This document shows positions 1 to 64,000 of a stretch of DNA of 64,000 nucleotides, one piece after another. Each line of letters starts with the position of its first letter. The first letter of the stretch is position 1. The stretch is from an uncultured Flavobacteriales bacterium. GTDB lineage: Bacteria > Bacteroidota > Bacteroidia > Flavobacteriales_G > Salibacteraceae. The notes beneath the pieces are model-generated. The model worked only from the letters and a program-made list of their open reading frames with translations. It was not told the DNA's origin and did no database searches. The position numbers and the translations under genes are program-made. The DNA is taken from positions 124,001-188,000 of the forward strand of contig CALSRJ010000005.1 in the NCBI GenBank assembly GCA_943788725.1, given 5' to 3'.

Positions 1-1
1 C

Positions 2-1231
2 TCTGCTGAGCGATTGGCGAGCATTTTCTTCACCATGGGATTGTACTTGAAGCTGTTGGTTTGGCCGCACCCCTTGACCCATGACTACTATCCTTTTCAT
101 CCCTTTCGGAGCTTTGAAGAATTGTCGGCCGGAGTAAGTCCTTACTACGATTGGTCTCACCCGGGAGCTGTATTTTCCCTCGTAGCCTATGCGCTGATTC
201 TCGGGTTTGGCTTGTTTACACTGATGCGAAGCATACGAGGAGGAAAAGGCAATGTAATCGGCTATGGCTTGCTGCTCTATTTTGGCACCTTCATCTTGTT
301 CAGCAACCTATTCTTCGATATAGGGGCGTTCATGAACGAACGTTTTCTTTTCATTCCATCCCTTGGGTTTGCCTTAATCCTCGGTCATGTGTTGGCCCAA
401 GTGATAGAAAAGCGCATGGGGCAGACCTTGGCCACAGGCCTGTTGGTTGTGGTCATGTTGGGATACGCAGGAAAGACGGTGATGCGGAACTATGCTTGGG
501 AGAATGACCGTGCCTTGGCCACCGCCGACGTGAAAACATCGGATGGTTCTGCTAAGGTGAAGATGACGATGGGCAGTGAAATGCTGGATCTCGCCAAAGA
601 GACCGCCAACCCAACGGAGAAGCAGCGCTATCTCAAAGAAGGAGAGCAGTATTGCTTACAATCGCTCAAGATCTATCCGTCCTACTTTCCTCCGCTCGAT
701 ATTCTGGGCAACCTCTATTTCGAAATGGGCAATTTCGAGTACAGCATCCACTATTTTTCTCAGGCGATCAAGGTGCGAAGGAACGATGATCGTTTGCTGA
801 CCAACTTGGAAGCAGTTGGAAACGTAGCCACCCAAAAAGGAGAATTCCAGTCGGCCGATAAGGCTTACAAAGTGCTGACGAAGTATCGAAAAGGAAAGGA
901 ATTGTCGCGCATCTACTCATCATTGGGAGAACTCCACGGCAAGAGCATGAACGACCTGACGGGAGCCAAAAGATTCTTGCGAAATGCCATCGAGGCTGAC
1001 CCGAGCAATGCAGCCGCGTATCAAAAAATAGGCATCGTATACGCCATGACGGGCGTGGCGGATTCAGCGTTGTTCAACTTCAATCGGTCTCTTGACTTGG
1101 AGCCGAAGAACGCTAGGGTTTTGTTAAACCTAGGCATCCTCTACAAGCAATTAGGGGAGGTTCAAAAAGGAGAAGAATACCTCCAACGCGCCGTAGCAAT
1201 AGATCCAACCGTAGCGAACGGTGTGAACTAG
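2..1231 (+). CDS. TMTC-like membrane protein with C-terminal TPR repeats (5' partial)
   Basis: The reading frame is open from base 2, so the gene begins left of the window and only its last 409 codons are present. The opening residues (KLLVWPHPLTHDYYPF) match the signature seen in TMTC/O-mannosyltransferase-like membrane proteins, and NERFLFIPSLGF a little later is the matching luminal/periplasmic motif. About four hydrophobic segments fill roughly residues 10-160. The rest (about 190-409) is a run of tetratricopeptide repeats, for example around PSYFPPLDILGNLYFEMGNF and PKNARVLLNLGILYKQLGE. By family this is a glycosyltransferase-like inner-membrane protein with periplasmic TPRs; the substrate cannot be read from sequence. 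A pure TPR membrane protein is the alternative. Confidence 0.8.
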   Translation, partial: SAERLASIFFTMGLYLKLLVWPHPLTHDYYPFHPFRSFEELSAGVSPYYDWSHPGAVFSLVAYALILGFGLFTLMRSIRGGKGNVIGYGLLLYFGTFILFSNLFFDIGAFMNERFLFIPSLGFALILGHVLAQVIEKRMGQTLATGLLVVVMLGYAGKTVMRNYAWENDRALATADVKTSDGSAKVKMTMGSEMLDLAKETANPTEKQRYLKEGEQYCLQSLKIYPSYFPPLDILGNLYFEMGNFEYSIHYFSQAIKVRRNDDRLLTNLEAVGNVATQKGEFQSADKAYKVLTKYRKGKELSRIYSSLGELHGKSMNDLTGAKRFLRNAIEADPSNAAAYQKIGIVYAMTGVADSALFNFNRSLDLEPKNARVLLNLGILYKQLGEVQKGEEYLQRAVAIDPTVANGVN

Positions 1232-1276
1232 GAACGGAATCATTATTTTCGCGCTCCCAATGTTAAATTGGACCAA

Positions 1277-1361
1277 GGAGAGGTGGCAGAGTGGCTGAAC
1301 GCGCACGCTTGGAAAGCGTGTTTACGGAAACGTAACGAGGGTTCGAATCCCTCTCTCTCCG
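1277..1361 (+). tRNA. tRNA-Ser (anticodon GGA)
   Basis: A type II tRNA folds here. The acceptor stem pairs GGAGAGG with TCTCTCC (one G-T pair), the anticodon stem CACGC/GCGTG encloses loop TTGGAAA with anticodon GGA at 1311-1313, a long variable arm (tttacggaaacgtaa) follows, and the T arm is GAGGG-TTCGAAT-CCCTC. The discriminator base is G. No CCA is encoded. The 3' end borders an AT-rich patch, but I found no repeat of the tRNA 3' end elsewhere that would mark an attachment site. Confidence 0.96.
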
Positions 1362-1368
1362 CAGAAGA

Positions 1369-1417
1369 AAGCCTTAATTTATTGTTATTCAATAGATTAA
1401 GGCTTCTTTATTTTATT
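1369..1417 (+). terminator. Rho-independent terminator after tRNA-Ser
   Basis: Inverted repeat AAGCCTTAAT (1369-1378) / ATTAAGGCTT (1396-1405) with a 17-base loop, followed by a T-rich tail (ctttattttatt). It directly follows the tRNA. Confidence 0.7.
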
Positions 1418-1439
1418 CTAGTCAGCGATTAGTCAGTAA

Positions 1440-1889
1440 CTCCAATTTAAAAGGACATTCAATCGGAAAATTGAAGAGGAATATCCAAACATTTCAGTTA
1501 CTACTGATGTTTACATAGGCTATCATCAGTGGAAGAATGTATATGCGGTTTTCATTAAAACATCCGAGGAGGAACTAAAACTCCTTCTTGGTTCTTATGA
1601 CACTACATATGACTATGTACTTCAAGTTTTTATTCGGGGTGAGAAGAGTGAGATTTTTCTCAAAAACAATCCTATTAACCTCGAACGTATTCTACTCATT
1701 CTACTTTATAAAATGGATCTCAATTATGAGGGCTCTATACATCAATTTGAACCCTCGAAAACACATGTCGGAAAGTTGTTGAGTAAGGAATTTTGCAATT
1801 CTTTGACCACTAGGATGAATGGAATATCAGATGATAACAAGTTGACTGATTTATTGAAGAGTCTTGCTACGTCATCTAGCTTGGATTAA
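1440..1889 (+). pseudogene. AT-rich ORF of unknown origin, apparently 5'-truncated
   Basis: Frame 3 is open from a TAA at 1437-1439 to the TAA at 1887-1889, about 149 codons, but the first ATG is only at 1713. The translated string looks protein-like (for example EEYPNISVTTDVYIGYHQWKN, DYVLQVFIRGEKSEIF, LERILLILLYKMDLNYEG) and ends ATSSSLD. Base composition is clearly AT-richer than the flanking genes. I do not recognise a family. The lack of an early start suggests the 3' part of a gene whose front was lost, or use of a rare start codon. It sits between tRNA-Ser and a broken nosZ, so a remnant of an integrated element is the simplest reading. Confidence 0.4.
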
Positions 1890-2117
1890 TGAACATAGCA
1901 CAATCCTTAAAAACAACCCCGCAAATAATCAAGATCTATGATATTGAAAAAGGCGAAAAAATGTAATAGGCCAAAAGTAAAATTAGATCCAAATGATAAT
2001 TTCAGGGAAGAAAAACAGGTAACGGTTATTTGTTGGTTGAACGACAATATAAAAGCCAGAATATTGCCCACTACCTACCTTATCTGTAACCAAACTGGTA
2101 AACGATCTAAGCTATTA
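1889..2117 (+). pseudogene. Fragment of a small AT-rich gene, possibly frameshifted
   Basis: An ATG at 1889 overlaps the stop of the previous ORF (TAATG) and opens 25 codons (MNIAQSLKTTPQIIKIYDIEKGEKM) ending at TAA 1964-1966. A second frame then continues with coding-like sequence (KVKLDPNDNFREEKQ, LPTTYLICNQTGKRSKLLYV) up to about 2117, where the DNA turns into nosZ in the opposite strand. A one-base slip in the A6 run at 1956-1961 would join both frames into one protein of about 76 residues truncated at its C-terminus. Family unknown; the joining is inference. Confidence 0.25.
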
Positions 2118-2589
2118 TATGTACGTCTTCAATGATTTCCGCCGTCTCGAACGTTGTCAGGTCTATCCGGGCGATTCGAGGGGTGTTGTTTCCATTGATG
2201 AACAGCCACCTGCCGTCGATCTCTCCGTTGGTTTGCGAGAGCTTTGGGTGGTGGGCGTCATCCCAAGGAATGAATCCGTGCGTAGTATTGAGCATGGCTT
2301 TTGACTCTTCGTCAAAACCATACCCTTTCTCAGGGTCTACAGAGAATACTGGAATCCTTCGGAAAAGTCGGCCCGAAGGCAGTCCTACAACAGATACTTG
2401 TCCACTGAATCCTCCGGAAAAGAATTCGTAAAATTCATCGTGCTCTCCTGGAGCAACATAAACAGCGGCAGCGGCATCGTTCGTGTTGAACGCACCTTGT
2501 GTCGCATTATTCGGATTGCCCTCTCCACCGCAGCTCGTGAGCAACGCCACGGCTGGTAGTAGCAGGCAAAGTTTGAGTAGTTCTTTCAT
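2107..2589 (-). pseudogene. nosZ: 5' fragment of nitrous-oxide reductase nosZ (clade II type)
   Basis: The 160 codons begin with a lipoprotein/Sec signal (lipobox LLTSC, Cys20) and run into sequence typical of the Sec-type NosZ propeller: GFIPWDDAHHPKLSQTNG, then DGRWLFINGNNTPRIARIDL. The HH pair in DDAHHP corresponds to the first two histidine ligands of the CuZ cluster. After FETAEIIE the homology stops (about 2117) and the frame ends ten codons later inside AT-rich DNA. Full NosZ is around 640 residues, so the remaining CuZ histidines and the whole CuA domain are missing and the product cannot reduce N2O. It is the third gene of an operon after the fasciclin and cytochrome c genes. No nosD, nosF, nosY or nosL follows. 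Confidence 0.85.
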
Positions 2590-2612
2590 CGTCTTTGGTT
2601 TTGTGAGGTTAA

Positions 2613-3101
2613 TTACAATTGTTGTTCGGGTGTGTATTGCCGGATATATTCAACCACTGCACGGGCTTGATCTTCTGTCAGATTCTGGTTCGCCATGGGG
2701 GAGAGATACTCCGCAAAAAGCGCTTTCGCAATTGGATCTTCTTTGACCATGACTTCTGGATTAAGTATCATGTTCATGACCCATGCTGCATTTCTGCGTT
2801 CGAGTAAGCCGGCAAGTGCGGGCCCAACGTGACGCTTATCCATCTTGTGACATGCCGTGCACATTTGTGTAAAGACTGCTTCGCCTTCAGCTACAAGGGC
2901 AGGGTCTATTTCACCGAAGGTTACTTCTTCTGTCACCGGACCGATGCCGAGGGGGTTGGCCTTGGCTTTTGGAGTATAGATCTCCATCGGTTCTGCGTTG
3001 TTTTGTGGCGTTTCATCTCCGCCACCACCGCAAGCAGCGAGTAAGGTCAGAAGTAAAAGGAGCATTGGAAGGGTTGCTGATTTCATGAGGATGGATTTCA
3101 A
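2613..3101 (-). CDS. Lipoprotein c-type cytochrome of the nos operon
   Basis: A monoheme cytochrome c of 162 residues. It has a signal peptide ending in lipobox LLAAC followed by GGGGDE, a single heme site CTACH (around residue 82) and a likely axial methionine in SPMANQNL. The start may be 3101 or the internal ATG at 3086 (MKSATLPML), which gives a more standard lipoprotein signal. It lies 15 bp after the fasciclin gene and 23 bp before the nosZ fragment, so it is co-transcribed with them. In clade II nos clusters a cytochrome c just upstream of nosZ is common and is thought to carry electrons to NosZ. Here its partner is broken. Confidence 0.85.
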   Translation of the reverse strand: MKSILMKSATLPMLLLLLTLLAACGGGGDETPQNNAEPMEIYTPKAKANPLGIGPVTEEVTFGEIDPALVAEGEAVFTQMCTACHKMDKRHVGPALAGLLERRNAAWVMNMILNPEVMVKEDPIAKALFAEYLSPMANQNLTEDQARAVVEYIRQYTPEQQL

Positions 3102-3116
3102 TTTTTATTGGATGGT

Positions 3117-3668
3117 TTAAGGAGTGAAAACTTTGTCTACTACATGCACAATTCCATTTGCTGCGTTGACAGTTCCTAAGATTTTCGCTCCGTGTACATA
3201 AGTTCCATCGTCTCGAACCTCTACTTTGACATTGTGTCCAGAAGCCACAAACAGGCTTTGTCCATCTTTCAATTGAGCTACCGAATACGATCCTGGCGCA
3301 GCGTGCATCTGAATGATAGAAATCAAGGTCATCTTGTTTTCAGGAAGAAGTAGATTGTCAACTGTTCCTTCCGGAAGGGCAGCAAACGCAGCGTTGGTAG
3401 GAGCAAAAACTGTGAGGGGGCCGTTGTTGGCCAAGGCGGTTGTCTGTTCGGCGGCTTTGACCGCTGCAACAAGCGTGGTGTGATCTTTTGATCCGAGCGC
3501 TATTTGCAAGATGTTCGGATCTGAATCTGGATCGACAATGGCTTCTTGACCCGGCAAGAGTTCTGTTTCAGGTGCTGCAGCTGCAGCGGATGGGTCTTCA
3601 GTGGATGCGTTTTCTGAGCAACCGAAGCAAATGCCTGCCATCAATAGGATGAGGATGTTCTTTTTCAT
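3117..3668 (-). CDS. Fasciclin-domain lipoprotein
   Basis: One FAS1 domain fills the C-terminal 130 residues (LTVFAPTNAAFAALPEGTV, then GHNVKVEVRDDGTYVHGAKI and NGIVHVVDKVFTP). The N-terminus is a lipoprotein signal with lipobox CFGC. An upstream ATG at 3734 is in frame, but the signal peptide begins at 3668 (MKKNILILLMAG) and the FNR-like box lies inside the longer version, so 3668 is the preferred start. FAS1 proteins recur at the head of Bacteroidota nos clusters; the role there is not established. It is the first gene of the operon fasciclin-cytochrome c-nosZ. Confidence 0.85.
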   Translation of the reverse strand: MKKNILILLMAGICFGCSENASTEDPSAAAAAPETELLPGQEAIVDPDSDPNILQIALGSKDHTTLVAAVKAAEQTTALANNGPLTVFAPTNAAFAALPEGTVDNLLLPENKMTLISIIQMHAAPGSYSVAQLKDGQSLFVASGHNVKVEVRDDGTYVHGAKILGTVNAANGIVHVVDKVFTP

Positions 3669-3725
3669 AGTGGTTGGTTTACATGTTACAGAAGGCAAAG
3701 CAAGGGATAGGGGATGCTTCAAAAT

Positions 3726-3739
3726 ATGATGCACATCAT
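3726..3739 (-). promoter_or_regulatory. FNR/DNR-like operator upstream of the nos operon
   Basis: ATGATGCACATCAT is an inverted repeat with 6-base arms and contains TGAT-N4-ATCA, the core of CRP/FNR-family sites (TTGAT-N4-ATCAA). Its centre is about 64 bp before the fasciclin start at 3668, which suits an activator site near -41.5 with a short leader. Anaerobic or NO-responsive control of nos genes by such regulators is established in other bacteria. No FNR-type regulator gene lies in this window. Confidence 0.55.
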
Positions 3740-3956
3740 ACTATACACAGAGATATCTCCATTTATCGGTATGTATTGGCAGTGTATAAGCGATATGAAT
3801 CACAAATATTTTCGCGTAATGCCTTTGGCTGTAGGAGGTGAGAAAAGGCGTTGTGTTACTTATGTTACATTCAATGCTGGTGGGGTGCATTAACCTTGCA
3901 CTCGCAATTGAACAGCAACATCATTTTTAGAAGTCAAACAAGTAAACAGAATAGGT

Positions 3957-4265
3957 ATGAGTTTTTTTGGAATGTTCGGAAACGACAGCAGCACTGAAGT
4001 AAAAGAAATGTTGAACAACGGAGCTATGGTGATCGACGTGCGCACTCCCGCAGAATTTATGGGAGGACACGTAGCAGGGTCTAAGAATTACCCGCTTCAA
4101 GAAATCCAAGGCAAGGTCAGCGAATTGAAAAATTTGGGCAAGCCGTTGGTGCTTTGTTGTCAAAGCGGCGCACGCAGTGGACAGGCAGCAGGGTTCCTAA
4201 AAGCGCAAGGCATTGAATGCGAGAATGGAGGTGGATGGATGCAGGTGAATTCACTTGTAGGCTAA
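3957..4265 (+). CDS. Single-domain rhodanese-like sulfurtransferase
   Basis: A 102-residue protein consisting of one rhodanese domain. Visible are DVRTPAEFMGGHVAGSKN, the active-site loop LCCQSGARSG with catalytic cysteine, and the closing QGIECENGGGWMQ. It has no signal peptide, so it should act in the cytoplasm in sulfur or sulfide/persulfide transfer; the substrate cannot be told. It is a lone gene, divergent from the nos operon and convergent with the peroxidase operon, and is closed by a strong hairpin terminator. Confidence 0.88.
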   Translation: MSFFGMFGNDSSTEVKEMLNNGAMVIDVRTPAEFMGGHVAGSKNYPLQEIQGKVSELKNLGKPLVLCCQSGARSGQAAGFLKAQGIECENGGGWMQVNSLVG

Positions 4266-4284
4266 GCAATCCCTACGAAACGAG

Positions 4285-4317
4285 AAAGCCCAGACTCCTC
4301 GAGCTGGGCTTTTTTTA
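4285..4317 (+). terminator. Terminator after the rhodanese gene
   Basis: AAAGCCCAG (4285-4293) pairs with CTGGGCTTT (4304-4312) around a 10-base loop, followed by further T residues. A-tracts on the other side mean it may also serve the convergent peroxidase operon. Confidence 0.85.
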
Positions 4318-4351
4318 TTTCTTGTACTTCCTGTGCAGAAACCGATAGAGC

Positions 4352-5458
4352 CTATTCGAACGGATCGGCGTAACGCTCGTCACTAAGTAACGCTTGGTCT
4401 GTCAATGTTTTCAGAAAGGCGATGAGGTCTTGCTTGTCCTGATCTGTCAACATCAATCCCGTGTACGTTGTGTACTCCAAGGCTGGATCCAAGGTAGGAG
4501 AGATGCGAATGCCATGATCGTAATGGTCGACAACTTCTTCCAAGGTGGTAAACCTTCCGTCGTGCATATAGGGCGCGGTTAATTCCACATTCCGCAGTGA
4601 TGGCACCTTGAATTTTGCCTTGTCTGACGCATCTTGGGTGACCATTTCACGACCAAGGTCATTTTGATCTTGCGCTACGTCCAACCCATTGTTCATGTAT
4701 AGGTTGTTATCAAAGTTGTTACCGCCATGGCAATGCGCGCAATCTGCCCCTGAGGTTTCAGGGAATCCTGGATTGTATTCCGCAAAGAACAACACGCGCC
4801 CTCTTTCTTCGCTCGTGCTGAGTGTTACGCTTCCCGCTAGAAATTGATCGTATTTGGACTGGTTTGAAACGATGGAATTCATGAATTGCTCCATGGCCAA
4901 CGACATACGCTCGGGCGTTATATCACTATCGCCAAAAGCGCGAATGAACTGATGAGAATACTCTTCGCGGGCACTCAATTTTTCAATGACGTTCGGAAGG
5001 CGCTCCTTCATTTCCAGTTCGTCTTCAATGGGCTTGAGGGATTGATCCCTCAACAAATGAGCCCTGCCATCCCAGAAGAATTCATTGGTATGCCAGGCTG
5101 TATTGAAGACGGTCATCGCTTGGCGTTTGCCCAGTGTTCCGTCTACGCCTTCAGATAAGGTGTTTGGATCGGTGAATGCGTGCTCTTGCAGGTGACAACT
5201 GGCACAAGAGATCGAATTGTCCTTGGAAAGTTCTTTTTCGTAAAACAGCATTCGACCTAGCTTCACGCCTTCAATCGTCAAGGGATTGTCGCCAAAATCT
5301 GGCTCCGGAAAGCTTCCGATGGACAGCGTGTATGGCGAATCATCAAACGTTGCCGCAAGCGTAATGCTCGGGACTCCTTCTGGTTCTTTTTTACAAAGGG
5401 AGAAGACCAATGGCGTCATCAGCGCCATCAAGATCAACAGTTTTTTATTCGTCTTCAT
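4352..5458 (-). CDS. Di-heme cytochrome c peroxidase / MauG-MbnH family protein (copy 2)
   Basis: A 368-residue exported protein with two c-type heme sites: CASCHLQEHAFTD (about residue 81) and CAHCHGGNNFDNN (about residue 240), then the family-typical PSLRNVELTAPYMHDGRF and TLEEVVDHYDHG. This is the layout of bacterial di-heme peroxidases and of MauG/MbnH oxidases. The signal region ends FSLCKKEPEG, a weak lipobox. Its start overlaps the end of the preceding peroxidase gene by 14 bp, so the two are translationally coupled. Beside an MbnP gene, one of the pair is a good candidate for an MbnH-type tryptophan-modifying enzyme, but simple H2O2 reduction is not excluded. Confidence 0.88.
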   Translation of the reverse strand: MKTNKKLLILMALMTPLVFSLCKKEPEGVPSITLAATFDDSPYTLSIGSFPEPDFGDNPLTIEGVKLGRMLFYEKELSKDNSISCASCHLQEHAFTDPNTLSEGVDGTLGKRQAMTVFNTAWHTNEFFWDGRAHLLRDQSLKPIEDELEMKERLPNVIEKLSAREEYSHQFIRAFGDSDITPERMSLAMEQFMNSIVSNQSKYDQFLAGSVTLSTSEERGRVLFFAEYNPGFPETSGADCAHCHGGNNFDNNLYMNNGLDVAQDQNDLGREMVTQDASDKAKFKVPSLRNVELTAPYMHDGRFTTLEEVVDHYDHGIRISPTLDPALEYTTYTGLMLTDQDKQDLIAFLKTLTDQALLSDERYADPFE

Positions 5459-6473
5459 GAAAGAGTTTGTTTTGAGTAAACGAAGGATCGGTTAAGGATT
5501 CTAGAAAAGACACCAATGCTCCCACTTCGGTTTGGGTAAGACCAAGGGGCCTGATCAACGTGCTTTTATTGAAGTGGCTTTCGCCCCCTTTGTTATAATG
5601 TTCTACAACTTCTTGCAAGGTTGATAAGCTGCCGTCGTGCATGTAAGGAGCAGTGAGACCAGCATTTCTGAGGCTGGGAACTTTAAATCGAGCCAAGTCG
5701 ACGCTGTCCAGCGTCAAGCGGTAACGGCCAACGTCAGGATATTCGGCATAAAGGCCATTGTTCTCGAAGGCGTTGTTGGTGAAGTTGAATCCTACGTGAC
5801 AAGAGCTGCAGGAAGTCCGGTCGCTGAAAAAGAGTTCCATTCCGCTTCGAGCCGAAGGACTCAACGCAGCGCTTCCTTCGAGTTGCATGTCATATTCACT
5901 CGAGCCGCTGATCAGTGTACGCTCAAACGTAGACAGTGCGCGGGTGATGACATAGGCATCCGGATCTCGCTCAAACGCTGCTTGGCTCATCTTGACGTAG
6001 CTGGAGTCTGCTACCAATCTGTCAGAAATCTGAAGGATATCAAAGTCGAATTCGGCGTGTTCTTGTATGGGGACTAATATTTGCATCTCTAAAGTTGGAA
6101 CGCCGCCTTCTCGCGTGTAGTATGGAAGGTAGGCCACATTGGCCAAGGATGGAGAATTGCGTTCACCCAATTTATTTTCTACACCAGGACTCACCGCTGC
6201 ATCATCCGCGAAGGCGAGATAGGGCTGATGACAACTCGCGCAACTGATGGACCTGTCGCGCGAGAGAAGTGGGTCAAAGAACAACCGCTTCCCAAGCTTC
6301 CATTTTTCTATCGAGAATGGATTTTCTTCCGGAAAAGGAATCTCAGGAAATCCATTCGGTGCCTCGGTTAAGGACGCCATCAGTTGGGCCTCCGTCGGCG
6401 TATCTATGATCTCTGGGTCTTTCTCGCACGAAAGCAGGCAAACGGCCAATGGTATGATTCCAAGCCAACGCAT
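5445..6473 (-). CDS. Di-heme cytochrome c peroxidase / MauG-MbnH family lipoprotein (copy 1)
   Basis: A 342-residue paralogue of the next gene. It carries a clear lipoprotein signal (CLLSC, Cys16), heme sites CASCHQPYLAFADD (near residue 79) and CSSCHVGFNFTNN (near 223), and the conserved PSLRNAGLTAPYMHDG block. It begins 7 bp after the MbnP-like gene and overlaps the second peroxidase, so the order in the transcript is MbnP, peroxidase 1, peroxidase 2. MbnP/MbnH pairs are known from methanotrophs and are widespread outside them; two di-heme enzymes for one MbnP is less usual. Confidence 0.88.
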   Translation of the reverse strand: MRWLGIIPLAVCLLSCEKDPEIIDTPTEAQLMASLTEAPNGFPEIPFPEENPFSIEKWKLGKRLFFDPLLSRDRSISCASCHQPYLAFADDAAVSPGVENKLGERNSPSLANVAYLPYYTREGGVPTLEMQILVPIQEHAEFDFDILQISDRLVADSSYVKMSQAAFERDPDAYVITRALSTFERTLISGSSEYDMQLEGSAALSPSARSGMELFFSDRTSCSSCHVGFNFTNNAFENNGLYAEYPDVGRYRLTLDSVDLARFKVPSLRNAGLTAPYMHDGSLSTLQEVVEHYNKGGESHFNKSTLIRPLGLTQTEVGALVSFLESLTDPSFTQNKLFHEDE

Positions 6474-6480
6474 GCAAGGA

Positions 6481-7485
6481 TTACTGTACGACTACCTTCT
6501 GCACTTGTTGCATTCCGTCTCGGTTATCGGTGAACTGAACCACGTAGATACCGGGAAGAAACCCGTTTAATGACGTGCTCTGATCCGCACTCAATTGGCG
6601 CTTGGCGATCAAAGCTCCGGCTACGTTATAAACGTCAACAGTACCGGTAAGAGATGCTGATTTAGATGTGAATTGAATCGTGCCGTTCACGGCAGGATTA
6701 GGATAGACTGAGAATAGATCACCTGAAGGGAGGGCGGTAATTCCAGCTGGAATCTCTGGCACTGAATCATTGGTGTCTCCCATCACTTGCAATTCACTCG
6801 TAAATACGTGGTCACGGAAGTTTTGTAACACAGTGATAGAACTTCCCGTTGCACCATGACTGATCAATCCGTTGTCGGTATTGACGCCAGATAATGCTTG
6901 GGCGTAGTCAGCATACAACTCGATGGTGACATTGCCGTTGGATGGTCCCGCAGAGAGGTCTACAGAGGTTTCAAAATAATTTCCGTCACCCAATGCATGC
7001 ACTTCAAATACTTGATTCAAGCTCGCTGCGCCCATTCCTTCCATGGCCACAAAACGATATCCAGCCGTCCAACCCCAATGCATAGAAGGACTTTGGTGGT
7101 AGAGCGGATGGCTGCTTGGCCAAGTTGATGGATCTAAGTGGTTGTGATCGGGGTCAACACCAATAGAGAAGGCGATAGATTCAACTGAATCAATGTTCTG
7201 GGAGCCTAGAAATGCATTGGTCGAACCTGCTGCATCCACCAGGATCCACAGACTGTCAAACGGGGTCACGCTTCCACCGTCGTGGGTCACGGAAATTTCA
7301 GAGATGTAGTACTCCATGCGATCCAGGTCAAAGGTTCGGCCATCCGGTGTCTCGGATGCCGTGTTGAACGCGAAGTTCTCGCCAGCAAGTACGTGATTGA
7401 TCTTAAGAAGTATGTTGTTTTGGGCAATAACTTGGGCATTGAATGCCAAGCAAACCACTGCGGTAAGGAGACTAAATCTCTTCAT
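6481..7485 (-). CDS. MbnP-like copper-binding protein with T9SS sorting domain
   Basis: A 334-residue secreted protein. The signal peptide ends near FNAQVIAQ. The body (about 25-230) follows the MbnP family: INHVLAGENFAFN, LDRMEYYISEISVTHDGG, and the signature MHWGWTAGYRFVAMEG, whose tryptophans include the kind of residue that MbnH oxidises to kynurenine for copper binding in characterised MbnP. The last 75 residues (VYPNPAVNGTIQF to VQKVVVQ) are a type A T9SS sorting domain, so the protein should cross the outer membrane and may be anchored at the surface. It heads the peroxidase genes. Family assignment is firm; copper binding here is inferred. Confidence 0.88.
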   Translation of the reverse strand: MKRFSLLTAVVCLAFNAQVIAQNNILLKINHVLAGENFAFNTASETPDGRTFDLDRMEYYISEISVTHDGGSVTPFDSLWILVDAAGSTNAFLGSQNIDSVESIAFSIGVDPDHNHLDPSTWPSSHPLYHQSPSMHWGWTAGYRFVAMEGMGAASLNQVFEVHALGDGNYFETSVDLSAGPSNGNVTIELYADYAQALSGVNTDNGLISHGATGSSITVLQNFRDHVFTSELQVMGDTNDSVPEIPAGITALPSGDLFSVYPNPAVNGTIQFTSKSASLTGTVDVYNVAGALIAKRQLSADQSTSLNGFLPGIYVVQFTDNRDGMQQVQKVVVQ

Positions 7486-7494
7486 GTTCAGTAC

Positions 7495-7797
7495 TTATTG
7501 TATAATGATTTGTTTGTGGACTGCGCTAAAGTGGCCGCCGTCCAAAAGCGAAAATAGGTAAATACCGGGCTTGATATTAAGCGTCAATGTTCCGGACTGT
7601 TCCTGTATCTCGTTGGCACGATAAACCACTTTTCCTGCAACGTCAGTCACTGTGATGGATACCGGTGAAGAGACATCATGGCGATAGTTGAAGCTACCGT
7701 TGGAGGGGTTTGGCCAAACGTTAATGCTGAAGTTTGGATTGAATCCGCGAAAAATTGCGCCTAAGGTTAGCCAAAGTATTTTAAACCGCGGGCTCAT
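7495..7797 (-). CDS. Short protein made almost only of a T9SS sorting domain
   Basis: Of 100 codons, the last 75 form a canonical T9SS type A C-terminal domain (INVWPNPSNGSFNYRH, VTDVAGKVVYRA, IKPGIYLFSLLDGG, final KQIIIQ). The first 25 residues (SPRFKILWLTLGAIFRG) are mildly hydrophobic but a poor signal peptide. No cargo domain is present, so this looks like the surviving 3' end of a larger secreted-protein gene. It ends 9 bp before the MbnP gene and may still be transcribed with it. Confidence 0.5.
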   Translation of the reverse strand: MSPRFKILWLTLGAIFRGFNPNFSINVWPNPSNGSFNYRHDVSSPVSITVTDVAGKVVYRANEIQEQSGTLTLNIKPGIYLFSLLDGGHFSAVHKQIIIQ

Positions 7798-8109
7798 TTT
7801 GGACGCATTGGCGTTGAAGGTGGATGAAACGACGGGTAGAAAAGACGAGGTTGAAGCTGATCAAGTAAGATTGAAGACCAAATTCTAAGTGAAGAGATGG
7901 CAGGTCATACTCGCTTTTTATACATTTGAGGCCTTTGAAGGCGGTGCGTGTAGGAAATTCACCAATTGGGTGGAGAGCCCCGCACACTCATTCAGGCTGA
8001 AAAATATTGAAATGTTAACCCACGAATGCGTTTGACATTATATGTTTACGGCCGCTAAGCCTTTAGGAACCAAACAGAGAAAAGCAAATCCAAATCCAAA
8101 TTAGTGAAT
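7798..8109. other. Intergenic region between the divergent MbnP and exbB operons
   Basis: No convincing gene is visible in these 312 bases. A TACATTTG box at 7921-7928 (+) could be a -7 element for the exb operon with a long leader of about 180 bases; a TTGACATTATATGTTTA stretch near 8029-8046 is an alternative closer to the gene. The left part may hold decayed upstream coding sequence of the sorting-domain fragment, but no frame gives recognisable protein. Confidence 0.4.
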
Positions 8110-8952
8110 ATGAAACGTACCCTTTTATCTCTCGCGATGACTGTAGCGCTGATCTTCTCAGGTCTGACAGTTTCGTTTGCTCAGGACAGCACTGCAGATG
8201 CATCCGATACTTCCATGACGGAAGCGGTTGATTCCGCTGCAACAGAAGCAGCTCCTGTTGAGGAAGCAGCAGCACCCATGGAAATGGAGGCTGAGGAAGA
8301 AGAGACCGCAGCTGAGAAAAGCCTGCACCAGGTCATCAAGCAAAAGTTCATCGAAGGTGGACCAGAGTTCATGTCCTTCGTATTGATCTGTTTGATCTTG
8401 GGACTTGCTCTATCCATTGAGCGTATCCTCTACCTGAACATGGCGACGACCAACAACCAAAAGCTTTTGGACGAGGTAGACAGCGCACTTCAGAGTGGTG
8501 GCGTTGAGGCGGCTAAGGAGGTTTGTCGCAATACCCGCGGGCCTGTAGCTAGCATCTTCTACCAAGGACTCGATCGTGCAGACCACGGCATCGAAATGGT
8601 AGAAAAGTCAGTTGTATCTTATGGAAGCGTCCAAATGGGCCTCCTAGAAAAGGGCCTTTCATGGATTTCATTGTTCATCGCACTCGCCCCGATGCTCGGG
8701 TTCTTCGGAACGGTAATTGGTATGATTTCAGCATTTGATGCGATTGCAGCAGCAAACAATATTTCTCCTGGTATCGTTGCGGGTGGTATCGGTGTGGCAT
8801 TGATCACCACCGTATCTGGACTGTTGGTAGCGATGGTGCTCCAGATCTTCTACAACTACATTGTTGCGAAGGTTGACGGCATCGTGAACGAAATGGAAAA
8901 TGCGTCGATCTCATTGGTCGACATGCTTATCAAGCACAACATGACTAAATAA
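8110..8952 (+). CDS. exbB: ExbB/TolQ/MotA-family proton channel protein
   Basis: ATG at 8110 gives MKRTLLSLAMTVALIFSG, a hydrophobic leader ending SFAQ, then an Ala/Glu-rich acidic stretch (about residues 27-75), one membrane segment near 85-105 (FVLICLILGLALSIERILYL) and the ExbB/TolQ core: ISLFIALAPMLGFFGTVIGM and GGIGVALITTVSGLLVAM. The frame extends to a GTG at 8104, which is less likely. The protein forms the inner-membrane proton channel that, with ExbD, energises TonB and outer-membrane transport. It is followed 8 bp later by a four-helix protein and two exbD genes in one operon. The signal-like leader with acidic linker is typical of Bacteroidota copies. Confidence 0.92.
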   Translation: MKRTLLSLAMTVALIFSGLTVSFAQDSTADASDTSMTEAVDSAATEAAPVEEAAAPMEMEAEEEETAAEKSLHQVIKQKFIEGGPEFMSFVLICLILGLALSIERILYLNMATTNNQKLLDEVDSALQSGGVEAAKEVCRNTRGPVASIFYQGLDRADHGIEMVEKSVVSYGSVQMGLLEKGLSWISLFIALAPMLGFFGTVIGMISAFDAIAAANNISPGIVAGGIGVALITTVSGLLVAMVLQIFYNYIVAKVDGIVNEMENASISLVDMLIKHNMTK

Positions 8953-8960
8953 TTCGAACC

Positions 8961-9395
8961 ATGTTTGAAAGAATCAATTCGATCATCATGTTCGTGATCA
9001 TCGCAATCGGAGTTGTTCTGATGGTGATGACCATGTCCTCAGGACTTACACCTGAACAAAGCGATTGTACCGACTGCGGCGCAGTCGGAAGCTTCATCGG
9101 GCTGAGCTACATCCTGCTGATAGCAGCCATCGTCGCTGCCGTTGGTGGCGCGCTGATGCAAGTAATACTGAACCCCGGCCAAATCAAAGGGGCCCTTATC
9201 GGTCTCGGAGGAATGGCAGTGGTACTGATCATTAGCTATGTTATGGCTGACGGCACAGTGGAACCTTACTATCAGGCAGGCATCACAGAGACAGCATCTA
9301 AGTGGAGCGGAATGGGGTTGTACGCATTTTACGTGCTGTTCATTCTCGCAGTATTGTCGGTGGCCTATTCGTCCGTATCAAGACTGCTTAAGTAA
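8961..9395 (+). CDS. Conserved four-helix membrane protein of the exb cluster
   Basis: A 144-residue protein with four predicted membrane segments (FVIIAIGVVLMVMTM; SYILLIAAIVAAVGGALM; GLGGMAVVLIISYVM; LYAFYVLFILAVLSVA). A small extracytoplasmic loop after the first helix holds a CTDC pair, which could be a redox or metal site. It lies between exbB and exbD with 8 and 5 bp gaps. I recognise it as a recurrent member of this cluster in Bacteroidota but know no demonstrated function; a structural partner of the ExbB-ExbD complex is the natural guess. Confidence 0.75.
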   Translation: MFERINSIIMFVIIAIGVVLMVMTMSSGLTPEQSDCTDCGAVGSFIGLSYILLIAAIVAAVGGALMQVILNPGQIKGALIGLGGMAVVLIISYVMADGTVEPYYQAGITETASKWSGMGLYAFYVLFILAVLSVAYSSVSRLLK

Positions 9396-9400
9396 TCATT

Positions 9401-10015
9401 ATGGCCAGGAAGAAAAGAGAACTTCAAGAGATCAACGCAGGTTCGATGGCTGACATCGCCTTCCTGTTGCTGGTATTCTTCCTTGTGACCACTACCATGG
9501 ATACAAGCTGGGGTTTGGCGCGGAAGCTGCCTCCACCCCTGTTAGAGAACCAGCCTGACCCGCCTCCCATTAAGGATAGAAATGTTTTCGTCGTTCTTGC
9601 CAACGCCAATGATCAATTGTTGGTCGAAGGTGAATTGCTCGAGATTGGTGAACTGCGCGCAGCGGCTAAGGATTTCATCGCGAATCCACAACGCAAAGAG
9701 AACTTGCCAGAATTCAGGACCGAGGATATTCCTCTGCTCGGAACGATGCAAGTTTCTAAGCAAGTCATCTCTCTTCAGAACGACAATGGAACATCTTACG
9801 ATCTTTATATACAAGTTCAGAACGAACTAGCAGCGGCCTATACAGAACTCAGAAATGAGTTGGCCTCACGAGAGTTCGGTATGTCTTACCAGAAGATTGA
9901 AGAAATGGCCAAGTCCGAAGAGGGAGGCGAGAAGTTTAAGGCGATGATGGACGCCATTCGTGACGTCTATCCACAACGAATCTCTGAAGCAGAACCTAAA
10001 GACATAGGAGGATAA
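9401..10015 (+). CDS. exbD: ExbD/TolR-family biopolymer transport protein (first copy)
   Basis: 204 residues with a short cytoplasmic N-terminus, one membrane helix containing the essential aspartate (SMADIAFLLLVFFLVTTTMD) and a periplasmic domain. The periplasmic part is longer than in standard ExbD, with an inserted helical stretch around 110-190. It works with ExbB to convert proton flow into force on TonB. The stop overlaps the next start (TAATG), showing translational coupling with the second ExbD. Pairs of unlike ExbD proteins in one operon are usual in this phylum and may form a heteromeric rotor. Confidence 0.92.
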   Translation: MARKKRELQEINAGSMADIAFLLLVFFLVTTTMDTSWGLARKLPPPLLENQPDPPPIKDRNVFVVLANANDQLLVEGELLEIGELRAAAKDFIANPQRKENLPEFRTEDIPLLGTMQVSKQVISLQNDNGTSYDLYIQVQNELAAAYTELRNELASREFGMSYQKIEEMAKSEEGGEKFKAMMDAIRDVYPQRISEAEPKDIGG

Positions 10016-10476
10016 TGTCAAAGTTTAAAAAAGACGACAGCAAAGGCACACCCGCGGTAAGTACGGCTTCATTGCCGGACATCGTTTTCATGCTCTTGTT
10101 CTTCTTCATGGTGACCACGGTAATGCGTGAAGTTGACCTGAAGATCAAACTCGATCAACCGGAAGCAACGGAGATCGATAAGCTTGAGGACAAAGCACTG
10201 GTGGATTACATCTACATCGGAGAGCCATTCAATACCGACTTGTACGGTACGGTTCCGAAGATTCAACTCGACGACGACTTCGCGACCGTTGAGGATATTC
10301 AAGACTACATCATCGCACGCCGCTCTGAGCGTCCTGAAGCCGTTCAAGGTAAGATCACGGTATCACTGAAGGTCGACCAAGACACGAAAATGGGCGTGGT
10401 GACAGATGTGAAACAAGAATTGAGAAAGGTGCAAGCCTTGAAAATCAATTACTCTACGCGAGAGCGCTTGGATTGA
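10015..10476 (+). CDS. exbD: ExbD/TolR-family biopolymer transport protein (second copy)
   Basis: 153 residues: a polar N-terminus, a membrane helix with the conserved aspartate (TASLPDIVFMLLFFFMVTTVM) and a periplasmic domain ending LKINYSTRERLD. The start codon overlaps the stop of the first exbD. It is the last gene of the exb operon and is closed by a strong terminator at 10504-10533. The role is the same energy coupling as its neighbour. Confidence 0.92.
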   Translation: MSKFKKDDSKGTPAVSTASLPDIVFMLLFFFMVTTVMREVDLKIKLDQPEATEIDKLEDKALVDYIYIGEPFNTDLYGTVPKIQLDDDFATVEDIQDYIIARRSERPEAVQGKITVSLKVDQDTKMGVVTDVKQELRKVQALKINYSTRERLD

Positions 10477-10503
10477 TAGCGTTTCATGCACAAATGGATT
10501 TGG

Positions 10504-10533
10504 AAGGCCTCTCAATTTGGGAGGCCTTTTTTG
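10504..10533 (+). terminator. Terminator of the exb operon
   Basis: AAGGCCTC (10504-10511) pairs with GAGGCCTT (10521-10528) around a 9-base loop and is followed by a T run. It sits between convergent exbD and the CPBP gene, whose stop is only 3 bp away. Confidence 0.88.
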
Positions 10534-10535
10534 TG

Positions 10536-11447
10536 TCATACCTCGAGTTGAGATCGCTTTCGAACTACCCACATTCCTGCCATCAATACCCCAGCGCTGA
10601 CCAGGGCAATCATCCACTGACCCTCATTGGCGCCCAGTGTTTCTACTTCTGGACTCAGCGCTTCCACCCCAATAAAATAAGCGATCAATACGGCTACCCC
10701 ATTATTGATGAGGTGGCCAACCATGGGCAGGAGTAAGGAGCCAGACCAATGCGCAGCATAGCCGAATACGGCGCCGAGTAACATCCTGGGGAAAAACCCG
10801 AGAAACTGCATGTGGAAGAAGGAAAACAGGAAGGCCGTCAACCAAATCGCTGCGTGCTCGTTCTTGATCATTCTAAATACGAGAGGTTGAAGTGTGCCAC
10901 GAAAAAGCATTTCTTCAGCAATGGCTGGAACCAACGCGATGAGGAAGAGATTCTGCACCAAATGCCAAGGCGTTTCCATTACCAAGAAAACCTTGAGCAG
11001 ATGCTCCACGTCTTGCTCGCGCGCTTCAATCCAGCCTTGGAGGTCGCTGAGCACTCCAGGAAGTTCAAGTCCTGCATTCCATTCAGCCAAAAAGTTGATC
11101 ATCGGAAGGGACGCTACCATGGCAGCACCGAAAACCAACAGCATGCGCAAGTTAGTGGACCGGATACCGAGAGAATAGGTTGGTTGAGCGAGAAGGGTTC
11201 GGTAAAGGATGTAGGGAACAACGAATAAACCCAAGGCTTGAGCGAGCTGCATCACCTTAAGGCTATACGCCTCCATACCAAAGGGCTCGGTCACGCGACC
11301 GATGTTTGCTAGGAAACTCACATCTACTCCTCCTAAGGCAAGAGCAACGGTATACGCACCTGCAAGTAAGCTCATCGCGACAATACCGACAAGAATGAGA
11401 AAGGCCAATTGGGCCAGAGGAGGGGCGGACTTTAATGCTTCACGCAT
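10536..11447 (-). CDS. CPBP-family intramembrane metalloprotease (Abi/CAAX-type)
   Basis: About 303 residues from the ATG at 11447 (MREALKSAPPLAQLAF); the frame extends further upstream but without a sensible leader. Around eight membrane helices are visible. The CPBP motifs are present: EEMLFRGTLQPL (EExxxR), FSFFHMQF (FxxxH) and HLINNGVAVL (HxxxN). Such proteins are polytopic proteases or protease-like proteins related to Rce1; substrates are mostly unknown in bacteria. It is divergent from dusB, and the two share a 37-bp upstream region. Confidence 0.88.
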   Translation of the reverse strand: MREALKSAPPLAQLAFLILVGIVAMSLLAGAYTVALALGGVDVSFLANIGRVTEPFGMEAYSLKVMQLAQALGLFVVPYILYRTLLAQPTYSLGIRSTNLRMLLVFGAAMVASLPMINFLAEWNAGLELPGVLSDLQGWIEAREQDVEHLLKVFLVMETPWHLVQNLFLIALVPAIAEEMLFRGTLQPLVFRMIKNEHAAIWLTAFLFSFFHMQFLGFFPRMLLGAVFGYAAHWSGSLLLPMVGHLINNGVAVLIAYFIGVEALSPEVETLGANEGQWMIALVSAGVLMAGMWVVRKRSQLEV

Positions 11448-11465
11448 GTGCAGGCGATTTGGTTG

Positions 11466-11473
11466 TAAATTTG
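11466..11473 (+). promoter_or_regulatory. -7 promoter box of dusB
   Basis: TAAATTTG fits the Bacteroidota TAnnTTTG consensus and lies 11 bp before the dusB ATG at 11485, giving a very short leader. The box also rules out the longer reading frame starting at 11302. Confidence 0.55.
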
Positions 11474-11484
11474 CGCTCTCAAAA

Positions 11485-12474
11485 ATGGTGAAGATAGGTG
11501 ACATAGAAGTGGGTGAATTCCCTTTGCTGCTCGCTCCAATGGAGGATGTGAGTGACCCACCCTTTCGTGTACTGTGCAAGCGTCACGGCGCAGATGTCAT
11601 GTATACCGAATTTATCAGCTCTGAAGGATTGATTCGAGATGCCGCCAAGAGCGTGCAGAAACTAGACATCTACGAGGAAGAACGCCCCGTGGGGATCCAA
11701 ATTTTCGGAGGCGATGAAGAACCCATGCGGGAATCCGCGCGGATCGTGGAGCAGACGAACCCAGACATCCTTGATATCAACTTTGGATGTCCCGTGAAAA
11801 AGGTGGTCTGCAAGGATGCAGGTGCCGGTATCTTGAGGGACATTCCTAAGATGATTCGTCTGACCAAGGCCATCGTTGAGACGACCAGCCTGCCGGTCAC
11901 GGTAAAGACTAGGTTAGGTTGGGACGACAGCTCAAAGCATATCGTTGAGGTCGCGGAACGCTTGCAAGACGTAGGCATCAAGGCCTTGTCAATCCACGGT
12001 CGAACCCGCGTGCAGATGTACAAAGGAGAAGCAGATTGGACGCTGATCGGTGAAGTGAAGAACAACCCGCGCATCCACATACCGATTTTCGGAAATGGCG
12101 ACGTCAGCACGCCGGAAAGGGCGGTTGAAATGCGCGATCGATATGGAGTAGACGGAGTGATGATTGGGCGCGCTGCCATCGGCTATCCTTGGATATTTGA
12201 TGAGATCAAGCACTTTATGAAGACGGGGGAGCACCTCCCGGGACCGACCATCGAACAACGCGCGGCAGTGGCGAAGGAGCACTTAGAGCGTTCGATCAAG
12301 TGGAAGGGAGAGACATTGGGCGTGCTCGAAATGCGACGCCACTACGCGAACTATTTCAAAGGCATTCCCCATTTCAAGGAGACCCGCATGCAACTGGTAA
12401 CAGAGAAAGAACCTGCGATTCTCTTCGAAGTTTTAGACGGCATTAGAGCGGTCTACGATGAAATCACTACCTGA
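11485..12474 (+). CDS. dusB: tRNA-dihydrouridine synthase DusB
   Basis: 329 residues from ATG 11485 (MVKIGDIEVGEFPLLLAPME). The FMN-binding TIM-barrel family signature is complete: LAPMEDVSDPPFR, ILDINFGCPVKKV with the catalytic cysteine region (VVCKDAGAGIL), VKTRLGWDD, SIHGRTR and IGRAAIGYPWIF. The enzyme reduces uridine to dihydrouridine in the D loop of tRNAs using NADPH. The C-terminal helical domain is present (MRRHYANYFKGI). Its last 22 bp overlap the end of the convergent permease gene. Confidence 0.95.
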   Translation: MVKIGDIEVGEFPLLLAPMEDVSDPPFRVLCKRHGADVMYTEFISSEGLIRDAAKSVQKLDIYEEERPVGIQIFGGDEEPMRESARIVEQTNPDILDINFGCPVKKVVCKDAGAGILRDIPKMIRLTKAIVETTSLPVTVKTRLGWDDSSKHIVEVAERLQDVGIKALSIHGRTRVQMYKGEADWTLIGEVKNNPRIHIPIFGNGDVSTPERAVEMRDRYGVDGVMIGRAAIGYPWIFDEIKHFMKTGEHLPGPTIEQRAAVAKEHLERSIKWKGETLGVLEMRRHYANYFKGIPHFKETRMQLVTEKEPAILFEVLDGIRAVYDEITT

Positions 12475-13679
12475 AGTCGACGCTTGTTCAGCAAGACCCG
12501 AATCGGAATCAAACTGGCAAGGATGCCAATGCTGAACACCACTCCGATGACCGCAGCAATATCCAACAGTTCGAGCTGTACCGGGTAGTATTCTACCAGA
12601 CCACCTTCTAGCGGAAAGAATCCAACGTAGTACTGGAGAAGTACCAAGATGACCCCAAGGCCAATTCCTAAAGCAGCGCCAACTGCAGTGATCAAAAAAC
12701 CCTCGTAAAGAAATAGGCGTTGCACATCTTTTACGGTTTGTCCGATGGATCGGAGCAGGGAGATGTCTTTCTTCTTGTCGATGATCAGCATGGTCAAACT
12801 TCCAATGAGGTTGAAGGTGGCCACGACCAAGATGAAGCTCAAAATGAAAAAGGTCACCCATTTTTCTGTCGCGTTGGTCTTGAAAATCACATCGTTCAAT
12901 TCGATCCGTGTCTTCACGGCGAAGCCAGCACCTAGGGTTTCTTCGAGCCGATCTTTCATGTCGTTCGCGTTTACACCTTCTTGCAGACTGAGGTCTATGA
13001 ACGAGGCGCGGCGTTCGTACTGCAAGACCTCTGATGCAAAATCGTACGGGGTGTAGAAATACTTGAAATCAAATTCTGGATTGAGCGCCACGATTCCCAA
13101 GGGAACAATTCGCTTCTGCACGAATCGACTCTGAGGATTGAGCGCGTTTTCTGCACCACGCCGTGCTGCGTACACCTTGACCCCTTCATAGCCTTCACTG
13201 ATGAAGAGGTTGAGGTTGTCGGCAACGCCGTACCCCATCATTGCGCGTGGAAATCCGCTTTCTGATAATCCATGGCTACCCTCGATCACAAAGTCCTCCA
13301 AGTCTAAATTCGGTAGGTAGGATTCAGGAATTCCGCGGAGGGTGACAATGGTTTGTTGGTCCTTGAACTGCAAAAACACGGTCTCCTCAAGCACCGGGGC
13401 AGCCGCTTGAACCTCATCCCATTCTGCAATGTCATCAAAGGCGGCGGAATCCAAATCAAAGGTCTTACCTCTGGCTGGACTGATCCGAATGTCTGGGTCG
13501 ATGGTGGTGTAGAGGTCCGTCACCAACGCTTCAAGGCCATTGAATGCGCTCAACACAATGATCATGGCCAAGCTGCCGATGGCTACTCCCGTTGCTGCGA
13601 TGCCTGAAATGATGTTGATTACATTCCGGTTCCCTTTTGAAAAGAGATAGCGACGCGCAATGGAAAAAGGAAGGTTCAC
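12453..13679 (-). CDS. LolC/E-like FtsX-family ABC transporter permease
   Basis: 408 residues with the LolC/LolE/FtsX architecture: an N-terminal helix (NVINIISGIAATGVAIGSLAMIIVLSAF), a large extracytoplasmic domain (about 45-265), and three C-terminal helices including TFFILSFILVVATFNLIGSLTMLIIDKK. The cytoplasmic motif KKKDISLLRSIGQTVKDVQRLF is typical of LolC/E. The family extracts lipoproteins from the inner membrane with the ATPase LolD; no lolD lies nearby. It begins at the last base of rbfA, so both are co-transcribed. Confidence 0.88.
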   Translation of the reverse strand: MNLPFSIARRYLFSKGNRNVINIISGIAATGVAIGSLAMIIVLSAFNGLEALVTDLYTTIDPDIRISPARGKTFDLDSAAFDDIAEWDEVQAAAPVLEETVFLQFKDQQTIVTLRGIPESYLPNLDLEDFVIEGSHGLSESGFPRAMMGYGVADNLNLFISEGYEGVKVYAARRGAENALNPQSRFVQKRIVPLGIVALNPEFDFKYFYTPYDFASEVLQYERRASFIDLSLQEGVNANDMKDRLEETLGAGFAVKTRIELNDVIFKTNATEKWVTFFILSFILVVATFNLIGSLTMLIIDKKKDISLLRSIGQTVKDVQRLFLYEGFLITAVGAALGIGLGVILVLLQYYVGFFPLEGGLVEYYPVQLELLDIAAVIGVVFSIGILASLIPIRVLLNKRRLQVVISS

Positions 13680-14020
13680 TAGTCGTCGCTTAATAGTTCG
13701 TCGATGCGCGCGGCATAATCAAGGGAATCATCGTGGTAGAAGCGAATCTCGGGCATCTTTCTGAACTGATTGCGGATGCGCTGATAGAGTGCGCGGCAAA
13801 TTTCCGGAAGGTTGGTATTGAAGGTTTCGACCACCTTTTTGGGCTCAGTGGCTGGGAATACGCTGAGGTAGACCCGCGCAAAGCTGAGGTCAGGTGTGAT
13901 TCGAACCACGGTGATAGACACCATGCTTCCTTGTCCAAGATGATTGAACTGGGATTGAAAGAGGTTGCTTAATTCCTTTTGAATCAGTCGGGAGACCTTC
14001 TGTTGTCGGACGCTTTCCAT
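13679..14020 (-). CDS. rbfA: Ribosome-binding factor A
   Basis: A 113-residue protein with the whole RbfA KH-like fold: ESVRQQKVSRLIQKELSNLFQ, VSITVVRITPDLSFARVYLSVFP, and RNQFRKMPEIRFYHDDSLDYAARIDELL. RbfA binds the 30S subunit and helps 16S rRNA 5'-end maturation, notably in the cold. It is the first gene of a two-gene transcript with the LolC/E-like permease. Confidence 0.94.
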   Translation of the reverse strand: MESVRQQKVSRLIQKELSNLFQSQFNHLGQGSMVSITVVRITPDLSFARVYLSVFPATEPKKVVETFNTNLPEICRALYQRIRNQFRKMPEIRFYHDDSLDYAARIDELLSDD

Positions 14021-14133
14021 GGCACAAAAGTATGATTTGGCAATTGCGTGGTGAAGCCAAGAATGTTGATTGAATGTAAACCTTCCAGAATCAAATCTCG
14101 TCTATACCTTTACAAAGCAAGAATTCGCATACA

Positions 14134-15627
14134 ATGAAGCATTTTTTACTCTTCGCCCTAGGCTCTTTTCTTTCTGCCACCTTGATCGCTCAGATCACCG
14201 TAACCCAAGCAGACTACGGACAAGCGGGGGATAGCATCATCGTTGGATATGACAATCTTCCACCGACCGGACTTTCCGTCGGAGGAACAGGCTCGCAGAC
14301 GTGGGATTTTACAAGTTTGTCGTTGAGCAACATCAACTCGCTCAATTTTGTCGATCCAGCCAATACGAACAGCGGATCCGAATTTCCGAATGCCGACTTG
14401 GCGATTGAGCGTCAAAACGACACCCTGTTTTTCCAGTCTTCAGCCTCGGCGTTCGTGGTTGATGGCTTTGCGGGTTCAGGTTTTGGCTTTCCAATCAACA
14501 TCGTAGCCGACTTTAACCCCAACTCCACGCAGATTGAATTTCCTTCTACGTTGAATGCATCATTCACAGACACCGCCGTTTTTGATACGATCGTCAGTTG
14601 CGCAGAGTTTGGCTTTGGGTCAGCCTGCGACTCAGCTCGTTTGAAGCGCGTGTTAGTAGGCACTAGCTCGATAGATGCGCACGGTGATGTAAGTACGCCA
14701 GGTGGAACATTCACGACCATCCGTCAATATTTCAAAGAAGACAACCACGATACGGTTTGGATCAAAGTGCCCTTTTTTGGATGGCAACAATTCTTGGATA
14801 GTGCTTCCACAGAGCACAACTACCGTTGGATCGCGAACGGTGAAAAATGGCCGGTGTTAAGTGCGCGTGCAGACGCAGCAGGAGGTGATTTTGTTACCGC
14901 TGAATACGTGGTTGGCGCACAAGTACTTGGTTACGCCGATTCAGAAAATCAGCCATCTTGCTTCGGTGGATGCAACGGCTCTGCCTCTGTGGCAGCGGTT
15001 GGCGGTGTTCCTCCTTACACCTACGCTTGGCCGGGAGGGCAAACTACCGCAGTAGTCAATAATCTGTGCGCGGGCACCTATCCAGTAACCATTTCCGATA
15101 ACGATACAGGGTCGTACGAAGTAACCGTTGAGCTCGTTGAGCCGGCGCCGATAGCCATTGTTGGCGCAGTGCAAGGGGTGAATGTTGGTGCTGATGGCGC
15201 GATTGACATCACCGTGTCCGGAGGAACGAATCCGTATACCTACGCGTGGACGGGCCCGGATGGATTTACAGCGACTACACAAGACATCGGAGCATTAGAG
15301 GCTGGAGATTATTCAGTAGTGGTTACAGACAACAACAATTGCGATTCGTCTGCGACATTCGCAGTGGAGTTGACCGGGATTTACGGTCCAGTAGAAGGTG
15401 GGTTCAAAGCCTTCCCGAATCCAGCGAACGACCGTATTCAATTGATCAGTTCGAACCAGATCCAAGGGTATCGCGTGGCAGATTTATTGGGCAACTTTAT
15501 CCTTACGGGATCCGTCACAGGGAATTCAGCAACGCTTTCCACCGCGGAGCTCGCCGCTGGCATTTACATGATTGAAGTAGAGACGGTAATGGGTCGCTAC
15601 TTACGCAAGATTACCGTTCGGCATTGA
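14134..15627 (+). CDS. Secreted T9SS protein with SprB-type repeats
   Basis: 497 residues: signal peptide (ATLIAQ), an N-terminal beta-rich region of about 250 residues (QTWDFTSLSLSNINSLNF and following), two SprB-like repeats (SCFGGCNGSASVAAVGGVPP with YTYAWPGGQ; then GAIDITVSGGTNPYTYAWTG with GDYSVVVTDNNNC) and a C-terminal T9SS type A domain (FPNPANDRIQL to YLRKITVRH). SprB repeats occur in surface adhesins used in gliding. It should be exported by T9SS and displayed or released. It is a single gene, with no neighbour that narrows its ligand. Confidence 0.88.
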   Translation: MKHFLLFALGSFLSATLIAQITVTQADYGQAGDSIIVGYDNLPPTGLSVGGTGSQTWDFTSLSLSNINSLNFVDPANTNSGSEFPNADLAIERQNDTLFFQSSASAFVVDGFAGSGFGFPINIVADFNPNSTQIEFPSTLNASFTDTAVFDTIVSCAEFGFGSACDSARLKRVLVGTSSIDAHGDVSTPGGTFTTIRQYFKEDNHDTVWIKVPFFGWQQFLDSASTEHNYRWIANGEKWPVLSARADAAGGDFVTAEYVVGAQVLGYADSENQPSCFGGCNGSASVAAVGGVPPYTYAWPGGQTTAVVNNLCAGTYPVTISDNDTGSYEVTVELVEPAPIAIVGAVQGVNVGADGAIDITVSGGTNPYTYAWTGPDGFTATTQDIGALEAGDYSVVVTDNNNCDSSATFAVELTGIYGPVEGGFKAFPNPANDRIQLISSNQIQGYRVADLLGNFILTGSVTGNSATLSTAELAAGIYMIEVETVMGRYLRKITVRH

Positions 15628-15705
15628 TGCCGTTCATTGTGAAAGCTGACCTCGGTCATGCGATGAATTTGAGAAGCGGGGCACATTTGTAGCCTCGCTT
15701 TTTTT

Positions 15706-17235
15706 ATGGAGCAAGCCAAACAATCAACGACCTGTTATCACTGCGGTGAGGACTGCGTGGAGGAACATATTCTGCACGACAGCCATGATTTCTGTTGCCA
15801 AGGCTGCAAGACCGTGTACACCTTATTGAACGATACGGGTCTGGTCAGTTACTATGAGATTGACGCAGACTCCCCTGGTTCTACCGTCCGATCCAATCAT
15901 GCCAACAAAGACTTCCTTGACCTAGAAGAGGTAAAAAGGCAATTCATCGACTTTAGCGAGGGGAACAAGAACAAGGTTACCTTCTACCTTCCTTCTATGC
16001 ACTGTGCGGCTTGCATTTGGTTGCTGGAGAAATTAGACCGACTCAAGGACGGGGTCTATCGCTCAGATGTCAATTTCCTGCGCAAAGAACTGACGGTGCA
16101 CTTCAACGCCGATCTATTGTCACTAAAGGAGCTGGTCATTTTATTGGAAGACCTTGGATATCCACCGGACTTGCAGCGGGATAAAGGCGTGCAAGGCAAT
16201 AAGAAGGAGAGTCGCAAGCTCTTACTCAAACTCGGCGTTGCTGGTTTTGCGTTTGGCAACATCATGTTGTTCAGCTTTCCGGAATACCTGTCGCTGGATG
16301 ACGCTTCGCTCGATTCTTTCAAGGTTCTCTTTGGCTACCTCAATTTGCTCTTGGCCCTACCGGTCCTCTTGTATGCCGATGTGGATTACCTACGTAGCGC
16401 GTGGCAAAGCTTGCGCTTCAGGTACCTGACGATTGATGTGCCCATTGCCCTTGGAATCATCACGCTTTTTGCACGAAGCGCATACGAGATATTGAGTGCG
16501 ACAGGAGCGGGGTATTTCGACTCCTTTGCGGGGTTGGTTTTCTTTCTGCTCATCGGAAAGTGGTACCAAAGCCGAACATATGAGGCCCTGGCCTTTGATA
16601 GAGATTTCAGATCCTACTTTCCAATTGCCGTAACGCGCATCAAGGAGGGGGAAGAGGAAGTGTGCATGTTAGAAAAAATCGAGCCAGGAGATCGACTTCG
16701 CTTGCTCAATAATCAGGTAATCCCGGCGGACGCTGTGCTGATCAAGGGCATGGCATCTGTCGATTACAGCTTCGTGAACGGAGAAAGCGACACAGTAGAG
16801 AAACACGAAGGGGATTTGCTGTATGCGGGTGGAAGACAAACCGGGGGATCGATCGAAGTGGAGGTGGTGAAGGAGGTCTCTCAAAGCTATTTGACCGGTC
16901 TTTGGAATCAATCAGCATTTACAGAGGTAGAGGAAGGAAGGTCCTTTTCAACCTTGATAGACCACGTAAGCCGCTCTTTCAGCATAGGCATTTTGAGCAT
17001 TGCATTTCTCACGTTGGCCTTTTGGTTATGGGTCGATCCTAGCGAAGCGGTCGATGCTTTCACCGCGGTGCTGATCATTGCCTGTCCGTGTGCGCTGGCT
17101 TTGAGCATGCCCTTCGCTTCGGGAAATGTTTCGCGCATTTTGGGCAAGCTGGGCTTCTTCGTAAAAAATGCGAGCACGCTTGAGCGCATGGCTTCTGTTG
17201 ACGCGATCATCTTCGACAAGACAGGAACGCTGACG
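15706..17235 (+). pseudogene. ccoI: CcoI/FixI-type copper P-type ATPase, truncated after the phosphorylation motif
   Basis: The first 510 codons follow the CcoI/FixI subfamily. They hold an N-terminal cysteine cluster (CYHCGEDC and FCCQGC, residues 10-34), an HMA domain with MHCAAC (Cys100, Cys103), eight-helix topology up to the CPC motif (IIACPCALALSMP, about 460), the actuator motif VNGESDTVEK and the phosphorylation site DKTGTLT with Asp504. Homology stops with the last T of DKTGTLT. The frame runs 25 more codons into unrelated DNA (stop at 17313). The nucleotide-binding domain and last helices, about 280 residues, are gone, so it cannot transport copper for cbb3-oxidase assembly. No ccoS or ccoN follows. 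Confidence 0.85.
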
Positions 17236-17576
17236 AAACTTACTTGTATAATAAGGTTGAAAAACTTAAAAAGAGAATCAATAAATCCCTACGGAAGATT
17301 TCTACAATTCTAAATTTATCATTACCACTAACCATGAAAACAGCGAGAGAAACTTACGCCACAACACTTTTAAGAAATGGGGTTTCAAAGGATGAAATTG
17401 GCGAGATGTTAGGTCATTCAAATTCTATTGTGACTGAACATTATCTGGCAGGACTCGAAAAGGACAAGAAAAAGAAAATTAATAGTGTTCTTCCGCAACG
17501 ACAACAAGATGAAAATTTTCCGCAAGGTTTTCCGCAAGGTGTAGTAGGAATTTTAGGAAAATACGGACTAAACTGA
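17232..17576 (+). pseudogene. C-terminal fragment of a tyrosine recombinase/integrase
   Basis: An open frame with no plausible initiation runs into the copper ATPase at about 17235 and ends at TGA 17574-17576. It contains TARETYATTLLRNGVSKDEI and EMLGHSNSIVTEHYLAGLEK, that is box II of tyrosine recombinases with the second arginine, the LGHS histidine and the nucleophile tyrosine, followed by a family-typical DKKKKI tail. The usual H of HxxR reads as K here, as in some Bacteroidota integrases. The N-terminal SAM-like domain and first arginine region are absent. AT-rich composition sets it off from the ATPase. It marks an integration or rearrangement scar, or a chimeric join. Confidence 0.82.
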
Positions 17577-17605
17577 GAGGGGTGTATCATGCAGATCCCC
17601 GTAAA

Positions 17606-17911
17606 ATGGGGTTATTTAAGGTTTATAGTAGACTTGGAGGTCAGGAGGGATTACTCACTTATTTCAAAGAGGGGTTTGTTTACCCGAAAGAACTGAGTGA
17701 AGCAGGCGTCGAAGGAAAGGTCATGCTGAGCTTTGTCGTAAACGAAGATGGAAGCTTAAGCGATATTGAAGCGGTAAAATCCGACGACCCACTGCTTGAA
17801 GCGCCGGGTATTGAATTCGTAAAAGGAATGCCCAAATGGGAGCCTGGCACCAAAGACGACGTAAAGGTCAAGGTGAAAATGATCTTGCCGATCCAATATT
17901 CGATGAAATGA
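17606..17911 (+). CDS. Orphan TonB C-terminal domain protein
   Basis: About 101 residues that match the TonB C-terminal domain: GGQEGLLTYFKEGFVYPKEL, GVEGKVMLSFVVNEDGSLSD, FVKGMPKWEPG and the closing VKVKMILPIQYS. A GTG at 17582 would add eight residues. There is no membrane anchor or Pro-rich linker, which TonB needs to reach the outer membrane. It begins just 6-30 bp after the integrase stop, so it is probably the 3' end of a tonB-like gene cut by the same event. A free-standing soluble domain is the alternative. Confidence 0.65.
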   Translation: MGLFKVYSRLGGQEGLLTYFKEGFVYPKELSEAGVEGKVMLSFVVNEDGSLSDIEAVKSDDPLLEAPGIEFVKGMPKWEPGTKDDVKVKVKMILPIQYSMK

Positions 17912-17912
17912 T

Positions 17913-17942
17913 AAAAAGGCCCTGAATCAAGGGCCTTTTTTT
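17913..17942 (+). terminator. Terminator after the TonB-domain gene
   Basis: AAAAAGGCCC (17913-17922) pairs with GGGCCTTTTT (17931-17940) around an 8-base loop with further T residues. It separates convergent genes. Confidence 0.88.
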
Positions 17943-17983
17943 ATATCCTACAGTTCGAATTACGCTGAGCGGCGTTTAGGAGG

Positions 17984-18364
17984 TTAGATCAGCACCTTTT
18001 TCCAAGGAGGGGATTTGCGGTTTTCTCCGGCCGTGTAAAGAATAATCCGATTTCCGTATGGGTCCCTGAGGTAGGCTTCTCTCCAGAGCCATGGCTGATC
18101 AGTAGGAACCTGATCGAAGTGCACACCTGCGTTTTTCAATCGATCGTACTCGGCGTCCAAATCGGAGACTTCGAAATAGACTTTCACATCGGCTTGAATA
18201 GGAGTTTCAGCCCATTCAACTGAAAACGTGGCATCCCCCTTTGGGCATTGGAACCGGGCGTATTTGTCGTGTGTATGTACGATCAATTCAAGGCCGAGCA
18301 GTTCATAGAACGCTATCGACGGTGCTACGTTTCGACTGGGAACAGTCACTTGGTTTAGGTTCAT
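17984..18364 (-). CDS. VOC-family (glyoxalase/bleomycin-resistance-like) protein
   Basis: 126 residues with the paired beta-alpha-beta modules of the vicinal-oxygen-chelate fold: MNLNQVTVPSRNVAPSIAFY, VYFEVSDLDAEYDRLKNAGV, and LRDPYGNRIILYTAGE with a metal-ligand glutamate position not preserved in every member. The family covers glyoxalases, dioxygenases and drug-binding proteins, so the substrate cannot be named. It is downstream of the CPBP protease gene on the same strand with a 37-bp gap. Confidence 0.82.
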   Translation of the reverse strand: MNLNQVTVPSRNVAPSIAFYELLGLELIVHTHDKYARFQCPKGDATFSVEWAETPIQADVKVYFEVSDLDAEYDRLKNAGVHFDQVPTDQPWLWREAYLRDPYGNRIILYTAGENRKSPPWKKVLI

Positions 18365-18401
18365 CGTTCGGCTGACTTTGTATTGTTATCCCGCACCTAG
18401 G

Positions 18402-19139
18402 TTAGTTTTCCGATGGGTTGAATTGCTTCTTATTCCAAGTGGAGACTAGGTAGATACCCGAGACCAAGCAGATGACAAATAGGCCAATGCGATGGGTTGA
18501 ACTGAATCCGTCTTGCATGATTTGATTGTAACCCAACAAACTTCCTAGGAAGTGGAAGCCAGCTACCATGAAAATGGACTTGGTTTCGTCCATGATTTTT
18601 TCAAGGCCCCAGCTGGCGAAAATCAGCACACCTAGGAAGATGATGTGATCGGCAAAAGCACCTTGTGTGAAATTCAAATGCCATACGTACCAGAGAAGCC
18701 CAATGAAGGCCGATCTAAGCCAAGGGTTTAATTTGAAGTGCTTCATCTCAGGAAGGAGGTAGCCTCTCCAACCAGCTTCTTCAAATACCACATATGCTAA
18801 TGAGACGAGCGCCGCAATGCCCCCATAATAATGCCTGTTTAGCTCTTCTTCATTTTCGATTCCCACGAGAATTATTCCAGCCAACGGAATGGATACGTAT
18901 AAGATACTGCGCATGGAATTCGAGCCAAGAAAAGACGTATTGAATTTGCAACGGAAGAAATACACCATTACCAACATGCCGATGATTGGACCAATACCTT
19001 CCCCGAGGTGTTTCACCATGGTTAATCCATACGGAAGGGTCAATTGAGTAAACCAATCCGGTGGATTAAATCGAAACGCAAAAGACCCTGCAAGTGCAAT
19101 AGCGTAAAAAATGACCAACCTTAATAGGCGAGTATTCAT
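18402..19139 (-). CDS. CPBP-family intramembrane metalloprotease (second copy)
   Basis: 245 residues and about seven membrane helices. The CPBP motifs are FEEAGWRGYLLPEM (EExxxR), LLWYVWHLNF (H) and VAGFHFLGSLLGYN (H and N). It is not close to the copy at 10536. Substrate unknown. It starts 10 bp after the stop of the upstream secreted protein gene (19150-20634) on the same strand, so the two may be co-transcribed. Confidence 0.82.
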   Translation of the reverse strand: MNTRLLRLVIFYAIALAGSFAFRFNPPDWFTQLTLPYGLTMVKHLGEGIGPIIGMLVMVYFFRCKFNTSFLGSNSMRSILYVSIPLAGIILVGIENEEELNRHYYGGIAALVSLAYVVFEEAGWRGYLLPEMKHFKLNPWLRSAFIGLLWYVWHLNFTQGAFADHIIFLGVLIFASWGLEKIMDETKSIFMVAGFHFLGSLLGYNQIMQDGFSSTHRIGLFVICLVSGIYLVSTWNKKQFNPSEN

Positions 19140-19149
19140 AAGGGCAACC

Positions 19150-20634
19150 TCAATTTTGGATGCGGAAGATGATGGCCTTCGGATCTTCGAGCTTTTTCAG
19201 CTCTTTCTCCAATTCTTTGGTGTCTTCCTTCTTGGTCAGTTGCTTTATGCGATCCTGCAGCGCAATCGCATCATCCAAAGCAGCCTTGTACTGATTCAAA
19301 TTGTCCAGTGTCAGCTTGTCGTTCGCCACTTGACTGATGTTGGTCCTAGTTTCTCTATACTCGGAGAGTAGCTGCTTCTTTTGGTAATCTAGCGCGATCA
19401 AGCTCGCTTCGTACAACTTGTCTTTTTTGCCATAATAAGCCTCTGCTTCCAGCATTTTATCGTTGCCTTTCCACATGTCTTCACGGTTCTTAACGAGCAC
19501 GAGCAGCTGCTTTTTTTCTTCTTCAATGCGAATGAGCTCTTCCGCTTTCTTCATCTGCTCTTTCGCGTACGGCTCTGCTTTGATGGCATAGGCCTCTTTG
19601 TAGAGCGGAAGGGCTTGCCGGTATTGCTGCTGGTTGAACTGAAGGTCGGCTACACTGATCTTCGTGTCGTAGGCTCTCTGAACGGCTTGCTGCGCTTCGT
19701 ACTCCCTTTTTCCCTTTGGCGTTTCTTTCCAAGGAATGATTTCCATGGTGTTGTTCAGGAGCCCGGGATTTCTAATCTCACCACGCTTGAATAGCACCGT
19801 TGGTAAAGGGGAGTCATAGGTATTCCCCACGCTTGAGGCGGAGAGATTCATCCATGCAGAAAACACGGGCTTTAATATGCGGTGTTGCGTCGATGTCTTG
19901 CGCAGGCCATATTTTTCGCCATCTACAACGGCGAATGAATCCGCCTTGTCCATTTCACGGAAGAAACCCGTTGCCAAGTGCATATTGTCGACGGCTTCGA
20001 TGACCTTCGGCTGGGTAGTATTCATGAAATGCCTAAAGCCTAGTGCACCGTGCTTATAGATAACGCTGTCCGAAAATACCTCGCCATTTCCGTCGGTAAA
20101 GGTCATCAGCCATGTGCCGTCTAGCTTACCGTCGTTGTCAAACGAGCCTTTGATGTTTAGGGCTTGAATTCCCACGGCCGTCGAGTCCAAGTAGGCGTAA
20201 TGGAAGGGCCCTCGAAAGTGATTTTTAATAAAGGAAGCTTTGACGTGCTTTACTTCTTTGTTGGTCTCATTGTCAATCAATCGGTGGGTCCAAAGTCCCG
20301 ACTTCTCGCCGTCAATGTAGTTGCCGATGATAGTTTCAGTCCGACCTCCAGCTTCCACAGGCTTAACGGTCACCGCCCAAGCCAAGTGCTTTTTATCCTC
20401 CTTGAAATTACCGGTGATTAAGATTTCATTGTCACCACCGCGCTCCTCAATATGCCGCACCTCGGTGTACGAAAACCTTCCGCTGAAAACCTTTTCATGC
20501 ATGTTGTTCTCGGTGTATTCGTACGTGGCTTCACCACTTTCGAAAGGCCCTTCATAGGTTTGAACCATCTGACCAAGTGCTTGCATTGCCGTCAAAATCA
20601 GTGCGCATGTCAGCAGTGTAATAATGCGTTTCAT
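19150..20634 (-). CDS. Secreted protein of unknown function with MORN-like repeats and a helical C-terminus
   Basis: 494 residues. The signal peptide ends MQALGQ. Residues about 25-250 carry spaced short beta units such as GPFESGEATYEY, GNFKEDKKHLAWAVTV, GNYIDGEKSGLWTHRL and GSFDNDGKLDGTWLMTF, which resemble the MORN/YwqK-type GxFxxGxxxGxW pattern. From about 330 to the end the sequence is highly charged and helical (KEQMKKAEELIRIEEEKKQL, KKEDTKELEKELKKLED), probably coiled coil, with one TPR-like unit (AVQRAYDTKISVADLQFNQQQY). No catalytic motif is visible. I do not recognise a characterised family. Confidence 0.7.
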   Translation of the reverse strand: MKRIITLLTCALILTAMQALGQMVQTYEGPFESGEATYEYTENNMHEKVFSGRFSYTEVRHIEERGGDNEILITGNFKEDKKHLAWAVTVKPVEAGGRTETIIGNYIDGEKSGLWTHRLIDNETNKEVKHVKASFIKNHFRGPFHYAYLDSTAVGIQALNIKGSFDNDGKLDGTWLMTFTDGNGEVFSDSVIYKHGALGFRHFMNTTQPKVIEAVDNMHLATGFFREMDKADSFAVVDGEKYGLRKTSTQHRILKPVFSAWMNLSASSVGNTYDSPLPTVLFKRGEIRNPGLLNNTMEIIPWKETPKGKREYEAQQAVQRAYDTKISVADLQFNQQQYRQALPLYKEAYAIKAEPYAKEQMKKAEELIRIEEEKKQLLVLVKNREDMWKGNDKMLEAEAYYGKKDKLYEASLIALDYQKKQLLSEYRETRTNISQVANDKLTLDNLNQYKAALDDAIALQDRIKQLTKKEDTKELEKELKKLEDPKAIIFRIQN

Positions 20635-20707
20635 AAGAGTAGTTTGATTGTCCTAATGTACGCAATACGGCTAAAAGTGTTCGATGAGGTCAAGCCATTA
20701 AAAACGA

Positions 20708-20736
20708 AAAACGCCCGACAATGCCGGGCGTTTTCC
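20708..20736 (-). terminator. Terminator after the amidase fragment
   Basis: AAAACGCCCG (20708-20717) pairs with CGGGCGTTTT (20725-20734), 7-base loop. On the minus strand it is followed by TTTTTCGTTTTT, placing it as terminator for the amidase remnant. Confidence 0.8.
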
Positions 20737-20760
20737 AATGATCTTCCGTATAAACGAGAA

Positions 20761-21090
20761 TCATCGCGCGTAATGGGATATGCTTTGTGCTAAATATTCG
20801 GCCAATGATTGCTGGTAAGTTTCAGAGGTGAGCTGCTCTAGTTCTTGTGGGGAGGACATGAAGCCCAATTCCACTAGAATTGAAGGACAAGTACTGTTTT
20901 TAAGCACGTAAAAGTCAGCTGTTTTCATCCCTCGGTTTAACACGGCCTTTTCATTGAGAACCTGTCCGATTTTGTTGCCAAAATGCTTACTCAGATCATG
21001 ATAGGGATGCTCCTCTGAAGGAATGAACATCTCGACTCCTTTCGCATTGGGATGCTCGGATGCGTTGAGGTGAAGACTGATGAAGGTCAT
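20761..21090 (-). pseudogene. C-terminal fragment of N-acetylmuramoyl-L-alanine amidase (Amidase_3)
   Basis: 109 codons match only the second half of the Amidase_3 catalytic domain: MTFISLHLNASEHPNAKGVE with the zinc-ligand histidine, NRGMKTADFYVLKNSTCPSI, and VELGFMSSPQELEQL with the catalytic glutamate. The first zinc ligands (His and Glu of the N-terminal half) and any signal peptide are absent, and an in-frame TAA directly precedes the ATG. The remnant cannot be an active cell-wall amidase. No amidase-like sequence appears upstream in another frame. Confidence 0.75.
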
Positions 21091-21226
21091 TTAAAATTTT
21101 GAGGGCGGTCAAAAGCATCCCTTTAAATTGTGTCCATTTTTGAAACCTTGGAATACTAGCCCTATTCCGTAGATATATGCCAAACAAACCAGCACACGTC
21201 TCGGGTGTGTACAACTTATTGATACC

Positions 21227-22096
21227 ATGAAAAAGATCCTGGTTCCTACCGATTTCAGCGAATGTGCAGAGAATGCCGTTGAAGTAGCCGCAAACCTTGC
21301 GAAGAAGATGGATGCTAGACTCTACATCCTTCACGTAATGGATATTCCGGTTTATGACCGCAATGACTCCTTCTCATCCTATGCAGATGCTGCCGAAGGC
21401 ATTTTTTGGATGAAGCTCGTCAAAAAACGTTTCGGAGAACTATTCAAGAAGCCATATTTAGAAGGAGTAAATGCTATTGAAGTACTTCAATTTGATGGGG
21501 TATATGATACCATCACCACTCAAGCGGAAGAGCATGGTATTGATTTGATCGTGATGGGATCTCACGGCGACACCGGTGCGCATGAGGTGTTCATCGGAAG
21601 TAACACAGAGAAGGTAGTTCGATTGGCGGATTGCCCCGTGCTCACGGTTAAGAACCGGCACGAATCCTTCAATCTGGACAACGTTGTTTTCGCGTCCAAT
21701 TTCCTAGGAGAGGCGAAAGAGAATTTTGAAAGACTCTTCAACTTTATCAAAGCGTTTGATGCACATGTGCATTTGGTGAAGGTTATCACTCCGGATCATT
21801 TTGAAAGCACTCCATATACGGAAAAATTGATCGAAGAATTTGTCAATGAATGGAAGTTGACGAAGTACACCACCCACATCTTCAATGAGCGTACCGTGCA
21901 TGCAGGGATTCTTGAAGCAACAAAGCGGGTTGGAGCAAATATGATTGCTATGGAGACACATGGTCGATCAGGCTTCGCACGTTTTGTGTATGGAAGTCAA
22001 ACGGAAAGTATCGTGAACCATGCAGACGTTCCTGTACTTTCTATGAAGATCAAGGACTACAAGAAGGATTTCGCTCCATTTTCTGATTTGACCTAG
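21227..22096 (+). CDS. Tandem-domain universal stress protein
   Basis: 289 residues made of two Usp domains. The first starts KKILVPTDFSECAENAVEVA and carries the nucleotide-binding loop GSHGDTGAHEVFIGSNTEKV; the second ends with METHGRSGFARFVYGSQTESI and VPVLSMKI. Both loops keep the G-x2-G-x9-G-S/T pattern expected for ATP binding. Such proteins act in the cytoplasm in starvation and redox stress. A second two-domain Usp gene follows 12 bp later, so the two form an operon. Confidence 0.9.
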   Translation: MKKILVPTDFSECAENAVEVAANLAKKMDARLYILHVMDIPVYDRNDSFSSYADAAEGIFWMKLVKKRFGELFKKPYLEGVNAIEVLQFDGVYDTITTQAEEHGIDLIVMGSHGDTGAHEVFIGSNTEKVVRLADCPVLTVKNRHESFNLDNVVFASNFLGEAKENFERLFNFIKAFDAHVHLVKVITPDHFESTPYTEKLIEEFVNEWKLTKYTTHIFNERTVHAGILEATKRVGANMIAMETHGRSGFARFVYGSQTESIVNHADVPVLSMKIKDYKKDFAPFSDLT

Positions 22097-22108
22097 ACCT
22101 AAGGGACT

Positions 22109-22918
22109 ATGAGTACCATCCTAATTCCAACCGATTTCTCGAACAATGCGCGTAATGCATTCGAGTACGGATTGTCCTTGCTAGGCGAGGAGCATGAGTA
22201 CATCCTCTTCAACGCCTATGAAGAACCAAAATCTACCGCTACTTCAATGGTGTCATTGAAAGATATCTTGGTAGAGGCTTCTGAAGATTCGTTGAAGGAC
22301 GAAAAAGCCTTTTTTGTCGAGCGACATCCAAGCCTTAATATTTCAACGGTTTCCGAATATGGCGACCCCACTTTTGCGGTTACCAACTTCGCTAAGAAAA
22401 ACGAAGTCGACATGATCGTTATGGGTACGGCGGGTGTCACAGGGCTTCAAAAAATATTCTTAGGCAGTGTAGCCTCTGCCGTGATTGAAAAAGCGGTGTG
22501 TCCTGTCGTTGTTGTGCCGCGCGGCTATCAATTTGAGCCGCTGGAAAATGTGCTCTTTACTGCTGACCTTTTGAACGCTGAGGACGAGACCTTGCCGAAG
22601 GCCTTAGTAGATATCGTGACTAGAAACAACAGTGAAGTCACCGTATTGACAGTCAATAAGCCCAATCAAGTGATTGACGCAGAGAAGGCTGAGAAAGGAT
22701 TCTCGCTGCACATGGCAATGCATGGCTTTCCACATAAGTTTGATGTCATTGAGAGCGATGATGTGCATAGGGCAATAGAAACGTATGCGAATGAGAACGA
22801 CATGCAATTACTCGTGACTACGCCTAGGAAGAGTAGTTGGTTCCAACGCCTTTTGAAGCCAAGTGTGACTAAGGAATTGGCCGAGCATCTGCAGATCCCA
22901 ATGTTTGCAATCCATTGA
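22109..22918 (+). CDS. Tandem-domain universal stress protein (second gene)
   Basis: 269 residues. The first domain starts STILIPTDFSNNARNAFEYG and has an intact nucleotide loop, GTAGVTGLQKIFLGSVASAV. In the second domain the loop position reads TPRKSSWFQRLLKPSVTKEL, without the glycine pattern, so that half is probably not nucleotide-binding. The gene follows the other Usp gene closely and ends before a bidirectional terminator. Confidence 0.88.
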   Translation: MSTILIPTDFSNNARNAFEYGLSLLGEEHEYILFNAYEEPKSTATSMVSLKDILVEASEDSLKDEKAFFVERHPSLNISTVSEYGDPTFAVTNFAKKNEVDMIVMGTAGVTGLQKIFLGSVASAVIEKAVCPVVVVPRGYQFEPLENVLFTADLLNAEDETLPKALVDIVTRNNSEVTVLTVNKPNQVIDAEKAEKGFSLHMAMHGFPHKFDVIESDDVHRAIETYANENDMQLLVTTPRKSSWFQRLLKPSVTKELAEHLQIPMFAIH

Positions 22919-22962
22919 TTAATACTCTTGACCCTTAGACAAGCGAAACATTAAGACATAAA

Positions 22963-22990
22963 AAAAGGCTCCCAATCGGGAGCCTTTTCT
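22963..22990. terminator. Bidirectional terminator between usp and T9SS genes
   Basis: AAAAGGCTCCC pairs with GGGAGCCTTTT around a 4-base loop, with A-tract before and T-rich sequence after. It serves the convergent genes on both sides. Confidence 0.88.
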
Positions 22991-23010
22991 ATTTCTATCG
23001 TAGTCAGTGA

Positions 23011-24264
23011 TTACTGAGCGATGATAATTGATTCTTGGAAACGAACATCGTCGCTGTTACCAACGATGCTGTATGCTCCTTGTGGAAGCTCAGATACGTT
23101 GATCACTGCCTTAGTTCCGTTGAATGCATTGAATGCACGAACCACCTCACGACCTGTAAGATCGTAAACAGAGATGCTCATGTCCTTCACTGCACTTCCG
23201 AACTCAACATTAACGAAATCGTTGGTTGGATTAGGATATACAAGTGGAGCAGCATCAGTAAATTCAGCTACACCAGTTGGTACAGAGCAAGTATCACATT
23301 GCTCCCAGCATACTGGATCCAACACTACGTCACCTGTAAGAGCGAGGAAACGGTTAGTAAATTCTCCTGTAGTCTTAGTACAAGCTTCTCCACCAGCAAA
23401 CTGCTCAGAAGTAGCCCAATCGTCCATTAAGAACTTGTACTCAATTGAGTCAGCAGCTACCATAACAGTAGTTTCCCAAACACCGTCAGCGTCATCATCG
23501 TTCAAAAGGTTACAACCACCGCACCAGCCGTTGATGTAGTTGCCAGCAACAGCCATAGCGCCTACAGTTCCAGCGTAATAGTTCATGTCTACCTTGAAAG
23601 TAACCTCACGTGGAGTAGGAGTCCAGCTCCAGTTCACGTCGTCGATGTAAGCTTCGTGATTTGCTCCAGCGCTACCAGCTGTCAATGGGTAAATGTTCAT
23701 TGATGCAACTTGGTTGATAGACTGGTTAGCGAAGCTAGCCATAGTGTCACCATTCCAGAAGCAAGTCCATACGTTGTTGTCTAGATCAATGTCCATTGCA
23801 TAATCAACCCACTGTCCTTCTTCGGTGAATTCTGCGGCATAGTAAAGAGCCGTAGCATCATCAACCCAAACGGTGTCATCGATTACATAAACCTGGAATG
23901 CCCAAACGCTTCCGATGGTAGATTCTCCCTGAAGGTTGATGTAGAATCCGCTATCAGAATTGATAGCCAAATCGAGGTGGAGATTTCCAGAATTGTACTC
24001 TTGACCAAAATCAAGAACAACATCTGTACCTATTCCGCCTTCGAAGAATACAGAATTAGATGCACTCTGCGAATTAGCACTTGTAACTTGAACGTCCTCA
24101 GATCCGCCAGTAGTGCCAGACCAAGTTGTCCATCCTTTGTCCGCTCCTGCAACCCCCAGGTAGTCTCCTGCAGTGTAGGAATCAAAATTGTCAGACCATG
24201 TGGACTGACCGAATGACATAGCAGAAATCAACCCGCTAGCCACCAATAGAGTAAACTTTCTCAT
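23011..24264 (-). CDS. Secreted T9SS protein with a starch-binding-like domain
   Basis: 417 residues from ATG 24264, where the signal peptide begins (MRKFTLLVASGLISAMSFGQ). A concanavalin/MAM-like first half (WSDNFDSYTAGDYLG to YIDDVNWSWTP) is followed by a CBM20/48-like unit around 215-320 (EVTFKVDMNYYAGTVGAMAV, WCGGCNLLNDDDADGVWETT, SIEYKFLMDDW) and a T9SS type A domain (VYPNPTNDFVNVEF to QESIIIAQ). The protein may bind glycans outside the cell; no hydrolase domain is visible. A promoter box precedes it. Confidence 0.85.
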   Translation of the reverse strand: MRKFTLLVASGLISAMSFGQSTWSDNFDSYTAGDYLGVAGADKGWTTWSGTTGGSEDVQVTSANSQSASNSVFFEGGIGTDVVLDFGQEYNSGNLHLDLAINSDSGFYINLQGESTIGSVWAFQVYVIDDTVWVDDATALYYAAEFTEEGQWVDYAMDIDLDNNVWTCFWNGDTMASFANQSINQVASMNIYPLTAGSAGANHEAYIDDVNWSWTPTPREVTFKVDMNYYAGTVGAMAVAGNYINGWCGGCNLLNDDDADGVWETTVMVAADSIEYKFLMDDWATSEQFAGGEACTKTTGEFTNRFLALTGDVVLDPVCWEQCDTCSVPTGVAEFTDAAPLVYPNPTNDFVNVEFGSAVKDMSISVYDLTGREVVRAFNAFNGTKAVINVSELPQGAYSIVGNSDDVRFQESIIIAQ

Positions 24265-24288
24265 AATTGTTTTAAATTTTAGGTAACA

Positions 24289-24296
24289 CAAATGTA
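24289..24296 (-). promoter_or_regulatory. -7 promoter box of the starch-binding-like T9SS gene
   Basis: On the minus strand this reads TACATTTG, a perfect TAnnTTTG match, 24 bp before the ATG at 24264. It supports that start over the longer frame. Confidence 0.6.
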
Positions 24297-24438
24297 ATAA
24301 ATCTTGCGCTCGACCGTAACCTTGATCTTTATCAATAATTAATTCATCGTGTTGAGAGGTGTTCTCATCGATGGAAAAGAACGAGATCATCGAACCGAAG
24401 CCAAGACGATGAAGGTGCGAAAGTGGTTTGGATGAACG

Positions 24439-25683
24439 TTAGAAAAGGAATTGAAATGACCCGCTTAAATGCTGTGAACGCGTTGTTGCGCGGGCGATTT
24501 GGGATTCAAGCAAGCCATAAAGAATATTCATTTGGATCCGTTCACCCGGGTGAACAGATGCACCTAATCCTGTATCGAAGCGCGTAAAAGCGCCAGTGCT
24601 GCCATAGGGTTCTAATGCAAGCCAATTAGAAAGCCGAATTCTCATTCCTAGGCGCATGGATGGGGGTACACCCATAAAATATTGCCTCAATTGTACAGCC
24701 AATGAGAGCTTATCACCGATGGGTTGTACCGCATCCAGTTGAATGGACCCAGGAAATAATACCGCCCCACTTTCTTGTGAGCGCTGCATGCCGAGCAGAC
24801 CCTCTAGGCTGTCTAAGCCATTTCCTTCTGAGAACGTCGGGCCAGCTTCCAATAAATCATTGGCTCGAATACCCGTAAAGACCGTGTCCAAAACAATGCT
24901 TTCCTCAGTGATTCCGCCGAAATGAACAAACCCTAAATCCTTGATCTGCGCCGAAATCAAGAGTTTGCCAGGTGCGGTACGGTTGATAATAAACAGTCCT
25001 ACGCTTGCGCCGGTCCCATACCAAGCTCCAGGCTTAGATTGAGAAGTCGCTGTATACATCCGACTCGCGGTTAGGTCAGCTTCAATTCGGGTGCCATAAG
25101 GAGCGGTGTAAAAAGTTCCCGAAGCTACATCAATGGACTGCCAGCGGCTTACCTTGATGAGGTTGAGGTTGCTTCCGAAAATTACGTTATCTGACTCAAG
25201 GTCAATACCAAAACCAATGGATTGTGCACTGATATAGCGCAACCAAGATGGCCCGAGATCCAGCGAACGATCTTCATAGGGTCCATTTCCGTTTAACATC
25301 AGTTGGACGAGACCTGTTGCAAAACGGGCATAGGCTCGATCTGTCATGCTAGCTCCAAAATGCCAATGCAAGGCTCCATCGCCATCAGTTCTGAACCAGG
25401 CGGCAGCGTCCACACCTCCACCAATCGTCGTTTTGGAAGCCGAGGATTCTTCCGTTAGGTAAGATGTCTTATTTGAAGTGACTGTATTGCCGCTGAGGAT
25501 TGATCCTGTAATAACGTTTGAGAGGCGATTCGAATTCATGTCGAAACCTCCATCTAACCACACACTGCCTTTCTCAATATCCGGTGTCCCTATATAATGG
25601 TATTGGGTCCACCAACGATCTGCTTGAGCCATCAGGCTCAAATTGCAAATCAACAACGCTATTGCAAGCACAACAACCCTCAT
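24439..25683 (-). CDS. Predicted outer-membrane protein, DUF5723-like
   Basis: 414 residues with a signal peptide ending LSLMAQ and then alternating beta-strand sequence to the C-terminal phenylalanine (HLSGSFQFLF), as in outer-membrane barrels. The layout (DRWWTQYHYIGTPDIEKGS, IGFGIDLESDNVIFGSNLNLI, then a barrel half) resembles the DUF5723 family. Its start overlaps the stop of the large lipoprotein gene by 4 bp, so the two are a coupled pair. Function unknown; export or assembly with the lipoprotein is a reasonable inference. Confidence 0.7.
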   Translation of the reverse strand: MRVVVLAIALLICNLSLMAQADRWWTQYHYIGTPDIEKGSVWLDGGFDMNSNRLSNVITGSILSGNTVTSNKTSYLTEESSASKTTIGGGVDAAAWFRTDGDGALHWHFGASMTDRAYARFATGLVQLMLNGNGPYEDRSLDLGPSWLRYISAQSIGFGIDLESDNVIFGSNLNLIKVSRWQSIDVASGTFYTAPYGTRIEADLTASRMYTATSQSKPGAWYGTGASVGLFIINRTAPGKLLISAQIKDLGFVHFGGITEESIVLDTVFTGIRANDLLEAGPTFSEGNGLDSLEGLLGMQRSQESGAVLFPGSIQLDAVQPIGDKLSLAVQLRQYFMGVPPSMRLGMRIRLSNWLALEPYGSTGAFTRFDTGLGASVHPGERIQMNILYGLLESQIARATTRSQHLSGSFQFLF

Positions 25684-27746
25684 GGCGTGTACGTATACTT
25701 GAAGCGAGCTGAAATGGTAACGTCGAGCGCCTGGTTAGAATAAATCTTTTGCGGTACCGATGTGGAGGAGGTGTTCACCGTGGCGGATAAAACCACTTGC
25801 TCTGCAGAGCGTATGTCAGCGAACATCGCTTCATCAAATTCCCAAGACAACACAGATTGCTCAGAAGGGCTGGATCCCTTCACGGACCCATCAAAGGAGA
25901 CGACGGAAAGAACTTGTCCAGAAGGATCCAAAAAGGTCAAGCCCAATTCGGCCTCCAAGGGAAGGCTATTGGTCGCAACCAAATAAAACGTCCCACCTGA
26001 AATTTGATCTATGTCCTTGATGTTGGAAGCGTTGAAATCCACCGTGTCACTCAGAACAAGGTCTTGTGCAATGAAGGAAAGGGGAATGTCGATGTCTAAG
26101 AAAGCATTCAAGGAGTTGGTATCGAAGGCAAATTGGGCAAGGTCATTTGAGTCTTGACCGGGGTTACTCGCAACGCGCAAGGCAACGTTTAACCGGTTTG
26201 GATAGATGTTCAACGCATCATTGAGGTTAGACGAAGCATCCAATTGCCACAACTCTTCCCAAGGGGTGGATAGATCAGCGGCGCGGTCGATTTGCACTGG
26301 ATCTGGCAACCCTGCTAAATCTATGTTTACCACTTTTCCTGTTTTGGTATTCTCTGCAGACAATTGCTGGAACTCTACCTCGAAAGGAACGCCATTGCCA
26401 TTGCTGACAGCCATGGAGACATTGACCGCTTCAAATTCAAGCATGCCCGACTCAAAGTGATGGAAAAGCGAGATGGGCGCACTCTCTGGACCTACCTCTA
26501 TCTCCGTATTGCCTAAGTATCCTTCGATGTACTCTGGGACAAAATCACTGAGCTTTACAAAGACCAAGATACTGTCGCTCAAACTCAGGTTAACGATATT
26601 CCCCGTCGAGTCAATTCGACCCGTCAGCTCGCTGTAGAAAGCGTTGTATAAGTTGATGGTAGGCGACCCGGTTAGATCGAACAAGTATCCATCTACTGCA
26701 TAGCTAAAGGTTTTTTCGATGCTTCCCCCCATCGGCGCGGGAGCTACTTTTTCATGTATTTCTAATGGGATGCCATCTTTCTTCCCTTCAGGAACGAAGT
26801 AGTCAAAAAACAAGGTGTCTTCCACCGTACTTACTACGCGTATCGTAATGGTACCTGAACTCGCTTTGGCTTTAGTCAGACGCAAATCATCCACATTGCG
26901 CATAGCATTGGTATCTCCAATCTCAATGATGTTTTGAGCAGGAAAAATAGCAGTGGCCGAATTCACCTTCATGTCACGCACCGTTATGGTAACGATTACC
27001 GCATCCGAAGTGTCGATCAACACCGGAGATGAAGTGCCATTGATGTCCATGTTCAGAATGTTGCCCAACAATGCCCCTTCTATGCTCTTTCCAGCTAGAT
27101 CGATCGTGCGGAGTTCGGTTCCCCCTGCAGCGACGCTTGTAAAATTCTCAGCACCGACTAGGCTGTTGTCGCTTTCATTTCGGATCTCGAAATCGATGTC
27201 GCTCAGTGCCGTTGGGAATTGGTTGTTCAGTTCAATGTCCATGAACCCCGAGTCTAGCGTGACAGATTCAAAAAACGCAGAGCCGTCCACAGGAATGGGG
27301 CCATAGGCTAACCCATTGATGGGGGGAATGATGGATGTAGTGCCGTTGGCGTTGATGATGAGCTGGCCGGTTACTCCCCCTTCGGCCAAGGCAATTTGTC
27401 CAAGGGATACACTGCGCACAGCAGACTTAGCGCCCAGTGTGAGCGATTGTAATTTCGCGACTTCTTCGAATTCTCGCGTTTCCAGTTCTTGGAAAGAACC
27501 CAAGCCTGAAGCGTAAACGTCATTGCGATAGGTTAGCGTAACAAACCCTTCTTCGTCCGTTGTGCGGATGGAATCGGGAACAATTTCGCGGATGGTTAGT
27601 TTAGTAGACAAGATCGGTGTCAAGATCTCGTTCTCCAGACCGGGGGCGTTCAATTCTCGCCTACAACCAATGAAGAGTACGACTACTGACACCGCAGCGA
27701 AACCAAGAGATCTCAAATTATTGAAGCTCAAATCAACCATCACCAT
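25680..27746 (-). CDS. Large lipoprotein of unknown function, partner of the DUF5723-like gene
   Basis: 688 residues. A hydrophobic leader ends in lipobox FIGC (Cys28), followed by RRELNAPGLE. The rest is beta-rich and low in cysteine, with several similar units (for example LIDTSDAVIVTITVRDMKV; NLSLSDSILVFVKLSDFVPEY; DIPLSFIAQDLVLSDTVDF), suggesting repeated Ig-like or sandwich modules. No catalytic motif is visible and I do not recognise a named family. It is the first gene of a two-gene transcript with the predicted barrel protein, with a 4-bp overlap. It is divergent from korA. Confidence 0.65.
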   Translation of the reverse strand: MVMVDLSFNNLRSLGFAAVSVVVLFIGCRRELNAPGLENEILTPILSTKLTIREIVPDSIRTTDEEGFVTLTYRNDVYASGLGSFQELETREFEEVAKLQSLTLGAKSAVRSVSLGQIALAEGGVTGQLIINANGTTSIIPPINGLAYGPIPVDGSAFFESVTLDSGFMDIELNNQFPTALSDIDFEIRNESDNSLVGAENFTSVAAGGTELRTIDLAGKSIEGALLGNILNMDINGTSSPVLIDTSDAVIVTITVRDMKVNSATAIFPAQNIIEIGDTNAMRNVDDLRLTKAKASSGTITIRVVSTVEDTLFFDYFVPEGKKDGIPLEIHEKVAPAPMGGSIEKTFSYAVDGYLFDLTGSPTINLYNAFYSELTGRIDSTGNIVNLSLSDSILVFVKLSDFVPEYIEGYLGNTEIEVGPESAPISLFHHFESGMLEFEAVNVSMAVSNGNGVPFEVEFQQLSAENTKTGKVVNIDLAGLPDPVQIDRAADLSTPWEELWQLDASSNLNDALNIYPNRLNVALRVASNPGQDSNDLAQFAFDTNSLNAFLDIDIPLSFIAQDLVLSDTVDFNASNIKDIDQISGGTFYLVATNSLPLEAELGLTFLDPSGQVLSVVSFDGSVKGSSPSEQSVLSWEFDEAMFADIRSAEQVVLSATVNTSSTSVPQKIYSNQALDVTISARFKYTYTP

Positions 27747-27887
27747 TCCGTTTTCGGAGCATCACGAATGTCACACAATTCCTCATGAATTGGGCTACTT
27801 TTGCTCCCGAATTTCAACAGGTAGACGAAGGAGTTCACGCAAACGTTGTGCTGAAGGTTGGCTGTTGAACGGAAGAATACATTAGTA

Positions 27888-29741
27888 ATGAGCAGCGCTA
27901 CAGAGAAGAAAGACGACGTTACCATTTTATTCGCAGGTGATTCGGGGGATGGGATGCAACTCACCGGAAGCCTGTTTACCAATACATCGGCTCAATTTGG
28001 AAACGATATCAGTACGTTTCCCAACTTTCCGGCAGAGATCCGTGCTCCTCAGGGTACGGTAGCTGGGGTTTCAGGCTTCAAACTGCGGTTTGCAAGCATG
28101 GACATTTTCACTCCCGGCGATGAAGTGGAAGTGATGGTAGCCATGAATGCCGCCGCGCTGAAAGCCAATTTGGACCAGCTTAAAGTCGGAGGAACCGTCA
28201 TTGCCAATACCGATGGCTTTGACAAGAAAAACCTGCGCTTGGCGAAGTACAACGAGGAAGCAAATCCTTTGCTCGATGAATCACTCGACAAGTTCCGGGT
28301 CATTGAGATGGATGTAACCAAGATGACGCGGCAAGCGTTGGTCGACAGCGGATTGGGAACGAAGGAGATTGACCGGTGTAAGAACATGTATGTGCTCGGA
28401 TTCTTGTATTGGATGTACAACCGCAGCCTTGATAATACAGAGCAATTCATCAAAGAGAAGTTCGCGAAGAAGCCCGAAATAAGAGATGCGAACTTGAGAG
28501 TATTGAAGGCAGGATACTACTTCGGAGATACCAATGAAACCTTCACTACACGCTATGAAGTGAAGTCGGCAAACCTTCCTTCAGGAGAGTACCGAAGCAT
28601 CATGGGGAACCAGGGAACTGCCTTGGGCTTGATCGTGGCAGCACAAAAAGCAGGACTCAATCTTTTCTACGGGTCCTATCCGATTACGCCTGCTTCTGAT
28701 ATTTTGCATGAACTAGCGCGCCACAAAGAATTTGGTGTAAAAACCTTTCAAGCCGAAGATGAGATCGCGGCCATTTGCGCCGCCATAGGCGCGAGTTACG
28801 GTGGTTCATTGGGGGTCACTGCTTCGAGCGGCCCAGGAATCGCATTGAAAGGCGAGGCCATTGGACTTGCCGTGATGCTTGAACTGCCCTTGCTCATCAT
28901 CAACGTTCAGCGCGGAGGTCCTTCTACAGGCCTTCCGACCAAAACAGAACAATCTGACCTACTACAGGCAATGCATGGAAGAAATGGAGAGGCTCCACTT
29001 GTGGTGATTGCTCCCAGCTCTCCTTCTAATTGCTTTGAGACTGCGATCGAGGCTGCTCGCATTTCACTGGAACACATGGTGCCCGTGATGTACTTGAGTG
29101 ATGGATTCATTGCCAACGGTTCGGAACCTTGGAGATTTCCTTCAGCGGCCGACATTGACGCAATCAATCCGCGTTTTGCGGATGCAGAGAAGGAACTCGA
29201 CAATGGAGTGTACTATCCCTACCGCAGGGATGAAGATTTGGTTCGGTCTTGGGCAACGCCCGGAATGAAGGACCTACAGCACCGCGTAGGGGGGTTGGAG
29301 AAGGATTTTGAAACAGGAAACGTTAGCTACGACCCAGAGAACCATGAGCGGATGGTGCGCATTCGAAAAGAAAAGGTAGAAAAGATTGCTGATTACATTC
29401 CAGAACAAGCGATTGGACAGGGGGATCAAAAAGGTGATTTGCTTATCCTCGGATGGGGGTCGACCTATGGCGCTATCCGTACTGCCGTCCGCGAATTGAT
29501 CGCAGAAGGCCATGCTGTCAGTCATGCACAAGTGCGTTATTTAAGCCCTTTCCCCAAGAACCTTGGCGAATTGATGGAAGGCTTTGACCAAGTCTTGATC
29601 CCTGAAATCAATGATGGCCAGCTGATCCAATTGATCAACGCACGTTATAACAAACGTGCTTTGCCGCTCAATAAGATCAAGGGAATGCCTTTCTCAGCGC
29701 GCGAGATCAAGGAAAAAGCAAAAGAATTGTTAGCCAAATGA
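27888..29741 (+). CDS. korA: 2-oxoacid:ferredoxin oxidoreductase, fused gamma-alpha subunit
   Basis: 617 residues from ATG 27888 (MSSATEKKDDVTILFAGDSG). The gamma part (about 1-190) starts with FAGDSGDGMQLTG; the alpha part starts after a linker with YPITPASDILHEL and QAEDEIAAICAAIGASYGGS, and continues to the KGMPFSAREIKEKAKEL end. With KorB it oxidises 2-oxoglutarate (or a related 2-oxoacid) to acyl-CoA, reducing ferredoxin. The fused form is the usual one in Bacteroidota. The stop overlaps the korB start by 4 bp. Confidence 0.93.
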   Translation: MSSATEKKDDVTILFAGDSGDGMQLTGSLFTNTSAQFGNDISTFPNFPAEIRAPQGTVAGVSGFKLRFASMDIFTPGDEVEVMVAMNAAALKANLDQLKVGGTVIANTDGFDKKNLRLAKYNEEANPLLDESLDKFRVIEMDVTKMTRQALVDSGLGTKEIDRCKNMYVLGFLYWMYNRSLDNTEQFIKEKFAKKPEIRDANLRVLKAGYYFGDTNETFTTRYEVKSANLPSGEYRSIMGNQGTALGLIVAAQKAGLNLFYGSYPITPASDILHELARHKEFGVKTFQAEDEIAAICAAIGASYGGSLGVTASSGPGIALKGEAIGLAVMLELPLLIINVQRGGPSTGLPTKTEQSDLLQAMHGRNGEAPLVVIAPSSPSNCFETAIEAARISLEHMVPVMYLSDGFIANGSEPWRFPSAADIDAINPRFADAEKELDNGVYYPYRRDEDLVRSWATPGMKDLQHRVGGLEKDFETGNVSYDPENHERMVRIRKEKVEKIADYIPEQAIGQGDQKGDLLILGWGSTYGAIRTAVRELIAEGHAVSHAQVRYLSPFPKNLGELMEGFDQVLIPEINDGQLIQLINARYNKRALPLNKIKGMPFSAREIKEKAKELLAK

Positions 29742-30763
29742 GCACAACCGACACACAACAATTGACCGCGAAAGACCTCGCTACCGACCAGGACGTCAGA
29801 TGGTGTCCAGGCTGTGGCGACTATTCCATCCTCAAGCAGATGCAGTCTACCTTGGCGGAAGCAGGCATCAAAAAAGAAGACACGGTTTTCGTGAGCGGCA
29901 TTGGATGCTCTTCCCGGTTTCCGTATTACATGGATACGTACGGAATGCACTCGATCCACGGACGCGCTACTGCGATCGCAAGTGGATTGAAGGCTACACG
30001 GCCTGAATTGAGCGTATGGGTAATCACCGGCGATGGTGATGCACTGAGCATCGGAGGGAACCACCTGATCCACGCATTGCGGAGAAACTTTGACGTCAAT
30101 ATCCTGCTCTTCAACAATGAGATCTACGGATTGACCAAAGGACAGTATTCGCCGACCTCTCCAAAAGGACAAGTGACCAAGTCGACCCCGATGGGTTCGT
30201 TGGATCATCCATTTAATCCATTGGCCTTGGCCATGGGCGCAGACGCCACCTTTATCGCACGGTCCATGGATCGCGATCCGAAGCACATGCGCGCCATTTT
30301 GCAAGCTGCAGATGCACACAAAGGCACTTCGCTGATCGAAGTCTATCAAAATTGCAACGTCTTCAACGACGGCGCATTTGAAGTGTTCACGGATAAAGGC
30401 ACCAAGCCAAAGCACACGATCTTCCTTGAAGAAGGAGAGCCATTGACGTTTGGTGATGGAAGGGAGTACGGCATCCGAATGAACGGAATGAAGCCGGAGG
30501 TAGTGAAGCTGGGCGACTTCAGCAAGGAGGATTTGTGGATCCACGATTCAAGTGACATGGGCAAGGCATTGATCCTCACGCGGATGTTTGATGATCCCAG
30601 AAAGGACAATGCGCTACCACGTCCATTTGGAGTTTTCTACCAAGAAGACCGTTACCTCTACGAGGATGCCATGCAAGGTCAGATAGACCGTGCGAAAGAG
30701 ATCAAAGGGGAGGGTGATTTGGATCAGTTGATCCGCGGAGGCCACACCTGGAAAGTCGCTTAA
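29738..30763 (+). CDS. korB: 2-oxoacid:ferredoxin oxidoreductase, beta subunit
   Basis: 341 residues. The thiamine-diphosphate subunit is shown by WCPGCGDYSILKQ (CxxC for the cluster region), SGIGCSSRFPYYM, and the TPP motif GDGDALSIGGNH with FNNEIYGLTKGQYSPTS. It pairs with KorA in a two-subunit enzyme in the cytoplasm. The genes are translationally coupled. Convergent nadE follows after 19 bp with no clear terminator. Confidence 0.94.
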   Translation: MSTTDTQQLTAKDLATDQDVRWCPGCGDYSILKQMQSTLAEAGIKKEDTVFVSGIGCSSRFPYYMDTYGMHSIHGRATAIASGLKATRPELSVWVITGDGDALSIGGNHLIHALRRNFDVNILLFNNEIYGLTKGQYSPTSPKGQVTKSTPMGSLDHPFNPLALAMGADATFIARSMDRDPKHMRAILQAADAHKGTSLIEVYQNCNVFNDGAFEVFTDKGTKPKHTIFLEEGEPLTFGDGREYGIRMNGMKPEVVKLGDFSKEDLWIHDSSDMGKALILTRMFDDPRKDNALPRPFGVFYQEDRYLYEDAMQGQIDRAKEIKGEGDLDQLIRGGHTWKVA

Positions 30764-30782
30764 GGCCCAGTTTGAAGGAAGC

Positions 30783-31559
30783 CTAACGCAGGCTGTCTGG
30801 AAGCCTGCAAACAGGGATGGCTTCCATCTTATGTCGGTTGACCCGGTTCAGTTTGCGGTAAATGGCAAGGACCTCCGTCTGGCGCTTTTCTAAGCCTTTT
30901 TCTTCTCCATCAAACTCCATCGCCCACTCTAATTCGGCATAACTCGCCCCAATCTGATCCTCGTCTGTCCGGTTGTCGCCCCAAAGTCCGTCTGTGGGTG
31001 GGGCCGACATGATGGATTCGATGATGCCCAATTCCATACCCAGGGCATACACCTCCGACTTGGTGATGTCTGCGATCGGGCTGAGGTCTACCCCACCATC
31101 TCCGTACTTCGTGAAAAATCCAATGCCAAAATCTTCGACTTTGTTTCCAGTACCAGCAACGAGCTTGCTTTCCAAGGCTGCGAAATAATAAAGGGTGGTC
31201 ATTCGAATGCGAGCACGGCTGTTGACCAATGCCATGTCTCGGGATGACTCATCTGAAGGAGGCATGGATTTAATGAAACCATCAAAGACCTGGGTCAACT
31301 CAACGCTTTCCATGCGCACGTTTGGATAATGCAGCTTGAGCCATTCAATGTGCTCCATGGCCCTGGTGACTTGCTCAGACGATTGATGAATGGGCATTTC
31401 AAGACAGAGCACTGGAAGGCCTGTTCGTGCGGCTAGGGTAGAGGTGACTGCTGAGTCAATCCCACCCGATACACCAACCACGAAGCCTTTTGTGCCAGCG
31501 TTCTGGTTGTACTCTAAAAGCCAAGATGTGATGTGCTCAATGACAGCGTTTGCATTCAT
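30783..31559 (-). CDS. nadE: Ammonia-dependent NAD(+) synthase
   Basis: 258 residues with the PP-loop VGVSGGIDSAVTSTLAA near the N-terminus and the later AGTGNKVEDFGIGFFTKYGDGGVDLSPIAD region, both diagnostic of NadE. No glutaminase domain is attached, so ammonia is the nitrogen donor. It makes NAD from deamido-NAD in the cytoplasm. It follows the barrel-protein gene by 3 bp on the same strand; linkage of nadE with gldB is frequent in Flavobacteriia. Confidence 0.94.
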   Translation of the reverse strand: MNANAVIEHITSWLLEYNQNAGTKGFVVGVSGGIDSAVTSTLAARTGLPVLCLEMPIHQSSEQVTRAMEHIEWLKLHYPNVRMESVELTQVFDGFIKSMPPSDESSRDMALVNSRARIRMTTLYYFAALESKLVAGTGNKVEDFGIGFFTKYGDGGVDLSPIADITKSEVYALGMELGIIESIMSAPPTDGLWGDNRTDEDQIGASYAELEWAMEFDGEEKGLEKRQTEVLAIYRKLNRVNRHKMEAIPVCRLPDSLR

Positions 31560-31562
31560 GCT

Positions 31563-32375
31563 TCAAAAGAAGACACCAATGTTCAAAGAAACGTAGTTTG
31601 TTACCGCCTTTTTTTGTTTTCCGATGACTGCCATTCCATCTACCAAGTCTGGAGTACCATCATCAGAAGGCTTTTTGATGCTGTTAGCTGGAGTATTGCG
31701 AAACATATTGGTGAAATGGTTGTGGTATCCAACGCCTACATAAAGATTGGTTTTGCCCGACAAATTGAATTCCCCTCCGCCTGTGAGGTTGATCCCAAGA
31801 CGAAAAAGCTGCATGTCTTTTTGGATGTTGATGTCTTTTCGGTCGGAAGGTGCATCTTCTTGCACCCAGGTGTATTTGTCGTTGGCAAAGGCCCGAGTTC
31901 TTACCCCTACATCCAATCCAACTGCCGCGAAGTAGGTCATGTACCCTATTTCGTTGGTCCGCATTTTTAACAGGAGCGGCACCGTCACGTATTGAACGCG
32001 ATAAGCGCGGTTTACCTTGCCGTAATAATAATTCGAAAGCGTTGTGGTGTCGTCAACCTGAATCACATCTAGGGAATCCAAAGGTTCGATGAGCGCACCA
32101 CCGTTATTGGTCATATTGATGCCCGTAGCGAACAGGTAGTTTGGACTTTCACTGAACTTGAAGTCCATCATTAAGCCATAACCAAATCCTAGGCGGGCCT
32201 GAAGTCCAGATTTCTCAAAGTCTTGAATGTTTGGCCTGACCCACCCTAGATTAGGTGAGGCAACGAGGCCAAACCTGAATTTCCGATCGTCCATATCGCT
32301 TTCCTGCGCCATGCTAGAGGCCGCAAACAACCCTATCACTGCGGTAAGGGCCGCATTTCTCAACATCTTCTTCAT
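31563..32375 (-). CDS. Predicted outer-membrane beta-barrel protein
   Basis: 270 residues: signal peptide (LFAASSMAQ), then a small barrel pattern with aromatic-ended strands (LGFGYGLMMDFKF, YVTVPLLLKMRTNEIGYM, GGGEFNLSGKTNLYVGVGYHN) and a final strand NYVSLNIGVFF ending in phenylalanine. It belongs to the OMP beta-barrel group that includes PorT, a T9SS component, but resemblance to PorT itself is limited. It lies back to back with gldB and upstream of nadE. Confidence 0.75.
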   Translation of the reverse strand: MKKMLRNAALTAVIGLFAASSMAQESDMDDRKFRFGLVASPNLGWVRPNIQDFEKSGLQARLGFGYGLMMDFKFSESPNYLFATGINMTNNGGALIEPLDSLDVIQVDDTTTLSNYYYGKVNRAYRVQYVTVPLLLKMRTNEIGYMTYFAAVGLDVGVRTRAFANDKYTWVQEDAPSDRKDINIQKDMQLFRLGINLTGGGEFNLSGKTNLYVGVGYHNHFTNMFRNTPANSIKKPSDDGTPDLVDGMAVIGKQKKAVTNYVSLNIGVFF

Positions 32376-32383
32376 ACGCCAGT

Positions 32384-32402
32384 TACATTTGTTTCAAATT
32401 TA
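32384..32402. promoter_or_regulatory. Back-to-back promoter boxes for the barrel gene and gldB
   Basis: TACATTTG on the plus strand (32384-32391) and TAAATTTG on the minus strand (32395-32402) are separated by 3 bp and both match TAnnTTTG. They would start gldB (ATG 32415) and the barrel gene (ATG at 32375) with short leaders. The two RNA polymerases could not bind together. Confidence 0.55.
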
Positions 32403-32414
32403 CGTTCTGTCCCG

Positions 32415-33443
32415 ATGGAGCATTCCCCCGTGAAAATTACTCTTCAAACAACGCTTTGTTCACTAGTCCTAGTGCTCTCCCTGCTCGGGTGCGCTGACAA
32501 AAATAGGTTGGACATCCCCGTTCCAGATGAGGGAGCCTTGATAAAGATTGAACGCTTAGACGTCGCGTGGTTTGACATGACTCCCATATCTTTTAGAAGA
32601 GAGCACCCGAGGTGGCAATCGGAATACGGAGAGTTGTATACCCGATATGTGGAGGATGTGCTGAACTTGGGAGCGGTAGGAGATAGCAATCTTTTTGCGG
32701 AAATCAGAGGATTCACTACGAACGAGAGCATCCTTGAAGTGAAACACGAAGTGGATCGGCTCTACCCAGATTTACAGGACCTTGAGCTAGAGCTCTCCAC
32801 CGCTTGGAACTATTACCGGTTCTACTTCCCAGCTGGGAATATCCCAAAGCACATCAGCTTTAACGGAGGCTTTAACACGCCTGTAGCGATGACCGGCGAT
32901 GGAATAGGGATCGGATTGGAGATGTTCCTGGGGGCACAGTGCCCTTTTTACGATTACCTACAGATTCCTGTTTACCTGCGGAGCCGCATGACTCCTGAAC
33001 ACATTACTCCAACGGTGATAATGGGCTGGATCGAGACGGAATATCCACTGACTGACCCAGCGCCTACCTTGCTCGAAACGATTGTTCATCAAGGAAAAGT
33101 GCTCTATTGTTTAGACGCCATCCTTCCTCGTTCACCAGACGGAAGAAAGATCTTTTATACAGACGCACAAGTGCAATGGGCGCAAACGCACGAGCCCTAC
33201 GTTTGGGCGCATTTCATCGACAACGAAATGCTGTTTACCACCGACCGAGCGGAAATCGGCAAATTCACAAACAAAGGTCCGTTTACGGTTGATTTGGTCA
33301 AAGAATCCCCTTCGAGAATGGGGTTCTACATCGGCTGGCAAATCGTTCGTGCCTATATGGCCAAGCAAGATACCATTGATCTTCCAGCGCTTATGGCTAC
33401 TGATGCCGAAGCCATTCTCAATCAAAGCAAATACAAACCTTAG
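32415..33443 (+). CDS. gldB: Gliding motility lipoprotein GldB
   Basis: 342 residues with lipobox LLGC (about residue 26) and the GldB family pattern: IKIERLDVAWFDM, NTPVAMTGDGIGIGLEMFLG, YLRSRMTPEHITPTVIMGWIE, and WAHFIDNEMLFTTDRAEI. GldB is required for gliding motility in Flavobacterium johnsoniae, and relatives occur in non-gliders. gldC follows 12 bp downstream, which confirms the assignment. It is anchored in the envelope through its lipid. Confidence 0.92.
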   Translation: MEHSPVKITLQTTLCSLVLVLSLLGCADKNRLDIPVPDEGALIKIERLDVAWFDMTPISFRREHPRWQSEYGELYTRYVEDVLNLGAVGDSNLFAEIRGFTTNESILEVKHEVDRLYPDLQDLELELSTAWNYYRFYFPAGNIPKHISFNGGFNTPVAMTGDGIGIGLEMFLGAQCPFYDYLQIPVYLRSRMTPEHITPTVIMGWIETEYPLTDPAPTLLETIVHQGKVLYCLDAILPRSPDGRKIFYTDAQVQWAQTHEPYVWAHFIDNEMLFTTDRAEIGKFTNKGPFTVDLVKESPSRMGFYIGWQIVRAYMAKQDTIDLPALMATDAEAILNQSKYKP

Positions 33444-33455
33444 TACACAAAAAGT

Positions 33456-33797
33456 ATGTCAACAGTTAAGTCCGAGATCACCTTTACCGTTCATATGGAC
33501 GAGAATCAGATTCCCGAAGCCATCCAGTGGAATGCCGATGGCACCGATGAAAAGGGCATTTGCGATGCTGCCTTCCTCACCATTTGGGACAAGAAGGAAA
33601 AGAACACCTTGAAAATTGACCTGTGGACCAAAGACATGATGGTCGAAGACATGCAGATGTTTTTTCATCAGATGATGCTCAGCATGAGCGACACGTATAA
33701 ACGCGCCACCGGAGACGAGAAGACCTCACTCGAGATGCGGCAGTTTGCCTTGGAACTGGGCGAGAAGATGGGGCTAATAAAGAAAAACGAAGATTGA
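33456..33797 (+). CDS. gldC: Gliding motility protein GldC
   Basis: 113 residues, soluble, matching GldC: SEITFTVHMDENQIPEAIQW, EKGICDAAFLTIWDKKEKN, TKDMMVEDMQMFFHQMM and MRQFALELGEKMGLI. In F. johnsoniae it improves gliding but is not strictly needed. It is the second gene of the gldBC operon. Confidence 0.93.
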   Translation: MSTVKSEITFTVHMDENQIPEAIQWNADGTDEKGICDAAFLTIWDKKEKNTLKIDLWTKDMMVEDMQMFFHQMMLSMSDTYKRATGDEKTSLEMRQFALELGEKMGLIKKNED

Positions 33798-33846
33798 TGC
33801 GCCGAGCGTCGTTACTAATATTCTTTGCATTCAATTTTGAAACGCC

Positions 33847-34860
33847 ATGGGAATGAGGATCCTTAGGATCATTTCGATCCAAATCTTGTTTGCCTCTGTT
33901 TGCAGTGTCGGATTGATCCTTTCTGGATGCAAGAAGGATGCTCCCGAGCCCATCACGCCAAGCGAGTCACTGGAAGCGCCTACTGCAGATTTTGAAACCG
34001 ACCAAACGGGATTGTCTATCGCCTTCAGTTATACCGGTGAGCGAGGGGAGACCTTTGTTTGGGATTTCGGAGACGGAGCAACCAGTACGGAAGCGTCGCC
34101 TACGCATGTATATGATGCATATGGGTTGTATTCCGTTGAACTGACTGTCAGCAATACAGGGGGAACAGCCAAAACAAGCAGCGACGTAGCGGTTGAAGGG
34201 GATGCTCTTGTCTCCATTCCAGAGTTGGGTTTTTCCAATGTGAATGGCGTATTCTATGCCATTAACCACCAAAGGGTTTGGTCCGTTTACGGCGAACCTG
34301 CTTTGGTGAAAACGGGAGCCGCCAAGGCCTGGTGCAGCGGAACGATTGGTTATACAGACGTAGGAGCCGTGACCTTCAAGCAAGGCGATTATACCGCATC
34401 ACTGAACCGCGGTGCGGACAATGCATACACTTGGTTGGAATCGCCCGATGAACAAACAGGGTTCAAAAAAGGAGTGGGACCTACCTGGAGTATTGCAGGG
34501 GGCGGACAACACGGTTCCATCAATGGCCTGAGTAATGTTTGGCCGTTTCCAGCGACCAAAGAGGTAATTGCTGAATCAGCCATTGACATCACAACAACGT
34601 TTGCGGTGTCTCATTCGGGAGCCATCAACAACGCTGACTCAGTCTTCATTTCGGTGTACGGACCCAATGGCAGCCTCACCCGAAGATTGGGGGGCACAGA
34701 GAATTCTACTTCCTTTACCCCAGGGGAACTCTCAACGCTTGGGAAAGGAAAAGGGCAGGTGCAAATCGTGGCCTATAAGATCTACGAGCAGGTGCTTGGA
34801 ACGAAGTCCTACATGGTCATGAACGTAGCCGCGTCTCAAATGGATGTGACGGTCGAATAG
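33847..34860 (+). CDS. PKD-domain lipoprotein
   Basis: 337 residues. A lipoprotein signal ends in lipobox LSGC (near residue 28), then one PKD domain (PTADFETDQTGLSIAFSYTG, FVWDFGDGATSTEASPTHVY, YSVELTVSNTGGT; about 45-115). The C-terminal 220 residues are beta-rich and unassigned, with TSFTPGELSTLGKGKGQVQI near the end. PKD domains are adhesive or spacing modules on exported proteins. The gene lies just before the iron-type operon on the same strand but is separated by 117 bp with its own promoter and operator, so membership is uncertain. Confidence 0.78.
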   Translation: MGMRILRIISIQILFASVCSVGLILSGCKKDAPEPITPSESLEAPTADFETDQTGLSIAFSYTGERGETFVWDFGDGATSTEASPTHVYDAYGLYSVELTVSNTGGTAKTSSDVAVEGDALVSIPELGFSNVNGVFYAINHQRVWSVYGEPALVKTGAAKAWCSGTIGYTDVGAVTFKQGDYTASLNRGADNAYTWLESPDEQTGFKKGVGPTWSIAGGGQHGSINGLSNVWPFPATKEVIAESAIDITTTFAVSHSGAINNADSVFISVYGPNGSLTRRLGGTENSTSFTPGELSTLGKGKGQVQIVAYKIYEQVLGTKSYMVMNVAASQMDVTVE

Positions 34861-34933
34861 AAAACTTCCTGAGCTTCGTCAGGATACCCCAAAATACCAT
34901 AAAAGAGGTATGTCCCTCCCTTAGACAGGACGG

Positions 34934-34969
34934 TATGTTTGCAGCGTTATTTAAAACGAGTCTAAATAA
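34934..34969 (+). promoter_or_regulatory. Promoter and palindromic operator of the DUF4856-imelysin-HTTM-receptor operon
   Basis: TATGTTTG at 34934-34941 is a perfect -7 box. The inverted repeat TTATTTA-N9-TAAATAA (34947-34969) follows at once, covering the expected transcription start and ending 8 bp before the ATG at 34978. This is where a repressor would block initiation. Given the operon content, a Fur- or DtxR-like metal repressor is the inference; the arms are not a textbook Fur box. Confidence 0.5.
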
Positions 34970-34977
34970 AAACAACG

Positions 34978-36069
34978 ATGCATCCGCGTACTGCCGTCAC
35001 CTTCTTGTTGGGTCTTTTTGTGCTGAGCTTAGCTGCTTGCCGCAGGGAGCCGCCGAAAAGTGATTTTTTCCATACTCCGGTGCCATCCACGTACGATTTT
35101 CCTTACGTGAACTACGGTGGCCAGATCGAACGACTCGATCAGATGGAGGAGATGATGGAATACATTGAAACGGCTAATCAATACGGAGTCCAGCTCGATG
35201 GAGCTGTGCTGACGGCGATGTTTGCCAATACGAACGGCAATGCAAACGGCAATTTTCCATTCACATCTGAGAAGGACATCAAGAGCAAGGTGTTCGAGCC
35301 TCATCTCAGCCTGTTTGAAGATTATTTCACCACCCTGGTCAATGCGAGTAAAAGCTTGGACACGGCCGGGGATGGAGTGGCGGGTGTGATGTACAGCGAA
35401 GATGGTTCTTCGAGCCGCCTCTTTGCCGCAAACGGGTTCGAATATGCCGAGCTGATCGAGAAAGGCCTCTTGGGGGCTCTTTGTTATTATCAGGCTACGG
35501 CTGTATATCTCTCAGACGAAAAGATGGAGGTAGACAACGAGGAAATTGTGGAAGGCGAGGGCACGGCAATGGCTCATCACTGGGACGAAGCATACGGCTA
35601 CCTCGGGGTGAGTAATGACTTTCCTGAGAACGTCGAAGACATCCGGTTCTGGGGTAAGTACTGCAACCGTCGAAATACCGTCCTCGGATCCAACGAGAAA
35701 TTGAGCGAAGCCTTTCGAATTGGACGATCTGGCATATTATGGCACCGTTACAACGAGCGCGATTCGGCCATCACCTTGGTTAGAACCGAGTGGGAAAATG
35801 TGTGTGCTGCGACGGCGATTCACTACATCAATTCGGCCTTAGCCAACATGGACAACGACTACATGCGAAACCATGTCCTTTCAGAAGCACACGGCTTCGT
35901 AAAAGCGCTCTTTTATAATCCCGAACGCCGCATCACCCAAACCCAAGTCGATGAAGTGATCGGTTTGTTGGGAGATAATTTCTACGCAGTGAGTACTTCA
36001 GATCTTCAATCCGCGAGGGACTTGCTTGCAGCGGTCTACGGCTGGGAAAACATTAAAACCACCCTTTGA
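34978..36069 (+). CDS. DUF4856 lipoprotein
   Basis: 363 residues. A lipoprotein signal with LAAC lipobox (Cys22) is followed by the DUF4856 pattern: PSTYDFPYVNYGGQIERLDQ, GFEYAELIEKGLLGALCYYQ, MAHHWDEAYGYLGVSNDFP, and CAATAIHYINSALANMDND. The mostly helical fold and repeated acidic/His positions recall the imelysin neighbour. It is the first gene of an operon with the imelysin-like lipoprotein (4-bp overlap). Iron-related function is inferred from context. Confidence 0.85.
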   Translation: MHPRTAVTFLLGLFVLSLAACRREPPKSDFFHTPVPSTYDFPYVNYGGQIERLDQMEEMMEYIETANQYGVQLDGAVLTAMFANTNGNANGNFPFTSEKDIKSKVFEPHLSLFEDYFTTLVNASKSLDTAGDGVAGVMYSEDGSSSRLFAANGFEYAELIEKGLLGALCYYQATAVYLSDEKMEVDNEEIVEGEGTAMAHHWDEAYGYLGVSNDFPENVEDIRFWGKYCNRRNTVLGSNEKLSEAFRIGRSGILWHRYNERDSAITLVRTEWENVCAATAIHYINSALANMDNDYMRNHVLSEAHGFVKALFYNPERRITQTQVDEVIGLLGDNFYAVSTSDLQSARDLLAAVYGWENIKTTL

Positions 36070-37133
36070 TGCGCCAATTGCTTTTCATGCTTGGAATGAT
36101 CGTCTGGGGATTCTCTTTGCAATCGTGCAAAGGCGATGAACCGAAACCCGAGGAAGAGGATTTCGATCGTGCGGCGATGTTTCAAAATATGGCTACAAAT
36201 GTCATCTTACCTTCCTACGCTTCGTTTGCCGAAAAACTGTCCTCGTTTCAAGGGGCATTTGATGCTTTTAAGAGCACCTCATCGGAGGCAAATTTAGCGG
36301 CTCTTCGAAGCGCTTTTGATCAAGTCTACCTCTCTTGGCAGCAATGCGCACCGTACGAGTTTGGACCAGCGGCAAGTGTTGGCTTACGGTTGACCGTCAA
36401 TACGTTTCCAGCCGACACCAACCGTGTGCACACCTTATTGGGGATGGACGACTACGACCTCGCCATGTCCAGCAACAGTGCGGCGAAAGGATTGCCGGCC
36501 TTGGATTTTGTGCTTTTTCAACTCAACCCGGATCGACTGAGCGAGGCAATGACACAGGACTTCATTCAGCAAAACATAGTGATGATGAGCGGTGCTTTGA
36601 CAAGCGTAGAAGAGGAATGGAAGCAGTCCTACCAAGATGAATTTCAGACTAGCCTCGGGAGCGATGTGGGCAGTTCGTTGGGAAGTTTCGTAAACGCCGT
36701 TAACCAGGATTTTGAACTCTTGAAGAATGCCAATGTCGGTATTCCACTGGGCAAGAAAACCTTGGGCATCATTCAGCCTGAAAAAGTGGAGGCCTTGTTT
36801 TCAGCGCAGTCCCTCCCCTTACTCATCCAACACCTCCAAAGCCTGAAAATAGCCTTCAATGGAAATACCGGTCTCGGATTGGATGATCACCTTGACGCCT
36901 TAAATGCCACCTATGGAACACAGTCATTGAGTGACGCAATCCAAATGGGCTTTGATGATGCAATCGCCTCAGCTGAGGCGATCGAAGGCGATCTTTTCGA
37001 AGCTATAGCGCAAAGTCCATCTCAAGTGGAAGACCTGCACTCCAAGCTCCAGAACTTAGTGGTCTTGTTGAAGACAGATATGCCTTCGCAGCTTGGCGTT
37101 CAAATTACCTATCAAGATAACGACGGTGATTAA
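36066..37133 (+). CDS. Imelysin-like (M75 family) lipoprotein
   Basis: 355 residues with lipobox LQSC and the imelysin helical fold: LPSYASFAEKLSSFQGAFDA, DQVYLSWQQCAPYEFGPAAS, DFVLFQLNPDRLSE. The GxHxxE motif of imelysins appears as GLPALD, so both the His and Glu are replaced, which argues against peptidase activity and against the classic metal site there. Related proteins (IrpA, EfeO-like) are iron-regulated periplasmic or surface proteins. The start overlaps the DUF4856 stop and the end overlaps the HTTM start. Confidence 0.85.
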   Translation: MMRQLLFMLGMIVWGFSLQSCKGDEPKPEEEDFDRAAMFQNMATNVILPSYASFAEKLSSFQGAFDAFKSTSSEANLAALRSAFDQVYLSWQQCAPYEFGPAASVGLRLTVNTFPADTNRVHTLLGMDDYDLAMSSNSAAKGLPALDFVLFQLNPDRLSEAMTQDFIQQNIVMMSGALTSVEEEWKQSYQDEFQTSLGSDVGSSLGSFVNAVNQDFELLKNANVGIPLGKKTLGIIQPEKVEALFSAQSLPLLIQHLQSLKIAFNGNTGLGLDDHLDALNATYGTQSLSDAIQMGFDDAIASAEAIEGDLFEAIAQSPSQVEDLHSKLQNLVVLLKTDMPSQLGVQITYQDNDGD

Positions 37134-38460
37134 ACGCTGGATCCATAGTCACGTCCATGCCCAGGTGTCCATCGCTCCGTTGGTCACCTTTCGCTTTTTA
37201 TTTGGGCTGATCATGTTTATCAGCATTGCTCGATTTTACCTCAATGGGTGGATCGAAGCTCAGTACATCAACCCGGACTTCCATTTCAAATACTTCGGCT
37301 TTTATTGGATTCCCGATTTGACTCCTATCGGCTACTACGCGATGTTTGCCTTGATCGCACTGAGTTCACTGGGCATCGCATTCGGAGCGTTGTATCGCAT
37401 TTCAACCGTGGTCTTCTTTCTAGCGTTCACCTACATGGAGCTGGTGGATGCAACCTACTATTTAAACCACTACTATTTTGTCAGCCTCGTCGGCCTCCTA
37501 TTGGTCTTTCTTCCTGCCCATCGCCAACATTCAGTGGACGCGTGGTCAGGGCTAACACAAAGAAGCAGCAAGGTCTCTGCTGTAGCCATCAATGCGATTA
37601 AACTGCAATTGGGGTTGGTCTATTTTCTCGCTGGGGTAGCGAAGTTGAATGCGGACTGGCTGCTTGAAGCGATGCCTTTGGCCATTTGGCTTCCTGCACA
37701 AGCGCACCTTCCCATCATTGGAGAAATGATGATGTTTAAGGCAACCGCATTTGCTTTCAGTTGGACTGGAGCTGCATATGATTTAGCCATCCCGTTTGTA
37801 CTGCTGAGTCCCCGCTTACGTTGGTTTGGCTACGTCGCTGTAATCGCCTTTCATTTGATGACGTGGTCCTTCTTTCAGATAGGGATGTTTCCCTTCATCA
37901 TGATCGGCGCTACGTTGATTTTTTTCTCGTCAGATTTTCACATCAAACTCCAATCCCACCTTGGATTGAGGCACGGAACATTCACTGCTGTCTTCAAACG
38001 AATACCGGCGTATGCCTTGAATGGCTTGGCGGTTTTTTTCGCATTTCAAGTACTTTTTCCTTTCCGCTACCTGATGTATTCCGGCAACCCTTACTGGACC
38101 GAACAGGGGTTTCGATTTGGATGGCGGGTTATGCTGATCGAAAAGGCGGGATACGCGCAATTCAAAGTCAGTGATGAACGTGGCAATGAACTCTGGGTAG
38201 ACAATGCAGATTTTCTCACCCCCGTTCAAGAGAAGATGCTGAGCACTCAACCAGACCTCATGCTGCAATATGCGGATTACCTTAAGACGCACTACGAAGC
38301 TCAAGGCGTGTCGAATGCGACGGTCAGGGCAGATGTGCACGTGACCTTCAATGGAAGGCCTAGTCAACCGTTTATTGACCCAACCGTGGATCTGGCAGCA
38401 TTGGAGGACAATTGGGAAGAGAAGGCTTGGATAATCCCCTTAGTACAGAAGAGAGGATGA
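37126..38460 (+). CDS. HTTM-domain membrane protein (vitamin K-dependent carboxylase-like)
   Basis: About 444 residues from the GTG at 37126, which overlaps the stop of the imelysin gene (GTGATTAA); an earlier TTG at 37093 is possible. The HTTM domain is evident: VTFRFLFGLIMFISIARFYL, several helices, and YFLAGVAKLNADWLLEAMPL with the lysine that matches the catalytic region of gamma-glutamyl carboxylases. A soluble C-terminal domain of about 130 residues follows (VLIEKAGYAQ-like region onward). HTTM proteins in Bacteroidota are uncharacterised. Position between imelysin and a FecA-like receptor suggests a role in metal uptake or modification of a partner. Confidence 0.82.
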   Translation: MIKRWIHSHVHAQVSIAPLVTFRFLFGLIMFISIARFYLNGWIEAQYINPDFHFKYFGFYWIPDLTPIGYYAMFALIALSSLGIAFGALYRISTVVFFLAFTYMELVDATYYLNHYYFVSLVGLLLVFLPAHRQHSVDAWSGLTQRSSKVSAVAINAIKLQLGLVYFLAGVAKLNADWLLEAMPLAIWLPAQAHLPIIGEMMMFKATAFAFSWTGAAYDLAIPFVLLSPRLRWFGYVAVIAFHLMTWSFFQIGMFPFIMIGATLIFFSSDFHIKLQSHLGLRHGTFTAVFKRIPAYALNGLAVFFAFQVLFPFRYLMYSGNPYWTEQGFRFGWRVMLIEKAGYAQFKVSDERGNELWVDNADFLTPVQEKMLSTQPDLMLQYADYLKTHYEAQGVSNATVRADVHVTFNGRPSQPFIDPTVDLAALEDNWEEKAWIIPLVQKRG

Positions 38461-40868
38461 AGCAATGGATGGCACATATCGCCCTTTGCTTTCTGATCGG
38501 ATCTGCCTTTGCCCAGCGGGTTGTTGAGGTGCAGATTCTTCCCATGGGAATAGAGAAGGCGGAAGTTTTCCTCGACAATACCGACCGTTCTTTCAAGGCA
38601 GATCGCTTCGGTGTCGTGGTGTTGAGAGAATTATCGCCGGGGGCGCACACCATGACAGTTTTCGCAGATGGCTATAGCGCTGAATCTCGGGTGATCGAAG
38701 AAGGCGCATCTAAATTGGTAGTCGAATTAAGCGCGATGAGCGTAGAGCTGCAAACCTTAACGATCATCGATGAGCGCCGGTCGGCTCAAGGGATGAGTAA
38801 GTTGCGCTACATCGAGGTAGACGGGTTGTATGCGGGAAAGAAAAATGAGATCGTCCTTCCAGATGAAATGGCGGCAAACACATCCACCAACAACAGTAGG
38901 CAGATCTTTGCCAAGGTACCAGGCATCAATGTGCAAGAAACGGATGCGGGCGGACTTCAAATGGGCATTGGTGCCAGAGGATTAGACCCTAAACGAACCA
39001 CCAACTTCAATACGCGGCAAGATGGCTATGACATCAGCGCCGATGCACTCGGATATCCAGAGAGCTATTATACACCGCCCATCGAAGCAGTAGACCGAAT
39101 CGAATTGGTCAGGGGTGCTGCTTCGCTCCAGTATGGAACACAATTCGGCGGGCTGCTGAACTTTAAGATGAAGCGCGGAGTAGAGGATCGCCCATTTGAA
39201 TTGATGAGTCGTACTACGATAGGTAGCTACGACTTCGTGGGTTCATTCACTAGCCTTGGAGGAACCGGTGGTGGGTGGAACTATTATGGTTTTTACCAGC
39301 ACAAACAAGGGAAGGGCTGGCGCCCGAATTCGCATTACAACAGCAATGCAGCCTACGTGCAAGTGGGAAGAAAATTGAATGAGAAGTGGAGTATCGACGC
39401 GGCATTCACCCACAGCTTTTACACTACCAAACAGCCGGGCGGACTCACAGATCGTCAATTCGAGGAGGATCCTGACCAAGGCCACCGACAGCGCAACTGG
39501 TTCCAAGTAGACTGGAACGTCGCCAGCATGACCTTGAACGGACAGATTACGTCGAATTTGTCCGTCAACAGCAAGACATTCTTGCTCAAGAGCAGCCGCG
39601 CCGCCCTCGGTTTCCTTGGAAACATCAACCGAATTGACACAGGTGGAAAGCGAGACTTGATCTTAGGAGAGTTCAATAACATTGGAAATGAGACCCGGTT
39701 GATTCAGCGGTTTGACCTTGCAGGAAATCCCGGAGCCGTATTGGTGGGAGTGCGCTTATACCATGGAGACACCCGCAATCGACAAGGAAAGGCGAGTGAT
39801 GGGAATGATGCTGACTTTCGGTTCATGGACGATGGAAAATTGGAAGGATCAGATGTACGCTTCCCTTCAGAGAACGGAGCGGCATTCGCGGAATTACTCC
39901 TACCTCTTTCTGGGTGTTGGTACCTGACCCCTGGCGTTCGCATCGAGCACATACGAACGCGCTCTAGCGGTTACTATACCAAGACTGATCGACACCCATT
40001 GACCGGAGAAGTGCTTTCTGAAATGAGCATTGATACGACCACAGGGCGCAATCGTTCCATCGCTTTATTTGGAATGGGCGCTACATGGAAATGCCGACCC
40101 GACATCGAATTTTATGCGAATGCCAGTCAGAACTATCGAGCGATGAATTTTTCTGATCTCTACGTCTGCAACCCAAACTTGATGATCGCCAAGGGAATGA
40201 GAGACGAGACTGGTTTTACCGTTGATTTAGGGGCAAAAGGGGCGTTGTGGAAAGGGGCGGTTCAATTTGACGCTGGCCTCTTTGTGATGCAATACAACCA
40301 TCGAATCGGTGAAACCCTCAAGCGCGTCGAGAATGAAGAAGGAGTGGTTCGGGTAGTCAATTACCGAGACAACATTGCGGATGCGCGCTTCTTTGGAGTG
40401 GAGATTTTTGAAGAGAACGACCTGCTCAAAATGTTGGGAAAGGAAGGAAAATGGCGACTCGTTTGGTACAACAACGTCTCATTGGTGGATGCGCGGTATG
40501 AGCAAGCGGAGGTGGCTGCATTTCATGATAAGAGGGTCGAAAATGTGCCTCAGATCAACTTCAAGACAGGAATAAATGTAGGCAAAGGCGGATTTTCTGG
40601 TGGAGTGCAATTCAACCATGTAAGTCGCCAGTTTACCGACGCCACCAATGCCGAGTTCTTCCCGGATGCCACGGTCGGGGTCATTCCATCCTATCAAGTA
40701 ATGGACGTTTCTATGAGCTATACTTGGAAGCGCATTAAGCTGGAAGGAAGCCTCAATAACGTTGCTGATCAGGTTTATTTCACCCGGAGAGCGACGGGAT
40801 ATCCTGGGCCAGGCATTATTCCTGCAGAGCGACGCATGTTCTTCATGACCTTACAGGTGCGGCTCTAG
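38457..40868 (+). CDS. FecA-like TonB-dependent outer-membrane receptor
   Basis: 803 residues from ATG 38457, overlapping the HTTM stop (ATGA). Signal peptide ends GSAFAQ. A carboxypeptidase-regulatory-like N-terminal domain (EVQILPMGIEKAEVFLDN) precedes the plug (QIFAKVPGINVQETDAGGLQ, VDRIELVRGAASLQYGTQFG) and a 22-strand barrel ending RMFFMTLQVRL. The plug resembles FecA-type ferric-chelate receptors. It is the last gene of the four-gene operon and gives the strongest evidence that the operon serves iron acquisition. Confidence 0.9.
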   Translation: MKQWMAHIALCFLIGSAFAQRVVEVQILPMGIEKAEVFLDNTDRSFKADRFGVVVLRELSPGAHTMTVFADGYSAESRVIEEGASKLVVELSAMSVELQTLTIIDERRSAQGMSKLRYIEVDGLYAGKKNEIVLPDEMAANTSTNNSRQIFAKVPGINVQETDAGGLQMGIGARGLDPKRTTNFNTRQDGYDISADALGYPESYYTPPIEAVDRIELVRGAASLQYGTQFGGLLNFKMKRGVEDRPFELMSRTTIGSYDFVGSFTSLGGTGGGWNYYGFYQHKQGKGWRPNSHYNSNAAYVQVGRKLNEKWSIDAAFTHSFYTTKQPGGLTDRQFEEDPDQGHRQRNWFQVDWNVASMTLNGQITSNLSVNSKTFLLKSSRAALGFLGNINRIDTGGKRDLILGEFNNIGNETRLIQRFDLAGNPGAVLVGVRLYHGDTRNRQGKASDGNDADFRFMDDGKLEGSDVRFPSENGAAFAELLLPLSGCWYLTPGVRIEHIRTRSSGYYTKTDRHPLTGEVLSEMSIDTTTGRNRSIALFGMGATWKCRPDIEFYANASQNYRAMNFSDLYVCNPNLMIAKGMRDETGFTVDLGAKGALWKGAVQFDAGLFVMQYNHRIGETLKRVENEEGVVRVVNYRDNIADARFFGVEIFEENDLLKMLGKEGKWRLVWYNNVSLVDARYEQAEVAAFHDKRVENVPQINFKTGINVGKGGFSGGVQFNHVSRQFTDATNAEFFPDATVGVIPSYQVMDVSMSYTWKRIKLEGSLNNVADQVYFTRRATGYPGPGIIPAERRMFFMTLQVRL

Positions 40869-40938
40869 CAACTCCCTAAGACAGAGGATATGGACAGAAC
40901 TGCGGAACCTTTCAATACCTACTTTCGTTTTACTAGAG

Positions 40939-42060
40939 ATGAGCGCCAACAACATTTCCATCACTCCAAGCGCAAAGTGGTTGCCACGCGGAGGCAAACC
41001 CATGATATTGGCGGGGCCTTGCAGCGCAGAAAGTGAAGCGCAAATCATGCAGGTGGCTGAACAATTGGCCCAGGACGACCGGGTTCAGCTGATTAGAGCT
41101 GGTGTTTGGAAACCGCGAACACGTCCCAATTCATTTGAAGGGAAGGGTGCCGATGCACTGCCGTGGATTGCGAAGGCAACCGAGCGTTTTGGGAAACCCT
41201 TTGTGATCGAAGTAGCCAATGCAGAGCATGTGCGAATGGCCCTAGATGCAGGCTTACAGTATTTGTGGGTCGGTGCGCGAACGACGGTAAACCCATTTTC
41301 CGTGCAAGAGATTGCCGATGCATTGGAAGGGAAAGATATTCCACTTTTCGTGAAGAACCCGATCAATCCAGATTTGCAGCTGTGGATTGGTGCCCTAGAG
41401 CGCTTTTCAAAGGCTGGCCTTCACAAACTCGTTGCGGTGCATAGAGGTTTCAATACCTATCAGGATCACGTATTCCGAAATTCGCCTAATTGGGAGATTC
41501 CGATTGAACTGAAGACGAAATTACCGGAGATTGAGATCCTTGTGGACCCAAGCCACATTGCGGGTAAACGGAGTCTTTTGCACGAAGTAGCCCAACGTGC
41601 GTTGAACCTAGCTTTTGATGGAATCATGATCGAGACCCATCCCGATCCCGACCGGGCCATGAGTGATCCAATGCAGCAGCTTGCACTCAAGGACTTTTCA
41701 GCCTTCATCGATACCCTAGAAACGAGGCAGCTAGACTTTGAAGATGCAGTAAGCATTGATCGGCTTCAACGCTTGCGGGCCCTCATCGACGAGATTGACC
41801 ACAACCTGCTCGAGAACTTGAAACGAAGAATGGAGGTGGTGGAAGAGATCGGAACTTACAAGGCGGAATCGGGGGTGGCGGTATTTCAATTGGAGCGATG
41901 GCTTGAGATTATCAAGGACAGGACCGATCATGGGCAAGCGGGAGATATTGATCCCGCACTCGTCCAATCCATCTGGAAGGCGATCCACAATGCATCCATC
42001 AAGCGTCAATCAGAGATTGTAAACAAACAGCTGCGCGAACGAGATATCTTCGGCATATGA
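40939..42060 (+). CDS. Bifunctional DAHP synthase / chorismate mutase
   Basis: 373 residues. The N-terminal 260 are a KDO8P-like DAHP synthase (MILAGPCSAESEAQIMQVAE, AGVWKPRTRPNSFEGKG, ILVDPSHIAGKRSLLHEVAQ). The C-terminal 90 are an AroQ-type chorismate mutase (DRLQRLRALIDEIDHNLLEN, RRMEVVEEIGTYKAESGV). The enzyme catalyses the first step of the shikimate pathway and the branch to prephenate; in such fusions the mutase part often senses prephenate for feedback. The LysM gene overlaps its stop (ATGA). Confidence 0.93.
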   Translation: MSANNISITPSAKWLPRGGKPMILAGPCSAESEAQIMQVAEQLAQDDRVQLIRAGVWKPRTRPNSFEGKGADALPWIAKATERFGKPFVIEVANAEHVRMALDAGLQYLWVGARTTVNPFSVQEIADALEGKDIPLFVKNPINPDLQLWIGALERFSKAGLHKLVAVHRGFNTYQDHVFRNSPNWEIPIELKTKLPEIEILVDPSHIAGKRSLLHEVAQRALNLAFDGIMIETHPDPDRAMSDPMQQLALKDFSAFIDTLETRQLDFEDAVSIDRLQRLRALIDEIDHNLLENLKRRMEVVEEIGTYKAESGVAVFQLERWLEIIKDRTDHGQAGDIDPALVQSIWKAIHNASIKRQSEIVNKQLRERDIFGI

Positions 42061-43280
42061 GATGGCGTCAAATCTTCTTGCTCGTGGCATTCTTCTTTCC
42101 AATGTTGCTGTTCGCGCAAGAAATTAAGAACCTCAATCCGGTCATTAAGATCGTGGCAGGCGAACCCTTCTATATCCATGAGGTTCGCAAAGGCCAATCC
42201 TTGGAAAGCATTGCCAGGGCCTATGCCTCTAACGTTGTCGCCATAGAAGAGGAGAATCCCGCACTTACAGACCCGCTCATATTGGGCATCAATATCCGCA
42301 TTCCATACACGGACGAATCTGCCGCTCGCATGATGCAAGTGGCTGAAGAAATGGAGCTAATCGAATCGAGCGAAGCAAGGAATGCCAGAGAACAGCGACG
42401 TCAAGAAATGGCGAAAAAAGAGGCGGCACGTTTGATTGAATCCAAAATGGCCAAGAGACCAGACCCTAATGGAGAGGCCTCAGCCCAAGCTGATGCACTT
42501 ATTAGTGAAGAAACAGGAGGGCAGCAAGCTCAAGAAGACACCCCCGTAGAAGGGCCTACTACAGAAGAGATGGCCCTCCTAAAAGAATTGACGGATTCAG
42601 TGAGCGAAAGCCTAGTGGAGCTTGAAGAGGTCAAGGAAGAGATTGAGGACACCCCGTACTTAGACAAAGACGGCCTTCCAAAACGGGAACCTTTTAAGTT
42701 GAAAGAGCCGGCTGTAAAAGTCGAGCCGAAAGGAACCTCGTTGGTGGACTTGATCGACGAGGTGACCAAAGGGTTTGAAGAGGGAGATAGCCTTTCCTAT
42801 TTGCGGAGCCTTTTCATGCGAGAGTACTTTTTGGTGCGGGTAAATCCAGAAGGCGTGATCACAAATGTGCGCGATGAACGGACGCTGACCAATGCAAATA
42901 CAAGGGTCTTGCGAATAGATGACCTCAAGGGAAGGTACTTATCTGAAAACATGGAAGAGTTTGCGCTACAGATCGTTCCGGTTGGCCTCAACGTCCATTT
43001 GGATCGGAGGAAATATCCGGTAAAAGTGAAGAAAGGAAAGGTAAAGCCCCTCAGTCCTTCCATCACTGAAGATGCCTTGGACCCGGGAGGCGAACACTTT
43101 GCTTTTATCAGCAAAGATGCCAAGCTGAAAGACCTCAAAGGAAAGTTTGTCATCGAAATGGTAGAGGGCGATCATTACTTGAGCATCCACGATCAGTTCG
43201 AGTACAACCCTTTTGGCGTCACCCTTGAAGAAGTGGCAAAAGAAAAGGTGATCACCATTGTATCGATAGAGGAACGGTGA
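42057..43280 (+). CDS. Exported LysM-domain protein of unknown function
   Basis: 407 residues. The signal peptide ends MLLFAQ. One LysM domain spans about 35-81 (FYIHEVRKGQSLESIARAYA, then PALTDPLILGINIRIPY). A long charged helical and low-complexity stretch follows (about 90-240, rich in Glu, Lys, Ala), then a beta-rich C-terminal domain (VRNPEG-type region to TIVSIEER). LysM points to peptidoglycan binding in the periplasm. No enzyme motif is visible. The start overlaps the DAHP synthase stop, but the functions appear unrelated. Confidence 0.78.
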   Translation: MRWRQIFLLVAFFFPMLLFAQEIKNLNPVIKIVAGEPFYIHEVRKGQSLESIARAYASNVVAIEEENPALTDPLILGINIRIPYTDESAARMMQVAEEMELIESSEARNAREQRRQEMAKKEAARLIESKMAKRPDPNGEASAQADALISEETGGQQAQEDTPVEGPTTEEMALLKELTDSVSESLVELEEVKEEIEDTPYLDKDGLPKREPFKLKEPAVKVEPKGTSLVDLIDEVTKGFEEGDSLSYLRSLFMREYFLVRVNPEGVITNVRDERTLTNANTRVLRIDDLKGRYLSENMEEFALQIVPVGLNVHLDRRKYPVKVKKGKVKPLSPSITEDALDPGGEHFAFISKDAKLKDLKGKFVIEMVEGDHYLSIHDQFEYNPFGVTLEEVAKEKVITIVSIEER

Positions 43281-43372
43281 AAACTGCTTTAACCGCAAGC
43301 TCAACTACGTCCGCAATTAACTATTCCCTACTCCCAAACCCAAGGTTTGCACTTTTCCCCAAGACCATGCAA

Positions 43373-43404
43373 TTTGCCTTGATGAAATGAAATTGAAAGG
43401 CAAA
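43373..43404. repeat. Inverted repeat upstream of recJ
   Basis: TTTGCCTT (43373-43380) and AAGGCAAA (43397-43404) are exact inverted copies separated by 16 bases, just before the recJ promoter region (TAGTATCTTTCGG). It could be an operator or a weak hairpin of the preceding gene; there is no T run. Confidence 0.35.
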
Positions 43405-43425
43405 GCAGAGTAGTATCTTTCGGCC

Positions 43426-45162
43426 ATGCTGCAGAAACGTTGGAACATCTTTCCCCATCCTGAAAAGGAGGAGATCGAAGACCTGAAAAGGGCCATCAAT
43501 GCCAGCGATACATTGGCGGCATTGCTCATCCAGCGACGCATAACAGATTTCGAAGTGGCCCGCCGATTCTTCAATCCTTCCTTAAAGCAGCTGCACGATC
43601 CCTTCCAGTTAAAAGACATGCAAGTGGCCGTTGATAGAGTGACGAAAGCCATCGAGTCAGGAGAGAATATTTTGGTTTACGGCGATTATGATGTCGACGG
43701 CACTACTGCGGTATCTCTGGTGTACGATTTCCTTATGCACGAGTATGAGAATGTGAGCTACTATATCCCAGACCGATATGGAGAAGGGTATGGAATCAGC
43801 TTTCAAGGCATTGACTTTGCGGAGGACAATGGAGTGACCTTGGTCATTGCATTAGACTGCGGAGTGAAGGCAATTGATCAGGTCGCGTACGCGGCAGAGA
43901 AGGGGATTGATTTTATCGTGTGTGATCACCACCTTCCTGGGGATGCGTTGCCAGCGGCGGTTGCAATTCTCAATCCGCTTCAGGAGGGCTGCGCTTATCC
44001 CTTCAAGGCTTTGTGTGGTTGTGCGATCGGTTTCAAACTCATTCAAGCATTGGCCCATGCTTGGGACATGGAAAAGGAAACGCCCTTCAAGTACATCGAC
44101 TTGGTTGCGATTGCAACGGCGGCGGACATTGTTCCGATGGTGGAGGAGAACCGAATTCTTACGTATTGGGGCATCAAACAAATGGAGCGCGTGCTTCGTC
44201 CTGGTATTGCCCAGATGTTGGAAGGGGCTGGGTTGGCGGAGAATGGAAAACTGAGTAAGCCGGTGCTCACCGTCAGCGATTTAGTCTTTAAGATCGGACC
44301 GCGCATCAATGCAGCCGGAAGGATGAAGCACGGAAGCCTGGCGGTAGATCTGTTGACGGCAACTACCCAAAAACAGGCAGAGTTGCCTGCTGAGGAGGTC
44401 AATCAAAACAACCTAGACAGACGAGAAGTGGACAAACAAACCATGGACGAGGCATTGGAGATGATCTATGCCGATGAAGCTTTGTCTGCAGCGAAGTCTA
44501 CCGTGCTCTTTGCTAAGCATTGGCACAAAGGCGTAGTGGGAATTGCTGCTTCTAGAGTGCAAGATCACTTTTACCGTCCGACCATCATTTTGACCGAATC
44601 CAATGGCAAGGCCTCAGGTTCGGCAAGATCTGTAAATGGTTACGACGTGCACGCGGCCATCGAGCAGTGTGCAGACCTCTTAGAGAACTTTGGAGGACAC
44701 CCAGCCGCCGCCGGAATGACCTTAGCCTTAGAGAACGTCAAGACGTTCCAGCAACGTTTTGAGGAAGTCGTGGCGTCTTCGATCGAGCCGGATCAGTTGA
44801 TTCCCACCATCCAAATCGACCTTGAAGTGAACTTCGTCGACTTGACTAAGAACCTACAGAAGACACTTGACCGCATGGCTCCTTTTGGTCCTGGAAACAT
44901 GAAGCCCGTATTCGTTACGCATCATGTGTGCGACACAGGTAAGAGCAAGCGGGTGGGCGATGGCACGCATCTGAAACTGGAAGTATTCCAAGATGGGAAC
45001 CGCGGTGTTAAGTTCAGCGGCATTGCTTTTGGCATGGGAGATTTGATCAGTGAAATCGAGACAGGAAAGAAATTCAGCGTGGCGTATACCTTAGAAGAGA
45101 ATGTCTACAAAGGGGTCTCTAACCTACAGCTCTTAGTGCGGGATATTCACTTTATCGATTGA
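43426..45162 (+). CDS. recJ: Single-stranded-DNA-specific exonuclease RecJ
   Basis: 578 residues with the full RecJ layout: DHH domain with VYGDYDVDGTTAVSLVYDFL (about 80-100) and VCDHHLPG (about 165), DHHA1 domain with GSARSVNGYDVHAAIEQCAD and FGGHPAAAGMTLA, and the C-terminal OB-like domain ending LQLLVRDIHFID. RecJ degrades single-stranded DNA 5' to 3' in recombination and mismatch repair. Its last 11 bp overlap the convergent barrel-fusion gene. Confidence 0.95.
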   Translation: MLQKRWNIFPHPEKEEIEDLKRAINASDTLAALLIQRRITDFEVARRFFNPSLKQLHDPFQLKDMQVAVDRVTKAIESGENILVYGDYDVDGTTAVSLVYDFLMHEYENVSYYIPDRYGEGYGISFQGIDFAEDNGVTLVIALDCGVKAIDQVAYAAEKGIDFIVCDHHLPGDALPAAVAILNPLQEGCAYPFKALCGCAIGFKLIQALAHAWDMEKETPFKYIDLVAIATAADIVPMVEENRILTYWGIKQMERVLRPGIAQMLEGAGLAENGKLSKPVLTVSDLVFKIGPRINAAGRMKHGSLAVDLLTATTQKQAELPAEEVNQNNLDRREVDKQTMDEALEMIYADEALSAAKSTVLFAKHWHKGVVGIAASRVQDHFYRPTIILTESNGKASGSARSVNGYDVHAAIEQCADLLENFGGHPAAAGMTLALENVKTFQQRFEEVVASSIEPDQLIPTIQIDLEVNFVDLTKNLQKTLDRMAPFGPGNMKPVFVTHHVCDTGKSKRVGDGTHLKLEVFQDGNRGVKFSGIAFGMGDLISEIETGKKFSVAYTLEENVYKGVSNLQLLVRDIHFID

Positions 45163-46471
45163 CGAATCGATAACTCAAGCCGACGCGCAATTGATGGTTG
45201 TGGTGGTTGACATCACCGCTTGCGAAGAAGGAGTCATCCGTAATGTCAAAGAGTCCATAGCGCATTTGTGCGTTTGCAAACCATCGTTGTGTCAACTGCA
45301 TGCGATATCCTATCAGTCCTGCTACGTCGAAGTTGGCAAATCCAGCGCGAGGGCCATTTTCATTGACAACAACGGTTTCGATTTCCCATGGAATTCCAAA
45401 GCCTACATCCTCATTTTTCATGCGTACCAATGGACTGAAGGCCATACCAAATGACACGCTGTGGCGGGCTCCAAATCGATATCCAAACATGATGGGAATG
45501 TCGAGGTATCCGACGGCGCGCGATTGTAGTTTTTGATCAGGAGTGATGACGCTAAAGTTTTGAATGATGGCTTCGCGTTGATTGTAAATGACACCCGTAG
45601 AAGCGAATAGGCGATCGTTGAAATTGTAGCTTGCTGCCAAAGACGCGTAGCTTCCGATGTCCAAAGGTTGGGGAGAGGGTGCGTAAAGGACGGCTGCTCC
45701 CAGCAGGCCAAAACCTGCAGTTATTTCGAAAACAGGACTTGAGCGTTCAAGCATGTCTTTCTTCAGCTTTTCGCGAGATAAAATGCTTGATGCGTCTCCT
45801 GCACCGAGTCGTCCTACTTCGAAGGTTGGCATTTCGCTCAGGACTGTATTCAGTGCAGATTGGGTGGAATTGAAGGCGCTTGCAGATGATTCCGGCGCGC
45901 GATTGTCGCTCACCTTCATGTCAGGAACTTGAACGCTTGTTTCGGATTCGATGGCTGCTAGCGCATCGTTAGAAAGCCGCTGAACTTCCTGTTTTGAATC
46001 GTCGGAACCAATAGCCGAACCCAGTGATGCTTCTAAATCGCTGACCTTAGTCGATTTACTTTCCTTTAAGTCTTGGGCATTGGATGCTGTTGCTTTCGAG
46101 ATAAGAGTAATTCCTTGTGCCGTTTCCAGCGCTGGAGAAGCCGAAGTTTTTGTTTCTAAAGATTCATATGCCTTATCACTGGAACGAGAGTGGCTAGAGG
46201 ATGGCGACGGGGTGGAACCTTCTGCGTTCACGACTTCGTGCACGGAAGGGGCATCAGTAACCGTCGATGCATCCGGTAGCGCAAACCAAGTGATACCTAA
46301 CAAAGCAATCACGGGCACAGCGATGAACAATGCTTTCTTAAGGAGCAGCATGCGGAAATGATTATCAAGAAGGCCACTGGCACCACTCCAAGCGGCGTCA
46401 GAATACCCTCCGGCTTCAGTTCCGCTGAGTTTCTGTCTAATTAGTTCGTCTATGCGTTCGTGCTCACTCAT
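45152..46471 (-). CDS. Putative anti-sigma-like protein fused to an outer-membrane beta-barrel
   Basis: 439 residues in three parts. Residues 1-45 are cytoplasmic-type (SEHERIDELIRQKLSGTEAG, AAWSGASGLLDNHFRM) in the position of an anti-sigma domain; one membrane helix follows (ALFIAVPVIALLGITWF, about 47-63). Residues 64-250 are a Ser/Ala/Glu-rich low-complexity linker. The last 190 form an outer-membrane barrel pattern (VFEITAGFGLLGAAVLY, YLDIPIMFGYRFGARH, HQLRVGLSYRFVNR). It lies 4 bp after the ECF sigma gene. The topology implies one chain spanning both membranes. Barrel proteins after sigma genes are frequent in Bacteroidota; a regulatory role is inference. Confidence 0.75.
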   Translation of the reverse strand: MSEHERIDELIRQKLSGTEAGGYSDAAWSGASGLLDNHFRMLLLKKALFIAVPVIALLGITWFALPDASTVTDAPSVHEVVNAEGSTPSPSSSHSRSSDKAYESLETKTSASPALETAQGITLISKATASNAQDLKESKSTKVSDLEASLGSAIGSDDSKQEVQRLSNDALAAIESETSVQVPDMKVSDNRAPESSASAFNSTQSALNTVLSEMPTFEVGRLGAGDASSILSREKLKKDMLERSSPVFEITAGFGLLGAAVLYAPSPQPLDIGSYASLAASYNFNDRLFASTGVIYNQREAIIQNFSVITPDQKLQSRAVGYLDIPIMFGYRFGARHSVSFGMAFSPLVRMKNEDVGFGIPWEIETVVVNENGPRAGFANFDVAGLIGYRMQLTQRWFANAQMRYGLFDITDDSFFASGDVNHHNHQLRVGLSYRFVNR

Positions 46472-46475
46472 GTGG

Positions 46476-47042
46476 CTATAACGTCAATGTCATCATTCGT
46501 TTCATGGCTTTTTTTATCATCTCCTGAAGTGATTTCCGCGCGAAAGAAACGTGCCATTTACTCGTTCCATCGCTGATTTCTAACATCGCTCCAATCTCTT
46601 TGTGCGAGTACCCTTCGATGGCGTAGAGGTTGAACACCTTTTGGCTCATCGCGGGTAAACGCTGGATCATCTCTCTCAGCTCCTGAGCTTCCAGTTCTTG
46701 AGCTGCGTCATTGAAATCTACAGCCCCCGTGAACGGGACTTCGTCAATGTCTGCTCCGGTCATGTGCTCCCTTCGCTTCTTATCTCTTCTAAACTCGTCA
46801 ATGATCGTATTTACCATTACCCTGGCTATCCAGGATCCGAACGGGATCTCTTCCTTGTACTTGTCGAGGTTACTGATGATCTTCAGAAAGCCTTGGTTCA
46901 AATGGCTTTCTGCATCCTCTCGGTTATTGCAATACCTCAGGCATATCGCCATGAGGTACCCAAAACAAAGGCGATACAGCTCATTGTGAGCTGTGCGGTC
47001 GTTCTTACGACACCGCGCCAAGAGTTCGGGGTGGACTTGCAT
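46476..47042 (-). CDS. ECF-type RNA polymerase sigma factor
   Basis: 188 residues with sigma region 2 (NELYRLCFGYLMAICLRYCN, IPFGSWIARVMVNTIIDEFR) and region 4 (QKVFNLYAIEGYSHKEIGAM, LEISDGTSKWHVSFARKSLQ). It lacks regions 1 and 3, as ECF sigma factors do. It would direct RNA polymerase to a small regulon, controlled by the membrane protein encoded directly downstream. Targets cannot be read here. Confidence 0.92.
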   Translation of the reverse strand: MQVHPELLARCRKNDRTAHNELYRLCFGYLMAICLRYCNNREDAESHLNQGFLKIISNLDKYKEEIPFGSWIARVMVNTIIDEFRRDKKRREHMTGADIDEVPFTGAVDFNDAAQELEAQELREMIQRLPAMSQKVFNLYAIEGYSHKEIGAMLEISDGTSKWHVSFARKSLQEMIKKAMKRMMTLTL

Positions 47043-47199
47043 GCTACTAAATACGCACCTTTTGGTGTAAGCGTTGCAATTTCAGTCGTTTTGCTGGAAC
47101 CTTCGTTCATCATTTACCTGTCGAAAGCTTTTGAAAAGCGCTCGTTCGACGGGGTACACGCAGGTTAATAGAAGAGGGTTGGGTAAGGGGATAAAAAAA

Positions 47200-47451
47200 T
47201 CAGAAAGTCAAAGAGAAATTGACCGGTTCTACGCTCCGAATCTCTGGAACAAGCCGCATAATAGCATCTTCTACACCATTCTTGAAGGTCATGTTATTCA
47301 TCGAGCATGAGCTACACGCTCCGGTAAATTCAATGCGCAAGATGTTCTCATCGGTAATTTCCACAACGCTCAAGTCGCCTCCATCTGCATTGAGGAATGG
47401 ACGGATTTCGTCCAGCGCCTCTACCACTTTGTCCATCAGGTCTTTTTCCAT
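47200..47451 (-). CDS. NifU C-terminal-domain Fe-S scaffold protein
   Basis: About 83 residues from ATG 47451 (MEKDLMDKVVEALDEIRPFL); an ATG at 47460 is also in frame. The NifU C-terminal domain is complete, with NADGGDLSVVEI and the cluster-binding CSSC in FTGACSSCSMNNMTF. It carries or transfers Fe-S clusters in the cytoplasm. It lies about 25 bp after the Mrp-type ATPase gene, another Fe-S carrier, so the two are a functional pair. A TACCTTTG at 47461-47468 on the minus strand may be an internal promoter. Confidence 0.9.
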   Translation of the reverse strand: MEKDLMDKVVEALDEIRPFLNADGGDLSVVEITDENILRIEFTGACSSCSMNNMTFKNGVEDAIMRLVPEIRSVEPVNFSLTF

Positions 47452-47475
47452 AACTCCCATCAAAGGTAATAACTG

Positions 47476-48540
47476 CTATGCAACCTCTGGAGCTTTCAAT
47501 AAGTTGTCGATGAGCGCATTGAAAGCATTTGCTTGTGGGGTGTTTTCTTGCAAAACAGCTGGACGTCCTACATCACCAGACTCTCGAATGCTTTGCACCA
47601 ATGGTATTTGGCCCAGCAGTGTGACATTCAGCTCTTCGGCGAGGCTCTTTGCGCCGTCTTTTCCGAAGATGTAGTATTTGTTGTCGGGCAATTCTTCCGG
47701 TGTAAACCAGCTCATGTTCTCAACAATACCGAGTACGGGAACATTGATTTCTGGCAGTTGGAACATCCCTACGCCTTTACGAGCATCGGCTAAGGCTACG
47801 TTTTGCGGGGTACTCACGATTACCACGCCATCCAGCGGAATGTCTTGTACCAATGAAAGGTGTACATCGCCTGTTCCTGGAGGAAGGTCGATCAGCATGT
47901 AGTCGATATCGCCCCACTCTACATCCGAAAACATCTGCTTCAACGCTTTGCTCGCCATGGGGCCACGCCAAACAATGGCTTGATTCGTCTCGGCGAAAAA
48001 ACCGATCGAGAGGATCTTTACACCGTAGCTCTCAACCGGCAGCATTTTATTGTTTGTCTCGGTGCCTGAGAGGGAAGGCTTTTCATCCAATACATCAAAC
48101 ATTAGGGGCATGGAAGGTCCATAGATGTCGGCATCTACTAATGCCACTTTGTATCCACGCTTAGCTAGTCCAGCGGAAATGTTTGCGCATACCGTGCTTT
48201 TCCCTACCCCGCCTTTTCCAGAGGCAACGGCGATGAATTTCTTTACTGAAGGCATAAATCGGCGCTGTTCTTGTGGCCGGTCAGCACTTTTAGGCAAGGC
48301 TTCTACTTCAACTAATACTCCGACATCCTCACCCAGAAAACGCCGCACCTGATGGATGCAAGCCTCTTCCAAGCGCTTGCGGGAATGCATGGCTGGGTTG
48401 CTCGATTTTACTTTGAAGGAAATGGTATTCCCTTCGGCTTTGATGTCAGACACTAACCCAAGGCTTACGATGTCTTTTTTCAATTCTGGCTCTAACACAT
48501 GTGAGAGCGCTTCTAGTACTTGTTCGTGACTTGCTGCCAT
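47476..48540 (-). CDS. mrp: Mrp/NBP35-family Fe-S carrier ATPase
   Basis: 354 residues. A MIP18-like N-terminal domain (about 1-85) precedes the P-loop domain: deviant Walker A GKGGVGKSTVCANISAGLA, VDADIYGPSMPLMFDV, and DYMLIDLPPGTGDVHLSL. The CPxC motif that follows ENMS in many ApbC/Mrp proteins is replaced by WFTPEELPDNKYYIFG, so cluster binding must differ. By family it helps deliver Fe-S clusters. Co-directional with the NifU-C gene and 6 bp downstream of the thioesterase gene. Confidence 0.92.
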   Translation of the reverse strand: MAASHEQVLEALSHVLEPELKKDIVSLGLVSDIKAEGNTISFKVKSSNPAMHSRKRLEEACIHQVRRFLGEDVGVLVEVEALPKSADRPQEQRRFMPSVKKFIAVASGKGGVGKSTVCANISAGLAKRGYKVALVDADIYGPSMPLMFDVLDEKPSLSGTETNNKMLPVESYGVKILSIGFFAETNQAIVWRGPMASKALKQMFSDVEWGDIDYMLIDLPPGTGDVHLSLVQDIPLDGVVIVSTPQNVALADARKGVGMFQLPEINVPVLGIVENMSWFTPEELPDNKYYIFGKDGAKSLAEELNVTLLGQIPLVQSIRESGDVGRPAVLQENTPQANAFNALIDNLLKAPEVA

Positions 48541-48546
48541 GTTTTC

Positions 48547-49068
48547 TTATTCTGCTAGGTCTTCAAAAATTGCTTTGAGTTCAGTTGCATCCTTAGGCTT
48601 CATGCGGCCGGCTAGGATCAAGCTGAGCTGTCGTCTTCGGAGGGCTCCATCGTAGCGTTGCTTCTCAACGTCAGATTCCGGAATCAGTTCGGGAACATCA
48701 ATGGGATTGCCCATTTGATCTACGGCCACAAACGTGAATATTGCCTCGTTGCATTTACTCTTCGAAACAGTTTTGTGATCTTCGGCCCAAACCTCTATAA
48801 ATACTTCCATGCTCGAGCCAAAAGCTCTAGACACCTTGGCTTCTACCGTGACGAAGTCGCCAAGGCCAACAGGCTGGTTAAAAGAGATGTTATTGACAGA
48901 GGCGGTGACCACCACTCTTCCGCAGTGGCGATGCGCAGCAACCGCAGAGATAACGTCCATCCAATACATCAGTCGGCCCCCCATAAGGTTGCCCAGTGTA
49001 TTGGTATCGTCAGGCAGCACAATATGCGTTGACGTGGCACACGATTCTGAAGGTGTTTTAGCTCTCAT
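48547..49068 (-). CDS. Hotdog-fold acyl-CoA thioesterase
   Basis: 173 residues from ATG 49068 (MRAKTPSES); the longer frame to 49092 starts with TTG and overlaps the promoter box. The YciA/BACH hotdog motif is clear: LPDDTNTLGNLMGGRLMYWM, then VTASVNNISFNQPVGLGDFV and a C-terminal helix (AGRMKPKDATELKAIFEDLA). It hydrolyses acyl-CoA in the cytoplasm; chain length preference is unknown. First gene of a possible thioesterase-mrp-nifU transcript. Confidence 0.88.
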   Translation of the reverse strand: MRAKTPSESCATSTHIVLPDDTNTLGNLMGGRLMYWMDVISAVAAHRHCGRVVVTASVNNISFNQPVGLGDFVTVEAKVSRAFGSSMEVFIEVWAEDHKTVSKSKCNEAIFTFVAVDQMGNPIDVPELIPESDVEKQRYDGALRRRQLSLILAGRMKPKDATELKAIFEDLAE

Positions 49069-49089
49069 CTCTTCCCAAAATGTTTCTTG

Positions 49090-49097
49090 CAAAGGTA
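49090..49097 (-). promoter_or_regulatory. -7 promoter box of the thioesterase gene
   Basis: Minus-strand TACCTTTG matches TAnnTTTG and lies 21 bp before the ATG at 49068, which decides that start. The divergent hemJ begins at 49132, with a TACCTTCG (49119-49126) as its own likely box. Confidence 0.55.
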
Positions 49098-49131
49098 GAA
49101 TCTACAACGGGTTGACTTACCTTCGGCACCC

Positions 49132-49656
49132 ATGTATTTCTACCTAAAAGCACTGCACATCATTTTCGTAGTTAGTTGGTTCGCTGGACTGTTTTACATG
49201 GTTCGGCTGTTTATCTATCACACGGAGGCAGAGACCAAAGACGATCAGGAGAAAAGCATTCTTCAGTCCCAGTTTAAAATAATGGAGCATCGGCTGTGGT
49301 ACATCATTACTTGGCCTGCAGCAATATTGGCAACGTTGTTTGGATACTGGTTGGTCTTTGAGATGAACCTTTGGACGCAGCCATGGATGATGGTGAAGTT
49401 GATTTTGACCTCCTTGCTTTGGGTCTACCATTTGATTACCCACCGAATTTACTTGGACTATGCGCAGAATAAGGTAAATTGGTCATCCGGAAAGCTCAGG
49501 ATGTGGAACGAAGTTGCCACCCTTTGGCTCGTTTCAATCGTCTTTGTGGTTGTCTTGAAAGGCACCATGGATTGGATTTATGGCACGGTCGGATTCTTTA
49601 CGGTGGGAGTATTGTTGATGCTCGGCATCCGATTATATCGGAGGGTAGATAAATAA
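49132..49656 (+). CDS. hemJ: HemJ-type protoporphyrinogen IX oxidase
   Basis: 174 residues with four membrane helices and the conserved start YLKALHIIFVVSWFAGLFYM with essential His and following RLFIYH. The later KLILTSLLWVYHLITHRIYL carries further conserved His. HemJ oxidises protoporphyrinogen IX to protoporphyrin in the inner membrane, the penultimate heme step. hemB occurs elsewhere in the window. It ends just before the marR operator. Confidence 0.9.
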   Translation: MYFYLKALHIIFVVSWFAGLFYMVRLFIYHTEAETKDDQEKSILQSQFKIMEHRLWYIITWPAAILATLFGYWLVFEMNLWTQPWMMVKLILTSLLWVYHLITHRIYLDYAQNKVNWSSGKLRMWNEVATLWLVSIVFVVVLKGTMDWIYGTVGFFTVGVLLMLGIRLYRRVDK

Positions 49657-49662
49657 TACACC

Positions 49663-49689
49663 TACACTTAGTGTAAAAACATACATTTG
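49663..49689 (+). promoter_or_regulatory. Promoter and palindromic operator of marR
   Basis: TACACT-T-AGTGTA (49663-49675) is a perfect 13-bp palindrome, and TACATTTG (49682-49689) is a -7 box. The palindrome lies between the -33 and -7 regions, the usual place for MarR autorepression. The marR start follows at 49707. Confidence 0.6.
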
Positions 49690-49706
49690 CAATTCAATTA
49701 TAGGTC

Positions 49707-50159
49707 ATGGGTAGCATTGGTGAAGAGATCAAACAAAAGGAATTCGCGAACGAATACAGCAAATTGCTGATCAATGTGATGTACACCGCGAGTTGGCTCA
49801 ATGGCTTGCAGAGTTCGATTTTCAAAGAGCATACTCTGACACCTCAACAATACAATTCACTTAGGATTTTGCGTGGTCAATACCCAGAAGCTGCGTCCGT
49901 GAATCTTTTAAAGGACAGGATGATCGATAAAATGAGCAACGTGTCAAGGATTGTTGATAAGCTCAAGGCTAAAGATTTGGTTACGAGGAAACCGTGCAAA
50001 CAGGACCGGAGGCAAGTGGATGTGAAGATCACAGACAAGGGCTTGAAGCTGCTTAAAGTGATCGATGAGCAAATGGTAGATTGGGAGAAGAATCTGCATA
50101 CTATTTCAGAAAAGGAGGCGGCGACTACGAATGCCCTCCTCGACAAATGGCGCTCTTAA
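49707..50159 (+). CDS. MarR-family transcriptional regulator
   Basis: 150 residues with a winged helix: LTPQQYNSLRILRGQYPEAA, MIDKMSNVSRIVDKLKAKDL (recognition helix) and the wing VTRKPCKQDRRQVDVKITDK. Flanking helices form the dimer. It likely represses its own promoter through the palindrome at 49663-49675. Ligand and other targets unknown; no efflux gene is adjacent. Confidence 0.9.
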   Translation: MGSIGEEIKQKEFANEYSKLLINVMYTASWLNGLQSSIFKEHTLTPQQYNSLRILRGQYPEAASVNLLKDRMIDKMSNVSRIVDKLKAKDLVTRKPCKQDRRQVDVKITDKGLKLLKVIDEQMVDWEKNLHTISEKEAATTNALLDKWRS

Positions 50160-50203
50160 AACGGCTACCTAACAAAAATTATCGACCAACGGCTTTGAGG
50201 TAG

Positions 50204-50226
50204 ACTTTGACGACCCACGTCAAAGT
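50204..50226. repeat. Perfect 9-bp inverted repeat between marR and the primary sigma gene
   Basis: ACTTTGACG (50204-50212), 5-base spacer, CGTCAAAGT (50218-50226), then TTTC. It lies 45 bp after marR and about 84 bp before the sigma gene. It may be an operator for the sigma gene or a weak marR terminator; the T run is too short to decide. Confidence 0.5.
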
Positions 50227-50309
50227 TTTCAAGATCAAATTGTGAATTAGCAAATAATTGCTACATTCAGCAACCTTTTGATGTCTAACCAACCTCTAAC
50301 CTAAAGCCT

Positions 50310-51170
50310 ATGCGTCAGCTTAAGATAACCAAGCAGCTAACGAACCGCGACAGCAAGTCCATCGATAAATACCTGAGTGATGTCTCTAAAGAAGAGATGA
50401 TCAATGCAGAAGAAGAAGTCAGACTCGCCGTTCGCATCAAACAGGGAGATGAAACCGCCTTGAATAAATTAGTGAGTGCGAACCTGCGCTTTGTGATTTC
50501 TGTAGCGAAACAGTACCAAGGCCATGGCCTGACGCTAGAAGACCTGATCGCAGAGGGAAACATTGGACTGATCATCGCCGCAAAGCGCTTCGATGAGACC
50601 AAGGGGTTCAAATTCATTTCTTACGCCGTTTGGTGGATCCGTCAAAGCATCATGCAGGCCATAGCAGAGAACAGCCGGGTCGTCCGTTTACCACTTAACA
50701 AGGTGAGTGCCATCCAAAAAGTAGCGCAGGCATTCTCAGCCTTAGAGCAGAAATTTGAACGACCCCCTTCTAATGATGAGATCGGTGAACTCTTGGAGTC
50801 GAATCCAGATAGCGTCAGCGATCTTTTTGTATATGCACAGAAGCAAGTGTCCGTGGACGCTCCGCTGATGGAGGGTGAAGACAATAGTTTGTTGCACGTA
50901 ATGGCAAACAATGATTCTGATATTCCGACTGATCTTTTGATGCACGAATCGCTTCGTCGAGATATCGAACGCGTGTTGGTCAATCTGAAGGAAAGAGAGG
51001 CAGACGTGTTAAGGTTATCTTTCGGACTGAATGGAGTTCCACCGATGACTTTGGAAGAAATTGCGAATAATTTGGGACTTACTCGAGAGCGCATCCGACA
51101 GATTCGCGAAAAGGGATTGAGGAGTTTGCGTAAGAAGGCGAACAGCCACTTGCTGAAGAACTACTTGTAA
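50310..51170 (+). CDS. rpoD: Primary sigma factor (RpoD/SigA)
   Basis: 286 residues, the short form typical of Bacteroidota without region 1.1. Region 1.2 and 2 (DKYLSDVSKEEMINAEEEVR, LRFVISVAKQYQGHGLTLED, FKFISYAVWWIRQSIMQAIA), region 3 and region 4 (MTLEEIANNLGLTRERIRQI) are present. It recognises the TTG/TAnnTTTG promoters seen through the window. The stop overlaps the convergent SPOR gene by 10 bp, and its terminator lies inside that gene. Confidence 0.95.
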   Translation: MRQLKITKQLTNRDSKSIDKYLSDVSKEEMINAEEEVRLAVRIKQGDETALNKLVSANLRFVISVAKQYQGHGLTLEDLIAEGNIGLIIAAKRFDETKGFKFISYAVWWIRQSIMQAIAENSRVVRLPLNKVSAIQKVAQAFSALEQKFERPPSNDEIGELLESNPDSVSDLFVYAQKQVSVDAPLMEGEDNSLLHVMANNDSDIPTDLLMHESLRRDIERVLVNLKEREADVLRLSFGLNGVPPMTLEEIANNLGLTRERIRQIREKGLRSLRKKANSHLLKNYL

Positions 51171-52333
51171 AGGAGCCAAGCTCCAGAAATGTCATTTTGA
51201 TAAGAGGCCAGGGCAACCAGGGCCTCTTTTTTTGTGGCATAACTTGCAATGCTCACACGTGATAGATCGCCTTTCTTGTCAAGAATCGAAGCGTTGCTGC
51301 CACGACGACGGTAGGTATCTACTAAGCCCTCAGCGTTGGAGGCAACACTGAAGCAACCACCGATGATGTGGTAATGCAAGTCTTTGCTGGAAGCGGCTGT
51401 TGGCTTCGGGTCGACCAACCGCACTACCAAGGTTTTGTCTGGCGCATTGTCCATGCTCAATTTCAAGAACGCTTCATTGTCTTCGATCACGATTGATTCG
51501 GTGGAAGCAAATGCATTGGCCTCGAATGGGTTGGTTCTCTCCTCATATTTCGCAGGAACAGAAGTGCCAAAAGGATTGAGGTCAGAGAGCTCGAAGGTGG
51601 ATGGCTCACGAAAAAGCGGAGTGTTCAAAGCAATCCAAACCGCGTAGCCAATGATGGGAAGTCCAAGAACGGCCGCCGCAGCGATCGGCCATATTCGGCG
51701 CTTCTTGTCTTGCGCTTGGTCGTCGATTTCCAGTGGGTTTTCTACCTTCTTTTCAGGAGCAGGATCCAACTTCACCACTTTGGGTTCGGGTTGTTTTTCA
51801 ACTGCTTTGACCGGCATGGCTGCAAGTTTTGGAACGGAAACGGGTGCCGCGGTTTCAGGTACGGGCTCCGCTCGCTCAGCCTTGGGCTCCACACTCATGA
51901 CGCGTTCAGGTTTGCGTTCAATCTTCTTTCCGAAGAAGGCTTCCAAGCCAAATCCGTCTCGAAAGAAAGCAGGGTTCTTCACTTGTTCGAAGCGATAGGT
52001 CCCATCCGATTGCAGCAAGAGCAGGCCTACTTTTTCAATGGTGACCTTCTTGTTTTCCCGCAGTTCTTTTTTCAGGTAAAGTGCGTAGTTTTTTAAGTCT
52101 TTGATGGAGTCTTCATAGCGCTCTTCTTCCTTACGGGCCACATAAGCACCCAAGAGACCATCGTTGTGTACAAGAAGTTTATTGAAACTGATCTTTCGAT
52201 AGGGGGGGTCGAAACGGTGATTGATGGGATTGACCTTAGCCGAGGCGTAGTTCGCCACAAAGCCTCCAAAGTCAGGCACAATCACGCAGTCGTGATCTTC
52301 TAGAAGGGCTGCTATGTATTGATCAAACTTCAC
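51161..52333 (-). CDS. HU-CCDC81 and SPOR domain membrane protein
   Basis: 390 residues. The N-terminus is the bacterial HU-CCDC81 pair (DQYIAALLEDHDCVIVPDFG, ISFNKLLVHNDGLLGAYVAR, VTIEKVGLLLLQSDGTYRFE). A Pro/Glu-rich stretch, one membrane helix (IWPIAAAAVLGLPIIGYAVW, about 215-235) and a C-terminal SPOR domain (YHIIGGCFSVASNAEGLVDT to SGAWLLYK) follow. SPOR binds denuded peptidoglycan at division sites, while the HU-like part would face the cytoplasm and DNA. A link between nucleoid and septum is a fair inference, not shown. Confidence 0.88.
   Translation of the reverse strand: MKFDQYIAALLEDHDCVIVPDFGGFVANYASAKVNPINHRFDPPYRKISFNKLLVHNDGLLGAYVARKEEERYEDSIKDLKNYALYLKKELRENKKVTIEKVGLLLLQSDGTYRFEQVKNPAFFRDGFGLEAFFGKKIERKPERVMSVEPKAERAEPVPETAAPVSVPKLAAMPVKAVEKQPEPKVVKLDPAPEKKVENPLEIDDQAQDKKRRIWPIAAAAVLGLPIIGYAVWIALNTPLFREPSTFELSDLNPFGTSVPAKYEERTNPFEANAFASTESIVIEDNEAFLKLSMDNAPDKTLVVRLVDPKPTAASSKDLHYHIIGGCFSVASNAEGLVDTYRRRGSNASILDKKGDLSRVSIASYATKKEALVALASYQNDISGAWLLYK
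51204..51233 (+). terminator. Terminator of the primary sigma gene, inside the SPOR coding region
   Basis: GAGGCC (51204-51209) pairs with GGCCTC (51221-51226), followed by seven T residues. It lies 34 bp after the sigma stop but within the last codons of the convergent SPOR gene, where the T run is read as KK in the protein. Confidence 0.75.
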
Positions 52334-52374
52334 CGTAGGGTCTTGTAGAACAAAGAAAACAATTCAGGCGAAAC

Positions 52375-53118
52375 TTAGACCTCGTTCAAAATCTCTAAAA
52401 CACGATCCAGGTCTTTAGGAATGTCCACGGAAATGGAATCGAATTCCGTCAATTTTACTTGGATTTTATAACCGTTCTCCAACCAGCGCAATTGCTCCAA
52501 TGATTCGGCTTTTTCGAGCGTTGATTGAGGGAGACGACCCACTTCCTTCAGAATGTCCGTGCGAAAGCCGTAAATGCCCACATGTTTCAGGTACTCGTGG
52601 TTTGCCAACCATTCTTCTGCTGGGCGCTGCTGATAGGGGATGGGATGTCGGCTAAAGTAGATGCCGTGGTGGTTATTGTCCAATACAACCTTGATCTTGC
52701 TCGCGTCAAAAAGAATGTCGTTGGTTTTGATCTTCACAGCTAGGGTAGCGATTTCACAATCGTCATCATTGAAGCAAAAAGCAAGCAAGTTGAGTTGGCA
52801 AGGTTTGATGACGGGCTCATCGCCTTGGATGTTGATGACGGCGTCAAATTCCTCATCCATCAAATGGAAGGCTTCAACGCATCGGTCCGTGCCGCTTTGG
52901 TGGTCTTTGGACGTCATGATGACTTCTCCTCCAAACCACTGAACATGTTCGAATATTCGAGCATCATCCGTGGCAACGACAACTCGAGATAGTTGCTCAC
53001 TCTCCTTTGCGCGCTCGTAAACGCGCTGAATCATACTCTTCCCTTGTATGTCTATGAGTGGTTTTCCGGGAAAACGCGTAGAGTCGTATCGGGCTGGAAT
53101 AATCCCTAAAATCTTCAT
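52375..53118 (-). CDS. kdsB: 3-deoxy-manno-octulosonate cytidylyltransferase
   Basis: 247 residues from ATG 53118 (MKILGIIPARYDSTRFPGKP), preferred over upstream in-frame ATGs because that motif starts the family. The CMP-KDO signature continues with VVVATDDARIFEHV, SGTDRCVEAF, INIQGDEPVI and HVGIYGFRTDIL. It activates KDO for the lipid A inner core. Divergent from dprA with a 62-bp gap. Confidence 0.95.
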   Translation of the reverse strand: MKILGIIPARYDSTRFPGKPLIDIQGKSMIQRVYERAKESEQLSRVVVATDDARIFEHVQWFGGEVIMTSKDHQSGTDRCVEAFHLMDEEFDAVINIQGDEPVIKPCQLNLLAFCFNDDDCEIATLAVKIKTNDILFDASKIKVVLDNNHHGIYFSRHPIPYQQRPAEEWLANHEYLKHVGIYGFRTDILKEVGRLPQSTLEKAESLEQLRWLENGYKIQVKLTEFDSISVDIPKDLDRVLEILNEV

Positions 53119-53180
53119 CATCGCGGCGAAGTTACGCATCATTAGACGAGTCAAATATTATTTTCGTTGTACGGATTGAG

Positions 53181-54275
53181 ATGGACGAAAGCTATTACCA
53201 GATTGCTTTAAAAAAGCTGGGTGGGATAGGGCCTACGCGTGCGCGAGCTCTGGTTTCCTACTGCGGAGGCGTGCGTCAAATCTTTGAGGCAAGTAAAAAA
53301 GACATGGCCTCCATTCCGGGTCTATCTTCTAGGTTGGTCAATCAGCTGAATCGGGATGACGCCATGCGCCAAGCGGAGGATGAAATGAGGTTCATCGAAC
53401 GGAGCGCCATCGACCTTTACTTTTATCTAAATCAAGATTATCCGTCCCGCCTCAAGCATTGTGAGGATGCACCCGTATTGCTGTATGGCTTAGGTAAAAT
53501 GCAGCTGAACGCTCCAAGGGTTGTGAGTATCGTGGGAACGAGAAATTGCACAGGTTATGGCGAGCGCATGACCGAGCGATTGGTGGATGGGTTGAAGGGA
53601 TACGGAGCCATGGTAGTAAGTGGGTTGGCCTATGGCGTGGACACACAGGCGCATCGCGCCTCGGTCTCTCGTGGAATTCAGACGGTAGGGGTGCTTGGGC
53701 ATTCCCTAGACCGCGTTTATCCGACGCAAAATGAAGCCCTCGTGGCGCAGATGAAGCAAAACGGCGGGGTGTTGAGCGAGTTTGAATTTGGAACTAAACC
53801 CGATCGCGAGAACTTCCCACAGCGCAACCGGATTGTGGCGGGTATGGCAGATGTCACAGTGGTTGTTGAGACCATGGTGAAAGGAGGGTCTATGATAACG
53901 GCCCGCCTGGCGGCTGGATATAGCAGAGATGTGGCAGCATTCCCTGGTGCAACGGATGCTCCTTATTCAAGTGGATGCAACCACTTGATCAAGACCAACA
54001 TCGCTGCACTCATTGAAGGGATAGATGACCTGGCTTACCTCATGGGCTGGGAAAAAGATAAGAAGCCATCTTTTGTGCAAAAGCAGCTCTTTGTAGAACT
54101 CACGGATGAGGAGCGACAGATCTATTCTTTACTTGAAGAAAGGCAACGGGAGTCTATGGATAACTTGAGTCTAAATGCTGGGCTTCCGATCAGCAAAACT
54201 GCTTCAATACTGCTTGAATTGGAATTCAAAGGAGTGGTTAGATCGCTTCCGGGCAAGGTGTTTGAGATAGCATAA
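53181..54275 (+). CDS. dprA: DNA-processing protein DprA
   Basis: 364 residues: an N-terminal helix-hairpin-helix part (GGIGPTRARALVSYCGGVRQ), the Rossmann core (VSIVGTRNCTGYGERMTERL, VVSGLAYGVDTQAHRASV, FPQRNRIVAGMADVTVVVET, KGGSMITARLAAGYSRDVAA) and the C-terminal winged helix (LSLNAGLPISKTASILLELE). DprA loads RecA on incoming single-stranded DNA during natural transformation. No other competence gene is in view. Confidence 0.95.
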   Translation: MDESYYQIALKKLGGIGPTRARALVSYCGGVRQIFEASKKDMASIPGLSSRLVNQLNRDDAMRQAEDEMRFIERSAIDLYFYLNQDYPSRLKHCEDAPVLLYGLGKMQLNAPRVVSIVGTRNCTGYGERMTERLVDGLKGYGAMVVSGLAYGVDTQAHRASVSRGIQTVGVLGHSLDRVYPTQNEALVAQMKQNGGVLSEFEFGTKPDRENFPQRNRIVAGMADVTVVVETMVKGGSMITARLAAGYSRDVAAFPGATDAPYSSGCNHLIKTNIAALIEGIDDLAYLMGWEKDKKPSFVQKQLFVELTDEERQIYSLLEERQRESMDNLSLNAGLPISKTASILLELEFKGVVRSLPGKVFEIA

Positions 54276-54331
54276 TACACTTTGGCACGTGACTTGTCTT
54301 AAGCAGGGTGAACCATTAAAAAAGGGAAACC

Positions 54332-55033
54332 ATGAAAAAGATGATTTCAATGATCGCGATGCTCCTTGCAGTTGTAGCAGCTGCCTCAGCATCTCATTTC
54401 GGATCCTCAGCGTTGGAAATCAGCGTTGCTGAATTCGGTCGTTTCACCATCGAAGTGAACGGGCACGCGTACCCCACCACAAATGGCACCCTTCAATTGG
54501 ATCAACTTCCGGCCGGAAACTACAATGTTCGGGTTGTGAAGCATGAGCAACTGGGACGAGGCCATGGGGCCCCAGCTCAACACCGAATAATGTATCAAGG
54601 CAACGTGTTCGTGCCTCATCATACTCGGATGCAAGGACGATTGGATCGATACGGAATGAGATTTCAACAGGCGTCTGGCCATGGGCGGCCCGTATTAGGA
54701 GTAGTGAGCTCGCACCGTGCTCCGTCTCCATCTCCTTATCACCTGGAACCGAATTGCATGTATCCGGCGGCATTCGATGGGATGATGCAAAGCATGCGAA
54801 GCACCCCATTCGATCGCACCAAACTGGAAATCGCAAAGTCAGCCGTGTTGAACAATTACATGTCCACCAAGCAAATCGCGGCAATGATGCGCGAGTTCAC
54901 TTTCGATCGGTATAGGCTTGACATCGCCAAGTTTGCTTTTCAAAGCTGTGTTGACCCTGAGAATTATTTTATGCTTACCCAAGCATTCACTTTCGATAGT
55001 AATGCACGCGAGTTGATGCGTTACATCCGCTAA
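54332..55033 (+). CDS. Secreted DUF4476 protein
   Basis: 233 residues with a signal peptide (LAVVAAASASHFG). A short beta region (FTIEVNGHAYPTTNGTLQLD) and a His/Pro-rich linker (HRAPSPSPYHLEP) precede the DUF4476 domain (about 150-233), which shows its repeated helical unit twice: PFDRTKLEIAKSAVLNNYMS and FTFDRYRLDIAKFAFQSCVD. The domain is common and uncharacterised in Bacteroidota. A strong terminator follows. Confidence 0.85.
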   Translation: MKKMISMIAMLLAVVAAASASHFGSSALEISVAEFGRFTIEVNGHAYPTTNGTLQLDQLPAGNYNVRVVKHEQLGRGHGAPAQHRIMYQGNVFVPHHTRMQGRLDRYGMRFQQASGHGRPVLGVVSSHRAPSPSPYHLEPNCMYPAAFDGMMQSMRSTPFDRTKLEIAKSAVLNNYMSTKQIAAMMREFTFDRYRLDIAKFAFQSCVDPENYFMLTQAFTFDSNARELMRYIR

Positions 55034-55036
55034 CAG

Positions 55037-55064
55037 AAAAGCCCTGGAAACGGGGCTTTTTTTT
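55037..55064 (+). terminator. Terminator after the DUF4476 gene
   Basis: AAAAGCCC (55037-55044) pairs with GGGCTTTT (55053-55060), followed by more T residues to 55064. Confidence 0.85.
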
Positions 55065-55073
55065 GCGCTAGTC

Positions 55074-55117
55074 CCTGATCACATTGGCGAATCTGGCCCC
55101 TGAGCACATCGGCGAAT
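55074..55117. repeat. Direct repeat of 19 bp, two units
   Basis: CCTGATCACATTGGCGAAT (55074-55092) and CCTGAGCACATCGGCGAAT (55099-55117) differ at two positions and are spaced by CTGGCC (25-bp period). No third unit is present. Short tandem terminal repeats of this kind occur at ends of some insertion sequences (IS21 type), but no transposase is near. A regulator site for the TonB receptor gene downstream is the alternative. Confidence 0.5.
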
Positions 55118-55210
55118 AATGCAATTGAATCTGAAAAATCAAATAATTATCTATTAAAGTTGCGAAACTTGCATTTACTAGTCTTCTGATTTTAGATATT
55201 ATTGACGAGC

Positions 55211-58042
55211 ATGATTCGCTTTATCATTTTCCTCTCATTGGTGGCTGGACCATTCAGCAGCCTACTGGCCCAGCAGGTGATAAAAGGCAGCGTAAGGGAC
55301 CTAGACGCTTCTATACCCCTCATTGGCGCTACAATCGTCATCAGCGGCACAACAGAAGGGGTTACCTCTGACCTGGACGGTGATTTCCGATTGGAGACGG
55401 ATCGGACATTTCCCTTGGATATTGTGATTTCCTTCATGGGATATCAAGCTCAAACAATTACGGTTAAAAGCGAAGCACAGCGACTGAAGATCGATTTGAC
55501 TGCTTCAGCGACATCTCTCGATGCCTTTGAAGTGGTTGACTACCGTGTCTCAGAAAAGCAAAGACAGGAACCTTTAACCGTTGAGCGCATGGATGTCATC
55601 GCCATCAAGGAAACGCCAAGCGATAATTTTTACGATGGATTGGCCTTGCTAAAAGGAGTGGATATTACGGCTGCAAGTCTTGGATTCAAGGTGATCAACA
55701 CCCGTGGATTTAACAGCACCAGTCCCGTCCGGTCTCTCCAACTAATTGATGGAATGGATAACCAGAGTCCTGGGTTGAATTTTTCATTGGGAAATTTTTT
55801 AGGCTCTTCAGATTTGGATGTCATGAGCGTCGACATTGTCGCTGGAGCCAGCTCGGCCTTCTACGGACCTGGAGCATTCAACGGAGTAATCAATATGACC
55901 ACCAAAGACCCGTTCAATTTTCCGGGATTGGCTGTATCCGTTAAAACGGGCGAGCGAAGTATGCAAGAGTACGCCATACGATGGGCACAGGTATTGAGGA
56001 ACAAAAGCGGCAAGCCGAAGTTTGGATACAAAGTAAACTTCTTCTATATGCGGGCCCTGGATTGGCAAGCAGAGAACTACTTGCCTATTGATGGTTCTCC
56101 CGCTTTGGAAGGAAACCCAGGTGGAATTGACGCAGTGAATATCTACGGGGATGAGATTTACGATGATCGTTCAGATCCATTTTCCAAATCGGAGTATCCG
56201 GGCTACGGCATTGTTTTTAAACAAGGGTACAAGGAGATAGATTTGGCCGATTACAACACTGAAAACCTAAAATTGAACGGCGGATTCTATTATAAGCTTA
56301 CCGATAGTATTGAAGCGAGCTACACGCTGAACTACGGCACGGGCACGACCATTTATCAAGGAGACAATCGTTACAGCTTGAAGGATATTCAGTTTTTGCA
56401 AAACCGAGTGGAAGTTGGTAAAAAAGGGACTTGGTTCATACGCGCATATGCTACCCATGAAGACGCGGGTAACTCCTACGATATTGTTACCACTGGTGTT
56501 CGAATGACCGAGTCTACAATCATACCAGACATCAATGGAAATGATAATTGGATGACGCGCTACAGAATCATTTGGGGAGGACGAGACTACACGCGAAAAT
56601 TGGAAGGATTTGAAGGGTATCCAGACATCAATGCGTTCCAAAATGACACGCTTTGGGCAGACGCCTTGGATGAGTGGTTGATTCAATATCACGACACCCT
56701 GCAGGCATGGCATCAAGAATTGAGAGGAGAGCTGAATAACGACGACAGGGCTGGAATCCCAGCATACGAGAAGGGAACCGCTCGTTTCGACTCCGCCTTT
56801 ACAGATATCACTACGCGCAAGTTTACCGATGGAGGGTCGTTGTTCTACGATAAGTCTGCCCTTTATCATGTGCAGGGAGAGTACCGATTTAGCGTCGCGG
56901 GCTTCGGAATTACTACAGGAGGTAACCATCGTTGGTATAGGCCTGATACGAGAGGCACGATATTTCAAGATACGCTCACGTACATGCGGGAAAGGAATGA
57001 AGCTGGAGAGATGGTGCAGGTCGACTCGTCTTACCGGGAGATCAAAAACGAAGAATTTGGTTATTACCTCGGGCTCAACCGAGACCTAATGGATCGAAAG
57101 CTGAAAGTCAGCGCTACGCTGAGGATGGATAAGAACAAGAATTTTGCTTTCCTTTTTTCTCCCGCCGTTTCTCTGGTATTCTCGCCCGTAGCCAACCACA
57201 CCTTTCGCACTACTTTTTCCTCTGCCATTCGAAACCCGACTCTCGCAGATCAGTATCTCTATTACAATGTCGGTAGAGCCATTCTCCTTGGAAACTTGGA
57301 AGGGTATGATTCTTTGATCACGGTGGGCTCATTTGTCAATTACTTGACCTCTCTAGACAAAGAATCTTTGGAATATTTTGACGTTGCCCCAATCCGGCCT
57401 GAGAAGGTGAAGACGTTCGAATTGGGATATCGAGGCATTCTATCGGATAAGGTCTATTTAGACATTTCACTTTATCAAAGCTGGTATCGAGACTTTATCG
57501 GATACCTAATAGGAGTGGATGTTGAGTTCGATTTGATTGGATTCCCGAGGGATCCTCAAGTTTATCGTCTTGCCGCGAATGCTGAAGGGCTAGTAATGAC
57601 CCGTGGAGGTTCAATAGGGGCCAATTATTTCTATGCGAAGAAGCATGCGCTCAACGGAAACTACTCTTATAACGAGCTTATTTCAGGAGATGATGATCCG
57701 ATTATTCCGGCCTACAATACGCCAACCCACAAATTCAATGTGGGCATTTCAGGGAGGGATATCATCCTTCCAATTCTCCAATTTGGACGCCTTGGATACG
57801 CATTGAATTATCGATGGGTAGAGGGTTTTCGATTTGAGGGCTCTCCGCAGTTTACAGGTGAGATACCATCTTATGGATTGCTGAATGGACAAGTAAATTT
57901 TTCAGTGCCGAAATGGAACAGCACTTTAAAACTTGGAGCCTCTAACCTCCTAAATAATAGAGTAAGGCAAGTGTATGGCGGTCCAGCAATTGGAAGATTG
58001 GCCTATGTTTCCTTACTTTTTGACCTGAATACGAATAATTAA
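55211..58042 (+). CDS. TonB-dependent outer-membrane receptor
   Basis: 943 residues from ATG 55211 (MIRFIIFLSLVAGPFSSLLA). After the signal comes a carboxypeptidase-D-like regulatory domain (VIKGSVRDLDASIPLIGATI, DLDGDFRLETDRTFPLDIVI), a plug (VKGVDITAASLGFKV-type region, NTRGFNSTSPVRSLQLIDGM, VDIVAGASSAFYGPGAFNGV) and a long barrel ending LAYVSLLFDLNTNN. Ligand unknown. The T9SS-exported hydrolase gene follows 34 bp downstream; receptor and secreted enzyme probably work on the same substrate. No SusD partner is present. Confidence 0.9.
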   Translation: MIRFIIFLSLVAGPFSSLLAQQVIKGSVRDLDASIPLIGATIVISGTTEGVTSDLDGDFRLETDRTFPLDIVISFMGYQAQTITVKSEAQRLKIDLTASATSLDAFEVVDYRVSEKQRQEPLTVERMDVIAIKETPSDNFYDGLALLKGVDITAASLGFKVINTRGFNSTSPVRSLQLIDGMDNQSPGLNFSLGNFLGSSDLDVMSVDIVAGASSAFYGPGAFNGVINMTTKDPFNFPGLAVSVKTGERSMQEYAIRWAQVLRNKSGKPKFGYKVNFFYMRALDWQAENYLPIDGSPALEGNPGGIDAVNIYGDEIYDDRSDPFSKSEYPGYGIVFKQGYKEIDLADYNTENLKLNGGFYYKLTDSIEASYTLNYGTGTTIYQGDNRYSLKDIQFLQNRVEVGKKGTWFIRAYATHEDAGNSYDIVTTGVRMTESTIIPDINGNDNWMTRYRIIWGGRDYTRKLEGFEGYPDINAFQNDTLWADALDEWLIQYHDTLQAWHQELRGELNNDDRAGIPAYEKGTARFDSAFTDITTRKFTDGGSLFYDKSALYHVQGEYRFSVAGFGITTGGNHRWYRPDTRGTIFQDTLTYMRERNEAGEMVQVDSSYREIKNEEFGYYLGLNRDLMDRKLKVSATLRMDKNKNFAFLFSPAVSLVFSPVANHTFRTTFSSAIRNPTLADQYLYYNVGRAILLGNLEGYDSLITVGSFVNYLTSLDKESLEYFDVAPIRPEKVKTFELGYRGILSDKVYLDISLYQSWYRDFIGYLIGVDVEFDLIGFPRDPQVYRLAANAEGLVMTRGGSIGANYFYAKKHALNGNYSYNELISGDDDPIIPAYNTPTHKFNVGISGRDIILPILQFGRLGYALNYRWVEGFRFEGSPQFTGEIPSYGLLNGQVNFSVPKWNSTLKLGASNLLNNRVRQVYGGPAIGRLAYVSLLFDLNTNN

Positions 58043-58076
58043 TCAAACATGAACGTTCACTAATAATTAATTCAAT

Positions 58077-59837
58077 ATGAAAAACTCCTTATTACTTATG
58101 CTTTTTGGGGCGCTATCGATGACCGTTTTTGGTCAAGAGCGCTATTTGGAAGAAATCTTCACAAATGCGGAAATCACCATCCAAAAGAATGTGGTGTATG
58201 GCATTAACGTAGACCCCCTTCTCAACACATCTCTTCTCGATCCATCGTACGTTGGTGCAAATGCAGCGCAAATCATGGCCGAGAAGGACTCCTTACAGAA
58301 TTGGATAGCTACCAATCCTGCCAACATTCCATTGGCTTTCTTCTACCCGTATTCTGTCGATTCCTCGACGATACTAAAGATTACCCAATTGAAAATGGAC
58401 GTTTATATGCCGAGTGCGAGTGCCGATACGCTTGCGGAACGGCCCGTTGTAATGTATATCCATACGGGCAATTTCCTTCCCCCGGTCGTGAATGGAAGTT
58501 ACGGTGGTTCCAAAGAAGATTCCTCAGCAGTGGAGCTTTGTAAGCAATGGGCAAAACGCGGATTCGTCGCGATCGCTCCAAATTACCGCTTGGGATGGAA
58601 TCCGCTCGCTGTAGGACCTCCGGGACTGGTAGTGCGAAGAGCTACTTTATTGAACGCAGTTTATAGGGCGATCCATGATGTGCAGTATTGCGTGAAAGGA
58701 ACGCGTTATGCGGCGGCGAATTTTGGCAACCCTTATGGTGTGGATGCCGATAACATTGCCATGTATGGAGCAGGTTCTGGAGGCTACGTAGCCTTGGCCT
58801 ACAACACACTTGACAAGCAGGCAGAAACAGCCCTTGACAAATTTGTGTTCGGAGGAAACAGCGTTATTCAGCCATCCATCGTGGGCGATGTTGAAGGCAA
58901 TGGAGGACTCATTAACCTTTACACAGACAATGGAATGTCTCATGATGTAGACATTAGCGTAAATGCAGGTGGAGCCCTTGGAGACATCAGTTGGATGGAG
59001 GCAGGCGATGGGCCGTTCGTCACCTTCCACTCTCCCTATGACAACTTCGCACCGTTCGATACGGGTATTGTTATTGTACCGACTACTGGGGATGACGTAG
59101 TGGATGTTAATGGACCGAACACGTTCATGGCGAAGGCAAATGGATTGGGAATGAACGATGCATATGCTGGTGATTATCCAGACGATCCGTTCACAGACCG
59201 TGCGCGATCCTTTTATGGACGTAGCATGGCTAACTCGCCTATCATCAATATCAACGACCCTATCGACATCCCTAGCACAGGAATGGAGGGTCTTTTTTCG
59301 TTGGTAGTAAGAGATGGAAACAACGACATCGAGCAGAATGGAACCCCTTGGGAATGGTGGTCAAAGAGTGATCTAGACGCCCTTGGAGCCTACTTAGAGG
59401 GATTGGGCTTGGGTCCTTTCGATGAAGACGCGATTCACGCGAATGCTTTATTGACCAATCCAAATCAATCAAGGGCACAAGGCTTGACTTACATTGATAC
59501 GATCATGGGATACAGCATCCCGCGTATGGTCAAGACCATGCAGATTGGAAATTGGGAGAGTGTGGATATCGATGAATTTTACATCGGTAGAGATGACATC
59601 TTAGCCTATCCAAATCCTGCTCGAGACATCGTGCAGCTTAAGATGAACAACCCGGTCACACAGATCGAAATGATTTCGATGTATGACTTGTCGGGACGTG
59701 AGGTCTATCGAAATGCTAATCCTGCGAATTCAGTAATCACGGTTCCGACGCAGGATCTGAAGGCTGGAATATACCTTGTCAGGGTTCAGTTGGTCAAAGG
59801 AAAACAGCTTACCACTAAGGTTGTGATAACGGACTAA
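58077..59837 (+). CDS. T9SS-exported alpha/beta-hydrolase-like protein
   Basis: 586 residues. Signal peptide ends MTVFGQ. The middle part reads as a carboxylesterase-type fold: KMDVYMPSASADTLAERPVV with VMYIHTGNFLPPVVNG, WAKRGFVAIAPNYRLGWNPL, AIHDVQYCVKGTRYAAANFG and AMYGAGSGGYVALAYNTLDK. The nucleophile elbow is AGSGG rather than GxSxG. The T9SS type A domain closes the protein (AYPNPARDIVQLKM to TTKVVITD). It should act outside the cell on an ester or polymer; the substrate is unknown. It is paired with the TonB receptor upstream. Confidence 0.85.
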   Translation: MKNSLLLMLFGALSMTVFGQERYLEEIFTNAEITIQKNVVYGINVDPLLNTSLLDPSYVGANAAQIMAEKDSLQNWIATNPANIPLAFFYPYSVDSSTILKITQLKMDVYMPSASADTLAERPVVMYIHTGNFLPPVVNGSYGGSKEDSSAVELCKQWAKRGFVAIAPNYRLGWNPLAVGPPGLVVRRATLLNAVYRAIHDVQYCVKGTRYAAANFGNPYGVDADNIAMYGAGSGGYVALAYNTLDKQAETALDKFVFGGNSVIQPSIVGDVEGNGGLINLYTDNGMSHDVDISVNAGGALGDISWMEAGDGPFVTFHSPYDNFAPFDTGIVIVPTTGDDVVDVNGPNTFMAKANGLGMNDAYAGDYPDDPFTDRARSFYGRSMANSPIININDPIDIPSTGMEGLFSLVVRDGNNDIEQNGTPWEWWSKSDLDALGAYLEGLGLGPFDEDAIHANALLTNPNQSRAQGLTYIDTIMGYSIPRMVKTMQIGNWESVDIDEFYIGRDDILAYPNPARDIVQLKMNNPVTQIEMISMYDLSGREVYRNANPANSVITVPTQDLKAGIYLVRVQLVKGKQLTTKVVITD

Positions 59838-59860
59838 ACACGTTCAAATCAACGAAAAGA

Positions 59861-59887
59861 AAAGGCCTCAATATGAGGCCTTTTTTT
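59861..59887 (+). terminator. Terminator after the hydrolase gene
   Basis: AAAGGCCTCA (59861-59870) pairs with TGAGGCCTTT (59874-59883) around a 3-4 base loop, followed by T residues. The T run overlaps the stop codon of convergent hemB. Confidence 0.85.
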
Positions 59888-60860
59888 ATTTCCTTTTCGC
59901 CATCTGCGCAAACTCCTTGGCGAAGTACGTAAGGATTACATCTGCTCCCGCTCGTTTGATGCTGAGCAGCATTTCGGGCATGGCACGATCGTAATCGACC
60001 CAGCCGTTTTGCGCTGCTGCCTTGAGCATGGCATACTCGCCGCTCACATTGTAGGCAGCAATGGGAATAGGGAAATTCTCTTTCAGCAGGTGAATGACAT
60101 CCAAGTAGCACAAGGCAGGCTTGACCATCAAGTAATCCGCTCCCTCTGCATAATCCAATTCCGCCTCGATGAGCGCTTCGCTTTTATTGGCGGGATCCAT
60201 CTGGTAGGTTTTTTTGTCGCCAAACTTAGGGGCTGAATCCAATGCATCGCGAAAGGGGCCGTAGAAGGCACTAGCGTATTTGGCTGTGTACGACATGATG
60301 CTCACATCGGTAAACCCAGCGAGGTCGAGTTCGTCGCGGATGTAGGCTACGCGACCGTCCATCATATCAGAAGGCCCGATGATGTCTGCCCCTGCATTCG
60401 CTTGGGCTACACTCATTCTTCCAAGGACTTCGAGGGTTTCGTCGTTCAGGATCTTACCGTCCTTGACGACGCCATCGTGGCCGTCGCTACTGTAGGGGTC
60501 CATGGCAACATCGGTCATGATCACGGCCTCTGGAAAGCGTTGCTTTACTTCTCGGATGTATTTCAGGTAGAAGTTCTTGTCTGAGTAACTGTAAGTACCC
60601 ATGGCGTCTTTGAGCGTCTCGTCGACAGCTGGGAAGAGATCGAAACACTTGACCCCTAAATCCATGCACTCCTCCACCTCCTTGAGTAAGTGATCCAACG
60701 AAAGGCGGAATTGCCCAGGGAGCGACTTCACCTCTGACTTCACGTTTTGACCGTCCACCACAAATAATGGATAGATCAGATTGTCAACGCTGATATTCGT
60801 TTCGCGAACTTGGCTACGAATGACTTCGTTCTTGCGATTTCTTCTAGGTCTGTGAAGCAT
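59886..60860 (-). CDS. hemB: Porphobilinogen synthase (delta-aminolevulinate dehydratase)
   Basis: 324 residues from ATG 60860 (MLHRPRRNRK); an ATG at 60884 is in frame but less likely. The two Schiff-base lysines are visible in SYTAKYASAFYGPFRDA and DYLMVKPALCYLD. The metal-site region reads DVAMDPYSSDGHDG, aspartate-rich instead of cysteine-rich, so this is the Mg-type, not the zinc-type enzyme. It condenses two 5-aminolevulinates to porphobilinogen in heme synthesis. Divergent from lgt. Confidence 0.95.
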   Translation of the reverse strand: MLHRPRRNRKNEVIRSQVRETNISVDNLIYPLFVVDGQNVKSEVKSLPGQFRLSLDHLLKEVEECMDLGVKCFDLFPAVDETLKDAMGTYSYSDKNFYLKYIREVKQRFPEAVIMTDVAMDPYSSDGHDGVVKDGKILNDETLEVLGRMSVAQANAGADIIGPSDMMDGRVAYIRDELDLAGFTDVSIMSYTAKYASAFYGPFRDALDSAPKFGDKKTYQMDPANKSEALIEAELDYAEGADYLMVKPALCYLDVIHLLKENFPIPIAAYNVSGEYAMLKAAAQNGWVDYDRAMPEMLLSIKRAGADVILTYFAKEFAQMAKRK

Positions 60861-60871
60861 GGTGCGAATTC

Positions 60872-60879
60872 TATATTTG
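60872..60879 (+). promoter_or_regulatory. -7 promoter box of lgt
   Basis: TATATTTG, a full TAnnTTTG match, 26 bp before the lgt start at 60906. Confidence 0.6.
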
Positions 60880-60905
60880 CGCACGAAGTTAAGATTTGAC
60901 GCAGC

Positions 60906-61730
60906 ATGATGAACCTGTTATACATCACTTGGGAGGTCGATCCCGTGGTCTTTGAGATTGGACCCGTTGCCATTCGATGGTACGGACTTTTGTTTGCTGG
61001 CGCCTTTCTTACCGGCTATTACATCATGCAGAACATCCTGAAAAGGGAGCAATTGCCTCAAGATTGGATGGACAGTCTTTTGCTTCACATGATGGTGGGT
61101 ACGGTGTTGGGTGCTCGACTGGGCCATGTCTTCTTTTATCAATGGGATTATTATGCTCAGCACCTGATTGAGATCCTGCAGATATGGAAGGGGGGACTTG
61201 CGAGTCATGGTGCCACGATTGGCATCATTGTCTCTCTATGGATTTGGAGTAAAAAAATATCGAAGAAGCCGCTCATGTGGGTCCTGGACAGGATCGTCAT
61301 TACCATTGCCTTGGCTGCGGTGTTTATCCGGTTTGGGAATTTGATGAATCACGAAATCGTCGGGGCACCTTGGGATGGTCCGTGGGCCTTCCTATTCACC
61401 AAGGCAGGTTATCAGGTATTAGAACCTAGGCATCCTGCTCAGATTTACGAGGCACTTTCTTATTTACTGCTGTTTTGCGTATTGGCCTTTATGTATTTCA
61501 AGGCAAAGGCCGGACAGAAGCCCGGAATGCTCTTTGGGACCTTTTTGATAGGGCTTTTTACGGCACGTTTCTTCATCGAGTTTTTCAAGGAGGTACAGGT
61601 CGCCTTCGAGCAAGATATGACGCTGAACATGGGTCAGGTTCTGAGCCTTCCGTTGATTGGTGTTGGGGTCTTTTTCTTGGCGCGTTCACTTGCACTACGA
61701 GACGAGGCCGGCACCGAGCGAACTCAGTAG
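60906..61730 (+). CDS. lgt: Prolipoprotein diacylglyceryl transferase
   Basis: 274 residues with seven membrane helices. Lgt signatures are present: IRWYGLLFAGAFLTGYYIM, GARLGHVFFYQWDYY, GGLASHGATIGIIVSLW, RFGNLMNHEIVG and HPAQIYEALSYLL. Start is ATGATG at 60906/60909. The enzyme adds diacylglycerol to the lipobox cysteine of prolipoproteins, of which this window encodes many. Confidence 0.95.
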   Translation: MMNLLYITWEVDPVVFEIGPVAIRWYGLLFAGAFLTGYYIMQNILKREQLPQDWMDSLLLHMMVGTVLGARLGHVFFYQWDYYAQHLIEILQIWKGGLASHGATIGIIVSLWIWSKKISKKPLMWVLDRIVITIALAAVFIRFGNLMNHEIVGAPWDGPWAFLFTKAGYQVLEPRHPAQIYEALSYLLLFCVLAFMYFKAKAGQKPGMLFGTFLIGLFTARFFIEFFKEVQVAFEQDMTLNMGQVLSLPLIGVGVFFLARSLALRDEAGTERTQ

Positions 61731-61767
61731 CCGGCCTCTAGCCAAACAAAAAACCAAGAATTCAGAT

Positions 61768-62136
61768 TCAGCCGAGCGAAAAGTCTTTTGCGGTCTCGTT
61801 TTGTTCGCTTAACGTCCAATCGTCCGTAGTAGTAGTTTGTAACCAAAGGCTTCCACTCAGCCTGAACACTTGAACGTTCAGCCCATAGACATCATGAAAA
61901 GCTTGCTCTAGTGTACTGACCTTTTGGTTTCCGTGAATGCTCAGTTTTCCAGCGGTGTGCTTTGTTCGAGCTTCGCCGATGGTGCGTTCTACATTTACAC
62001 GGTGTGATTCGGGAGTACCCTCGCCAGTAGTGTGCTCTTCTTCATAGAACTCGATTTTCAAAAAAGGAAAATGTGAAGAGAATTCCTTTTGGACGTCTTC
62101 TATGGTTGTGCTGTCTGTGATGGCAATGTCCGTCAT
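61768..62136 (-). CDS. Conserved hypothetical protein
   Basis: 122 residues, no signal peptide or membrane segment. The N-terminal third looks like an alpha/beta module (DVQKEFSSHFPFLKIEFYEE) and the C-terminal part is beta-rich (VQVFRLSGSLWLQTTTTDDW) ending NETAKDFSLG. I have the impression of a small cytoplasmic protein recurrent in Bacteroidota but know no function. It lies 30 bp after the next small gene on the same strand. Confidence 0.7.
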   Translation of the reverse strand: MTDIAITDSTTIEDVQKEFSSHFPFLKIEFYEEEHTTGEGTPESHRVNVERTIGEARTKHTAGKLSIHGNQKVSTLEQAFHDVYGLNVQVFRLSGSLWLQTTTTDDWTLSEQNETAKDFSLG

Positions 62137-62166
62137 GGTTTCTCGTGATATTGGCCTGATGTCTCG

Positions 62167-62580
62167 TCACATCCACTTCACCAAGAAGCGGAGGTAATCT
62201 CGTTTAAAATCCTCGACGATTGCCCTATTGGTATCGATCCTTGCTCGTAGTGGTCCATGATCCTCAAACAGGACCCTATCAACCGCTACGGGGTTCTCCT
62301 CGGCGTACTTGGCTAGAAAGTGTTCGTGCTCGTTTACGTCGTGGATGAGTTGATCCATGGCATTGCCTTGGATGTACAGCTGGTTTTGGAATTTCTCGAG
62401 TTCTTTCATCACCTCAATGGCCGTGTAGCGCGCTGCAACCTCTTCCAAGCGGTGCCTGAAGAACTCTAGCTCCTCCTTGAAAAATTGCATTTCCCTCACC
62501 CATTGTTGGTGCTCAAAATGGAGATCGTCAATGTGCATCCGAGTCGCGCGCTCTTCCTTGGTCAGCTGTTCGTTTTTCAT
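62167..62580 (-). CDS. Conserved hypothetical helical protein
   Basis: 137 residues from ATG 62580 (MKNEQLTKEERATRMHIDDL); the frame extends to 62628 without a better start. It is almost wholly helical, with heptad-like Leu/Glu/His (MQFFKEELEFFRHRLEEVAA, HDVNEHEHFLAKYAEENPV), and rich in histidine. No signal peptide. A four-helix bundle is likely. Function unknown. It is upstream of the 122-residue unknown on the same strand. Confidence 0.65.
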   Translation of the reverse strand: MKNEQLTKEERATRMHIDDLHFEHQQWVREMQFFKEELEFFRHRLEEVAARYTAIEVMKELEKFQNQLYIQGNAMDQLIHDVNEHEHFLAKYAEENPVAVDRVLFEDHGPLRARIDTNRAIVEDFKRDYLRFLVKWM

Positions 62581-62696
62581 TACACAAAGGAGGCCATATC
62601 CAAAAGCGTAAAACATGACCTCCCTCACGCCTGAATTTGATTTGACTCACAGCGAATTATCTGGAGTCTAGCCTCCTTCAACAGATTGGTATGCGT

Positions 62697-62704
62697 TACC
62701 TTCG
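62697..62704 (+). promoter_or_regulatory. -7 promoter box of aspS
   Basis: TACCTTCG, close to TAnnTTTG, 19 bp before the ATG at 62724. Because it overlaps the longer frame from ATG 62691, it favours 62724 as the start. Confidence 0.45.
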
Positions 62705-62723
62705 CGCCCTCAAATCAGGAGTT

Positions 62724-64000
62724 ATGTTCAGAACGCATACGAACGGGGAATTACGCCTCGAACATGTGGGTATATCAGTGACCCTCGCCGGGTGGGTACA
62801 ACGAGCGCGCAACATGGGAGGCATGACCTTCATAGACCTACGCGATCGATATGGGATCACCCAATTGGGATTTAACATTGAGAAGAACCAAGACCTATGT
62901 GAGCAAGCACGAAAGCTAGGGCGGGAATTTGTCATTCAGATTGAAGGGAAGGTCATTGAGCGTGAAAGCAAGAACAAGCAACTGCCTACTGGAGAGATCG
63001 AGATCGAAGTAAAGTCTCTGACCGTTCTCAATGGGTCTGAAGTGCCACCCTTTACGATTGAAGACGAGACCGACGGCGGCGAAGAGATTCGCATGAAGTA
63101 CAGGTACCTCGACTTGCGCAGAACACCCCTGAGAAAGAATTTGGAGTTGCGTCACCAGCTTGCCATTGAAACGAGAAAGTTTTTGGACGGACTGCAATTC
63201 ATGGAGATCGAGACTCCCTACTTAATCAAGTCTACACCCGAAGGAGCACGTGATTTCGTAGTGCCTTCTCGGATGAATGAAGGACAGTTTTACGCCTTGC
63301 CGCAATCGCCACAGACGTTTAAGCAATTGCTTATGATCAGTGGATATGACCGCTATTTCCAGGTAGTGCGCTGCTTCCGCGATGAAGACTTGAGGGCTGA
63401 CCGTCAACCGGAGTTTACCCAGATCGACTGCGAAATGGCGTTTGTAGAGCAAGAAGATATTTTGAACACGTTCGAGGGACTTGTACGGCATTTGTTTTTG
63501 GCGGTAAAAGGAATCGAGCTCCCTGCCTTCCAGCGCATGACCTATGCAGAAGCCATGAAGCGCTATGGCTCTGACAAACCTGACCTGCGTTTTGGAATGG
63601 AGTTCGTGGAGATGAATGATGTCTGTCAGAACCAAGGATTTCAGGTCTTTGACGACGCGGAATTGGTGGTTGGCATTTGCGCCGAAGGGGCGGGTGAGTT
63701 TACGCGCAAGCAACTCGACGGCTTAACCGATTTTGTAAAAAGACCTCAAGTAGGAGCCAAAGGATTGATCTATTGCAAGGTCAATGAAGACGGTAGTTTC
63801 AAGAGCTCCGTTGACAAATTCTTTGACCATGAAAAATTGGCTGCGTGGGCATCTAAAGCAGGGGCAAAAGCGGGCGACTTGCTCCTACTCCTCGCCGGAA
63901 ATGCGCATACCACGCGCAAGCAAATGAATGAGCTTCGCTTGCATATGGGTGAATTGCTCGGCCTTCGCACCAAGGATGTTTATGCCCCGATGTGGGTGGT
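62724..64000 (+). CDS. aspS: Aspartyl-tRNA synthetase (3' partial)
   Basis: 425 codons to the window edge. The OB-fold anticodon domain ([20 protein letters not shown]) is followed by the class II core: [57 protein letters not shown], and motif 2 in [20 protein letters not shown], then the bacterial GAD insertion ([19 protein letters not shown] onward). Motif 3 lies beyond the window. It charges tRNA-Asp. Start 62724 ([10 protein letters not shown]) is chosen over 62691 because of the promoter box. Confidence 0.95.

Follow-up and report, generated by a model that had tools for sequence, protein, structure and literature searches.

The window analysed here, a stretch of 64,000 nucleotides from an uncultured Flavobacteriales bacterium, carries a pair of genes on its minus strand at 45152-47042, where the preliminary description had placed a sigma factor gene followed by a second ORF; both ORFs were recovered at exactly those positions. 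The upstream gene (46476..47042, minus strand) encodes a Das-like ECF sigma factor of 188 aa, recognised with Pfam (Sigma70_r2, 4e-11; Sigma70_r4_2, 3e-12) and NCBIfam (sigma70-ECF, 4e-25). According to the ORF list, 4 bp separate its stop codon from the start of a 439-aa ORF (45152..46471, minus strand), which was annotated as a putative Dma-like anti-sigma factor based on the ORF, Pfam, AlphaFold and relatives. The pair is flanked on one side by a NifU-like gene and on the other by a recJ-like gene in convergent orientation, with the flanking ORFs read by eye as NifU-like, Mrp-like and RecJ-like. At their 3' ends, the 439-aa ORF and the recJ-like one share 11 bp (45152-45162). Membership of a FecIRA system was considered and rejected on the two-gene operon, the nature of these flanks and the absence of a FecR domain in Pfam. 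The pair had been proposed to dispense with the separate receptor and anti-sigma of such systems, and neither a TonB-dependent receptor nor a FecR-type anti-sigma is encoded in the operon.

The 439-aa protein was divided into four parts. Residues 1-45 (46337..46471, minus strand) form the predicted cytoplasmic sigma-binding domain, delimited from the alignment, a profile test, a fused structural model of a relative (L050, see below) and profile comparison. In the alignment of 22 proteins the conserved residues of this domain were D8, L15 and W28. A single inner-membrane helix follows at residues ~45-65 (46277..46339, minus strand), seen in the sequence and as the only hydrophobic helix in the Kyte-Doolittle plot (peak of 2.44 at residue 47). 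The protein was modelled with AlphaFold on an alignment of 33 relatives, which gave N-terminal helices at residues 3-16 and 25-64, the second continuing into the membrane helix. Lysines lie just N-terminal of the membrane helix and acidic residues C-terminal of it, and following the positive-inside rule the protein was therefore oriented with its N-terminus inside. The third part, residues ~67-243 (45743..46273, minus strand), is a predicted disordered periplasmic tether, with pLDDT mostly <60 and much of it <50 over residues 68-240. Its length is kept and its sequence is not: the linker is ~180 residues long in the window and 153-218 residues (mean 187, sd 17) across the 22 aligned proteins, and identity to the window protein in this set was 15% in the linker, compared with 37.5% in the N-terminus and 31% in the barrel. 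The cytoplasmic part, single transmembrane helix and disordered linker of ~185 residues reported in the preliminary description were thus all seen, at a linker length of ~180 residues here.

The fourth part, residues 245-437 (45161..45739, minus strand), is an 8-stranded outer-membrane beta-barrel, assigned from Pfam, AlphaFold and the match to OmpA. Both PF13568 OMP_b-brl_2 (7e-11, residues 272-411) and PF13505 (1e-7) were above their cut-offs, and the AlphaFold model has eight main strands spanning residues 246-435 with a strand pLDDT of ~95. Comparisons with Foldseek and VIA-align matched these strands to the transmembrane domain of OmpA (1qjp; Z 15.7, rmsd 2.7, 134 aligned) and to other small outer-membrane barrels. 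A periplasmic C-terminal domain was considered as an alternative and ruled out by this outer-membrane-type fold (AlphaFold, Foldseek, VIA-align), so that the barrel first noted from the sequence is borne out. With an even number of strands, the two ends of the barrel would both face the periplasm, which a tether to the inner membrane requires. A search of solved structures (PDB) gave matches for relatives of the sigma factor only, and none for relatives of the full-length 439-aa protein.

These properties bear on how a signal could pass along the chain. The barrel could act as a surface receptor, binding an external molecule, with the N-terminal module opened by a conformational change or by mechanical tension relayed along the chain, and with no proteolysis involved. 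The barrel loops are presumably surface-exposed and the tether stays at 153-218 residues, as a mechanical leash might need; yet OmpA-type barrels of eight strands have almost no lumen, which leaves little for coupling outside to inside, and an ordered conformational relay is unlikely because the linker is disordered, with neither conserved sequence nor confident predicted structure. A disordered tether cannot transmit a push, and instead of the direct passing of a signal proposed in the preliminary description, tension or proteolysis would therefore be more likely. A role in glycan sensing has been proposed for the related protein Dma2 (PMC13088901), which speaks for the receptor reading, and on the whole we consider it rather unlikely.

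Conservation of the pairing was assessed at several depths. The 439-aa protein was present in 36 of 60 near relatives, including all 12 other genomes of the genus, and in the relatives' loci that were read the sigma gene lies directly upstream of the anti-sigma gene. The window sigma shares 42-95% identity with its counterparts in the corresponding gene pairs of 16 relatives. A profile scan with the sigma alignment yielded 80 loci across Bacteroidota, and where the ORF after the sigma gene could be read at the loci of its nearest relatives, that ORF in most cases encodes the same N-terminus, transmembrane helix and long C-terminus. Profiles of the N-terminal domain and of the barrel were trained on the earlier relatives only and then applied to 78 unseen loci. 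At >10 bits, the N-terminal profile matched 52 of 78 sigma-adjacent proteins versus 1 of 588 other ORFs, a difference from which we conclude that the module does not occur beside sigma genes by chance; the barrel profile matched 50/78 and 1/588, respectively, in the same loci. Pfam OMP_b-brl_2 was found in 39 of 72 downstream proteins adjacent to a sigma gene. Matches to the Dma profile occurred in 253 of 296 Bacteroidia genomes; many of them are to the barrel only, so that the full architecture can be no more frequent than this. The sigma-barrel pair was read directly in dozens of loci; it is conserved across the genus and occurs widely among Bacteroidia.

Related loci were also found in the window's own genome. 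At L232 (G000:C2:339000-343500, 1147-3994) a sigma gene, a barrel anti-sigma gene and a gene for a ~370-aa PKD-like lipoprotein form an operon, an arrangement also seen at L037-L048. At L231 (G000:C5:16500-20500, 1052-2913) a sigma gene is followed by a barrel-domain ORF that has no ATG before its hydrophobic stretch. Third genes of this kind bear on whether the barrel might be a mere anchor keeping the sigma at the membrane, with regulation coming from how strongly the genes are expressed or from a further protein such as the lipoprotein of the third gene. A ~370-aa PKD-type lipoprotein gene lies directly downstream in several relatives of the family and class, as well as in the three-gene operon of the window's genome (G000:C2:340-343k). 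Against this, the window pair has no third gene, since the convergent recJ follows, and the barrel's conservation is close to that of the N-terminus; an anchor only is in our judgement quite unlikely.

Contact between the N-terminus and the sigma factor was approached with the relative L050, in which both genes lie in frame, so that reading the stop codon as glutamine gave the sigma factor and the N-terminus as one chain. The L050 sigma is 72% identical to the window sigma. The fused AlphaFold model reached a pTM of 0.78, with pLDDT of 87-97 over most of the N-terminal module; it is an artificial read-through fusion with few paired sequences, and the sole combination folded was the sigma with its own N-terminus. 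Over its whole length the sigma in this model resembled the anti-sigma-bound SigW (5wuq; 155 aligned, 4.6 A) and, over 147 residues, the NepR-bound RpoE (4.7 A), versus ~26 A for sigma factors bound to RNA polymerase; these fold-search rows mainly cover the sigma factor and not the fold of the N-terminal module itself. The L050 N-terminus is accordingly predicted to pack confidently on its sigma in an anti-sigma-bound arrangement. Structure prediction of the N-terminus with the sigma, as suggested in the preliminary description, was thus carried out on the fused pair of a relative, where it gave confident packing. Taken with the conserved pairing and the shared N-terminal module, this model suggests that the N-terminus of the 439-aa protein plausibly binds the sigma factor.

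The N-terminal module also occurs with a different C-terminus. In the window's genome, two further ECF sigma genes are followed by a gene for an N-terminal module, a transmembrane helix and a CHU_C type IX secretion sorting domain. These CHU_C-type anti-sigma-like proteins lie at L233 (G000:C3:461500-465500, 1029-2258) and L234 (G000:C4:105000-108500, 1445-2398), and further ones were collected at loci L270-L296 from a search of 247 Bacteroidia genomes in which the best loci were read. Among the best loci read, all full-length CHU_C-type proteins (25/25) were encoded directly downstream of an ECF sigma gene. Their N-termini scored 97.2% against the barrel-type N-termini and 94.5% against the dma2-type; column-shuffled hhalign controls, run on the comparison of barrel-type and CHU_C-type N-termini, gave ≤2.4%. 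A search of the literature available found no paper combining an anti-sigma-type N-terminal module with a CHU_C sorting domain. At the level of sequence this sister architecture appears real, and its putative reporting function would be a lead. It is conceivable, though we hold this with some doubt, that both types are modular tethered anti-sigmas, in which a ~40-residue module and a leash are fused to a barrel or to CHU_C, each protein depending, as a client, on the export route that it monitors, with failure of that route releasing the sigma.

With these results, the 439-aa protein can be weighed against a simpler identity, that of an outer-membrane protein whose gene merely shares a transcript with the sigma gene and is under the control of the sigma. 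Proteins with OMP_b-brl_2 are often ordinary outer-membrane proteins, and Pfam recognises no anti-sigma domain in the 439-aa protein. It lacks an N-terminal signal peptide, however, and instead has an internal helix that follows the first 45 residues; its N-terminal module recurs next to sigma genes in combination with quite different C-terminal domains; and the N-terminus is predicted to pack on the sigma in the L050 model. In published relatives of the Dma kind, genetics show that the anti-sigma restrains its own sigma (PMC13088901). The simpler identity is therefore considered very improbable.

Two candidate promoters of ECF type precede the sigma gene. The proximal candidate P2 (CAACG-N15-GCGTA; 47052..47076, minus strand) is conserved in the orthologs of the genus and ends 9 nt before the sigma start codon. 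The distal candidate P1 (CCCAACC...TGCGTG; 47157..47181, minus strand) lies 105 bp upstream of P2, and all 14 upstream regions that were aligned retain its CCCAACC. Both share the form CAAC-N17-CGTR, while the stretch that separates them varies for the most part. The distance between P1 and P2 was 104-106 bp, or about ten helical turns, in genomes where both fit the pattern exactly. Across the 80 Bacteroidota loci, AAC-N16..18-CGT was found upstream of the sigma gene in 23, versus 3.9 expected from dinucleotide shuffles, and a CGT -10 box has been reported for ECF promoters of Flavobacterium psychrophilum (PMC9723704). The presence of two conserved ECF-type promoter candidates before the sigma gene suggests that the sigma may autoregulate its own operon, as in published relatives. 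Genome-wide searches with the promoter pattern gave counts close to those of reversed-pattern controls with no clear excess, and therefore no regulon is proposed.

Sequence and modelling support the gene pair, the architecture, the barrel fold, the N-terminal module, the predicted sigma contact and the ECF-type promoters. Leaving the release step aside, the locus very probably has the identity and layout of a Dma/Das-type sigma/anti-sigma pair; that its sigma is repressed and that envelope stress is the input would follow by analogy with the published relatives. In the mechanism proposed, the N-terminal ~45 residues would hold the ECF sigma on the cytoplasmic side of the inner membrane, packed on regions 2 and 4. 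The single helix would anchor the protein, the disordered chain would cross the periplasm and BAM would insert the small OmpA-type barrel. While the barrel sits correctly in place, RNA polymerase would have no access to the sigma. Failure of barrel assembly or of outer-membrane integrity, or pulling or exposure of the tether, would be the trigger, upon which periplasmic proteolysis of the tether and then an intramembrane M50 protease would probably free the sigma. The freed sigma would transcribe its own operon and an envelope regulon. An M50 protease is encoded in the window's genome. Among possible triggers, assembly or outer-membrane integrity is favoured because the EcfO-Reo system of P. 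vulgatus is induced by a BamA inhibitor and the barrel is presumed to be a BAM client. Proteolytic release upon such failure is the reading we infer and favour, tentatively and with somewhat less than even confidence.

If these readings hold, Dma-type regulation would not be confined to gut Bacteroides but would reach other Bacteroidota, in which the layout is common, and the pairs would offer comparative material on how a flexible tether turns the state of the outer membrane into sigma release. Anti-sigmas ending in a type IX sorting domain suggest a self-monitoring loop for type IX secretion, and this sister architecture is more novel than the barrel-type pair of the window, whose layout is published.

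The closest known systems are of that published layout. Dma1 was reportedly the subject of an earlier paper (Pardue, PNAS, 2024), and EcfO-Reo, known from Bacteroides fragilis as well as Phocaeicola vulgatus, is said to have been studied by Ndamukong in 2013. Dma1-3/Das of B. thetaiotaomicron form a published family in which an N-terminal anti-sigma domain, a transmembrane helix, a disordered tether and a barrel adjoin an ECF21 sigma; das2 and adjacent genes are up when dma2 is deleted, and the vesicle phenotype of delta-dma2 requires das2 (PMC13088901). EcfO-Reo of P. vulgatus has the same layout (Evans et al. 2022, PMC9308784; PMC13114119). The idea of an anti-sigma/barrel fusion put forward in the preliminary description was therefore largely right in its layout, its barrel and its plausible sigma binding, but the arrangement is not novel, having been published before.

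For comparison with Dma2, dma2-type operons were located by published synteny in two Bacteroidia genomes (sigma, barrel anti-sigma, DUF4943, DUF4858 and nitronate monooxygenase-like genes). With hhalign, the dma2-type barrels scored 97.5% against the barrels of the window family, and on this sequence comparison the two are homologous; the N-termini showed weak similarity (53.8%). The das2-type sigma is 30% identical to the window sigma, and in the sigma tree both fall in one broad set (94/93), the order inside which is not resolved, with a long das2 branch. The window protein can thus be placed, from its sequence, among the Dma-type proteins as a divergent member, its sigma being assigned neither as a das2 ortholog nor to ECF21.

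Like the window pair, Dma/Das systems have an ECF sigma gene directly upstream, an N-terminal sigma-binding domain, one transmembrane helix, a tether and a barrel, and occur in Bacteroidota only. They are known from gut Bacteroides, whereas the relatives of the window pair are of Flavobacteriales type with a sigma ~30% identical to the das2-type, and unlike in dma2-type operons, a DUF4943 gene was not detected in the window's genome. EcfO-Reo, by its published description, likewise has an anti-sigma spanning all five compartments beside an ECF sigma. Its own operon is strongly induced under envelope stress, with NigD as its known regulon, and the P. vulgatus pair is induced by two toxins, BcpT and Bd-A, of which Bd-A is reported to inhibit BamA (PMC9308784, PMC13114119). 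In FecI-FecR-FecA, too, an outer-membrane signal reaches an ECF sigma via an inner-membrane protein, but through three proteins and a TonB-dependent receptor, where the window pair has one chain and an 8-strand barrel. With RseA/RseB-DegS-RseP (sigma E) the window pair would share the reporting of outer-membrane protein assembly and perhaps the release of the sigma through regulated proteolysis. The chain of RseA stops in the periplasm, and unassembled outer-membrane proteins act on it via DegS, whereas the window anti-sigma would itself be an outer-membrane protein.
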